This document shows positions 1 to 37,541 of a stretch of 37,541 nucleotides of DNA, in pieces. Positions within the stretch are counted from its first letter, which is position 1. Each line of letters opens with the position of its first letter. Source of the stretch: a virus; IMG/VR virus record IMGVR_UViG_3300022871_000048, positions 1-37,541 of that record, one strand, 5' to 3'. A program made the translations under genes and the position numbers. The notes beneath the pieces are model-generated. The model was given only the letters and a program-made list of their open reading frames with translations. It was not told where the DNA came from and made no database searches.

Positions 1-42
1 TTTTAATTCGTCTGAAGTCTGGTAATAATTATTCCATTCCAT
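1..42 (-). CDS. Start of an unknown protein, cut by the window edge
   Basis: Only the first 14 codons are present (MEWNNYYQTSDELK), running off the left end. The start is supported by a GGAG Shine-Dalgarno at 51-54, eight bases before the ATG. It follows the SSB-like gene by about 35 bases and is probably the next member of the recombination/replication operon. Too little is visible to assign a family. Confidence 0.5.
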   Translation of the reverse strand, partial: MEWNNYYQTSDELK

Positions 43-76
43 TTTTTACTCTCCATTAGGTTTAATATATTATACA

Positions 77-466
77 TTAGAAGGGAAGATCATCTTCATC
101 ATCTTCTAAATCCACTACCGGAGCCCTCTGAATATCAGGTTGCTGGGGTACAGGTGCGGAGTCTTCTCCGGCGTTCTCTATGTTCCAGCATATAGAAGCA
201 GATGCGTATCTTTTACCGTTCCACTCATTAGATTCTGAAATTCCGTAGGCTATTTTAACAAGCTGGTTTTTGTAAAGTTTGAACCCTTCCTCAAGCTTCT
301 GAATATGGTTAGGATTCTGGCGGTGGTTAAAGGCATCAAAAGCATATTCCTTTTTATTACCCTGATATTCAGTTTCAATTACTACAAGGGATTTTTTTTC
401 AGTTACCTTTATCAGATCAATCCACTTTCCTTCTTTCCTTGGTCTGTTGTCTACATACTCAGTCAT
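77..466 (-). CDS. Putative single-stranded DNA-binding protein (SSB-type acidic tail)
   Basis: 129 residues. The protein ends in a run of acidic residues closed by LPF (DLEDDEDDLPF). That is the layout of the C-terminal tip by which bacterial and phage SSB proteins recruit partner enzymes. The preceding 25 residues are proline- and alanine-rich, like an SSB linker. The N-terminal 100 residues alternate short hydrophobic strands and charged turns, compatible with an OB fold, but I do not recognise a specific SSB family. The gene overlaps the upstream gene by ATGA and has an AAAGGAG ribosome site. Its place downstream of the ERF annealing protein supports a role in recombination or replication. 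Function is inferred from tail and context. Confidence 0.6.
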   Translation of the reverse strand: MTEYVDNRPRKEGKWIDLIKVTEKKSLVVIETEYQGNKKEYAFDAFNHRQNPNHIQKLEEGFKLYKNQLVKIAYGISESNEWNGKRYASASICWNIENAGEDSAPVPQQPDIQRAPVVDLEDDEDDLPF

Positions 467-696
467 TTTGTTGCTCCTTTCCAGTCAGGTAAAAATTTTG
501 TTAAATCATCTTTACTCATTTCTGATATTGCAAGTATAGCTATAGTGTATACTCCGAGGTTTTTAAATTTCTTGTTGCTTATAATTTTATCTTCTATCTT
601 ATCACATGAGGGAAAGTCTTTCATCTTAGCACCCCCTGTATAGTATATTGTCTGTGCAGATGTAGCGATAACTGCACTATAAAAAAAATATCTCAT
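463..696 (-). CDS. Small protein with hydrophobic N-terminus, unknown function
   Basis: 77 residues when started at 696, where the ATG overlaps the upstream stop as ATGA and follows GGAGGAGG; an ATG four codons earlier at 708 is less likely. The first 20 residues (MRYFFYSAVIATSAQTIYYT) could be a signal peptide or a single membrane segment. The rest is charged and lysine-rich. No family is recognised. It is translationally coupled on both sides (ATGA at 693-696 and at 463-466). Confidence 0.6.
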   Translation of the reverse strand: MRYFFYSAVIATSAQTIYYTGGAKMKDFPSCDKIEDKIISNKKFKNLGVYTIAILAISEMSKDDLTKFLPDWKGATK

Positions 697-905
697 TTCC
701 TCCTCCATATAACAAAGTTAATATTAGTGTTGTCATAGATCCAAAGTCCAAGCTCCAAGAACATATAGACGTAACCAAAAAAGAGTAGAAGGACAAAGCC
801 TGTAACATTAAAAAAAGATATTTTACCCACTCTAAGACAACGGCTAAGATGAAAATAAAAACCATACAGATTCACTACCCCTAAAAGTATAAGTAAGTAT
901 ATCAT
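693..905 (-). CDS. Small membrane protein, two predicted helices
   Basis: 70 residues with two hydrophobic stretches, about residues 1-20 (MIYLLILLGVVNLYGFYF) and 33-53 (FNVTGFVLLLFFGYVYMFLE). They are separated by a short basic loop (RCLRVGK), predicting two membrane helices. The RCLRV motif also occurs in the tiny membrane protein at 2280-2423 (WERCLRVVRIKK), suggesting a related membrane role or common origin. Start and stop overlap its neighbours as ATGA. No enzyme motif is visible; holin, superinfection exclusion or simple membrane anchor are all possible. Confidence 0.6.
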   Translation of the reverse strand: MIYLLILLGVVNLYGFYFHLSRCLRVGKISFFNVTGFVLLLFFGYVYMFLELGLWIYDNTNINFVIWRRK

Positions 906-1255
906 TTCATTTCCTCCAAAAGTTGTTCTGTTTGTTCTTTCGTTAGCTTCACAGGTTTTCTCTCAGGGTCTTTTTTAGTTAGTCCCAAACCTTCGCAGAC
1001 TGCACATAATTTATCATCAAGGTACTTACACCCATATTTTGTAAGCGTGTCTTGATGGAAGCCTGAGAGCCTAAAAGGGTGCGGTATCTCTATGATGTAG
1101 CAAGTATAAACTTTAGCTTTAGACTGTAGCTGTTCTTTCTTACATTCACCATTTACATCATAAGGACAATCTTTATAACGCTCTAACCTGCTCCTTAAAT
1201 GATAGTTATTACTGTATGTAGGGTTGCAGGGATTGTCATATCCTTTACACTTCAT
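902..1255 (-). CDS. Cysteine-rich protein, possible zinc or Fe-S binding, unknown
   Basis: 117 residues with nine or so cysteines: CKGYDNPC near the start, C-P and C-K pairs around residues 30-38, YTC, and CKYLDDKLCAVC near residues 76-87. The spacing suggests metal binding, perhaps a zinc ribbon or Fe-S site, but it matches no family I recognise. The C-terminal 25 residues are a charged helix (KLTKEQTEQLLEEMK). The start overlaps the ERF stop as ATGA, so the two are probably co-translated; a role beside the annealing protein is only inferred. Confidence 0.6.
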   Translation of the reverse strand: MKCKGYDNPCNPTYSNNYHLRSRLERYKDCPYDVNGECKKEQLQSKAKVYTCYIIEIPHPFRLSGFHQDTLTKYGCKYLDDKLCAVCEGLGLTKKDPERKPVKLTKEQTEQLLEEMK

Positions 1256-1995
1256 AACGATGCCTTCACAGCTTCCATTTGCTCCTCAGTAAGCGAAGTG
1301 AAGTTAAGCTCAAATTTTGCCTGAGATACTTTATTTATCTCAATTATGGATTTACCTGACTTTTTAATAAGGGCGTTTCTACAGCGAATTCCTTTAGTTT
1401 CACCTTTAGTATAATGGTCTATAACTTTGTTTATCTGGTCTAATCCGTATTTGTCTATACCTTCTGGAAACTTTTTGAACACGTCCTTTTCGGTGTAACC
1501 TTTAGATATAGCGATTTTTAAAAGGGCTTCGATAAGTTTAGCGGTGTCGGGTTTTTTTACTTCTTTTTCTGCTTCCTTTTCTTTTTTCGGGGTTGTCTGT
1601 TCTTCTTCAAGGTCTTTTTTGGGGTTTGTTTTCTTTTCTATATCATCATGCTGGACAATCTCAAGGAATGTGAGCCACAAATAACGCCTAAGATAAGTTT
1701 CTACTGATCCAAGGTTCTGGACTGGAAAACACCCTTTAAGGCTACAAGAACTCATTGGAGACGTTATTTCGATAGTTTCCGCAGTCTCTGAATCGTAAAT
1801 TGTCATTTTTGCCATTTCTATCCCATAACTCACAATAGGTAAAACCCCGTGTGTTTCACAAAGTGCCAAGGCTTTTGGAATAAAATCCTCAAGCTCAAAA
1901 TAGGAATAGTAGGAATTTTTCCCACCTTTTTTAAGTGCTTCCGCATGAAACTCTTTTCTAAGGTCAATGATTTTTTTGATAAGTGATTTACTCAT
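1252..1995 (-). CDS. erf: ERF-family single-strand annealing protein
   Basis: 247 residues. The N-terminal half fits the ERF superfamily of phage recombinases. It has a predicted helical start, then GKNSYYSYFELEDFIPKALA, a strand-rich core with SPMSSCSLKG, and the conserved helix LGSVETYLRRYLWLTFLEI followed by D-DD acidic residues. Family members coat and anneal complementary single strands in phage recombination and genome circularisation. Residues 125-150 are a lysine/glutamate-rich linker. The C-terminal part carries a helical domain with FPEGIDKYGLDQINKVI. The ribosome site AGGAG lies before ATG at 1995. Downstream partners are the cysteine-rich protein and the SSB-like protein. Confidence 0.85.
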   Translation of the reverse strand: MSKSLIKKIIDLRKEFHAEALKKGGKNSYYSYFELEDFIPKALALCETHGVLPIVSYGIEMAKMTIYDSETAETIEITSPMSSCSLKGCFPVQNLGSVETYLRRYLWLTFLEIVQHDDIEKKTNPKKDLEEEQTTPKKEKEAEKEVKKPDTAKLIEALLKIAISKGYTEKDVFKKFPEGIDKYGLDQINKVIDHYTKGETKGIRCRNALIKKSGKSIIEINKVSQAKFELNFTSLTEEQMEAVKASL

Positions 1996-2004
1996 AAGTA
2001 ACTC

Positions 2005-2277
2005 CTAAATAGTTGTATTGTCTTCTATTATTCCTTCCATTATCAGCTTATTCCAGATCATATCTATCCGTTTTCTCATTGAAAACATAAAGTTAAGCGT
2101 ATCAAAATCAACTCCGATTATTGAAGATGTCAGGTCTTTCAGGTTAATTCTCTGGTGTATCGTCAAGCTCTTATACCATTTTAAAGACTCTGTGTTACAG
2201 TCGCTTAGAGGCGAATCCAAGTTATTAAAATCGGGCAAAAATGGACTAGTAAATGCTAAATACTTTGAAAAATTCAT
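2005..2277 (-). CDS. Hypothetical protein
   Basis: 90 residues, mixed hydrophobic and polar, no signal peptide or clear membrane segment. The start has an excellent AGGAGG site that lies inside the last codons of the upstream mini-gene, implying coupling. I do not recognise the family. It lies between a tiny membrane protein and the ERF gene, so it probably belongs to the same early operon. Confidence 0.55.
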   Translation of the reverse strand: MNFSKYLAFTSPFLPDFNNLDSPLSDCNTESLKWYKSLTIHQRINLKDLTSSIIGVDFDTLNFMFSMRKRIDMIWNKLIMEGIIEDNTTI

Positions 2278-2279
2278 AC

Positions 2280-2423
2280 CTACCTCCTATCCAAAGTTTC
2301 TTGAATAATACGTCTACGCTTCTTAATCCTTACAACCCTTAAGCACCGCTCCCACGTCTTTACAACCAGTACGCTTAAAACCAGTAAAAGGATAATTAAT
2401 AGTATGTTATATATTCCGTTCAT
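2280..2423 (-). CDS. 47-residue single-span membrane protein
   Basis: A short gene of 48 codons. It has an AAGGAG site seven bases before the ATG at 2423 and a TAG stop overlapping the ribosome site of the next gene. The product starts MNGIYNILLIILLLVLSVLV, one strongly hydrophobic helix. A very basic tail follows (RVVRIKKRRRII), so the C-terminus should be cytosolic (N-out/C-in) by the positive-inside rule. The topology resembles small phage membrane effectors, but no specific function can be given. Confidence 0.6.
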   Translation of the reverse strand: MNGIYNILLIILLLVLSVLVVKTWERCLRVVRIKKRRRIIQETLDRR

Positions 2424-2441
2424 GTTAGGACTCCTTTAAAA

Positions 2442-2717
2442 TTATACGCACCCGCCACAACAGCCTTTTCTCACATTCTCATTTACAATTTTTTCAGCTT
2501 CTTCTTTTAGTTCTTCTGGAAAGTTTTCTGGAAAAATGCCTATTGTCCAGTCACCTTCTTCTACATTCTCGTTACAATCATCATCAAACCAAACGCTACC
2601 GTCAGAGCTTAAACAATAATCAGGGAAAGTAACCACAGCCCCATCAAGTTTCATTTTTAAAGTTCCTGAGCATAAATTAGGATATGCACCATCATAAGAA
2701 ACAAACTCAAGCTTCAT
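2442..2717 (-). CDS. Conserved phage-type hypothetical protein with CCGGC tail
   Basis: 91 residues when started at 2717, where GGAGG lies five bases upstream; an ATG four codons earlier is too close to be served by it. It begins MKLEFVSYDGAYPNLCSGTL, a beta-rich pattern I associate with small conserved phage proteins of unknown role. It ends in KGCCGGCV, a cluster of three cysteines around two glycines that could bind a metal. It is the first gene after the promoter at 2759-2786, so it heads the ERF transcript. Confidence 0.65.
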   Translation of the reverse strand: MKLEFVSYDGAYPNLCSGTLKMKLDGAVVTFPDYCLSSDGSVWFDDDCNENVEEGDWTIGIFPENFPEELKEEAEKIVNENVRKGCCGGCV

Positions 2718-2758
2718 AACAACCTCCAAAAATGTTTAAATAATCAAATCGCAAGTAC

Positions 2759-2786
2759 ATAATACCACAATGGTTTGTTATGTCAA
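2759..2786 (-). promoter_or_regulatory. Sigma-70-type promoter for the recombination operon
   Basis: Read on the minus strand: TTGACA (2781-2786), a 16-base spacer, then TATTAT (2759-2764), followed about 40 bases later by the gene at 2717. The -35 is perfect and the -10 has one mismatch. The -35 and the 13 bases upstream of it are part of a 19-bp sequence repeated at 34734-34752. Confidence 0.7.
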
Positions 2787-2799
2787 GTAAATAATCATT
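2781..2799 (-). repeat. 19-bp promoter box, copy 1
   Basis: The plus-strand sequence tgtcaagtaaataatcatt is identical to 34734-34752. Read on the minus strand it ends in the -35 hexamer TTGACA, so both copies place the same A/T-rich 13 bases immediately upstream of a -35. It could be an UP-element-like or operator sequence giving common control of two early transcripts. Confidence 0.6.
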
Positions 2800-2819
2800 T
2801 TATTTTAAATTGCTAGGAA

Positions 2820-3173
2820 CTACTGAACTTTATTGAAAGTAACGAGGATATTTTCAGTGCCTATTTCCCTTATATGTGAGATATTCCGGATATGTTTATA
2901 TCCATCGGAAGGGAGCTTTTCCATTTTAACAACTGCATCTAAAATGAACTTGACTGCGAAGGAAACATTATCAGTATCCTTCCTTTTATCTTTAGTTGTC
3001 CAGACAATTACAAGATCGTACTGACAATTTTCTAGTTCTAACTTTTTGCAGAAATACCCGATATTGTTAGTGAGGTCTTTCTTGATCTTGCTTGCTTTGA
3101 ACTTGTTAGTACGTTCAGCGTTTATATATTCGTTTAGGGATATGAGGGAAAAGGGGATAGTGAAGGTGTTCAT
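2820..3173 (-). CDS. rusA: RusA-family Holliday-junction resolvase
   Basis: 117 residues from the ATG at 3173, which has GGAG six bases upstream; an in-frame ATG at 3185 is possible. The protein begins MNTFTIPFSLISLNEYINAE, matching the RusA start (short strand, then a loop with asparagine). It contains the acidic motif KDKRKDTDNVSFAVKFILDA around residues 64-83, where RusA proteins have the catalytic aspartates, then LPSDGYKH. RusA enzymes are about 120 residues and cut four-way junctions, here probably resolving recombination intermediates made by ERF. A terminator-like hairpin directly upstream may limit its expression. Confidence 0.8.
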   Translation of the reverse strand: MNTFTIPFSLISLNEYINAERTNKFKASKIKKDLTNNIGYFCKKLELENCQYDLVIVWTTKDKRKDTDNVSFAVKFILDAVVKMEKLPSDGYKHIRNISHIREIGTENILVTFNKVQ

Positions 3174-3185
3174 TAGAAACTCCAT

Positions 3186-3239
3186 AAAAAAAATACCCCC
3201 TGTCGTGCAATCTATCACAATATTGATAAATTCAGGGGG
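3186..3239 (-). terminator. Hairpin plus U-run upstream of rusA (terminator or attenuator)
   Basis: On the minus strand CCCCCTG (complement of 3233-3239) pairs with CAGGGGG (3196-3202). An inner TATCA/TGATA hairpin sits in the loop. The stem is followed by TATTTTTTTT (3186-3195), the form of an intrinsic terminator. The U-run ends at the first possible rusA start codon (3185). The GGGGG of the stem is also the only purine-rich site for that start, so the same structure could hide a ribosome site. Confidence 0.65.
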
Positions 3240-3284
3240 CAAGTTGTATCGTTTAAAGAGCGGATTACAGTATATCACTAAATA

Positions 3285-3330
3285 GACCCCTACGCAAGAA
3301 TGGGGTCAAGAAAGTTTGGGAAAGTTTGGG
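3285..3330. repeat. Inverted repeat and 10-bp tandem repeat between lipoprotein and rusA genes
   Basis: GACCCC (3285-3290) and GGGGTC (3302-3307) form a six-base inverted repeat with an 11-base loop. Immediately beside it aaagtttggg occurs twice in tandem (3311-3330). The non-coding stretch between rusA and the lipoprotein gene is about 170 bases and holds only these elements and the hairpin at 3186-3239. They could be protein-binding sites; no function is shown. Confidence 0.4.
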
Positions 3331-3346
3331 AATGGTTCGAGGTGAA

Positions 3347-3631
3347 CTACTTTTTAATAACTATTTCGCAGGATTCTTTAATGTTTACTATCTCAGTTAT
3401 TGGTCGACCGTCCGATCCAATTTCAAGTGAGCACTCATAAGTAGACCCGTCCTTTTCATAGTAGCCTAAACACTTTGTATCAAGGATAACACCGTCAAGG
3501 TTTTTCAATCCTACTGTGCAGGAAAGTGCATCCCCTGATTCTGTTAAAAGTTTAAAAGTGTTGTTTGTATCAATCTGAAGCGTTGCGCAACTAATACTAA
3601 AAATCATCAATGCAATAATAATAAATCTCAT
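3347..3631 (-). CDS. Small lipoprotein
   Basis: 94 residues with a GGAGG site before the ATG at 3631. The N-terminus MRFIIIALMIFSISCATLQ has a basic residue, a hydrophobic core and a lipobox-like SIS-C, predicting cleavage before Cys15 and lipid attachment. The mature part is short and beta-rich with three further cysteines (SCTVG, TKCLG, YECSL) plus SCEIV near the end, which could form disulfides. It lies just after the lysis-like genes, so an outer spanin is possible. It lacks the proline-rich character of Rz1, so superinfection-exclusion lipoprotein is an equal alternative. Confidence 0.6.
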   Translation of the reverse strand: MRFIIIALMIFSISCATLQIDTNNTFKLLTESGDALSCTVGLKNLDGVILDTKCLGYYEKDGSTYECSLEIGSDGRPITEIVNIKESCEIVIKK

Positions 3632-3640
3632 AGATACCTC

Positions 3641-3748
3641 CTATTTTCCTTTAGGTTTACAATTACCTTTACCTCTGCCGGTTCTAGGGCCAGCACCATT
3701 AGGACCCTTACCATCAAGTTTCTTTTTCGGTCTAGCCTTTGCTGTCAT
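3641..3748 (-). CDS. 35-residue GPNG/TGRG mini-protein (DUF5320-like motif)
   Basis: 36 codons with an AAGGAG site before the ATG at 3748. The stop is at 3641, just ahead of the lipoprotein ribosome site. The product is very basic. Its core GPNGAGPRTGRGKGNC follows the pattern GPNGxGPxTGRGxGxC that I know from the N-terminus of the small DUF5320-type proteins. Here it stands alone, with a lysine-rich start and end. A single cysteine remains. Its role is unknown; nucleic-acid or metal binding would fit the composition. Confidence 0.6.
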   Translation of the reverse strand: MTAKARPKKKLDGKGPNGAGPRTGRGKGNCKPKGK

Positions 3749-3760
3749 TACTTACTCCTT

Positions 3761-3794
3761 AAAAAAAGAGGGATATTGTAGAGATACCCCCCTC
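3761..3794 (-). terminator. Intrinsic terminator after the late/lysis genes
   Basis: On the minus strand GAGGG (3790-3794) pairs with CCCTC (3768-3772), with further partial pairing inside, followed by seven T residues (3761-3767). It lies 46 bases after the stop of the gene at 3840 and before the mini-gene at 3748, a sensible end for the long late transcript. Confidence 0.55.
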
Positions 3795-3839
3795 ACAATA
3801 GTGTTGCTGTTTATTAAAGAACGATTTAGCACAGTTAGT

Positions 3840-4076
3840 TTAGCCATTATTCTCATACTTTGCAAGTTTTTGTTTTAGCTCTGATATAATAACGTCCTTT
3901 TGCTTTTCCCTTTCAATAGAGTTAAACGCTATCTGTTGCAGTCTTCTTATCTCGCTATAACACCAATTTAAAAGGTTAGCAGATTTCTTTACAGCATCCT
4001 TTAAAGTAGTGTTGTCTATTATCTTAACCGCTAAATTACCTAACGATGCTACTAATGCGGGTATTCCTTGTATCAT
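3840..4076 (-). CDS. Small coiled-coil protein with hydrophobic N-terminus (spanin-like?)
   Basis: 78 residues. The first 20 (MIQGIPALVASLGNLAVKII) are hydrophobic, and the last 35 form a charged heptad-like helix (REKQKDVIISELKQKLAKYE). A start-proximal hydrophobic segment followed by a coiled coil is the layout of inner-membrane spanins, but the membrane segment is weak. The gene overlaps the previous one by ATGA with an AGGAGG site. Position right after a holin-like gene supports a lysis role; I do not recognise the family. Confidence 0.5.
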   Translation of the reverse strand: MIQGIPALVASLGNLAVKIIDNTTLKDAVKKSANLLNWCYSEIRRLQQIAFNSIEREKQKDVIISELKQKLAKYENNG

Positions 4077-4288
4077 ATCAGCCTCCTTAACGATTCATTT
4101 TCTAACTCTATCTTTTCTAACCGACCTTTATAGTGTGAGATACGCTTTTCAAGCCCTGCCTTATCATCTAAGAGCCTTTTTGATTTTATAAGTATACTGT
4201 TGAGGGTTTGGAGTATTCTGACTTTAGACGGGCACTCAGGCATATCAGACTTGATAAGGTCGTGAGTAGACTGAAGGTCACTTAACAT
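4073..4288 (-). CDS. Small coiled-coil protein, unknown
   Basis: 71 residues, almost entirely helical: leucine/isoleucine heptads run through residues 25-70 (KSKRLLDDKAGLEKRISHYK, then LEKIELENESLRRL). No membrane segment. It overlaps the holin-like gene by 11 bases and the next gene by ATGA, so it is probably made with them. It could be an accessory lysis protein or a structural trimeriser; no family is recognised. Confidence 0.5.
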   Translation of the reverse strand: MLSDLQSTHDLIKSDMPECPSKVRILQTLNSILIKSKRLLDDKAGLEKRISHYKGRLEKIELENESLRRLI

Positions 4289-4484
4289 CTTTCTTTTTCA
4301 GCTTGTTAATGATCTGTTCAGGTGATTTATCAAACCACGCTAGTACGGCTGTAATAATCCAAACTACTGAATTCCAGAACTCAGGGTCAAGCTGAATAGA
4401 TTTAAGTTCCTCTGAATACTGTGGAAGTACAGCCGATAAAATAACGAACACTACTAACCCGATTTTTTTAATTGCTTCTTTCAT
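4278..4484 (-). CDS. Holin-like small membrane protein
   Basis: 68 residues with an AAGGAG site. There are two hydrophobic stretches: residues 7-22 (KIGLVVFVILSAVLPQY) and 37-51 (FWNSVVWIITAVLAWF). They are joined by an acidic loop and followed by a lysine-rich tail (NKLKKKDVK). Size, two spans, charged C-terminus and position after the tail genes are typical of phage holins, which perforate the inner membrane at lysis. No endolysin is recognisable nearby, so the assignment rests on topology and place. Confidence 0.6.
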   Translation of the reverse strand: MKEAIKKIGLVVFVILSAVLPQYSEELKSIQLDPEFWNSVVWIITAVLAWFDKSPEQIINKLKKKDVK

Positions 4485-4495
4485 GTTAAACTCCT

Positions 4496-5701
4496 TTAAT
4501 TTGTAAGACCTGAAATGTTTGTTATTAAATTGTAGCCTGTTTTTGGGGGTTGTGTTTCATAAAATATTCCATTAGCTGTTACTCCCTCAATATATAGCGT
4601 TATGGGCAAATTCTTACCTTCAGCATCTCCAACTATTTCTATTGTTATACTGTCTAAATCATCATCAACACCAGGATTAATTCTTGTACTTGTGATATTT
4701 ACATTAACATCGTATGTACCTACAAAAGCACTATCCATTAAACCCTCTATTGCAGTTTTAAGGTCTGCATTAGACACGTCGGAGGCGAGTCCAGCTGTTT
4801 CATAAGCACTTGTTGAATTGGACGGTAAGTTTATTGTGAAAGCACCAAACCCAAGCACGTTAAGCCCAGAATATAATTTCTGTCGTTGATTCATAGCTCT
4901 ATCTACCCAGTAATCATCATCATCTATTGATACTAGTCCACTAAGTCCACATACCATGCTGTTAGCATTAAGAACATATCCTTTAGAGTTAGTTACTACT
5001 GAGCCATATACTGTAACCATTGGAGTTCCTACCAGTAGTCTGGTGTCTCCATCAGCTTTTACAAGTGAAGGAAGGTCAGTACCAGTTGCAGCAGTATTAG
5101 AAAATGTTATAGCAGTTGAACAAGCAACATTAACACTTGAAACACTATCAAAAACCCTTATACAAGAGCAATCAGCTACCCAGTCGTTGCCAACTACTAA
5201 GGGAGCGTCTACAACTATATCATCACCCTGTATAAATAAATTGGCTCCACGATATAAATTAAATCCATAAAGATTATTTTCTCCTGTATCGGTATATGAA
5301 ACAAATTTAATATCAGCAGCTAACGGAGTGAAATGACGCAGTATCTGTACTGTTTTACCTATCATATCTATATCAGCATCTATTTCATAAACACCTATTT
5401 CTGCTAATTTAACTCTTCCATAACCACCATCTTCAATAAGGTCAACAGCGTGTTTAATAGTTTTGAACGGATAGGTAGCTGTTCCGTCATTTCCATCATC
5501 TCCGCTTGTTGTCTCTACATAATAGGTTTGTCCAAAGGCACGGTCTACGAACTGCTGCCATTCAGTTATAATGGCTAATTGATAATTAAGGAATTTAGAA
5601 GGAACTAGATCGGTGGTTTTGTATCCGTCTGTTCCTATCGCTGCTGGGTCGGTTTTATTTCCTGTTGCCGTCCATGTTAAGTTTTCGGTTGGTTTAGTCA
5701 T
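4496..5701 (-). CDS. Tail spike/fibre with pectin-lyase-like beta-helix
   Basis: 401 residues from the ATG at 5701, which follows GGAGG by seven bases. After a 65-residue N-terminal part, likely for attachment to the baseplate, comes TTSGDDGNDGTATYPFKTIK. This is the entry motif of right-handed beta-helix (DUF1565/pectin-lyase-like) proteins in phage spikes. Then follow repeated short strands and turns to about residue 290 and a beta-rich C-terminal domain. The protein should act in receptor or polysaccharide binding. The reading frame continues upstream through a perfect lipoprotein signal without an ATG (see findings). Confidence 0.75.
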   Translation of the reverse strand: MTKPTENLTWTATGNKTDPAAIGTDGYKTTDLVPSKFLNYQLAIITEWQQFVDRAFGQTYYVETTSGDDGNDGTATYPFKTIKHAVDLIEDGGYGRVKLAEIGVYEIDADIDMIGKTVQILRHFTPLAADIKFVSYTDTGENNLYGFNLYRGANLFIQGDDIVVDAPLVVGNDWVADCSCIRVFDSVSSVNVACSTAITFSNTAATGTDLPSLVKADGDTRLLVGTPMVTVYGSVVTNSKGYVLNANSMVCGLSGLVSIDDDDYWVDRAMNQRQKLYSGLNVLGFGAFTINLPSNSTSAYETAGLASDVSNADLKTAIEGLMDSAFVGTYDVNVNITSTRINPGVDDDLDSITIEIVGDAEGKNLPITLYIEGVTANGIFYETQPPKTGYNLITNISGLTN

Positions 5702-5767
5702 CTCATCGCCTCCGCAAGAAATCATAAGTAATAAAATAATCAATAAAATCTTTTTTATAATCGCACC

Positions 5768-6235
5768 TCATGCAAAATAATCCGTATCAAAATACGAGAC
5801 ATCAAACCTCGCTGTAGTAGAATTATATGCTAAAACGTCAATTACTGCAACTCCAGCAGGAAGTACAGCTTTTAATAGTTGTATGTAAATTAACCTCATA
5901 TCGTCCGTTAGAGTACCTTCAAACTGAAATAGGATAGCTGCATCATACTCTTTACTTTCCGCTGTTGAACCTAAAAGTATCTGGGCTATTGCCTCTGTAT
6001 CAGGGAAAGTTCCAAGTGCCACGTTTGCAGCTGCCTGACCTTTTATAAACGTTCTCAGGGTATCGGTATCAGCTGATCTTATCTTTAATCCTACCATATC
6101 AGCTATTTTATCAAGTGGCACACCTTCCTGAGCATCTATATCATAAGCGGCGAATAACGAGAATAAAGAATCTTCTAAATCCTGTAACTGATTAGTTAAA
6201 AAAGCGTCTACTATCTCTGCTAGTTTAATTTCCAT
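5768..6235 (-). CDS. Baseplate wedge protein, Phage_Wedge1 (DUF2612)/gpI-like
   Basis: 155 residues. The first part is helical (EIVDAFLTNQLQDLEDSLFS). Then come GVPLDKIADMVGLKIRSADT and LRTFIKGQAAANVALGT, the layout of the DUF2612/Wedge1 family. Its members link the baseplate wedge to the tail fibres, like P2 gpI. The C-terminal 30 residues end SYFDTDYFA. The usual order (J, then the gpI-type protein, then fibre) is interrupted here by four fibre-like genes. The TGA stop is part of TGAGG, which forms the ribosome site for whatever starts next. Confidence 0.7.
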   Translation of the reverse strand: MEIKLAEIVDAFLTNQLQDLEDSLFSLFAAYDIDAQEGVPLDKIADMVGLKIRSADTDTLRTFIKGQAAANVALGTFPDTEAIAQILLGSTAESKEYDAAILFQFEGTLTDDMRLIYIQLLKAVLPAGVAVIDVLAYNSTTARFDVSYFDTDYFA

Positions 6236-6238
6236 AAT

Positions 6239-6622
6239 TTACCTGTACTGCTGAAATATATAATTTTTATAAGCTGCTTTATCCTGATATGCGGTATCAA
6301 ACTGGTTAGTACAATCACCACTTAATGCTGCTGTAGTTTCTGCTGTTGCGTCTGAATCGGTTGTCAAGGTTGCTGTGTGACTTCCTATGGTAGTTGGCCT
6401 GAAAGTTATAATAACAGAAGAAGTATTGTCAGGTGTGAAACTTTCGGCTGCTTCATAAATTGTTCCTGAGAATGTTCCTGTACCTGTAGGTAATTCATCT
6501 AAGACAGCGACCGCAGTTGGCATATTAGCACTGTCACCCTGTGTCCATGTCGCCGCTGTTGTAGGGGTCGCATCGTATACTCCGTAATATATTCCGTTTG
6601 GATTATTTATCGTTATATTCAT
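6239..6622 (-). CDS. Small beta-sandwich (ASH/Ig-like) fibre component
   Basis: 127 residues. Residues 55-105 contain FRPTTIGSHTATLTTDSD and TAALSGDC, the pattern of bacterial ASH/HYDIN-like Ig domains, where a proline- and glycine-flanked strand pair precedes an L-G-C end. The last 22 residues are helical and tyrosine-rich (YQDKAAYKNYIFQQYR). It is packed three bases before the Wedge1 gene. It probably acts as an adaptor or accessory adhesin of the fibre complex; specific function is unknown. Confidence 0.55.
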   Translation of the reverse strand: MNITINNPNGIYYGVYDATPTTAATWTQGDSANMPTAVAVLDELPTGTGTFSGTIYEAAESFTPDNTSSVIITFRPTTIGSHTATLTTDSDATAETTAALSGDCTNQFDTAYQDKAAYKNYIFQQYR

Positions 6623-8464
6623 CTATACCCCACTAATATCTACGATCATTGGGACGAGCTTTTGAACTTGCGTGTCATCTCCGAGCATTCCCCAATGGTT
6701 GTATCCCCACCCGTAGAATACGTCATCGTCACCAACTGCCAACACATACCCTAGTCCAACCGAATAGCTTACAATTGTTTTTCCAGAAAGAACATCAGTC
6801 ATATCTACCGCAACGGGTGTTTTTTGATTGTATATTTGAGTACCATCACCAAGTGCACCACCAAGCCCCCCATCGCCCCAAGAGTAAAGTTTTCCATCTG
6901 AATCTTGTACTGTGACACTAAACCCACCGCTGACAAATTCTATAGTTTTTCCAAAAAGAACACCAGCAGAATACACCGCAACTGGAACCATTCTAGGGGT
7001 AGTTGTTGTGTTATCTCCGCATTCTCCTCTGTTATTTTTACCCCAACTGTAAACTTTACCGGCAGAATCTATCGCATAAGAATTGAAAGCACCACAACCT
7101 ATTGCTGTAATTGTTTTTCCATAAAGAACACCAGAAGTATCCACTGCTACTGGAACAGTATAACTGTCAGTTGTAGAGTTGTCTCCAAGTTGTCCATAAC
7201 TATTCCATCCCATCGTGTAGACAACACCATCTGAATCCAACATAACAGCATGGTAAGCATTTGCAGACACCTTAATACTTGTTATCGTTTTACCGTTAAG
7301 AACCCCTGAAGTATCAACTGCGACTGGCACACTACTGCTATAGCCTCTTGCGCCCCAAGAGTAAAGTTTTCCATCTGAATCTAATGCAAGTGAATAATCA
7401 TAGCCAGCTGCGATCTGAGTTATCGTTTTACCGTTAAGAACCCCTGAAGTATCAACTGCGACTGGTTCGTCTCTTGTAGTTGTTGAATTGTCTCCAAGCT
7501 GTCCGCTAGCGTTATCGCCCCAAGCATAAACTCTTCCATCTGAATCTAAAGCCAGTGAATGCAGCCGACCACAAGCTACTTGTACTATTGTTTTCCCATT
7601 AATAACGCCTGAAGCGGTAACGGCAACTGGAAGGTTGCTACCAGTTACGCTGTTATTTCCGAGCTGTTCTTCAGCATTACTACCCCAAGCGTAAACAACA
7701 CCGTCAATTATTCCTAGGGAATGTTTATACCCGCCAGCCATAGAGTAGTAAGTTACAGAACTAATTACGTTTACATCGTCAAGTTGGTCTCTTACTGTTG
7801 GATAATCAGCATCAGTTACAAGAAAGTCATACGTTCCTGAGGCTGGCATTGTTCCTGTAGCTGTCCAAGCATTGGCGATTACCGTAATTCCAAAATTAAA
7901 TTCTGTCCACAAGGTATCTGTTGAAAGTCGATAATATACGTTTACTGTTGTGACAAAAAGCGAAGTTCCAGTAATATCACCCTCAACTCCTGCCGTCAAT
8001 ACTGGAGTGGTCATTGTCAAGGTGGCGTAAATATGAGAAGTTGTTTCGTCATAAACAAGGACATTATCATAATCTTCAACTTTCAAATCTATATTATCAC
8101 CAATTGCAAAATCGCTATTCAAAAGCGCAAAGTATAAAAGCCCTGAAACGTCAATTTTTTTCCCAATTTGTAAATATGTTCCACTGCTTGTTTTCTTCGC
8201 ATATATATTGACATAATTAACACTGTCGAGAGTACATTCTGTTGTAAATTTCAGGAACTGTATCAGCTCTTCCGCCGATTCGTAAACATCACCCTGTACG
8301 AAAACTTCGTTCGTTACTGAAACCCAAATATCTTCTGTTTGTGGTATATATCTCAATACTGCTAATTTGGTGGGTTCTGTTGGATATGTAACTTGTTCAT
8401 TACTGGCATCAACTGGAACAACTCTTGTCCCGTTTAGTGCTGATATTTTTACTGATACAGTCAT
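6623..8464 (-). CDS. Tail adhesin with seven-blade RCC1 beta-propeller
   Basis: 613 residues from the ATG at 8464 (GAGG six bases upstream). Residues 1-148 are a beta-rich N-terminal domain. Residues 150-236 are an Ig-like module (LTAGVEG...SGTYDF) also found in the gene at 10419. From residue 238 to the end there are seven RCC1-type repeats, each of the form I-x-x-V-x-x-G-x-x-H-S-L-A-L-D-S-D-G-x-V-Y-x-W-G-x-N-x-x-G-Q-L-G. Examples are LHSLALDSDGRVYAWGDNAS and FNSYAIDSAGKVYSWGKNNR. Seven is the full count for a closed RCC1 propeller. Propellers bind ligands on their faces, so receptor binding is the likely job. Confidence 0.8.
   Translation of the reverse strand: MTVSVKISALNGTRVVPVDASNEQVTYPTEPTKLAVLRYIPQTEDIWVSVTNEVFVQGDVYESAEELIQFLKFTTECTLDSVNYVNIYAKKTSSGTYLQIGKKIDVSGLLYFALLNSDFAIGDNIDLKVEDYDNVLVYDETTSHIYATLTMTTPVLTAGVEGDITGTSLFVTTVNVYYRLSTDTLWTEFNFGITVIANAWTATGTMPASGTYDFLVTDADYPTVRDQLDDVNVISSVTYYSMAGGYKHSLGIIDGVVYAWGSNAEEQLGNNSVTGSNLPVAVTASGVINGKTIVQVACGRLHSLALDSDGRVYAWGDNASGQLGDNSTTTRDEPVAVDTSGVLNGKTITQIAAGYDYSLALDSDGKLYSWGARGYSSSVPVAVDTSGVLNGKTITSIKVSANAYHAVMLDSDGVVYTMGWNSYGQLGDNSTTDSYTVPVAVDTSGVLYGKTITAIGCGAFNSYAIDSAGKVYSWGKNNRGECGDNTTTTPRMVPVAVYSAGVLFGKTIEFVSGGFSVTVQDSDGKLYSWGDGGLGGALGDGTQIYNQKTPVAVDMTDVLSGKTIVSYSVGLGYVLAVGDDDVFYGWGYNHWGMLGDDTQVQKLVPMIVDISGV
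7281..7465. repeat. 47-bp identical direct repeat between RCC1 blades
   Basis: Positions 7281-7327 and 7419-7465 are identical (47 bases), and a second tract is identical between 6874-6905 and 7351-7382 (32 bases). Both fall in the strand and turn codons of neighbouring propeller blades. Such exact identity in repeats that otherwise differ in protein sequence suggests recent blade duplication or gene conversion. Confidence 0.8.
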
Positions 8465-8465
8465 T

Positions 8466-10406
8466 TTAAACCTCGGTTTCAAAAGCAAAAGATATTATTT
8501 CGCTTGCCCCATTTATTATCGTGATCGGTGTCGAGAGTATCACCCTACACAATAAGCCGTTAACGGATTGTATTCCCACTTCTTTTATCGTTATGCTTGC
8601 CCCAGAATTGTTAATGAAATTCCTTGCGATCTTCATACTCGTCTTATCGCCAACTGTTGCAGGTTCGGTTGTTGTGCTGGTATCGGGGCAAACTCCGTAC
8701 TCAAGCTGTCCTGCTCCTGTTCCATGTGCTATTTTAGTAGCAAGTGCTGTATCTGTGGATGTAAACCCTGTTGTTCCTGTTCCAACCAATATGCCCATAC
8801 TATCATCTGTGATAACTGCTTTTGATACCAATTCCTTTCCGTAGCTCCAGACATCATCTTCTTGACTGCCATCATTTCCAGCTATTAACCACATCTTATC
8901 TTCATAAAGTATAGCTGTTGATCCTTGCCTTGCACTAAATCCAGCCAAAGCCGTAGCTTGTAACCAAGTTATCCCATCCGATGAACTCCAAACATCTCCC
9001 GTATTGCTTCCATCATTACCTGTTATTATCCACATTTTATCTTGAAACGTAACAGATGCCATGCGTACCCTTGCTGTGAATCCTGCTGAAGATGTTGCTT
9101 CTGTCCAAGATGAACCATTAGATGAATACCACACATCATTTAATTTTGAACCATCATCACCGCCAATAATCCACATTTTTGAATCAAACACCAAAGATGT
9201 TAACTGTTGCCTTTGTGAAAATTGTGTTGCTGGGGGTGTAGCATCATCAGCTAACACTTCTGTCCAAGTAACACCATCAGGGGAGCTCCAGACATCGTTG
9301 AATATATATAATCCTGTTGCTGTGCCGACACCACCAATTACCCACATTTTTTCACCTGAACCATCATCAAATACCATTGCGGTGTGCGAGTTTCTTATAT
9401 CAAATTGTGTTGCTGGTGGAGTCGGATCATTTGCTAATTCCTCCGTCCATGTTGCTCCGTCAGTGGAACTCCAAACATCATTGTAATCGGCATACCCCGA
9501 AGCTCCAGCGTTACCACCTATAACCCACATTTTTGAATCAAACACAACGGAAGTGTGACCATATCTCACTGTAAACGGAGCTGTAACAGCTGCTTGCCAC
9601 CAAGTTATCCCATCCGATGAACTCCAAACATTATTCACTGAACCTGACCCTGAAAGTCCTCCGATAACCCACATTTTTGAATCATAGACTACCGCTGAAT
9701 GAAGGTATACGGCAACTATTCCAGAAGTTGCTGTTATCTCTTCCCAATTAATTATAAAATTATCAAGGAAGTCTTTAACAAAACCTCCCGCTGTTCCATC
9801 GAAGTCTACAACTATTGAATAAGTCCAAGTGCTTTTTTTGTTATTAAGCAAAGACACTGATACTAAATCTCTAGCAATAAGAACATTGCTGTTATATTCA
9901 CCCTCTGAACCACAAACAAGGCCTGACTCTTCAAGTGCTATCGTCCCTCCAGAAGTGTTTGATATTTCCCTTGTAATATCAAGTTTTATTGTGCTTCCAT
10001 CAACTGCGGGGGTTCCAATAATTGTAGCTCCATAAGTTAAATCAGACACAAAACTCAAAGCATAATCTGAGTTTGCAACCGCTCCTGATCCTGAGCCGAC
10101 ACACAAACCAAATTTTTGAACTGTTGAACCACCTGCCATATTCATTTTAGATACTGGCATATCTTCAATTGTTACGTCAGAATTTGCTAAATCTTTTGCT
10201 TTAACTGTTGCTGTGCCGTCCACCATGCCTCCAAAAAGTAAACGCATGAAGTTTGCAGAAAATGATTTAAACTCACCTTCGTGCATAATGTTGCCGTCTT
10301 CATCTTTTACAACTAGTTGTGATCCGTTTTTCTGGGTTTCATGCTTGTAGTTAAAACCGCTTAGTGTTTCGACTGACAATTTCAAGTTATGATTTCCATC
10401 TCTCAT
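8466..10406 (-). CDS. Tail adhesin with six-blade Kelch propeller inserted between two similar beta-domains
   Basis: 646 residues with an AAGGAG site. Residues 1-95 form the N-terminal part. Residues 98-203 are a beta-domain with FGLCVGSGSGAV, DITREISNTSGG and ESGLVCGS. Residues 235-525 hold six Kelch-type repeats, each H-S/T-A-V-V-x-D-S-K-M-W-V-I-G-G followed by DVWSSxDGxTW. Residues 535-646 repeat the first beta-domain (GILVGTGTTGF, KIARNFINNSGA, KEVGIQS). Six blades make a complete Kelch/galactose-oxidase-like propeller. The stop almost touches the RCC1 gene start, so the two adhesins are coupled. It probably binds a receptor or glycan; no catalytic residues can be assigned. Confidence 0.75.
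   Translation of the reverse strand: MRDGNHNLKLSVETLSGFNYKHETQKNGSQLVVKDEDGNIMHEGEFKSFSANFMRLLFGGMVDGTATVKAKDLANSDVTIEDMPVSKMNMAGGSTVQKFGLCVGSGSGAVANSDYALSFVSDLTYGATIIGTPAVDGSTIKLDITREISNTSGGTIALEESGLVCGSEGEYNSNVLIARDLVSVSLLNNKKSTWTYSIVVDFDGTAGGFVKDFLDNFIINWEEITATSGIVAVYLHSAVVYDSKMWVIGGLSGSGSVNNVWSSSDGITWWQAAVTAPFTVRYGHTSVVFDSKMWVIGGNAGASGYADYNDVWSSTDGATWTEELANDPTPPATQFDIRNSHTAMVFDDGSGEKMWVIGGVGTATGLYIFNDVWSSPDGVTWTEVLADDATPPATQFSQRQQLTSLVFDSKMWIIGGDDGSKLNDVWYSSNGSSWTEATSSAGFTARVRMASVTFQDKMWIITGNDGSNTGDVWSSSDGITWLQATALAGFSARQGSTAILYEDKMWLIAGNDGSQEDDVWSYGKELVSKAVITDDSMGILVGTGTTGFTSTDTALATKIAHGTGAGQLEYGVCPDTSTTTEPATVGDKTSMKIARNFINNSGASITIKEVGIQSVNGLLCRVILSTPITIINGASEIISFAFETEV
8963..9631. repeat. 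33-bp identical repeat between distant Kelch blades
   Basis: Positions 8963-8995 and 9599-9631 are identical over 33 bases, encoding the DGIT-W and preceding WSSSDG turn of two different blades more than 600 bases apart. Other blades match only partly. This mirrors the blade repeats in the RCC1 gene. Confidence 0.75.
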
Positions 10407-10418
10407 TTTATTTTCTCC

Positions 10419-11411
10419 TTATACGTCTGTTGGTGGCGAAGCAACGCACGTTGCATTCATTCCGAAAGTTCCCGCTGATTTACCTACGTCTATTGGGGGT
10501 GAAGCGACACATGTTGCATTCATTGTCAGTTTAGCGGTTTCGCTTGATTCTACTGTAACATCATCAACCTGTTTTTCTGCCACACCGTTCGCATCAGAAA
10601 CCTTGAAATCGTAAGTTCCTGATGTTGCAACTGTTCCTGTTGCCGTCCAAGCTCCTGCCACTATAACAATATCAAGATCAAACTCCGTCCAAGCTCCTTC
10701 TGGTGATGATACTCTATAGTAAGTGCTCACCAACAGACAATTCGCATTACCTGTTATGTTTCCCTCAACTCCTGCTGTAAGTGAAGGGCTGTTAATTGTT
10801 AGGGTTGCGATCGTATCAAGTCCGGTTACTTCATCGCTTGTTGCTCCGATTGTAGCTTCAACTTTTATGCTGAATTCGTCATTTGTAACAAATCCATCGG
10901 TTGCATTAAGCTGAAAAGTATAAGTCCCCAAACTGGCGTCAACATTGGAATAGACTTTTGAACCGCCTGAATCACCTGTAATTGTGATATTAACTAGAGA
11001 TACGGAGGATGAAACCCAGTTTAATGTTTGGTTAGTTTCAAGCTCAAAGTTGCCTGAAAGTGGCGAAGTAATTGAGATAGAAGGAAGCCCAAACCCTATT
11101 GTTGGAATTCCTGAACTGTCTGTTGTAGCAAAAGACCCGAACCCCTGATCGGTTGTAGCAAAAGAACCGTCTGAGTTTTGGACAGCTTTATTTGCATTAA
11201 CAAAATAAAGCGTTGAGTTGATAGGCATAGATGGTTCTACATTAGCTTGAATTGTTCCAACTGTGAAAAGAGTATTGTCACTTGCTATATCGGATAATGT
11301 AACTCTTTGTGTTCCAGTGTTATTGACTGAAAACGTTTCAGCACTTTCCTTAAATAACCCTGTATCTGAGTATTCTTTTGGAGTAGGTGTAATATTTATT
11401 ATCTTAGTCAT
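10419..11411 (-). CDS. Ig-like domain fibre protein with C-terminal 21-residue repeat
   Basis: 330 residues, threonine- and serine-rich, almost all beta. Residues 1-75 are an N-terminal part; residues 78-99 carry an imperfect GSFATTD repeat; residues 110-200 are an Ig/cadherin-like domain (SISITSPLSGNFELETNQTL). Residues 203-290 are the same module seen in the RCC1 adhesin (SLTAGVEGNITG...GAWTATGTVATSGTYDFKV). The end consists of two copies of MNATCVASPP with a 21-residue period. The gene starts at the stop of baseplate J. It is probably a fibre shaft or adaptor between baseplate and adhesins. Confidence 0.65.
   Translation of the reverse strand: MTKIINITPTPKEYSDTGLFKESAETFSVNNTGTQRVTLSDIASDNTLFTVGTIQANVEPSMPINSTLYFVNANKAVQNSDGSFATTDQGFGSFATTDSSGIPTIGFGLPSISITSPLSGNFELETNQTLNWVSSSVSLVNITITGDSGGSKVYSNVDASLGTYTFQLNATDGFVTNDEFSIKVEATIGATSDEVTGLDTIATLTINSPSLTAGVEGNITGNANCLLVSTYYRVSSPEGAWTEFDLDIVIVAGAWTATGTVATSGTYDFKVSDANGVAEKQVDDVTVESSETAKLTMNATCVASPPIDVGKSAGTFGMNATCVASPPTDV
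10423..10524. repeat. 63-bp-period tandem repeat at the 3' end of the Ig-like fibre gene
   Basis: Two imperfect 39-bp units (10423-10461 and 10486-10524) encode MNATCVASPP plus I/T-DV twice, each with one cysteine. A repeat right at the 3' end could vary in copy number between strains. Confidence 0.7.
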
Positions 11412-12622
11412 TATAAATTACCTATATCAATATTCCCTGCTATTATATAAGCTATTTCCGTGTCACCTATTGTTATATTATCAGAACTTGCAGGGGCGGG
11501 TGAAGTTCCAATTTTAATAGTATAATCTGTTATGTCTACGTTTGCAAAACTATTAAGTACGTCTGATAGACTGTCAGCACCGTATACAACCACGTTAGAA
11601 CCCATTGTAAGGGTCGCAGCCCACGTTATAATATCAGCTGTTAGAGCTGTTTTATTGTCTGCTGATAGTGTTGGTGAAGTATCTATATCTATGTATATGG
11701 TTTCAGTGTCAGCTCTTGAAAATGTAATTGATCGTACAGAGTTTCCTACTGTTATATCTTCTGAATAGCTTGCAGCGGTTGTTGTTACGGTTCTAATACC
11801 TTCGGGCTTACTCTTTGCAATTGCCTCGGCTATTTTACTGTCAGTGGTGGCATCAGCACCGCCAGCGTAATAAATTACGGGCTGTATAGTGTGTGCTCTC
11901 ATTCCGTCTACTGTTACATTTTCCTCATTCTCAATTAATTTAACTGCGGCGACTTCGGTATATCCTTCTGTATCTGCATCATCGTTAATATCTGTTATAG
12001 CGTTCTCGATAGCTGATACTCTGAGGGTTCTGGCAATTGTAGGTACTTGAAAAAGCCTTATTCTATATTCATCATCCGTTTCAAGATCAGTACCATTTAT
12101 AAAAGTTGAAGAAACTGAATTAGTACCGCTTGTAAGGTTTGCAGTCGGTGTAGCGATAATCGAAACATCATCGGTGGTAACGGTAGTCGACCCTGTATTT
12201 ATCGCTGTAACGTCAATTGTGTTAGCTCCCAGAGTCAAGTCTATATCTGCGACTGTCTGATATTCTGCATCAGGATCATTGGAACCCCTGAATATTGTTC
12301 CAGAGGCTAAAGTTATGCCCGCAGCAGCGACTACATTATAATCTCTAATATTCGCGTAAGTAGCGGCTAATCTGGGCTTACCGAGTAAAGCACCGATAAT
12401 GTCAAGCCCTATTCCTGTGGCTGTAAGTCCCATTTGTCCATATACAGATTCCGCAAGATCAAAGGCATCTTTAAGACCTTTAGCGTATATATCTCTAAGC
12501 TGTCCTAAGACTTCTTCAGGAAGTAGATTTACATAAGGGTCTATAGTTGTTTCAAACTCTGTTTTTTGTTCTGCCAGTATCTCCGCAAGGGTCTTATTGG
12601 TGAATCCTGTTGAATCAATCAT
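11411..12622 (-). CDS. Baseplate J-like protein
   Basis: 403 residues. The N-terminus has the baseplate-J layout: FTNKTLAEILAEQKTEFET, then LLPEEVLGQLRDIYAKGL, then GIGLDIIGALLGKPRLAA. The middle contains GTIFRG and ETDDEYRIRLFQ, and later KSKPEGIRTVT, all typical of gpJ/gp47-type wedge proteins that form the periphery of contractile baseplates. The C-terminal 120 residues are the usual alpha/beta domain. It overlaps the gp25-like gene by four bases. Confidence 0.85.
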   Translation of the reverse strand: MIDSTGFTNKTLAEILAEQKTEFETTIDPYVNLLPEEVLGQLRDIYAKGLKDAFDLAESVYGQMGLTATGIGLDIIGALLGKPRLAATYANIRDYNVVAAAGITLASGTIFRGSNDPDAEYQTVADIDLTLGANTIDVTAINTGSTTVTTDDVSIIATPTANLTSGTNSVSSTFINGTDLETDDEYRIRLFQVPTIARTLRVSAIENAITDINDDADTEGYTEVAAVKLIENEENVTVDGMRAHTIQPVIYYAGGADATTDSKIAEAIAKSKPEGIRTVTTTAASYSEDITVGNSVRSITFSRADTETIYIDIDTSPTLSADNKTALTADIITWAATLTMGSNVVVYGADSLSDVLNSFANVDITDYTIKIGTSPAPASSDNITIGDTEIAYIIAGNIDIGNL

Positions 12623-12975
12623 ATTACTATATCTCCCACTTTAAAGTTTCCATCTTCTGTATTTATTGTGTCAATCGTAACGGTTAAGATATTGCTTGCA
12701 AAACTGCTTTTATATCCTGTAATTGATTTTATCCAAGACTTTTTACTGAGCCACAATTTAACCTGAGAATCAAATAGAGGTTTATTGTCCTGAGTAGTAT
12801 ATCCAGTATTGAAATAGTCAATACCATATTCCTGATTAAGGAAGTATTCACCTTTCGCTATTCTGAAAAACACTGTGAGGTTTTGGATAATAGCTTCTTT
12901 ACCTTCTAACAAAGATATCCTGCCATCAGTGTAAACTATGCCACCTGTTGCAGTATTTATTTTAACTACTTTCAT
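12619..12975 (-). CDS. gpW/gp25-like baseplate protein
   Basis: 118 residues. The central part IIQNLTVFFRIAKGEYFLNQ followed by EYGIDYF matches the gp25/W family (also DUF2634-like), whose EPR-type core sits at the sheath-baseplate junction. A strand-rich C-terminus follows. Its position directly before baseplate J is the family norm. Start ATG at 12975 with GGGGG upstream, overlapping the previous stop. Confidence 0.75.
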   Translation of the reverse strand: MKVVKINTATGGIVYTDGRISLLEGKEAIIQNLTVFFRIAKGEYFLNQEYGIDYFNTGYTTQDNKPLFDSQVKLWLSKKSWIKSITGYKSSFASNILTVTIDTINTEDGNFKVGDIVI

Positions 12976-13196
12976 GTTACGCCCCCGCTTCCTGTTCCTG
13001 TAACATCGGCAGGATTAAGATATTCAGCGGTTACGGTTGTTGATACAACTGCATTTGCTGTTATTTCATCTATTAAACCGTCGCATATTTCTTCCCAGAT
13101 AACGATAACGGAAGGCTTTTGTCCACCATCTATTATCCCTGCGGCTATCAACTTATCAGCTATATTTGTTGCCATTCTGGTTTTATCTAATGCCAT
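12972..13196 (-). CDS. Small conserved baseplate-region protein
   Basis: 74 residues: a helical N-terminus (MALDKTRMATNIADKLIAAG), then EEICDGLIDEITANAVVSTT, and a glycine-rich end GTGSGGVT. Small proteins with this helix-then-AVVSTTVT-then-GTGxGG layout recur between spike and gp25 genes of myoviruses; I know no proven function. Start ATG with AAGG upstream. It may associate with the spike or hub. Confidence 0.6.
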   Translation of the reverse strand: MALDKTRMATNIADKLIAAGIIDGGQKPSVIVIWEEICDGLIDEITANAVVSTTVTAEYLNPADVTGTGSGGVT

Positions 13197-13197
13197 T

Positions 13198-13917
13198 TTA
13201 TACCTTCATGGTGTTAAGGTTTGTCTTATCTACAGCTATGGCTGCATCATCAGCGGTTATGTTGCCTAAATCTGTTGTCAATAACGCTATCGTTGGCGGC
13301 GTAAACGGTGAAGACCCTAAAGCCGTAACGGTTGTAGCTGCCATAAGGTTAGTAGCAAGCAACTTGAGGTTTGTTGACAGGCTGTTTGTGTTGGTTATAA
13401 ATGAATAAATAACAGCTACCATTTCCTGAGTAGCACCTGAAATCTCTATCTTGCCGTCAGGATATAATATAATTGACATATCATTATTCCTAAACTCAGC
13501 GTTACCATCTATAGTTATCTTTTTTTGGTCGGTCTGGAAATCAGGTTTAAATTTGCAATCATCTATATTATGTGAGCGAGGGGATTCTACATCTACGGGG
13601 GTTTCATTGCCACCATCCATAAGTGCTGATATGTCATTATCATAAATGGTTATACTTCCTGTTGTTCCTTTCTTTACAGGAAAACGAATATAAGCATCTT
13701 CATAACTTGCAGGAAAATCAACATCAACATCGTAGAGCTCAACTAGTATATATTCACCTGTTATTTCATCTAAAGATTTTGTAAGCACTTCTAAATTAAC
13801 TGTACTATCAGAATTTAATTTAGTTACTACACAGGGAAGGGCTGATTTAGAATCTTTTACTCTTTTATTTACAAGTGATATTACAGCTTTTGCAAGGGGA
13901 CTACTCAACTTTTTCAT
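13198..13917 (-). CDS. Baseplate spike protein, Gp138-like
   Basis: 239 residues from the ATG at 13917, with GGGGG six bases upstream. Residues 25-110 look like the OB-fold of Gp138/gpV-type spikes: LPCVVTKLNSDSTVNLEV, later IRFPVKKGTTGSITIYDND. Then a short beta section (DMSIILYPDGKIEISGA) and a helical, threonine-rich C-terminus follow. Such trimeric spikes cap the tail tube and pierce the outer membrane. No histidine metal-binding tip (HxH) is visible. It overlaps the hub gene by 17 bases. Confidence 0.75.
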   Translation of the reverse strand: MKKLSSPLAKAVISLVNKRVKDSKSALPCVVTKLNSDSTVNLEVLTKSLDEITGEYILVELYDVDVDFPASYEDAYIRFPVKKGTTGSITIYDNDISALMDGGNETPVDVESPRSHNIDDCKFKPDFQTDQKKITIDGNAEFRNNDMSIILYPDGKIEISGATQEMVAVIYSFITNTNSLSTNLKLLATNLMAATTVTALGSSPFTPPTIALLTTDLGNITADDAAIAVDKTNLNTMKV

Positions 13918-14851
13918 GTGCAACCCCCGTCATTTTCCACATATCGCTTGCTTTATTCCCGCCTGTTCCTTTTAATTCAGTTATAGTAAACTTTTCATCA
14001 GAGATATAATCACCACTTGAGGTTTTAGCGTTTATTTGCACAGTTTTTGAAGGGTATAAATTAGGGATTAACTGGCATTCAAACTCTATGCCACCGACTT
14101 CTATTTTCTTACCCTTTGCATTTTTAAGGGTTACAAAGTTACGCTTAATAGATTTTAAACCAGTATAAGGGGCAAGCTCGACCGCTGTGTCCGATTCAGC
14201 GAACATCTTACGGATAACCAGTTCGTTGTTAATTATATCAGCTTCAAGACCTCTGGGGTTTAAAAGATCGTTCATTGATTTTCCTAATTTACCTAAAACA
14301 GTAAATCCTTTTTTCTTTCTTTTATCCTTCTGTTTTTTAGGTACGTCTATCTTATCACTTGATATAGCTTCATTAGTGAGCTTTTTAGCTGTCTCATATA
14401 CCTGAGCGGGCAACTCTACAAGAGCTGAGAACATAGCCCCCCCCATATCCTTTAATATATCCACAAAATTAGTCTGTTTAGTGTAAGCACCTTTAAAAAC
14501 CACGTCTTGTATACTATCACCTAAGACAAGTTTAATCTCAGTAGTGTTCTGCACCCTACCTACTGTGTAATCGGTTACTACACCTGAAAATAGAAGCCCT
14601 GTATTATCATCATAGCCTCCATTAACCTCTACAAATAGGGTTTTTGCTTTTTCTACACTGGTATAAAAACTTAAATCAGCGTTGTTGATTGTTATCTGTG
14701 CGGTGTCAGGTTCTTCTATTCTGCCTGTTCTGGCAAATCTAAACTTTATATGTAAGGGGTTTGAAGCATTTTCTTTAGATCCATATTCAGCTGTTAATCC
14801 TGTTGTTCTGTTTGTTACAGATACTTCTAATTTTCTATCTACATTAAGCAC
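13901..14851 (-). CDS. Baseplate hub protein
   Basis: 316 residues from a GTG start at 14851 that overlaps the upstream stop. The order of elements fits the tail hub family (Mu gp44/P2 gpD-like). It has an N-terminal beta region with DTAQITINNADLSFY, then LLFSGVVTDYTVGRV, a helical insert rich in lysine (KKQKDKRKKKG) around residues 171-187, and a C-terminal beta-barrel with FECQLIPNLYPSKTVQINA and TITELKGTGGN. The hub trimer joins tube to spike. No lysozyme domain is fused. Confidence 0.7.
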   Translation of the reverse strand: MLNVDRKLEVSVTNRTTGLTAEYGSKENASNPLHIKFRFARTGRIEEPDTAQITINNADLSFYTSVEKAKTLFVEVNGGYDDNTGLLFSGVVTDYTVGRVQNTTEIKLVLGDSIQDVVFKGAYTKQTNFVDILKDMGGAMFSALVELPAQVYETAKKLTNEAISSDKIDVPKKQKDKRKKKGFTVLGKLGKSMNDLLNPRGLEADIINNELVIRKMFAESDTAVELAPYTGLKSIKRNFVTLKNAKGKKIEVGGIEFECQLIPNLYPSKTVQINAKTSSGDYISDEKFTITELKGTGGNKASDMWKMTGVAHEKVE

Positions 14852-15143
14852 TTTCCACCACCGTTAAAGCTATTTCGTCACCTAACTCATCATAATCAGG
14901 GGTTGCAGTTACGAACATAGTCGAGTTTTCAGGCATCTTAGATACGTTGACATAATTAAAATAATCTATCCCAGCGACTAAAGGAATACCATTATAAAGG
15001 TCTTCATCAGGATTGCTTAATGATATATGCCATAAATTAGAACGTACATTCCAATTTAAAACCATTCTGTAAACTATGCTTTCTACTGATACCCTAAATG
15101 AAAAGTTAGCTGTTTTTTTACTTAGATCAATATCATATATCAT
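14844..15143 (-). CDS. Baseplate plug, Pam3 gp18-like (DUF6983)
   Basis: 99 residues. NFSFRVSVESIVYRMVLNWN then LWHISLSNPDEDLYNGIPLV, then VAGIDYF, matches the small beta-barrel family whose cyanophage Pam3 member plugs the tail tube at the baseplate. Position between the Dit-like protein and the hub agrees. AAGG lies before the ATG at 15143. Confidence 0.7.
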   Translation of the reverse strand: MIYDIDLSKKTANFSFRVSVESIVYRMVLNWNVRSNLWHISLSNPDEDLYNGIPLVAGIDYFNYVNVSKMPENSTMFVTATPDYDELGDEIALTVVESA

Positions 15144-15769
15144 TATAGCACCTTATTATAAAGAGTATCTAAAGTTGTTCTATCAACTCCTTTTTTAGAA
15201 GTAGCGTCAACTGTTTTCTTTGGTACTTTGCCCTTATCCGTGTTTGTTGTCGTCTGCTTAGCTATATCTGAATCTTCAGGGTCTAACTGTGCGTTAAAGC
15301 TCTCTATAGTCTCTGAGGTCTGATATTCCCTGAAGGTCGCAGTGAGTCCTATAGTATTGCCTGAAGTGTTGTCCTTAATAGGTCTGAGGCTTCTAATGGT
15401 CATGCTTTCATATATGCCTTCGTGGGTACGAACTTTCATTACCGCAAAGTTAGTTCTAAGCATTTCCAGATACTCCCAGACAACTTTAGAAAACTCTTCA
15501 TCCTCTGCAAGTGCCTGTTGTCCGATAAATGAATAGGTAGACGGATCATCATAGAGGGTTATTTCCTCGGTAATTTCAAGAGGCTCGTTTGTTGCATGGT
15601 CTGAGATTATATTTCTATCAGATACAGGGTCTTCAGAATATGTAGTGTTATGAGTAGAATTGCTGTTAGTGGTAAACAGCTCCAACCATATAGAACTGTA
15701 AGGGGTTATTTCTTGCCCTATTTTCCTTATTGGTACAGGGTATATTTTAGGTGGGTATATAATTATCAT
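15143..15769 (-). CDS. Dit-like baseplate/tail protein
   Basis: 208 residues. The first 150 are beta-rich, with the Dit_gp21-type sequence of events: NEPLEITEEITLYDDPSTYS, then FAVMKVRTHEGIYESMTIRS, then LTATFREYQT. The last 50 residues are polar (KQTTTNTDKGKVPKKTVDAT). This family forms the ring around the tube at the tail-baseplate junction. It overlaps the tape measure by four bases and the plug gene by one, the standard order for this phage type. Confidence 0.7.
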   Translation of the reverse strand: MIIIYPPKIYPVPIRKIGQEITPYSSIWLELFTTNSNSTHNTTYSEDPVSDRNIISDHATNEPLEITEEITLYDDPSTYSFIGQQALAEDEEFSKVVWEYLEMLRTNFAVMKVRTHEGIYESMTIRSLRPIKDNTSGNTIGLTATFREYQTSETIESFNAQLDPEDSDIAKQTTTNTDKGKVPKKTVDATSKKGVDRTTLDTLYNKVL

Positions 15770-17205
15770 TCTGCCGCCTGTATTACTACTGAGGCATCAT
15801 CCTGCCTTTCATCGTTAATATAAACATAATAGTTGTCAGGAACCTTTGATTTTGATTGTCCGTTCTCTTTTGTAACCCTGTCAGCCACGCCAGCTCCAAA
15901 AGTTGTTTTAGGGTCAGGCGTATAATCAAGCATCTTGTTTCTTGCATAAAATTCACTTGCTTTTGTTTGAAGGGTTTTAGGGTCAGCGGTCAAAAACTCC
16001 CAAAAACTATTACTCGGTGTTTTCGTTCTACGGTCTATTGCTGTATCCTGCTCTTTCTCTATCGCTGTTTTAGGTGGTTTTGCAAATTTTCCCGTATTTG
16101 TTAGCCACATATACCAGTCAGAGCCTGCTATTTCTGATTTCCAATAATTCATTATGTTCTGCAAATCTTCATACATAGTATGAAAAACAGTGTGCTTATC
16201 GGTGAAAAGAACGTTCATTAATTCAATTGCCACCAATGTTAAAAATATAATACTAGCGCCAATTAACAATAATTTAAGGTTGGCAAGCAATCCAGCTTTA
16301 CCCATTAAAGCTATAGACACAGCGAGCTTGCCCAAATTAACTATCAACGTTCCAAACTTCCAAGTAGCAAAAGCAGAGCCGATTAAGAATACAGCTTCAG
16401 CTAGAGCGTAAAGGGTGGTTTTCAAGTTACCGTTTACTTTACCCCAGTCATAGAAGGATTTAAGAACATCTTTAATAATATTTTTATTAGCGTCTGAACC
16501 TATATCACGCATTGCCAGACTGAATAGAACGCCGATATTTGAGGCTAAACCTCCAGTGGTTTTACTCATCTTTTCCATAAGTCCCTCGAATTTGCCGCCA
16601 GCACCAGACATTTTAGCAAAGGCTTCCGATACCATTTGGAAACTAATACCACGAGCTGAGATCATATCTTGAACTTGCTCTTTTGTCCTTCCTGTCATTT
16701 CGCTAAGCATTTCCAATATAGGAACACCAGCTTTTGCGAAATCTCTCAATTCACGCCCTGAGAGATAACCCATATTTCTAACCTGCCCGAAATTCATAGC
16801 AAGCCTATCCATAGGAACGCCAAGACCAGCGGCAACATCACCCAATGTTCGGGTTTCAGCGATAACGTTTTCAAAACTTGAACCCATCGCTATCATCATT
16901 TTAATAGTTGATTCAGCCTCTTCAAAAGAAAAGGGGGTTTCAAGAGATAGCGCCCTCATGTCCTTAATCATTTTGTCAGCTTTTGCTACACTACCTAACA
17001 TAGTTTCAAAGGAAACCCTAGTCTTTTCAGACTTAGCACCTGCTTCAGCTATCTTTTTAATGCCGTACCCTAACCCTGCAAGAACTAAGCCAAGGGAAAA
17101 GGCTGAAGATTTAACAGCTTTTAAATTCTGATCAAACGACATTAACTGCTTTCCGTCAGCTTTAACGCCTAATGTAACGAGTAAGTCTCTAATCGTTGTT
17201 GCCAT
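15766..17205 (-). CDS. Tape measure protein
   Basis: 479 residues. The N-terminal 220 match the tape-measure N-terminal domain: TLGDVAAGLGVPMDRLAMNF, then GYLSGRELRDFAKAGVPILE, then TKEQVQDMISARG. Residues about 262-333 are strongly hydrophobic (AEAVFLIGSAF, LLIGASIIFLTLVAIELMNV), the part that may enter the host membrane. The remainder is soluble. The tape sets tail length; at roughly 0.15 nm per residue this length implies a short tail of about 70 nm. That is an inference, not a measurement. Confidence 0.85.
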   Translation of the reverse strand: MATTIRDLLVTLGVKADGKQLMSFDQNLKAVKSSAFSLGLVLAGLGYGIKKIAEAGAKSEKTRVSFETMLGSVAKADKMIKDMRALSLETPFSFEEAESTIKMMIAMGSSFENVIAETRTLGDVAAGLGVPMDRLAMNFGQVRNMGYLSGRELRDFAKAGVPILEMLSEMTGRTKEQVQDMISARGISFQMVSEAFAKMSGAGGKFEGLMEKMSKTTGGLASNIGVLFSLAMRDIGSDANKNIIKDVLKSFYDWGKVNGNLKTTLYALAEAVFLIGSAFATWKFGTLIVNLGKLAVSIALMGKAGLLANLKLLLIGASIIFLTLVAIELMNVLFTDKHTVFHTMYEDLQNIMNYWKSEIAGSDWYMWLTNTGKFAKPPKTAIEKEQDTAIDRRTKTPSNSFWEFLTADPKTLQTKASEFYARNKMLDYTPDPKTTFGAGVADRVTKENGQSKSKVPDNYYVYINDERQDDASVVIQAAE

Positions 17206-17428
17206 CTTTTTTCCTGTAGTATTCGTTTACATCATTTTCAGCACTTATTAAATCTGAGATATGTAATAGTCTTACAAAGGGCATTTTTATAGCGTCTCCG
17301 TATCCGCAGTATTCGTTTTTGACTGCTGTCCAAACGAGGTTAGGGCGTTCTGAGATTTCTCTGTAAATTTGTTCAATAGTTCTGTCAGGTTTGCTGGTAT
17401 ACAGCCGTTTTCTTGGGCTGTATTCCAA
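17189..17428 (-). CDS. Tail assembly chaperone, frameshift extension (GT-type)
   Basis: Open frame lying in the -1 frame of the chaperone gene and running to the tape-measure start. The only start-like codon at 17428 is TTG without a good ribosome site. The frame stays open upstream to about 17475. So it is probably translated only by ribosomes that slip from the chaperone. After the candidate slip the added part is 42 residues, beginning NEYCGYGDAIKMPFVRLLHI. This two-product layout (gpG and gpGT in lambda) is usual immediately before a tape measure. Confidence 0.65.
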   Translation of the reverse strand: MEYSPRKRLYTSKPDRTIEQIYREISERPNLVWTAVKNEYCGYGDAIKMPFVRLLHISDLISAENDVNEYYRKKDGNND

Positions 17429-17778
17429 TGTTCCCCCAAGTAGTACCTGACAGCCTCCGTAAGTATTCTATCATACATCATAAATCCGTATTTATTCATA
17501 ATCTCACGTTGGTTTTTAGGCTGTGCCATTGGAAGGTCGTCTACGGTAGTTGTTCTGAACATAACCGCTCTAATCTTTTCTATATCCTTATCATCAAGCA
17601 TTTGTTTTGCCACTACACCCCAATTTATTTTGGATATATCAGTGTCAAGACCACCCATAAAATTAGGGATAATACCTGAGACTTTAGCGAGCATAAGCCT
17701 ATAGACTTTTTCATGCTCAAAGTTGTCTGGGTCTGTAAATTGAACCTTCGCTTTTCCTACTTCAATTTCTTTTAACAT
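17287..17778 (-). CDS. Tail assembly chaperone (G-type)
   Basis: 163 residues from the second of two adjacent ATG codons (17778), which gives GAGG a six-base spacing. The protein is mostly helical (VAKQMLDDKDIEKIRAVMFR, NLTELLNKFTEKSQNALTS) and ends in a threonine-rich tail. No sequence family is certain. Size, position between tube and tape measure and an overlapping -1 frame identify it as the chaperone that holds the tape measure during tube assembly. A full frameshift product would be about 196 residues. Confidence 0.75.
   Translation of the reverse strand: MLKEIEVGKAKVQFTDPDNFEHEKVYRLMLAKVSGIIPNFMGGLDTDISKINWGVVAKQMLDDKDIEKIRAVMFRTTTVDDLPMAQPKNQREIMNKYGFMMYDRILTEAVRYYLGEHWNTAQENGCIPANLTELLNKFTEKSQNALTSFGQQSKTNTADTETL
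17315..17320 (-). promoter_or_regulatory. Candidate -1 frameshift site
   Basis: On the minus strand the chaperone frame reads TCA AAA ACG. An AAA-decoding tRNA in the P site can slip back one base onto AAA (run of five A, 17316-17320), entering the frame that stays open to 17189. A second candidate, TTG GGG GAA with five G at 17433-17437, also lies in the shared open region. Neither is a perfect XXXYYYZ heptamer, so the exact site is uncertain. Confidence 0.45.
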
Positions 17779-17798
17779 CATGCACCTCTTGTTTTAAT

Positions 17799-18233
17799 TT
17801 ATACCTGTGGTAATACTAGTTCAGTAAGATCATCTCCAGCACCACCGAAATTAGGCACGTCAAGTTGTCCTACAAGTTTCCATACTGTATCGCCTACATC
17901 AGTTCCAGCAGGACTTGAAACAGCATTAACCTTACCTTTACTTGAACTAAGCACCTGAGTCCCGTTGTTTTTCCATAGGAAAGAAACAGTAAGATTCTGC
18001 AACCAGCACTGATTAAGAAAGTCGTTTGAATTGCTTGTCTGCGGAATATTGAGCGTTACAGTAAAGTTTTTCCAGCCGGGGTGTTTAGTGAAAATAATCC
18101 TGCCTTTGGAGTTATCCGTTTTGGTCGTGTTCTTTTCATTATCAAGGGAAAAGTCCATTGACCCGATATTTACACCGTGTGCAACCCCTGACCCCGTGAT
18201 TATGACGTTCTGATCTTCTAAAGCATAATTCAT
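17799..18233 (-). CDS. Tail tube protein (DUF3277-like)
   Basis: 144 residues with an AGGAGG site. The chain is beta-rich: ALEDQNVIITGSGVAHGVNI at the start, DFSLDNEKNTTKTDNSKGRI, then KNFTVTLNIPQTSNSNDFLN, and VWKLVGQLDVPNFGG near the end. This matches the tube proteins that accompany DUF3383 sheaths. It stacks as hexameric rings inside the sheath. Position directly after the sheath gene supports it. Confidence 0.75.
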   Translation of the reverse strand: MNYALEDQNVIITGSGVAHGVNIGSMDFSLDNEKNTTKTDNSKGRIIFTKHPGWKNFTVTLNIPQTSNSNDFLNQCWLQNLTVSFLWKNNGTQVLSSSKGKVNAVSSPAGTDVGDTVWKLVGQLDVPNFGGAGDDLTELVLPQV

Positions 18234-18243
18234 AGTTAGCCTC

Positions 18244-19644
18244 CTATTTAATTTTGCCTGTTATTTGTATTTTACTTATCGAGTTCGTTTTTTCTGAGTC
18301 TGCAAGGATACCAGCCAAAACCTCATTAAGTTTGAGCGTTGCATCGTATGTAGCTAAATCAGGCATCGTAACGTCAATTGAACCCTCTACAAGTAATCCC
18401 TGATCTACGCCCTTTGTCTGTAACGTAGTAGTTATAAGATTCTCAATTGCATCAAACCAGAACTGAGAAAAGTAAACATTAGGATTCGTCTGCAACATAT
18501 TCATAAGAGCGTTACTTACAACGTACTCAAGATAATCCTTTATCCAGAGGCTTTTAGCACTTACGCCAGTAGTTGAAAGAAGCCCCTGAGCGGAAGTTGA
18601 ACCACTTGAAGTGCCCATAATAGTTGATTTAAGATTAATACTTTCGCACCTTGCGTACTTCTTAGCTATTAAATTGGTTATAGCGGAGTCTGTAAGCGTG
18701 TCTGCGGTGATTAAAGCAAGTGGGGCATAGCTAGGGTTAGTCGCTCCGAAAAAGTCTGGTATAGTCGCACCAAGCTCACAGGCAACAAGGCTGTAAGTAG
18801 TATCAGCTGAATAGTAAAGGTGTGATCTTGCAAACCTACTTAACATTGTACTTCCAATATCTGTCGTTGCACTGCCTATAGCGTCGGCGGCTGCTGTAAC
18901 TGCATGGAGCTGTCTTTTATCTGCTTCTACAAGAGTCGTGAGCGTGTCAAGAGTCGCTTCAAGTGTTGCGTCAACATCAGGACAAGTAAAGTAGAAATCT
19001 GAATTGCTTGCCTTAATAGCAGCATAAGCAGTTCCCCACGTTTCAACGGCACTTCCAAATACCGTTTTAGTTACTGTAACAGTCGAAACACTTGTAAGGG
19101 CTGTAATCGTGCAGCTCATAACGTCAAAGTCTGTGTTTTCGTCTGTTGCACCTGTAAACTCAACTGCAAACCCTTCTTTATCTCCTGCCTGTGTTGCTCC
19201 AGTATTAAGTGATACTGTTACTTCTGTAATCGTTGCAAGTAATTCAAGTGCTGATTTGACTGCTGCTATATTAGCATCATAGGCAATAGCTGCCGTTGTT
19301 AAAGCATCGAGAGTAATTGTAAACTCTCCTGCTGTAGCATCGGCATCAAATACGAATGTCTGAGTACAGTTAGCGTCTGAGAGCTTCTTTCCAAGCATCA
19401 GATTATTGGGTGATCCGCCTTTTCTTCCTACCTGACCGAAATGTGAAGTAGCGAAATTAAAGAAATCCCCTGAACTATAGCCCGCTGTTGTGACTGCATC
19501 AAGAGTAGTGAAAATCTGCGTTCTTTCGTCTGTATCGGTTATCTCTGAAATAACCATTGGAACAGAAAAAGTGTCCTCAAGTGAAAATGATGGCGTAGCG
19601 AGTGAAAAGGTTACTGCTGCTACATCCTGTTGTTTAGTTCCCAT
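18244..19644 (-). CDS. Contractile tail sheath protein (DUF3383) with inserted beta-domain
   Basis: 466 residues, AAAGGAG site. Residues 10-90 and 200-466 follow the DUF3383 sheath pattern: SVPMVISEITDTDERTQIFT, SGDFFNFATSHFGQ, VETWGTAYAAIKASNSDFYF, then FARSHLYYSADT and a helical/beta C-terminus ending ISKIQITGK. Residues about 92-198 are a separate domain (EFTITLDALTTAAIAYDANI, AAVKSALELL, VEFTGATDEN). It is of a type I know from phage decoration proteins and is probably displayed on the outside of the sheath. Confidence 0.85.
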   Translation of the reverse strand: MGTKQQDVAAVTFSLATPSFSLEDTFSVPMVISEITDTDERTQIFTTLDAVTTAGYSSGDFFNFATSHFGQVGRKGGSPNNLMLGKKLSDANCTQTFVFDADATAGEFTITLDALTTAAIAYDANIAAVKSALELLATITEVTVSLNTGATQAGDKEGFAVEFTGATDENTDFDVMSCTITALTSVSTVTVTKTVFGSAVETWGTAYAAIKASNSDFYFTCPDVDATLEATLDTLTTLVEADKRQLHAVTAAADAIGSATTDIGSTMLSRFARSHLYYSADTTYSLVACELGATIPDFFGATNPSYAPLALITADTLTDSAITNLIAKKYARCESINLKSTIMGTSSGSTSAQGLLSTTGVSAKSLWIKDYLEYVVSNALMNMLQTNPNVYFSQFWFDAIENLITTTLQTKGVDQGLLVEGSIDVTMPDLATYDATLKLNEVLAGILADSEKTNSISKIQITGKIK

Positions 19645-19656
19645 TTTTTATCTCCT

Positions 19657-20166
19657 TTATGGTTGTGTTACGTCAAATTCAGCACCGTCAACCTCTCCAC
19701 GTATGCGGCTTAATCTTGATGCTGTTATGGTTCTGTCTATGGTGTATGCCATCATGAAGTCTACTGAGCATCTTTTAGTATAATTTGTTTCCTCTATAGC
19801 TGTTAAATCAGTTACAGGCATTGACTTTCTGATAACTAATCCAGATATTTTAAGCGTTAATCTGATATCATCATAGAACTGACTGTCAACTATTGCGTCT
19901 GCTATCTGAAAATAATCAGCCTGTGAAAATACATTAACTGATAAAGTCAAGTTTTTATAAGTGCGATATGTTATTTTATCTACACCGTCAGGGTATAGCT
20001 TATCGGCGTTAGCGTCTAAATTTCCTGAAGTTATAACACCTAAGAGAATGTAATTATCAGTTGGCTTGGCTTCATCCTGATCGTCCCAGATAATAGTCAT
20101 AGCAGGATATATAGAGTACATCCAATCATAAACAGCGTCTTTATGTGCCTGTAAAATTCTACTCAT
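19657..20166 (-). CDS. Tail terminator/neck protein (gp12-like)
   Basis: 169 residues. DAVYDWMYSIYPAMTIIWDD near the start, then DNYILLGVITSG, later NLTLSVNVFSQADYFQIADA and RSMPVTDLT-type strands, fit the neck/tail terminator proteins that cap the tube and sheath below the head. Location between the stopper and the sheath is as expected. It overlaps the stopper gene by four bases. Confidence 0.7.
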   Translation of the reverse strand: MSRILQAHKDAVYDWMYSIYPAMTIIWDDQDEAKPTDNYILLGVITSGNLDANADKLYPDGVDKITYRTYKNLTLSVNVFSQADYFQIADAIVDSQFYDDIRLTLKISGLVIRKSMPVTDLTAIEETNYTKRCSVDFMMAYTIDRTITASRLSRIRGEVDGAEFDVTQP

Positions 20167-20486
20167 TGTCCCCTATCCTTTACAAATAAAATCTCATTCC
20201 TGCCTATACTGGTAACACCTTCAAACGGTTCGTTGGTCATTGCAATATATATAATCCCACCTATCGTAGTCGAGTCATTTAACTGTATATCTTCATGTGT
20301 CATAAACAATCTGACATCTCTATTTCTGTAACCTTCAGGAAGTTTTAACAGATCATCTTTGCCCGCTGGTTGTAAATTACCTGTAGCAGAGAATGTTGTT
20401 GTAGTGCCAGCTGAATAAGTACCCTTAGTTAATGTCTTTCCGCTTACTCTGGAGATTGTCAGGGTGTCTGTACTAAATATACTCAT
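20163..20486 (-). CDS. Head closure (stopper) protein
   Basis: 107 residues, a small beta-barrel pattern: DTLTISRVSGKTLTKGTYSA, FSATGNLQPAGKDDLLKLPE, then GYRNRDVRLFMTHEDIQLND and GGIIYIAMTNEPFEG. The GxLQP and LPEGxR elements are typical of head-tail stoppers that close the connector. No N-terminal extension. It begins at the stop of the coiled-coil membrane protein. Confidence 0.7.
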   Translation of the reverse strand: MSIFSTDTLTISRVSGKTLTKGTYSAGTTTTFSATGNLQPAGKDDLLKLPEGYRNRDVRLFMTHEDIQLNDSTTIGGIIYIAMTNEPFEGVTSIGRNEILFVKDRGQ

Positions 20487-20764
20487 TAATTTTTACCCAT
20501 TTGTATCCATGCAAGAATAGCTAATCCTATATATTGTAAACCATGCGATATTATGCCAAATACTCCGCTGTTTTTAGACTGGTTGTTTTTTATTTTGCCA
20601 ATATCTTTAACATTATCTTTTACCGTTATCTTAATATCATCGTACTTTTCAGAGGTGTTTTTTACCATCAGATCCATTCTGTCAATTATATTTGTGTTCA
20701 TATCGGTTATGCGTTTATCAATACTTTCTACAAGTGTTTCCATGTACTCTCTATCGCTTGCCAT
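20486..20764 (-). CDS. Coiled-coil protein with C-terminal membrane anchor (XhlA-like topology)
   Basis: 92 residues. Residues 5-65 are a polar coiled coil (REYMETLVESIDKRITDMNT, then MDLMVKNTSEKYDDIKITVK). Residues 70-88 form one membrane helix (VFGIISHGLQYIGLAILAWI). This topology resembles haemolysin XhlA and related phage membrane proteins. It sits between head-completion genes rather than with the holin, which is unusual. It may be a lysis accessory protein or a membrane-anchored assembly factor. Confidence 0.55.
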   Translation of the reverse strand: MASDREYMETLVESIDKRITDMNTNIIDRMDLMVKNTSEKYDDIKITVKDNVKDIGKIKNNQSKNSGVFGIISHGLQYIGLAILAWIQMGKN

Positions 20765-20766
20765 TT

Positions 20767-21180
20767 TCAGACCTCTTTAAATATACAATCTTCAATTACG
20801 CCATTAAAAATATCCTTAACAAACTTTATCTGTTCTTTGGTAAACTGATTAAAACCACCCCTTTCATCCTGTAATCTTATCGTTATATAAGCATAACCAT
20901 CCTTAATTTCATTGACATTGAAATATTCAGACAATATACATTCATGGTTAGGAGCTATCGGAAGGGGGTTTTTAAGGTCTACCTTATCCTTTACAATAGT
21001 TTTTTTACTTAGCAGGGTGTCAGATACATCCTCAGCATACATTATAGGTTTAATGATTATATCAAGAGCCTTTTCAGGTATCTTAATTTGAATTATGTTC
21101 GTACTATCCATTTCAAAGTCAATATCACTATCAATTAAAGTATTAAGTTTCTTTGCGTTATAGCTTTCTATTCTAATCAT
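20767..21180 (-). CDS. Hypothetical protein in the head-tail region
   Basis: 137 residues, soluble, rich in isoleucine, aspartate and lysine. It alternates strands and helices (IQIKIPEKALDIIIKPIMYA; YAYITIRLQDERGGFNQFTK) and has no cysteine cluster or membrane segment. An AAGGAG site precedes the ATG at 21180. I do not recognise the family. Context suggests a virion or assembly component. Confidence 0.55.
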   Translation of the reverse strand: MIRIESYNAKKLNTLIDSDIDFEMDSTNIIQIKIPEKALDIIIKPIMYAEDVSDTLLSKKTIVKDKVDLKNPLPIAPNHECILSEYFNVNEIKDGYAYITIRLQDERGGFNQFTKEQIKFVKDIFNGVIEDCIFKEV

Positions 21181-21191
21181 TTTTACACTCC

Positions 21192-22343
21192 TTAATGATT
21201 TACAAAAGCTCGTGCTTTCGTTAGTTCAACACCTGTCAATTCCTCAGTATAAAGCATGAGATTTTTACGTTGTCTGGCTGTATCGGTATCTACAAATACA
21301 TAAGCACTATTTGCGGCGTCAAGTGTTGCCAGTGCAGCGTAAGAAAGTGGAATAGCATATCCTGTTACTTCGTTATGAAGCAGATAATCAGTGTCAATAG
21401 ACTTAATAGAGGCAGGAACTACCCAGCCTGTACCGTCATGTGAGGAAGTAAAAGGAACTACTTTAGTTTCAGCTCCGTTGTGGAATATTCCAGCAGGGTT
21501 ACTTGTCTGTTTAGTGTAATCTGTGATACTGGCAACAACAGGCGAACCATCAACATAAGGGACATAAACATGAATTAACCCAGTAGCATCATCCGTATAG
21601 TCATCAAAACCATACATGATATTATAGTGAAAAAATCTCTGAGTTTCGTATAGGTCTATGCCAGAATTGGTTATGTTGTTTGAATTTCCTGATATATCAA
21701 GCAACGACCCTTGAGACGGGGTGTCTAGCTTTTCAACAGCATCTATGGATACTTTCAGATCGTAAATATCACCTTTCAGATACCTGTCGTCGGCTCCTCT
21801 TTTTCCTATCAAATTAACAGAAAAACTCCAATTTCCTAAAGGTACTAAAGTGACTGTTTCGGTTTCTGTGTCAATCCCTGTGTCAATGTTAGTTCTAGTT
21901 ACTGTCCATATTTTGGTGGTTTTAGAATATGAGGACTCAATTTTGTATGTGGCCAAATCAATAAAAACAGAACTAAACTCTATTAATCCTACAGCTGTTC
22001 CAATTCCTTCATATAATATAAAATCATTGTCTATCGTATTTGTTCTGCCTATATACCCTGACGTAGCTGTTGTGCTTCCGAATAGCACTCTTTCAGTTTC
22101 ATCACCAGTATATTTCCAGTAATAACTATAAGCCCAATCTTTATCATAGCTAAACACAATAGGAGCTGTTAATGTTCCATAACTTGCAACTCCGTCAAAA
22201 TTTGCACAGAAACTTTCAGCAAGTTCTCCATCCCATAATGAAGGTAAATTATTCTTAGTCCTTTCTATGAAGTCATCACCAGACTTTTTACCTAATCCCC
22301 AGCCTTTTAGATGTCTAATCTGCTGTTGTGCAAATACACTCAA
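21192..22343 (-). CDS. Putative capsid/head-fibre protein with concanavalin-like (LamG) domain
   Basis: 383 residues from a TTG start at 22343, which has GGAGG six bases upstream and overlaps the preceding stop (TTGA). Residues 40-200 have the two-sheet beta pattern of LamG/concanavalin-like domains: FCANFDGVASYGTLTAPI, WAYSYYWKYTGD, YLKGDIYDLKVSIDA. The C-terminal 130 residues (VPFTSSHDGTGWVVPASIKS, GYAIPLSYAALATLDAANS) form another beta-rich domain. Its place among decoration genes suggests an externally displayed carbohydrate-binding head protein. Tail attachment is less likely given its position before the tail genes. Confidence 0.6.
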   Translation of the reverse strand: MSVFAQQQIRHLKGWGLGKKSGDDFIERTKNNLPSLWDGELAESFCANFDGVASYGTLTAPIVFSYDKDWAYSYYWKYTGDETERVLFGSTTATSGYIGRTNTIDNDFILYEGIGTAVGLIEFSSVFIDLATYKIESSYSKTTKIWTVTRTNIDTGIDTETETVTLVPLGNWSFSVNLIGKRGADDRYLKGDIYDLKVSIDAVEKLDTPSQGSLLDISGNSNNITNSGIDLYETQRFFHYNIMYGFDDYTDDATGLIHVYVPYVDGSPVVASITDYTKQTSNPAGIFHNGAETKVVPFTSSHDGTGWVVPASIKSIDTDYLLHNEVTGYAIPLSYAALATLDAANSAYVFVDTDTARQRKNLMLYTEELTGVELTKARAFVNH

Positions 22344-23320
22344 TTTACGCCTCCAGTTATTATCCAAGTATTAGTAGCATAACAAGCAAGCTCACAGGAT
22401 GAATATTGTGCATCCAAGACAAAGCTATTATTATCAACACCATTTAATGTAACCCCTGCAACTGATTCAATAGTCTTAACCCCTGAACCGTACCCCTGAA
22501 TTACTATCCGTGAATTAGTAGGTATAGCCTGATTCGCAAAAGTATCTATTGAAACTGTCTGAACATCAGCTCTAGTAAGCGATATAGGTACATTTACATT
22601 TGTGGTAATTAAAGTATGTGTTGCATCTGCAATAGCGCCAAAAGCTGTCTGGTGTTGTGAAAAAGTAAGCTCAGCGTCAGTTAGATGATTATACTCACCT
22701 ACAGCGTTTCCACCATCAAGACTGATCTTAGCTTTAAATCTTTCACCGAAAGCACGGTTAATATTGAACTCAATAGCTCCCGTTACGCCACCAGCGGCTT
22801 TTGCATAAGCTCCAGCACCATCATTGACAACAAAGCAAATCTCAAGGTTTTCGCTTGCAGCTTCACCAAGTGCTGTGTCGTCTGCTGTTGCGAAAGGTCT
22901 AACAAGAAGTCCCATAACCTCTCTTCCGTCTGTGTCTGTTACAGGGTCGTGACTTGCTTCATACCTGATCTGAACCATGTTGAGAACGTTGCCGTAATCA
23001 TCAGTTACAGTTACCATATCATGTACGAAAGTTCCTGCGGTAATAAAACCTGTTGTTTCTGTTCCTGCCTGTGTTACAATACCACCTTCTTTTGCAGCTG
23101 TGTTGTAAGCACCGTCTGACATTTTAAGGTTATCTGCGATCTGTGCGTTTGCAGGGATCAGCGTGTCTACAATGACATCACCGTCACTTGCACTCAAACC
23201 TGTAAAGGTCTGGGTTTCGTTAAAAGGCTGTCTTGCGACACCCACCTTGTCCATATAGTCTTTAAGGAGATTAAAATTACCCCCCGTTTTCAGACCGACT
23301 TGTCTTTCATTAATAGTCAT
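22340..23320 (-). CDS. Beta-rich head decoration/fibre protein
   Basis: 326 residues from the second of two adjacent ATG codons (GGAG with six-base spacing). The N-terminal 130 residues are mixed. The middle has AAGGVTGAIEFNINRAFGER. The end GYGSGVKTIESVAGVTLNGV followed by LACYATNTWIITGG is the pattern of C-terminal beta-barrels that cap phage fibres and head decorations (an x-x-T-N-T-W-I-x-x-G finish). Exact role is inferred. It directly precedes the LamG-like gene and they overlap. Confidence 0.6.
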   Translation of the reverse strand: MTINERQVGLKTGGNFNLLKDYMDKVGVARQPFNETQTFTGLSASDGDVIVDTLIPANAQIADNLKMSDGAYNTAAKEGGIVTQAGTETTGFITAGTFVHDMVTVTDDYGNVLNMVQIRYEASHDPVTDTDGREVMGLLVRPFATADDTALGEAASENLEICFVVNDGAGAYAKAAGGVTGAIEFNINRAFGERFKAKISLDGGNAVGEYNHLTDAELTFSQHQTAFGAIADATHTLITTNVNVPISLTRADVQTVSIDTFANQAIPTNSRIVIQGYGSGVKTIESVAGVTLNGVDNNSFVLDAQYSSCELACYATNTWIITGGVN

Positions 23321-23332
23321 CATCTTCTCCGT

Positions 23333-23656
23333 TTAGGAAACTATTATTATCTCGTCTGTGTTATCTGCATGGTGATTAAGTGTAAAGGTTGTTTGCGATG
23401 CCCATACTACATCCACACCTTTAATCATGTATACGCCGTTAAAATATATCTGAGTTTCAGCTAAATTAAACACTGAAGCACGTGATGAGAAATTAGCGTC
23501 TTTTCCTGAAAACGTATAATTAACTCCTGAAGCTATTCCACTATAGACAAAAGCAGTAGCATTTGAACCTGTTATTGAAAGCCTCGTGATATTATTCGCC
23601 GAAGCTCCCATGAGCTCCATCAATCCTGTCATTGGATTAATTGCATATTTTCTCAT
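23333..23656 (-). CDS. Small beta-rich virion protein
   Basis: 107 residues beginning MRKYAINPMTGLMELMG, a start I know from small phage head-fibre or tail-fibre attachment proteins. It then has short strands (FVYSGIASGVNYTFSGKDAN, IYFNGVYMIKGVDVVWASQT) of the type that ends fibre head domains. Probably part of a head-fibre complex with its neighbours. GAGG precedes the ATG. Confidence 0.55.
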   Translation of the reverse strand: MRKYAINPMTGLMELMGASANNITRLSITGSNATAFVYSGIASGVNYTFSGKDANFSSRASVFNLAETQIYFNGVYMIKGVDVVWASQTTFTLNHHADNTDEIIIVS

Positions 23657-23657
23657 G

Positions 23658-23855
23658 TTACGACCTCACTATCTTTGAGATGTTCTCGTCTGCATCGTAA
23701 GTAATGTCAAGTGTTAAAACGGTTGCTGTTAAAAGTGAGAATACTATTTTAGTCGGGTTTTGGCTGGCGTTATAAGTATAATCAGCTGTGTCAAACTCTA
23801 CATCTATCATCATTCCGTTAATTGTTACACTGCTTCTGGTTGTTGATATGCTCAT
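23658..23855 (-). CDS. Small beta-strand protein, likely virion component
   Basis: 65 residues, nearly all beta: SVTINGMMIDVEFDTADYTY, then TKIVFSLLTATVLTLDITYD. AGAGG site; two-base gap to the next gene. No family is recognised. It belongs with the run of small decoration genes between capsid and neck. Confidence 0.55.
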   Translation of the reverse strand: MSISTTRSSVTINGMMIDVEFDTADYTYNASQNPTKIVFSLLTATVLTLDITYDADENISKIVRS

Positions 23856-23865
23856 AATTATTCCT

Positions 23866-24114
23866 CTATGTAAGTTCGTATGATATAGACCCTATATTCC
23901 CTTTACAGTACGCATACAATGTTCCCCCGCTTGCCGGTTCAAAAACATACATTGTAAATCTAACAGCTATTTTAGAATCAACTGTTGCGGTAGTAGGTAT
24001 CGTTGCGGATTCCCTTACTAATACGTTTTTCCTGCTTGTATTCTGAAAATCACAATTAGCTGCTGTTATCTCTGTCCATGTGTCTGCTTCTAATTTTACC
24101 TTAACTGTAGCCAT
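23866..24114 (-). CDS. Small beta-sandwich virion protein
   Basis: 82 residues, an AGGAGG site. TWTEITAANCDFQNTSRKNV, then ESATIPTTATVDSKIAVRFT and GGTLYAYCKGNIGSISYELT, is a compact pattern common in small phage head proteins and decoration adaptors (W-x-x-I-T ... LYAY). Two cysteines. Probably a capsid-associated protein. Confidence 0.55.
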   Translation of the reverse strand: MATVKVKLEADTWTEITAANCDFQNTSRKNVLVRESATIPTTATVDSKIAVRFTMYVFEPASGGTLYAYCKGNIGSISYELT

Positions 24115-24115
24115 T

Positions 24116-24682
24116 CTATCCTCCTATCGGTCTTATTTTCCATAATATTGCTTTCCAGAGTATGCCCTTATCTATAAGGGGCTGGTTTTTCCCTTTACGC
24201 TTAATGGTGCTTTTAGCGTTCGGAGTTGCCCAAGATGAAGCGGTTTTTATTTTCTTGACTATTTCCGTTCTCATAAAAGCACCGCCATATCCCGCAGATT
24301 TTCTGAGGGTGAAGCTAGGTTTTAACATATTTATTTTTATTACATTTCCAATCACCCTAAAAGCATTTTTTTCCTGTTCATCAAAAGTCGACCGCATAAA
24401 CGATCTTTCGGGTATAGCCTTTATTGAGCTTTGCCCAAGACCCTCCCGTATAAGTGACAGTCCTTTTCTAGAAGACCCTAAATCTTTTCCTTTTATTTTA
24501 TCCACACCATACTCATTATAAGCAGCATATTCAGCTATAAATTTTCCGCTACTGCTGTTTTCAGAAAACATTTTACCTGTCATTGATGTAGAAAAGACAC
24601 CGATATCAACAGATACTTTGTTCTGTTTAAGTAATCTTTTAAGATTCCCATAACCCATATCAGTGTCTCTAATTATGCTCAT
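24116..24682 (-). CDS. HK97 gp10-like head-tail connector/minor tail protein
   Basis: 188 residues from the ATG at 24682, which overlaps the upstream stop as ATGA. It contains the family signature AEYAAYNEYG (residues about 61-70) followed by IPERSFMRSTFDEQEKNAFR, as in HK97 gp10-type proteins, then a basic C-terminus with TPNAKSTIKRKG and PLIDKGILWKAI. The PN-T--RKG---PLIDTG-type end is typical. It links head-completion to tail assembly. Confidence 0.75.
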   Translation of the reverse strand: MSIIRDTDMGYGNLKRLLKQNKVSVDIGVFSTSMTGKMFSENSSSGKFIAEYAAYNEYGVDKIKGKDLGSSRKGLSLIREGLGQSSIKAIPERSFMRSTFDEQEKNAFRVIGNVIKINMLKPSFTLRKSAGYGGAFMRTEIVKKIKTASSWATPNAKSTIKRKGKNQPLIDKGILWKAILWKIRPIGG

Positions 24683-25047
24683 ACCACTATCACTCCCAGA
24701 GAGTCCGTGCAACTCCTGATAACAGCGTTATACAGCCGACCGTATTTAGTCGAGTCATATCTATTTGCATCAGGAATACTTCTTACAAAGTCTGAATACT
24801 CTATCTCTGATCTTCCTGCACGCTCCTTTTTCACCGCCCCACCAGAGGGGCTAACCCCCCCAGCAGTCGGACTTACCGCCAAGGTCAAGAGGTGCGAGGC
24901 GAGATAAGTTTTTGCCATATCCTCTTTATAGGTACAGGCTGGTAATGATACCAGATTGTCCGCATAAGCTATCATTTGAGTGAATACATCATCACTTACA
25001 GTTGACAGCTCAGGGGCTATTAAGAGTATGGTCGCTTTACTTGTCAT
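24679..25047 (-). CDS. DUF4054-type head-tail adaptor
   Basis: 122 residues, helical: VSDDVFTQMIAYADNLVSLP, then EDMAKTYLASHLLTLAVSPT, a glycine-rich loop, SEIEYSDFVRSIPD, and YDSTKYGRLYNAVIRSCT. This is the DUF4054 layout (A-x-x-L-x-A-H-L-L-T then a loop and Y-G-x-x-Y). Members form the adaptor ring under the portal. It overlaps both neighbours by ATGA-type overlaps. Confidence 0.75.
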   Translation of the reverse strand: MTSKATILLIAPELSTVSDDVFTQMIAYADNLVSLPACTYKEDMAKTYLASHLLTLAVSPTAGGVSPSGGAVKKERAGRSEIEYSDFVRSIPDANRYDSTKYGRLYNAVIRSCTDSLGVIVV

Positions 25048-25442
25048 TTGTTCAACTTCTTAATCTTGGTTGTTCTCATAGCTTTGGCTGAACTGTTTGT
25101 AAGCTCAAGAGCTTCAAGAGCTTCGACTGTCTCACAATCCTTAACCCATCCACACTGTTCTTTTGCGCTCGATTTCTGAGGGGCTGGGGCTTCTACCTTA
25201 GTTTCTGTCTTTTCGACTGCTACGAAGCCGTCAGACACAACAACTACATGGTTCTTTTTCATTGCTTCAAGACAGCCTGTATCTTTGAAAAGCTCTGTTG
25301 CCTTTACATTCGATTCATCTTTCGTTTCATTGTCAGTAAATGTGATTGAACTGTTAGGAGCAAAAGCCACCTTTTTCTTGCCTACACCTACATAATAGAT
25401 AAACGGGGCTTTGTTTCCGCTTGTGTTTACTTTAATAATCAT
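25044..25442 (-). CDS. Hypothetical virion protein near the capsid gene
   Basis: 132 residues. The N-terminal half is beta-rich (FIYYVGVGKKKVAFAPNSS), the middle has CLEAMKKNHVVVVSDGFVAV, a charged linker follows, and the C-terminal 40 residues are a helical domain (CGWVKDCETVEALEALELTN) with two cysteines. Family not recognised. Position between major capsid and adaptor suggests a capsid-associated protein. Confidence 0.55.
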   Translation of the reverse strand: MIIKVNTSGNKAPFIYYVGVGKKKVAFAPNSSITFTDNETKDESNVKATELFKDTGCLEAMKKNHVVVVSDGFVAVEKTETKVEAPAPQKSSAKEQCGWVKDCETVEALEALELTNSSAKAMRTTKIKKLNK

Positions 25443-25463
25443 TTCCGCACCTCTCGTTTTAAG

Positions 25464-26576
25464 TTATATACCGTACATATAATTGAAACTTATCGGTCTA
25501 TAGATAACTGTTCCAACTGTTTCAGTTTCGGAAGGGACTTCACTTGTAAGACCCGACCATTCCTCTGGGTAAGATGTAACGTCCATAGGTTTAACGAACT
25601 CTACGCTGTCAACACCGTCATGGTACATACAAGCCATTTTAGTTGAGCCTGTTCCTGCTGTTGCACATTCAGTTCTAAAAGCTATTTTTATTCCTACACC
25701 GTTTTCGTCTGTAAGTCCTTTCTCAATAGCCTGTCTGAGTGTGTCAGTGATACCACTTGAAGCGTCAAATTTCTGATCCATAACAGATTTATAAGCAATA
25801 GGTACAAGGTATCTGTTAGGGCTTATAGCACCTTCAGAAGCCTCGAATATTGTCTGAAACTGTGTCTTAGCGTCATCATAGATTTCCTGCATGGTCTTAT
25901 CAGCCCAACTTCTTGAAGTAGTTCCAACGTTCATTGGAGCTTGTGAAGCTGTTACATAAGCATCATTAAGAAGCCCTGTTTCGCCGTGTACTGTTGATCC
26001 GATATAAGCTATTGCGTTGTCTTTCTCTGCAAAACCACGTCCAACTGCATTAACCTTTCTGTTACGAATAGGAACACCGAGAAGGATCATTTTTCTAAGC
26101 TCAATTCTGGTTACTGAATAACCAAGACCGATATTCTTATTCTTATGTACGATCTCTTCACCTGTGATCTCTACCATAGGAACTTTACCGTTATCACCGA
26201 TAAATTCAGCTTCATAAACAGAGTCTTCCTGTTTCCAACTGAATGTTTCAGCTCCAGCAGCACAAGCAGTCATATTGACGCTCATATCTTCAGGGTATCT
26301 GAGAGTTCTTTTAAGAACTTCGTGCATCCTAGGGTCACGGCTTCTAAGCGTAAGGGCAAGAGCTACAGCAGCACTATCAGCGTCCACAAATACATCATTG
26401 TCAAGGGTCTTGTCATTTCCTGCATCATCAAGGATGTAGCCTTTTGCGTCTTTCATAACTGGAAGTACAGAGTCCTTTTCAAGTTTAACCTTTCTAGGTG
26501 TATAATCAGGAACAAGCCTGTCTACCCAGCCATATCTCTCTTTTGCGTCTTTGATAAATTTTTCACTTAATCTCAT
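25464..26576 (-). CDS. Major capsid protein (DUF2184, HK97 fold)
   Basis: 370 residues, GGAGG site. It begins with a helical, charged arm, then the strand-rich core DMSVNMTACAAGAETFSWKQ, YEAEFIGDNGKVPMVEITGE and GYSVTRIELRKMILLGVPIR. The long helix and loop RKVNAVGRGFAEKDNAIAYI and the C-terminal SETETVGTVIYRPISFNYMY complete the DUF2184 pattern. It follows protease/scaffold and cement genes, the usual order. No separate N-terminal scaffolding domain is fused. Confidence 0.85.
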   Translation of the reverse strand: MRLSEKFIKDAKERYGWVDRLVPDYTPRKVKLEKDSVLPVMKDAKGYILDDAGNDKTLDNDVFVDADSAAVALALTLRSRDPRMHEVLKRTLRYPEDMSVNMTACAAGAETFSWKQEDSVYEAEFIGDNGKVPMVEITGEEIVHKNKNIGLGYSVTRIELRKMILLGVPIRNRKVNAVGRGFAEKDNAIAYIGSTVHGETGLLNDAYVTASQAPMNVGTTSRSWADKTMQEIYDDAKTQFQTIFEASEGAISPNRYLVPIAYKSVMDQKFDASSGITDTLRQAIEKGLTDENGVGIKIAFRTECATAGTGSTKMACMYHDGVDSVEFVKPMDVTSYPEEWSGLTSEVPSETETVGTVIYRPISFNYMYGI

Positions 26577-26587
26577 TGTTTCCTCCG

Positions 26588-27586
26588 TTATGCTGGCAGG
26601 TTGACGTCAAGTTCAACCAAGCCTGTTGTTGCGTCATACTGGAGTACAGAACAACCAGCGAGTGCAGCTGCTGTTGAGCTATCATCGTCTGTTCTTACTA
26701 TTCCAATAACTGTCTTCCCTGTGCCGTTCGCTGTATGTCTAATGTAAACAGTATCACTAATGAGTATTGCTTCCTCTGCAACAGCCCAGATGGTTCCACG
26801 TCTTACATAATTAATATCAGCGTTTATTTTCCAGCCTTCATCTGACTGTTCTCTTGTCTGTGTGAATTCACTGAATCCCAAAGCTCTACGGCTTGTAACA
26901 TCAGCAGCTACACTAGGGAGCATTGCCATATCTTCGTCATTTGCGTCTGAGCTGACAAAAAGCCCGAAAGCAATAGCTGCGGCGTTAGCATTAACAACAG
27001 CGGTCGTGCAGTTAGTAGTAGCAGCGAGTGTATAAGTAGTTCCAACTGTATCAGAAACGATTGTGATAATAGCAGCATCACTTGTAGCGGTTATGCCTGA
27101 TTCCTGTGCATTGAGTATCACTACGAGTCCATTAGCGATAACAGTCGTGGTCTGTGAAGTCTGGGCAACACTACAATTGGCCGTACCAACTACTGTAATT
27201 GTTCCTACAACAGACTTGATAACACATGTAGCACCAACAAGAGAAGCTACAGCGAGTGTTTCACCCAGATTAATAGCAGCCACAAGAAGAGTTGCTATCT
27301 CTGTTTTTGTAAGTGTTGCACCACCACTATTTACGTTATAAGCTGTACCGTTTACTGTTGCAGTCGTTGAAAGATTAGCACCGGTAACCGTAACAGTCTT
27401 TGAGTCATAAGTATAACATGTTCCGTTAATAGTTGCTGTGGTTGCAAGGTCAGCAGCCGTTACTGTAACAGTATCTTTCTTCACTGAGCCGTTTACCTTT
27501 GTGTCAATAAAATAATTTCCGTTGCTGGATCTCATTCCAGCGGTTGCTTTGTTTGCGTAAGTATCTACGCTAGTCTGTCTAGCCAT
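26588..27586 (-). CDS. Capsid cement/decoration protein with inserted beta repeats
   Basis: 332 residues, AGGAGG site. The C-terminal part (about 205-332) has the capsid-cement pattern: FTQTREQSDEGWKINADINY, then RRGTIWAVAEEAILISDTVY, VIGIVRTDDD, ending QYDATTGLVELDVNLPA. Residues 37-200 are an insertion of threonine/alanine-rich beta repeats, including TVTVTAADLATTATINGT and TVTVTGANLSTTATVNGT, and a decoration-like segment. So a basic cement protein seems to carry an added surface domain. It lies between scaffold and major capsid. Confidence 0.7.
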   Translation of the reverse strand: MARQTSVDTYANKATAGMRSSNGNYFIDTKVNGSVKKDTVTVTAADLATTATINGTCYTYDSKTVTVTGANLSTTATVNGTAYNVNSGGATLTKTEIATLLVAAINLGETLAVASLVGATCVIKSVVGTITVVGTANCSVAQTSQTTTVIANGLVVILNAQESGITATSDAAIITIVSDTVGTTYTLAATTNCTTAVVNANAAAIAFGLFVSSDANDEDMAMLPSVAADVTSRRALGFSEFTQTREQSDEGWKINADINYVRRGTIWAVAEEAILISDTVYIRHTANGTGKTVIGIVRTDDDSSTAAALAGCSVLQYDATTGLVELDVNLPA

Positions 27587-27597
27587 TTCATCCCTCC

Positions 27598-28074
27598 TTA
27601 TTTATCTTCTTTGAAAATTGCATCTTCAACGGACTCGACTTTACCGTCTCCAATTTTGCTCTTATTAGCCTTAACAGCGTCTTCAGCCATTATCTTGGCA
27701 CTTTTCCAAGCTGTATCAAATACCTTTACATCTTCTTCATCTTTAATGTTGAGAGGTTTAAGGTAATGATCTATGATAGATTCCTTGTTTTCCTTGAGGG
27801 TGTCTTTTTTCTCAAGTTTCAAAGCATCCATAATAGACTCAACTTCAGAAATCTCCTTAGCCATTTCCTCTACCTGTGCATCAGTTACAGCTACTTTTTC
27901 AAGGTCTTTTACCTTGTCTTCCAGTACCTTTGATTTTGCGTCAGATACCTTGATCTGTGCTTCAAGGTCTTCATTCTTTTTCTTCGTGTCGTTAAACAGC
28001 TTTTCGGCTGCTTCTACTATTTTGACGTCTGCGTCTTCGACCTCAATAGTAGAATCCTGAAATCTTAGTTTCAT
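27598..28074 (-). CDS. Possible separate scaffold protein from an internal start
   Basis: In frame with the protease gene, codon 181 is an ATG (28074) preceded at nine bases by GGAG (28084-28087). It would give a 158-residue protein starting MKLRFQDSTIEVEDADVKIV, exactly at the domain boundary before the coiled coil. Lambda C/Nu3 and related phages make scaffolds this way. The ribosome spacing is longish, so this is a candidate only. Confidence 0.4.
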   Translation of the reverse strand: MKLRFQDSTIEVEDADVKIVEAAEKLFNDTKKKNEDLEAQIKVSDAKSKVLEDKVKDLEKVAVTDAQVEEMAKEISEVESIMDALKLEKKDTLKENKESIIDHYLKPLNIKDEEDVKVFDTAWKSAKIMAEDAVKANKSKIGDGKVESVEDAIFKEDK

Positions 28075-28614
28075 CTTTTTTTTCTCCGTCATGCTATCAA
28101 TTAGTAATTTGACTTCGCTTCCTGCTCTGCCTTTTGGCACTAGAGCTATATGGTTATATCTGATATTCTCTTGAGTCCCGTCGTAGGATTTCCCCTCAAA
28201 AGTTCCTTTATTGTCTGACATTTGAGCGTCATAGCCACAGCTTAATTCTATTGCTTTTCCTTTACTTATAGAGTCTTTTACAAAGTTAATGGCTTTTGAA
28301 TCCTTAATTATCAGCTCACCGGCTAGGAACTTGTCTGATTGTTCTACTGATAGGACTTGCCCGACTTCTACGTCTTTCCAGTTATCAGGTGTTACCTTTT
28401 CTGTAGGGTGGGTTATTGTAAGTGACTTACCAAGTATAGTTGCCATTGAGTCGGCGTTAAAGACCTGTGAGGCGTCTCTATATAGCAAGCCTCTGCCTAT
28501 ACCCTTATAGTCGTATATTCCTGTACGGGCAAAATTAGCAGGTATAATTAAATAACCTTCGTCAGTTTCCTTGACATTCTTTGAATTAATTTCAACTCTA
28601 TCAAAAAACTTCAT
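27598..28614 (-). CDS. Prohead protease (DUF2213) fused to scaffold domain
   Basis: 338 residues, GGAGG site. Residues 1-180 fit DUF2213 proteases: GYLIIPANFARTGIYDYKGI, later THPTEKVTPDNWKDVEVGQV, then KAIELSCGYDAQMSDNKGTF and YNHIALVPKGRAGSEVKL, including the H (NHIAL) and S (ELSCGY) expected for a serine-type maturation protease. Residues 195-265 are a coiled coil (LFNDTKKKNEDLEAQIKVSD, AKSKVLEDKVKDLEKV) and the rest is acidic/helical, like a scaffold. An internal start could release the scaffold alone (see 27598-28074). Confidence 0.8.
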   Translation of the reverse strand: MKFFDRVEINSKNVKETDEGYLIIPANFARTGIYDYKGIGRGLLYRDASQVFNADSMATILGKSLTITHPTEKVTPDNWKDVEVGQVLSVEQSDKFLAGELIIKDSKAINFVKDSISKGKAIELSCGYDAQMSDNKGTFEGKSYDGTQENIRYNHIALVPKGRAGSEVKLLIDSMTEKKKMKLRFQDSTIEVEDADVKIVEAAEKLFNDTKKKNEDLEAQIKVSDAKSKVLEDKVKDLEKVAVTDAQVEEMAKEISEVESIMDALKLEKKDTLKENKESIIDHYLKPLNIKDEEDVKVFDTAWKSAKIMAEDAVKANKSKIGDGKVESVEDAIFKEDK

Positions 28615-28642
28615 TGCATTTCCTCCAGCAATCTGCTAATAT
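28614..28642 (+). promoter_or_regulatory. Candidate plus-strand promoter for the RHH gene
   Basis: TTGCAT (28614-28619), 17-base spacer, TAATAT (28637-28642); four of six bases match in each hexamer. A transcript would start about 34 bases before the TTG codon of the plus-strand gene. It overlaps the start codon of the protease gene (28614), so it would also sit within the opposing transcript. Confidence 0.35.
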
Positions 28643-28682
28643 TATTCCGTAATGTTTTCGTAATTGCAAGTGAGAGGTTAAT

Positions 28683-28865
28683 TTGACACACATCAAGAAG
28701 GAAGTGGAGAGGTTCAACATTAAGTCGACTATATGGTCAAGTGGTTCGTGGTGGGATAGATTAGGGAGAGGGTCTTATCAGCTTGACTTATCTAAAAGTG
28801 AGATTATAAGAAGAGCGGTAACTGATTATTTAGATTCTAAAGCAATTGAGAGAAATCCGAAGTAG
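28683..28865 (+). CDS. Small ribbon-helix-helix-like DNA-binding protein (only plus-strand gene)
   Basis: 60 residues from a TTG at 28683 preceded by AGAGG at five bases. The second half LSKSEIIRRAVTDYLDSKAI closely fits helix B of MetJ/Arc/CopG ribbon-helix-helix repressors (S-x-x-E-I-I-R-R-A-V-x-x-Y-L), and RFNIKST earlier could be the DNA-contacting strand. Between them helix A is less clear (SGSWWDRLGRGSYQL). It occupies a 220-base gap between the protease and minor head genes and overlaps the end of the latter by 29 bases, tail to tail. Probably a regulator, perhaps acquired separately. No antitoxin partner is visible beside it. Confidence 0.55.
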   Translation: MTHIKKEVERFNIKSTIWSSGSWWDRLGRGSYQLDLSKSEIIRRAVTDYLDSKAIERNPK

Positions 28866-29670
28866 AAGTACACCGACAATTATATAATGATCCGGGTATA
28901 TCGCCGTTAATATCGCCTCTAGTCCAATTAAATTTATGATTATTATTTGCAAGGTGCTGTTGTCTTGGATTTTTTAAAGTTGTATGATGCCATATAAACT
29001 CTGTAATGCCTATTGCCATATTTCTTGATTTGGTAAGTGCTCCGAACATTTTGCCCGTTTCAGTCCTTGCTATTGTTTCAGCACGTCTAAAGCTCTTGCC
29101 TGTTATCTTTATAATATCCTGTTTAATAGCGACCACACTCTTTCCGTCCGTTACACCCAAAACAACCGCCTTTCTTACAGATTCTATATATTCAGCCTCA
29201 ACACTCCTTATTAACATCACATTTCTAGTTACAAAATCACCGAGTAAAGGAGCGAGCCAAGGTTCAGGAGCTAAAGGTATAATCCCTAAGCCCTGTTTAA
29301 AGTGTCTATTTAGTTGTAAGCGGTTATTGTAATTTATCTGCTGTGCCTGTGAAGCAAGGTCGATTCCTAGTCGCTGTTCCTCTATACCTGTCAGTAATTG
29401 GGACTGTGCCTGTCTGAATATCTCATTTGCCTTATCACCTGAAGCATCTATTGTCATTTCCTGTTTATGGGCTTTGACAAGTAAGCTAATCTCAGGGTCT
29501 ATTAAAGCTCTTATCTCTGTAACGGTCTTTCTTAATTGTCTTTTAATGAAGTGCTGATATGACATTTCAGGTACATGAGGATAACGGAGGGGCTTGACAT
29601 TCTTTGAGGGTTTAGTTTTTGATAGCCTTATCTGTTCTTTCCAGAATTTACGGTGTTCTGCTATGCTCAA
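28837..29670 (-). CDS. Minor head protein, Mu gpF/SPP1 gp7-like
   Basis: 277 residues from a TTG start at 29670 with AAGGGG upstream. The C-terminal half has the Mu-F signature: RRAETIARTETGKMFGALTK, then FIWHHTTLKNPRQQH, and the cysteine end GDIPGSLYNCRCTSTSD. The N-terminal half is a long helical region. These proteins travel with the portal into the prohead and may act in DNA ejection. Portal upstream and protease downstream give the standard order. Confidence 0.8.
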   Translation of the reverse strand: MSIAEHRKFWKEQIRLSKTKPSKNVKPLRYPHVPEMSYQHFIKRQLRKTVTEIRALIDPEISLLVKAHKQEMTIDASGDKANEIFRQAQSQLLTGIEEQRLGIDLASQAQQINYNNRLQLNRHFKQGLGIIPLAPEPWLAPLLGDFVTRNVMLIRSVEAEYIESVRKAVVLGVTDGKSVVAIKQDIIKITGKSFRRAETIARTETGKMFGALTKSRNMAIGITEFIWHHTTLKNPRQQHLANNNHKFNWTRGDINGDIPGSLYNCRCTSTSDFSQLL

Positions 29671-29729
29671 ATATCAGCCCCTTTTTTACAAATATACCCT
29701 TTTTGATATGTACCTTTAATCATTAACAT
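29667..29729 (-). CDS. Possible 20-residue peptide between portal and minor head genes
   Basis: A 21-codon frame starting ATG at 29729 (or 29723), product MLMIKGTYQKGYICKKGADI, ending in TGA that overlaps the TTG start of the minor head gene. GGGGG from the end of the portal gene lies 13 bases upstream of 29729. It may serve mainly to bring ribosomes to the weak TTG start. Evidence is limited. Confidence 0.3.
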   Translation of the reverse strand: MLMIKGTYQKGYICKKGADI

Positions 29730-29734
29730 TTATG

Positions 29735-31039
29735 CTATTCCCCCACAGGCGGGATAACTTTCTTTTCTTCCTCTGGTTCTTCACCCTCTATCGGTCTGTC
29801 AAATTCAAGATCATCAAGTTTCAGTAATGTTTGTTTAGTAGTACCGAGGAAGGGTTTTCTTGCCTCTTCATCAGTAAGCACCCCAGCATCAAACAATGAT
29901 TTAACGGTCTGTGCGGTCTTTGTCTGTATCTCTGCTAGTTCTAAAGTAGTTGGTAGCACTACAGGGTTAAACGTCCATTGTACAGGTTCAGGGCTTCCAT
30001 TTGATATCTGATTAATGAGGTCAAGCATGGTCTGGATATGATCTTCGAATATATCTACCTGATACTGCTCTAATGTAGCGTTATAATCCTTTTCAGAGCT
30101 TTCAGCACCTGCCAAAGTCCCTAATTGCTGAGAGAATAGTTTTTTTCTAGGCATATCATATACTGCTGAGGCGGTATCTAGGATAAAGTTAAATAGATTC
30201 TCTATGCCTGCAAGTTGATGTTGTATCTTTTTAAGATCTTCCTTTTCTGTTATAACCATCAGCCCGTCAAGTGATGTTGTCTCATTTAAGACCGTTAACC
30301 GCTCTGACAGCCCTGATTTATCATTAGTGAGCATCTGTATAAGCCCTTCGATTGAAAGTACCTTAGTGGAATAATCTATTAATATATCCTGTACGGCATC
30401 GTTTGATAGTCCGAAGGATTTGATCTCTTCACGCATCTTATGAGATAAAGCACAACTGAATCCCCCGTGTTCCTGTCTATGCTGCATGTCAATTGGGCTG
30501 GGCTCAAAATGAAGGATACGGGAAGGATGTACTTTCTTTCCATTTACTGTATACATACCTACGCTGCCATAGTTAGGCGCTAAAGGGTCTGTCTGTAGTT
30601 CTGAGCCTGTTATCTGCTGATAGGCTATAACTTCTAAGGATTCAATAAAAGTAGGTTTTTCAAGAGGTTCCTGTGCCTCTCCACTATCCTTACAATTAAT
30701 ATATACCCCTGCACCTCCGAATATCCTTGACTGTATAGCTGCGTCTACAAGTTTCCTGCCTACTTTTAATCTTTTAACTTCATCAGATAGTTTTTTAAGC
30801 TGGTTCTCGTCTTCCTGTTCTATGTCTATCCAATTCCTTAAAGCGTCCTTTGGTACGGTTTTACAGCCTTTCTGGATTAACCACCCGTCCCTATACTCAG
30901 TTCTAAGGGTAGACGGTTCCTGTGCTGTTGTTTCCTGTTTTAAGTATTTATCGACCTTTCTGCTGGTACGGCGTGAGCTTAAGTAACTATCCTTGAATTC
31001 TTTTAACTTTGTTTTTATGTTCCTTGCTGTTTTTGACAT
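29735..31039 (-). CDS. Portal protein (DUF1073)
   Basis: 434 residues from the ATG at 31039 (GGAGG five bases upstream; an ATG four codons earlier overlaps that site). After a charged start come EYRDGWLIQKGCKTVPKDAL, RNWIDIE, RIFGGAGVYINCKDSG, HPSRILHFEPSP, FGLSNDAVQDILIDY, and the wing/crown segment PRKKLFSQQLGTLAGAESSE then DYNATLEQYQ. This is the DUF1073 portal layout. The dodecameric portal is the DNA gate and packaging motor base. The DUF1073 name is linked in databases to anti-CBASS Acb1, but no Acb1 catalytic HxT pair is visible here. Confidence 0.8.
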   Translation of the reverse strand: MSKTARNIKTKLKEFKDSYLSSRRTSRKVDKYLKQETTAQEPSTLRTEYRDGWLIQKGCKTVPKDALRNWIDIEQEDENQLKKLSDEVKRLKVGRKLVDAAIQSRIFGGAGVYINCKDSGEAQEPLEKPTFIESLEVIAYQQITGSELQTDPLAPNYGSVGMYTVNGKKVHPSRILHFEPSPIDMQHRQEHGGFSCALSHKMREEIKSFGLSNDAVQDILIDYSTKVLSIEGLIQMLTNDKSGLSERLTVLNETTSLDGLMVITEKEDLKKIQHQLAGIENLFNFILDTASAVYDMPRKKLFSQQLGTLAGAESSEKDYNATLEQYQVDIFEDHIQTMLDLINQISNGSPEPVQWTFNPVVLPTTLELAEIQTKTAQTVKSLFDAGVLTDEEARKPFLGTTKQTLLKLDDLEFDRPIEGEEPEEEKKVIPPVGE

Positions 31040-31069
31040 TATATCCTCCATAAATCAAATAACTGCCCT

Positions 31070-31096
31070 ATTATAGCATATTTATTTATTTGTCAA
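31070..31096 (-). promoter_or_regulatory. Promoter candidate upstream of the portal gene
   Basis: On the minus strand TTGACA (31091-31096), 15-base spacer, TATAAT (31070-31075). Both hexamers are perfect but the spacing is two bases short. It overlaps the terminase stop codon and would start the head-gene transcript close to the portal ribosome site. Confidence 0.5.
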
Positions 31097-32560
31097 TATA
31101 CTGTAAGGCATAGCGTTAATATCTTTTTTAAGCTCGAATATACCACGCATTAATATAGCATCAGACATATCAGGTGACCTGCCTAGAGCCTTTTTAACTT
31201 CTTCTTTTTTAATTATATATAGTCCAGTATCATCATCAACCTTATCCCTTCTAAGCATTGACAGCTCTTGTGATAGACGTTCTCTGTTAGTGGGGATAAG
31301 TACATCAGGCTCCATTGTACACTCAGCAGAGTTGATCTTTTCAGCCAGTAAATATACGCACTGAGTTTTTAGGTTCTGATATTTCTTCCTGAAACTTACG
31401 CCTTGTTCTTTAAGTTCAATGTTCTTTTCTTCATCTTCTGCGGTTACAATAGCACTCGACCCGTTGTTAAAGGGTACTGATTCCTTTAAGAACCCCCCTA
31501 TGAATCCCCCTGCGCCGTCTGCATCGTAAGCCATTCTACTGGTAGGTATCTTGTATAGTTCAGCAAGAAACTTCATCTCGTTTATAACTTCCTGACCGTC
31601 TGATTTAGGGATTAGTGAAATATCAAGTATATGCCAACCCCGCCAGACAACTATAACGAATAGATCAGCGCCTTGTAACGCTATATCAGCCGATATATAG
31701 GTAAGTCCCAGAGGTTCCTTGGGTACTCCGTTTATAAAAGTATTAATCTGGGGTGATTTTATAAGCTGTGCTTTGTTATCATCATAATCAAAATTCCCTT
31801 TAACCAGCCTTTCTATCTGCACTATATCGCCACCACTTATAATACCTTTTATCCAGTCCTGTATCTTAGGGTCAGGGTTATCACTCGGAAGTGCCGGAAT
31901 AAACTTCTTATCTTCAGTCTCTATATTGTCTCTGTACGGCATCCAGTATCTACGGTATACATGACCTTTATTAGGATTAAACGTTTCCAGACAGAATCGA
32001 CTAAGCCCGTAAACGTCATTCATTGCCCACCCTGTTCTACTTGCAAGGGTAGTTATAGCTAATTCCTCTGATTCGTTGGATTCATCTACTCCGCATCTTG
32101 TAAGCTCTATACCTCCAAACCGTGTATAAAGGGGATCAGTTGGTAAATATTTAATATCAATGAACATTATTCTGGAGCCGTTATTGAACTTTATAATATT
32201 AGCCTGAGAGTCATAGCGGTAATCTTCCTGAGCCTTTATCCCGTAAAAGTCTAACAGCTTAAACATCGTTATAATGACCGACTTCTTTAGCCGTGTAAGC
32301 TCCTTTCTTGCTAGCCCCCACACTACCTTAGGGTATGAGATACAATCCATTATAGAAGCGAAACACTCAAGATAAGTCTTGCCCGATCTGGCACTTCCAC
32401 CATATCCTATAAACTGAACTTCTGGGTTGTCCATGTGTTTCATCGCTTGAAGCTGTTTAGGTGATAGATAAGCTGGTTTTCCGTATATCCTACCTATGGG
32501 TATATGCTGGTATTCTTTACGTTTATATAGCTCTATATAGAGGTCAGTCTTTTGATTCAT
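31082..32560 (-). CDS. terL: Terminase large subunit
   Basis: 492 residues. Walker A is GYGGSARSGKT (residues 52-62); a Walker-B-like strand with the acidic pair is ELTRCGVDE (152-160). In the C-terminal nuclease, YISADIALQGAD (288-299), AYDADGAGG (344-352) and PDMSDAIL (about 472) supply the metal-binding aspartates. It drives DNA into proheads and cuts concatemers. The start has no clear ribosome site and lies inside the end of the small-subunit gene, implying translational coupling. Confidence 0.9.
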   Translation of the reverse strand: MNQKTDLYIELYKRKEYQHIPIGRIYGKPAYLSPKQLQAMKHMDNPEVQFIGYGGSARSGKTYLECFASIMDCISYPKVVWGLARKELTRLKKSVIITMFKLLDFYGIKAQEDYRYDSQANIIKFNNGSRIMFIDIKYLPTDPLYTRFGGIELTRCGVDESNESEELAITTLASRTGWAMNDVYGLSRFCLETFNPNKGHVYRRYWMPYRDNIETEDKKFIPALPSDNPDPKIQDWIKGIISGGDIVQIERLVKGNFDYDDNKAQLIKSPQINTFINGVPKEPLGLTYISADIALQGADLFVIVVWRGWHILDISLIPKSDGQEVINEMKFLAELYKIPTSRMAYDADGAGGFIGGFLKESVPFNNGSSAIVTAEDEEKNIELKEQGVSFRKKYQNLKTQCVYLLAEKINSAECTMEPDVLIPTNRERLSQELSMLRRDKVDDDTGLYIIKKEEVKKALGRSPDMSDAILMRGIFELKKDINAMPYSILTNK

Positions 32561-32951
32561 CTAACTTTGTAACCGCAGCAGCTCTTTTAATAAGTTCCTC
32601 TGTTGACATTCCTGAATAGTCTGCTTCAAAACTAATAGTTGTTTCCTGTCTAGGACTTCCAAACGCCCTTGTAAGTGCATATCCGAATATCTGGGTTAAG
32701 TCCCCCTTTGATACCCCTTTCTTTATCGCTTGCCCTATGAGGACTTCAAATGATTTAGATTTAGGGTTATCAATAATGGATTGTATCTCATCTTTATTCA
32801 TTGCCAGCATTTCAGATATGATGTCATTTATCTGGGATTGTTTTAGACCTTCTTTCTTGAGGATTGTCTTGAGGGCTTTGGGTTTTCCCTTGAGGTTTCC
32901 TGACTGTCCTTTCTTCCATTTATGCTTTGTTAGGTTCTCTGGATTAGGCAT
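32544..32951 (-). CDS. Terminase small subunit (DUF5681-type)
   Basis: 135 residues. The start TKHKWKKGQSGNLKGKPKAL is the DUF5681 motif (W-K-K-G-Q-S-G-N-x-x-G-K). It is followed by helices (KTILKKEGLKQSQINDIISE, MLAMNKDEIQSIIDNP), a basic GKGDLTQIFG-like loop and a C-terminal polar region. These proteins recognise the packaging site and load the large subunit. It overlaps the methyltransferase gene by eight bases and the large subunit by 17. Confidence 0.75.
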   Translation of the reverse strand: MPNPENLTKHKWKKGQSGNLKGKPKALKTILKKEGLKQSQINDIISEMLAMNKDEIQSIIDNPKSKSFEVLIGQAIKKGVSKGDLTQIFGYALTRAFGSPRQETTISFEADYSGMSTEELIKRAAAVTKLDESKD

Positions 32952-34137
32952 CGCTGTTTCCTCGCTGTTCCATTTCCACTATAATCTCAGGGTCAAGCTT
33001 CTTCATGCGATCCACTATCACTTGACAATATTTAGGGTCAAGCTCCATTCCATAACACTTTCTTTGTAGTTGGTGACAAGCTATCATCGTTGTTCCTGAA
33101 CCTAAAAATATATCTAAAATAGAATCCTTTTCTTTGCTCCCATGCCTTACGCATCTCTCGGTAAGCTCTATTGGCTTCTTGGTTGCATGGTGTTCATCCT
33201 TGCCCATCTTTCTTTGTATGTGCCAAACATCCGAATACTCCCTATTCCCTTGATGCGTTTCTAGTTGCGGTTTTCCTTTCTTGCAAACGTTTATTACTTC
33301 ATAGGTATATTTATAGTCAGAGCCTAACCCATGAACCATTTTGTCCCAAACTATAATATTTGATAAATGGAAGGTGTTCTTAATGTGTGGTATTAACTCA
33401 AAGTTTCTTCTCCAGTCGAGGCTTATATAAGCAACAGAATCGTCTTTCATAGCTATAAACAACGAGGCTATAAAGGCAGGCATAAAATCAGCCCATTCTT
33501 CGTCAGTAAAATTATCGTTAAAGAAGCCAGCCAGCCAGCCTGCGTTTTTACTATCCATGCCAGTATTATAAGGAGGATCTGTAAAAACCATATCAGCCTT
33601 CTTACCATCCATCAGCCTTTCAACATCATCTATTTTTGTTGAATCTCCACATAGAAGCCTATGGAGTTCTTTGCCGTCCTTTGAGAAAGTGAATAAATCG
33701 CCTAAAACTATATCGGTTTTTATTTCTTCAGGCTGTTCGTAATTGTCCTCTACTGCTTCTAATTGTTCAGGCTCAGTATCAAAAGGGAATCCGTCAAGCC
33801 CCCAGTCCTCAAGGTCTTTAGCATCCCAGTTATTAGCTAGTTCGTCCCAGTCCCAGCCTCCAGTATTAGCATTTAGTCTGATATTAAGTTCCTTTTCATC
33901 TTCAACATTCAGATCAACTATTACACAGTCTACTTCTTTATGTCCTAACTTCTTTAGTTCTCTTACCCTGAAATGACCGCCTACAATGTTGCTTGTCTGC
34001 TTATTATAGATTATGGGCTCTACTACTCCGAACTTTTCAAGGCTCGCTTTTAAATTGTCCTCTTGCTTTTGTGTGCTTGTTCTGGGGTTATACGGTGCTG
34101 GGTTCAAGTCTTTGATTTTCATCTTCTTTATTATCAC
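32944..34137 (-). CDS. ParB-like nuclease domain fused to DNA adenine/cytosine-N4 methyltransferase
   Basis: 397 residues from a GTG start with GAGGTGA upstream. Residues 5-75 are a ParB/sulfiredoxin-like domain: DLNPAPYNPRT, then VEPIIYNKQTSNIVGGHFRV. From about 155 comes a beta-class amino-methyltransferase with MVFTDPPYNTG (catalytic DPPY at 187-190) and the SAM-binding DIFLGSGTT (342-350). DPPY before FxGxG is the beta order. Expected reaction: methyl transfer from SAM to N6 of adenine or N4 of cytosine. Such fusions often sit beside terminases; protecting phage DNA or marking the packaging site are both possible. No restriction partner is seen. Confidence 0.85.
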   Translation of the reverse strand: MIIKKMKIKDLNPAPYNPRTSTQKQEDNLKASLEKFGVVEPIIYNKQTSNIVGGHFRVRELKKLGHKEVDCVIVDLNVEDEKELNIRLNANTGGWDWDELANNWDAKDLEDWGLDGFPFDTEPEQLEAVEDNYEQPEEIKTDIVLGDLFTFSKDGKELHRLLCGDSTKIDDVERLMDGKKADMVFTDPPYNTGMDSKNAGWLAGFFNDNFTDEEWADFMPAFIASLFIAMKDDSVAYISLDWRRNFELIPHIKNTFHLSNIIVWDKMVHGLGSDYKYTYEVINVCKKGKPQLETHQGNREYSDVWHIQRKMGKDEHHATKKPIELTERCVRHGSKEKDSILDIFLGSGTTMIACHQLQRKCYGMELDPKYCQVIVDRMKKLDPEIIVEMEQRGNSDA

Positions 34138-34168
34138 GGCTCACCTCACTAAGTTAATTAACTAATCA

Positions 34169-34197
34169 AGTTTAGATTATTTAGTGGGGGTTGTCAA
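34169..34197 (-). promoter_or_regulatory. Promoter for the methyltransferase-terminase transcript
   Basis: On the minus strand TTGACA (34192-34197), 17-base spacer, TAAACT (34169-34174), about 25 bases before the GTG start. Perfect -35, weak -10. It begins directly after the stop of the upstream gene. The -35 context ACTTGACA is shared with the two copies of the 19-bp box. Confidence 0.6.
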
Positions 34198-34198
34198 G

Positions 34199-34435
34199 TT
34201 ATGACGATTTACGGATATTTCTAATCTCACCCTCAAGACAGTCGAGGGCGTTTTTTACTGAATGATACCAGAATTTTGAGCAAGCACCCATAGGTTTTCT
34301 GGCAAACTTCCTAAGCTCACTCTTGAGATAAGGAACCTCAGCACTTGTAAAAGTTCTTGTATCGCTTTCGCTTGCCTCAGTCGAAGCAACCATTCCAGCA
34401 CCGTTTGTATTTTCATTCCAGATTTTTACTTCCAT
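34199..34435 (-). CDS. Small hypothetical early protein
   Basis: 78 residues from the ATG at 34435 with AAGGAG upstream. MEVKIWNENTNGAGMVASTE is followed by a helical basic half (EVPYLKSELRKFARKPMGAC, SVKNALDCLEGEIRNIRKSS). Two cysteines. No family is recognised. It may be a DNA-associated early protein, given the basic helices. Confidence 0.5.
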   Translation of the reverse strand: MEVKIWNENTNGAGMVASTEASESDTRTFTSAEVPYLKSELRKFARKPMGACSKFWYHSVKNALDCLEGEIRNIRKSS

Positions 34436-34452
34436 GATTATCTCCTTTATAA

Positions 34453-34656
34453 TTAATCCATCCATTTTTTACAAAACGCTTTATATCCCCAAGGATAATA
34501 TTCATCAGCTATCGCAATCAATTCCTGTACGGTTTTTGCGTTGTTTATCTTTGGCTGAATAATTTGTCTTTCATGTGGCATTATCTGTTTGTGTGAATCA
34601 ACTGCAATTGCTAACCACATCGAAGTTTTTTCAAAACTCTTTATTTCCTTACTCAT
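34453..34656 (-). CDS. Small hypothetical early protein
   Basis: 67 residues from the ATG at 34656 (AAGGGGG, five-base spacing). Helical: FEKTSMWLAIAVDSHKQIMP, then NNAKTVQELIAIADEYYPWG, ending KAFCKKWMD. No family is recognised. It is the first gene after the second copy of the 19-bp promoter box. Confidence 0.5.
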   Translation of the reverse strand: MSKEIKSFEKTSMWLAIAVDSHKQIMPHERQIIQPKINNAKTVQELIAIADEYYPWGYKAFCKKWMD

Positions 34657-34711
34657 AACGACCCCCTTAAAAATTAACTTAGCCTCGGTCATTCCCTCAG
34701 CCTCTATATAA

Positions 34712-34739
34712 ACAATACTCCTTTAAATCGTGCTGTCAA
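34712..34739 (-). promoter_or_regulatory. Early promoter sharing the 19-bp box
   Basis: On the minus strand TTGACA (34734-34739), 16-base spacer, TATTGT (34712-34717). The spacer length and upstream 13 bases are the same as in the promoter at 2759-2786. It would serve the two small genes at 34656 and 34435. Confidence 0.55.
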
Positions 34740-34752
34740 GTAAATAATCATT
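34734..34752 (-). repeat. 19-bp promoter box, copy 2
   Basis: Identical to 2781-2799 (tgtcaagtaaataatcatt on the plus strand), with the -35 hexamer at its end. The matches stop on both sides of the 19 bases although both flanks are A/T-rich. Confidence 0.6.
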
Positions 34753-34765
34753 ATTTATTGAATTA

Positions 34766-34834
34766 TTATGAGGTTTTTTGTAAGTGGGTAAAATATTTAA
34801 TGATTAAGTCTTTAGGGTCTTTCTTCTTAGTCAT
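34766..34834 (-). CDS. Possible 22-residue basic peptide
   Basis: Starts ATG at 34834 with GAGG five bases upstream, two bases after the stop of the preceding gene. Product MTKKKDPKDLIIKYFTHLQK plus two residues. Good ribosome site and operon spacing support it, but the size makes it uncertain; it may equally be leader sequence. Confidence 0.3.
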   Translation of the reverse strand: MTKKKDPKDLIIKYFTHLQKTS

Positions 34835-34836
34835 AA

Positions 34837-35100
34837 CTACCTCTTTGCATACTCACAATCGTCCTTTCCATCTATGTATTTTACTGTTTGATACTTTATG
34901 GTGGTAAATATCGTATACCTATATCTGTGGCTATACGTTACGCATGTTATTATAAATCCTGATATTTCCTCTCTTTTGTTGAATATCTCTATAACCGTTT
35001 TTAGTTCATTTTCATACAGCTCTGAGGATATGGAACTCTCTTTTAGCTCTAGGCTTCTATCAGCGTTCATCCTTTCTATGAGTTTTTGTTTAAACATCAT
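34837..35100 (-). CDS. Hypothetical early protein
   Basis: 87 residues (or 86 from the second of two adjacent ATG codons). A charged N-terminal helix (IERMNADRSLELKESSISSE), then FNKREEISGFIITCVTYSHR, YRYTIFTTIKYQTV and a short acidic end. No family is recognised. No ribosome site of its own is obvious; its ATG overlaps the stop of the 12-residue leader frame at 35097-35135, which has GGAGG, so it is probably translated by coupling. Confidence 0.5.
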   Translation of the reverse strand: MMFKQKLIERMNADRSLELKESSISSELYENELKTVIEIFNKREEISGFIITCVTYSHRYRYTIFTTIKYQTVKYIDGKDDCEYAKR

Positions 35101-35135
35101 TCATCATCCCTATCTCTGTTTACTTCATACTTCAT
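35097..35135 (-). CDS. 12-residue leader peptide frame coupled to the next gene
   Basis: ATG at 35135 follows GGAGG by five bases and encodes MKYEVNRDRDDE. Its TGA overlaps the tandem ATG codons of the downstream gene. Two aspartates and two arginines precede the stop, a highly charged end. The likely role is to deliver ribosomes to the downstream start; a regulatory leader is conceivable. Confidence 0.4.
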   Translation of the reverse strand: MKYEVNRDRDDE

Positions 35136-35178
35136 CTTTACCTCCGTAAAATACGCTTATTAACCACTTCTGACAGTA

Positions 35179-35208
35179 ATTATACAGCTTTTGAATGTTA
35201 TTTGTCAA
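35179..35208 (-). promoter_or_regulatory. Consensus sigma-70 promoter after the antirepressor gene
   Basis: On the minus strand TTGACA (35203-35208), 18-base spacer, TATAAT (35179-35184). Both hexamers are perfect. The -35 overlaps the end of the antirepressor gene. It should be the strongest promoter in the window and would drive the small gene at 35100 and perhaps beyond. Confidence 0.75.
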
Positions 35209-35899
35209 TTTCTTCCACCTTCCGCTTTATAAAATCAACTCCTTTCTGTGATGCCAGTGTAACCAATATTACAACATCTTCGCCTCTGATCGTTCTGGTT
35301 GTTTCCTTTACTTCAAAATATCCTGCTTCAATAAACTGTCTGTATGGTATGTTTTTAAAGTTCAGTATTCCACTTTCTCTAAGGAATTTAAACAGGTTGT
35401 TCCGTCCATATCCTTTTATGTTCAGCACTCCAGCCACTTCCTGCATATTAATTGCAGTGTTTGAATCAATAATCTTGTCATAGAAGTCAACTTTCGGGGC
35501 TTGATCTTCTATTTGTTTTGCCTGTCTCTCGTTTTCTTCTGCAAGTTTTCCGGCAAGTAATAAGGCTTTTGAGTATGTTTGTGGAATTTCAAATACTTTT
35601 TTAAGCCTCTTTTCACATTCTATGAAATATTTTCTTGCAACCCGTCCTTTTTGATTGTTCTCGACCATTGATAATTCTTTTGCCATTTCAATGCTTATAA
35701 AATAGTCTTTAGTTCTACCACCGTTTTCTAAATTTTTAGAAAGCGTCAAGAAATCAATGTCCTTAAAAAAGTCGTATTTCTCGACCCTGTTTTTAAACCA
35801 GTCAGCAAATTTACTTTGAACTTCTAAAAATTCGTGTAAATCTCTTGCATTTACTGTTTCTTTTCCTTCGACTGTTTTGATTTTAATAAGATCATTCAT
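35198..35899 (-). CDS. Phage antirepressor (AntA domain plus KilAC)
   Basis: 233 residues from the ATG at 35899 (GAGGGG, seven-base spacing). Residues 10-100 are an AntA/AntB domain: ETVNARDLHEFLEVQSKFAD, then WFKNRVEKYDF, then GGRTKDYFISIEMAKELSMV and EKRLKK. Residues 115-225 are a KilAC domain: VDFYDKIIDSNTAINMQEVA, GYGRNNLFKFLRESGIL, TLASQKGVDFIKRK. Such proteins inactivate prophage repressors or act as regulators of lytic growth. No CI-like repressor is in this window. A promoter with TTGACA lies just upstream. Confidence 0.85.
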   Translation of the reverse strand: MNDLIKIKTVEGKETVNARDLHEFLEVQSKFADWFKNRVEKYDFFKDIDFLTLSKNLENGGRTKDYFISIEMAKELSMVENNQKGRVARKYFIECEKRLKKVFEIPQTYSKALLLAGKLAEENERQAKQIEDQAPKVDFYDKIIDSNTAINMQEVAGVLNIKGYGRNNLFKFLRESGILNFKNIPYRQFIEAGYFEVKETTRTIRGEDVVILVTLASQKGVDFIKRKVEEIDK

Positions 35900-35968
35900 G
35901 AAGTGTCCCCTCATCTTTACTGGTTCGTAAAACGCCCCAGCCTTCTGCAAAAGAGGAAGGGACTCAAA

Positions 35969-35997
35969 ACCATATTATAATAACTTTTACTTGTCAA
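35969..35997 (-). promoter_or_regulatory. Promoter for the antirepressor gene
   Basis: On the minus strand TTGACA (35992-35997), 17-base spacer, TATGGT (35969-35974); a perfect TATAAT at 35974-35979 is too close (12 bases) to serve. A 70-base leader follows before the ATG, containing CCTTC and GAAGG arms of a small hairpin (35941-35960). Confidence 0.55.
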
Positions 35998-36011
35998 CTT
36001 ATTTAATCCTT

Positions 36012-36458
36012 TCAATAGTTTCCTTCATCACATTGTAAAACCTTATATCCCCTTTCTCTCAGGGCTTTTACTACACTTGATCTATCTTCGACTATAAACA
36101 AAACCTTATCAGGCGGTAATCCTGCTTTTTTAAGGTTCTCAGGCTTGATTATATGGTCTTTTCTGTGGTCGTCTGAATCTCTCATAAGGATTTTATCTGA
36201 ATGTTTATAGCTTATAATATAATTGTTAAGCCATTCTCTTGTAAGTTTCTCTGAGCTGGAAGGTCTAGTAGTGCAATATACAATCTCATATTCCGTCTGT
36301 AAAAGTTCTAAGAGGTCAAGCATACTTTCTATAGGCTTATCTTTTAAACAGGCAGAATGGAACGTTTTATAGTCTCTATCCTTACACTGAATTAGTGGAA
36401 GTCGGTGAGTGCAGTCGCAAATTGTACCATCCAGATCAAATATCACTACTTTCTTCAT
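36012..36458 (-). CDS. HAD-superfamily phosphatase (polynucleotide 3'-phosphatase-like)
   Basis: 148 residues, GGAG site. Motif I is FDLDGTICD (D8 nucleophile, D10 acid/base), motif II is EIVYCTTRPSS, motif III is probably in the lysine-containing HRKDHIIKPENLKKAG, and motif IV is VLFIVEDRSS. The C-T-x-R-P/S pattern and small cap-less size resemble the phosphatase half of T4 polynucleotide kinase. It could heal 3'-phosphate ends, but substrate is inferred; no kinase domain is fused. Confidence 0.75.
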   Translation of the reverse strand: MKKVVIFDLDGTICDCTHRLPLIQCKDRDYKTFHSACLKDKPIESMLDLLELLQTEYEIVYCTTRPSSSEKLTREWLNNYIISYKHSDKILMRDSDDHRKDHIIKPENLKKAGLPPDKVLFIVEDRSSVVKALRERGYKVLQCDEGNY

Positions 36459-36461
36459 CTT

Positions 36462-36668
36462 TTAATCTCCATTGTAAGTTTTAGCTCGTTTATGTTCATA
36501 GTATCTTAGCTCTTCCATATCACCTATATAATGCCATTTATGGTTCTTACAGGCTTTGTTAGTACACCTGTTTTTATAATCTGCGAGTATTTCTGATGGA
36601 TCAGTTAAGTCAAGTGTTGTTTCTTCTACGTCACTTCCACAGTCGTTACATATACCGTCAAACCACAT
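36462..36668 (-). CDS. Small zinc-ribbon protein
   Basis: 68 residues. Two cysteine pairs, CNDC near residues 7-10 and CTNKAC near 35-40, the second followed by H, form a zinc-ribbon-like arrangement (MWFDGICNDCGSDVEET ... NRCTNKACKNHKWH). Polar remainder with a charged, tyrosine-containing C-terminal helix. GAGG upstream. A nucleic-acid-binding role is probable; family unknown. Confidence 0.6.
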   Translation of the reverse strand: MWFDGICNDCGSDVEETTLDLTDPSEILADYKNRCTNKACKNHKWHYIGDMEELRYYEHKRAKTYNGD

Positions 36669-36670
36669 CT

Positions 36671-36943
36671 CTATACCTCTTGCTTAAAAGTTGTATGCTT
36701 TTCTTCTGTGTCGCCACCGTCTAAAGCAGAATGATTCTTTGCCTTCTCCCCTATAAGCTGATTAACCGCTGTCTCTAGGGCTTCTAGGCGGTCTTCTTTG
36801 ATAGTGTCAACTTCAATATTGAGCCTCTGAATGTCTGAATGGAAATATTTGCACATTTTTTTAATGTCTGATATTTCCTTAGTAATAGTTTCAGATACAA
36901 TTACCTTGTAGATGATCTCTTTTACTGTTTCTTTTTCGCTCAT
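36671..36943 (-). CDS. Coiled-coil early protein, unknown
   Basis: 90 residues, helical throughout: VKEIIYKVIVSETITKEISD, then SDIQRLNIEVDTIKEDRLEA, LETAVNQLIGEKAK, followed by a polar tail. Heptad-like spacing suggests oligomerisation. The start overlaps the previous stop (TAATG) with GGAG nearby. No family is recognised. Confidence 0.5.
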   Translation of the reverse strand: MSEKETVKEIIYKVIVSETITKEISDIKKMCKYFHSDIQRLNIEVDTIKEDRLEALETAVNQLIGEKAKNHSALDGGDTEEKHTTFKQEV

Positions 36944-37134
36944 TACTCCACCTCTTTTAATGTTTTATACTCTTCATCAGTCAGTTTTGTTATGCCTACA
37001 AATCTGTATAATATATTTTCATTTTCCGTCTTTTGTATAACCATATTTGTCAATTCTGTTTTGTTTGGCATTTTGTCAAAATCTAGCGTAACTATAGTGC
37101 CACAAGATAATTGCACTGCTACTATGTATTTCAT
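36943..37134 (-). CDS. Small hypothetical early protein
   Basis: 63 residues, beta-then-helix: MKYIVAVQLSCGTIVTLDFD, then KTELTNMVIQKTENENILYR and a helical end (TKLTDEEYKTLKEVE). GGGGGTG upstream of the ATG. No family is recognised. Part of the same early operon as its overlapping neighbour. Confidence 0.5.
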   Translation of the reverse strand: MKYIVAVQLSCGTIVTLDFDKMPNKTELTNMVIQKTENENILYRFVGITKLTDEEYKTLKEVE

Positions 37135-37135
37135 C

Positions 37136-37342
37136 TTACACCCCCTTTTTATTAAATGTTATACCGTTATTTTTTAGCACCTTAAACACCCCGTTTGTTG
37201 CTCCGTCTTTCCATGTTTCGTTGTTTCTGTCCACTCTAGTCCCGTCTGTAAGCATATCTAAACACCTTAGCCTTACTAGCCCTCTTACAAAGTTTACAGC
37301 GTTAATAGTGTGTCTGTGCTTTATTCGGTTACTTCTTATCAT
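37136..37342 (-). CDS. Small basic hypothetical protein, first gene of the early run
   Basis: 68 residues, basic, AGGGGG site before ATG at 37342. Contains RIKHRHTINAVNFVRGLVRL and a short C-terminal section with VFKVLKNNGITFNKKG. DNA or RNA binding would fit the charge; no family is recognised. It is the most upstream gene of the leftward transcript visible in the window. Confidence 0.5.
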   Translation of the reverse strand: MIRSNRIKHRHTINAVNFVRGLVRLRCLDMLTDGTRVDRNNETWKDGATNGVFKVLKNNGITFNKKGV

Positions 37343-37541
37343 AACAACCCCCTAAAGTGTAAATAACAATTGAGCCTTTTTAGACTTGCTCAGGTCTAGG
37401 GGTTAGAAAATCCTTATTTCAACACTATTTTTAGACTTATACAAAGCACCCCAAAATTCCTTAAAAGGGCTTCTTAGCAATCTGAAAAACCCAGTTTGAA
37501 CGCCATTAACCACTATGTCTAATGTGCTATAATTTCTCCAG
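37343..37541 (-). promoter_or_regulatory. Non-coding leader with palindrome and direct repeats (candidate operator region)
   Basis: About 200 bases without a supported gene. It contains an imperfect 18-base palindrome (37381-37398; minus strand TAGACCTGAGCAAGTCTA) and an 11-base direct repeat tttttagactt at 37377-37387 and 37428-37438, 51 bases apart, the first copy overlapping the palindrome arm. No convincing -35/-10 pair stands out; TTGAAA near 37420 is the closest. The layout suggests repressor or regulator sites ahead of the first early gene. Confidence 0.4.

Follow-up and report, generated by a model that had tools for sequence, protein, structure and literature searches.

The region 6623-11411 of the window, i.e., of the whole 37.5 kb stretch of DNA that was analyzed (IMG/VR record IMGVR_UViG_3300022871_000048, without terminal repeats), probably serves a small contractile-tailed phage as its variable cassette for receptor binding (adhesin cassette). 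It encodes two propeller heads of different type, one composed of RCC1 repeats and the other of Kelch repeats. Each kind of propeller is already known from other phages, but the pair is rare.

The window encodes a contractile-tail phage, with genes for portal (PF06381), major capsid protein (PF09950), tape measure protein (PF20155), sheath (phrog_205), hub (phrog_196), a gp25-like protein and gpJ (PF04865). The nearest relatives of its terminase, with 30-35% identity, belong to Bacteroidota phages, which is only a hint as to the host. Near the terminase gene, a fusion gene combining ParB-N with an N6/N4 DNA methylase was observed (32944-34137). After gpJ, the minus strand encodes in succession a 330-aa fibre, a 646-aa Kelch protein and a 613-aa RCC1 protein; a small gene, a DUF2612/baseplate-like gene and that of a probable spike come next (Table 1). 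The starts and stops of the cassette genes overlap or lie ≤12 nt apart, and in composition the propeller genes match the remaining structural genes of this phage. The earlier note on this DNA had given the coordinates of both propeller genes exactly. Its naming of baseplate J as a neighbor was confirmed, while its further labels for the surrounding genes proved weak: the "Wedge1-like" gene matched DUF2612 below the cut-off (2.4e-4) and a baseplate PHROG (phrog_1160, 4e-9), the "Ig-like" fibre gave sub-threshold Pfam matches (Y_Y_Y, E 0.2; FlgD_ig, 0.63), and the "beta-helix" spike matched DUF1565 (E 0.03) and phrog_16653 (1.5e-6).

Table 1. Features of the putative adhesin cassette and its borders, in order of transcription (res, residues).
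Feature	Position	Strand	Evidence
gpJ-like baseplate wedge protein (borders the cassette upstream)	11411..12622	-	PF04865 1.4e-10, phrog_6 2e-26; 97% identical in L005
Headless fibre, 330 aa	10419..11411	-	ORF start overlaps gpJ stop
N-terminal anchor of headless fibre, res 1-110	11082-11411	-	part of L005-homologous region
Two Ig-like stalk domains of headless fibre, res 111-292	10536-11081	-	Ig-like fold inferred, Pfam sub-threshold
Kelch gene (putative adhesin), 646 aa	8466..10406	-	PF24681 8.4e-25; AGGAG ahead of ATG, 12 nt after fibre gene
Phage "VGTG" domain copy 1, res 32-200	9807..10313	-	i-E 3.6e-23 with a profile built on the tandem proteins of L136-L138
Six-bladed Kelch propeller, res 220-525	8832..9749	-	AlphaFold pLDDT about 96, 24 strands
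"VGTG" domain copy 2, without N-terminal third, res 526-644	8475..8831	-	i-E 1.8e-29; phrog_5417 3.4e-7
RCC1 gene (putative adhesin), 613 aa	6623..8464	-	PF25390 2.2e-81; starts 1 nt past Kelch stop
Ig-like stalk of RCC1 protein, res 81-236	7757..8224	-	BLASTP 44% over 163 aa, E 2e-24, to stalk of headless fibre
Seven-bladed RCC1 propeller, res 237-613	6626..7756	-	AlphaFold pLDDT about 93; Foldseek UVR8 E 2e-36
Small baseplate-side protein, HYDIN/Ig-like (weak)	6239..6622	-	PF22544 E 0.02; L005 homologue 3' of fibre, 38% over 92 aa
DUF2612 / gpI-position baseplate protein, downstream border of the cassette	5768..6235	-	PF11041 2.4e-4 (below cut-off), phrog_1160 4e-9
Probable tail spike (beta-helix guess), after the cassette	4496..5743	-	phrog_16653 1.5e-6; DUF1565 E 0.03

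The RCC1 protein matched PF25390 (E 2.2e-81) and PF00415 (4e-51) and contains seven WG motifs spaced by about 55 residues (at 257, 312, 367, 415, 471, 526 and 582). Its AlphaFold model is closed and was most similar to UVR8 (Foldseek TMt 0.91; VIA Z 52 over 357 residues), with HERC2 and RCC1 also among the nearest structures. Pfam, AlphaFold and Foldseek agree that seven RCC1 repeats close a seven-bladed RCC1-like (RLD) propeller, so that the full blade number claimed for this protein was confirmed. In the VIA comparison, among whose rows phi11 Gp45 did not figure, the phiKZ protein gp131C (4gbf) reached Z 18.4. The N-terminal 236 residues were predicted by AlphaFold with low confidence. The best PHROG match of the protein was phrog_4219.

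The Kelch protein matched PF24681 (8.4e-25) and PF01344 (1.9e-14), with six KMW motifs at 244, 292, 353, 410, 457 and 504. In the AlphaFold model, six Kelch repeats close a six-bladed propeller, nearest to the Kelch domain of LZTR1 (Foldseek E 3e-20, TMt 0.80), and this propeller was likewise found to be as complete as the earlier note had held. The Pfam and Foldseek values exclude chance as an explanation of both folds. The nearest viral models are jumbo-phage proteins, some of them named virion structural proteins, and the top BFVD neighbor is named galactose oxidase. Both flanks of the propeller were predicted with low confidence by AlphaFold, and each carries one copy of a domain of about 190 aa, here called VGTG. 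It occurs in other virus contigs as tandem single-domain genes, one of which matches a tail-fibre PHROG (1.6e-7); the tandem genes at L137:5126-7750 and L138:3834-7630 are paralogous (L numbers denote contigs and loci of this survey). Insertion of the propeller into the second copy, just after the helix "GGFVKDFL", was considered but not supported: the joined flanks scored 102.3 vs. 101.4 without the segment, no better than shuffles, and copy 2 is therefore regarded as N-terminally truncated. Among the sheath genes of L017 (4536-9128), a phage protein of 1531 aa is encoded that contains about 17 Kelch motifs and whose C-terminal domains are relatives of those in the Kelch protein of the window.

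The position of the RCC1 head was deduced from a near relative of the window phage, IMGVR_UViG_3300025698_000087 (L005), whose gpJ is 97% identical. Its fibre gene encodes anchor, stalk and RCC1 propeller in a single protein, and no Kelch gene is present on the stretch examined. Over the first 292 residues of the L005 fibre, the headless fibre of the window shows 78% identity; beyond them, the L005 protein runs into a seven-repeat RCC1 propeller with 50% identity to that of the window. Since the stalk of L005 is continuous with the gpJ-side anchor, this fusion shows the RCC1 propeller as the predicted tip of this type of fibre. In the C-terminal tail of the headless fibre (10422-10535), a short imperfect repeat (MNATCVASPPIDV...MNATCVASPPTDV) was observed where L005 has its RCC1 propeller. 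The arrangement in the window may have arisen by splitting and insertion, or that in L005 by deletion between two stalk copies. Behind its fibre, L005 encodes a small protein with a gp25-like sheath-initiator domain (PF10934) at its end and then a second J-like N-terminus (L005:12228-13060), which the window does not share; L005 has two gp25-J sets in a row or is an assembly chimera at this site.

The tail genes of the window and L005 are mostly 91-100% identical, with one small gene at 87%. Within the cassette, identity amounts to 78% for the stalk, 50% for the RCC1 propeller and 38% for the small gene, and the Kelch gene lacks a counterpart; the drop occurs within the second stalk domain. 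Such divergence at the cassette is the pattern that would be expected for a variable receptor-binding module. Inside the RCC1 head, loops and strands diverged about equally (0.54 vs. 0.57). A second variable spot was observed at 13198-13923, where a spike-like gene between hub and gp25-like gene is 79% identical to L005 over residues 3-208, with an unmatched C-terminus and neighbors that are 97-100% identical.

RCC1 propellers on tail-fibre anchors were also found elsewhere. In L009, a Tail_P2_I gene precedes the gene in which the propeller is fused to a tail-collar-fibre anchor (PF12571, 7e-40). In a Helicobacter prophage (L134), a gpJ-like gene (2676-3707) and its neighbor lie upstream of the RCC1 gene (5548-7047), which is the second gene after that neighbor. 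In Pseudomonas phage Ppr_SeaP3, the RCC1 gene follows the lytic transglycosylase gene, i.e., it occupies the position of T7 gp17, and its product matches the tail-fibre-assembly PHROG phrog_33642 and, weakly, PF03906. This protein and phrog_4219 resemble the window protein in that the RCC1 propeller forms the C-terminal part of a fibre-like protein; Ppr_SeaP3 differs by its T7-type anchor (the weak match) and T7-type gene order. Unlike P2/Mu- or T7-type tail fibres, the window proteins gave no Pfam match to the N-terminal anchors PF12571 or PF03906. The assignment of the region to a tail adhesin module by the earlier note was thus supported by the L005 fusion, by the divergence at the cassette and by RCC1 propellers on tail-fibre anchors in other phages.

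RCC1 genes are common in IMG/VR contigs and often arranged in tandem. The combination with Kelch was found in none of 47 other whole IMG/VR records, and a Kelch profile search around the 79 loci of a second RCC1 survey (≤8 kb on either side) gave no match. IMG/VR scans with the window RCC1 and Kelch proteins alone did not find relatives, nor did scans of genome contigs with gpJ and with the stalk-RCC1 alignment. The RCC1-Kelch pair is rare in IMG/VR, but it is present in two Rak2-like phages.

Prompted by reports of Kelch proteins in phage CBB (PMC5259590), the cassettes of four Rak2-like phages of the Rak2-like/Mimasvirus group (CBB, GAP32, XbC2 and Hallingskeid) were read (L139:6369-17465, L140:301-2436, L141:359-10708, L142:7001-14759). 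RCC1 and Kelch genes are adjacent in XbC2, and in Hallingskeid a Kelch gene is followed by six RCC1 genes. Irrespective of the type of head (Kelch, RCC1, LamG or another), every cassette protein has the N-terminus M[LI]PF-R---YGN or one closely similar to it (tag M[LI]PF[APST]R...YGN), and the nine ORFs of the CBB stretch that start with the tag are the nine cassette genes. The shared tag is likely a docking peptide. The Kelch protein CBB_552 and the RCC1 protein GAP32_001 were found in virions by mass spectrometry (PMC5259590), and their genes adjoin homologous neighbors (CBB_553/GAP32_002, 31% identity). There is good evidence from this comparison that Kelch and RCC1 propellers can substitute for each other as virion-borne heads in Rak2-like phages.

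The Rak2-like phages are similar to the window phage in having contractile tails and, in XbC2 and Hallingskeid, adjacent Kelch and RCC1 genes. Several of their cassette proteins are proven in virions. They differ by the 12-residue N-terminal tag common to their heads, the lack of a stalk, a number of head genes that reaches about 11 in one cassette and, in the stretches read, a location that is not next to gpJ. The N-termini of the three window proteins lack the tag and also differ from each other, without a common docking tag. Interchangeable heads, as suggested in the earlier note, thus receive support by analogy, as the same N-terminal tag bears RCC1, Kelch and LamG heads in Rak2-like phages.

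Propellers have been described in phage particles before. Receptor-binding proteins or domains with this fold include phi11 Gp45, PRD1 P2, phiKZ gp131C and the K1F endosialidase (PMC4901313), so that the statement that propellers are not the usual phage receptor-binding fold was too strong. In S. aureus phage phi11, the propeller of Gp45 is the likely receptor-binding domain on the baseplate, as proposed here, but it has five blades, a triple-helix stem and a C-terminal tower, and there is one head type (PMC4901313). The phiKZ protein gp131C likewise forms a seven-bladed propeller and belongs to a contractile phage, where it lies at the periphery of the baseplate; it differs from the window RCC1 protein in its domain set and has 12% sequence identity to it. 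Proteins of phrog_4219 are present in virions of phage W70 (PMC11370258), and fibres with propeller lectins are known from eCIS (PMC12923769). According to the part of the source consulted, a structural protein of phage phAss-1 combines N-terminal Ig-like domains with a C-terminal propeller in one protein; it differs by its 1666 aa and its designation as a putative capsid protein, and that part gives no RCC1 or Kelch assignment (PMC10607447). No paper describing RCC1 and Kelch heads together was found in the literature searched; the CBB paper (PMC5259590) mentions both protein types in related phages. The view of the earlier note that this fibre architecture is not known to be described is accordingly true in part; RCC1 and Kelch virion proteins as such were already known (PMC11370258, PMC5259590).

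Four other readings were weighed. It is unlikely, though the best of these, that the propellers are structural baseplate parts, serving as rigid spacers or gates like the T7 gp12 nozzle, whose seven-bladed propellers gate the channel (PMC6702177), or as peripheral elements like phiKZ gp131C, to which the RCC1 model is structurally similar. The scanned IMG/VR Kelch proteins are indeed mostly head-closure proteins of the podoviral nozzle type (L016, L025, L034 and L036; phrog_578 up to 8e-48, PF11134 weak in L034), but the window Kelch protein matched neither phrog_578 nor PF11134 in the Pfam and PHROG searches, and a conserved part would hardly be 50% identical or absent amid tail genes that are mostly 91-100% identical. 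Slightly less probable is the version of the earlier note, in which all three proteins are joined in a single composite, hetero-oligomeric device with Kelch and RCC1 heads acting together. The tight order of fibre, Kelch and RCC1 genes, which are probably translationally coupled, the stalk common to RCC1 protein and headless fibre, and the recurrence of RCC1-Kelch neighbors in two Rak2-like phages are consistent with it; the L005 stretch, with its RCC1 propeller fused to the stalk and no Kelch gene, and the absence of the gene pair from the other IMG/VR records tested speak against it.

Glycan-active enzymes of the depolymerase kind, comparable to the propeller endosialidases of K1F type, are improbable: enzymatic propeller tailspikes exist (cited in PMC4901313) and the name of the top BFVD neighbor of the Kelch propeller would fit, but the matches were to plain RCC1 and Kelch families, and the Pfam search detected neither a sialidase nor an S74 chaperone. 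Condensation of phage DNA by the RCC1 protein, as suggested by the authors of the phAPEC6 study (PMC7247149) and by the filing of phrog_4219 under DNA metabolism, was rejected as a mechanism and is hardly conceivable, as RCC1 members bear tail-fibre N-termini and sit in tail modules, and the annotation derives from the name of the eukaryotic protein. PHROGs 4219, 7220 and 16766, all named "regulator of chromosome condensation" and filed under DNA metabolism, include members with tail-fibre N-termini (L132, L133, L134); this category is misleading for these RCC1 PHROGs.

As a variable adhesin cassette, the region would operate as follows. Located between gpJ and the gpI-position gene, it would supply the particle with RCC1 and Kelch propellers as distal heads that bind molecules of the host surface. 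The RCC1 head would be carried on an Ig-like stalk of the type that in L005 is continuous with the gpJ-side anchor. In the window, anchor and stalk constitute a separate headless gene, and the RCC1 protein retains a stalk copy of its own. The Kelch gene has its place in between, and a virion-type domain is present on either side of its propeller. The two unlike heads may address two receptors per particle, or they may be the trace of a recent head exchange. The location counts against this reading, as P2 places its fibres after gpI, and so do the lack of a docking tag common to the three window proteins and the low AlphaFold confidence outside the two propellers; the probable spike (4496-5743) could be the main receptor-binding protein instead.

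Beyond the window, it is conceivable, though somewhat less likely than the opposite, that contractile phages in general employ RCC1 and Kelch propellers as interchangeable heads for receptor binding, and that one particle can present both kinds next to each other. Small phages (with an Ig-like stalk next to gpJ, as in the window) and Rak2-like jumbo phages (with a docking tag shared by the heads) would have acquired them independently, and the annotation of RCC1 proteins as DNA-condensing would have caused them to be overlooked. The present analysis identifies both propellers as likely heads of tail adhesins of contractile phages and explains the misleading annotation "regulator of chromosome condensation". 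The window phage and L005 form a natural pair, and the Rak2-like phages provide a tagged cassette, in which head exchange may be tested. Since propellers are robust and well-studied binding scaffolds, the receptor range of such heads would be accessible to ordinary binding assays.
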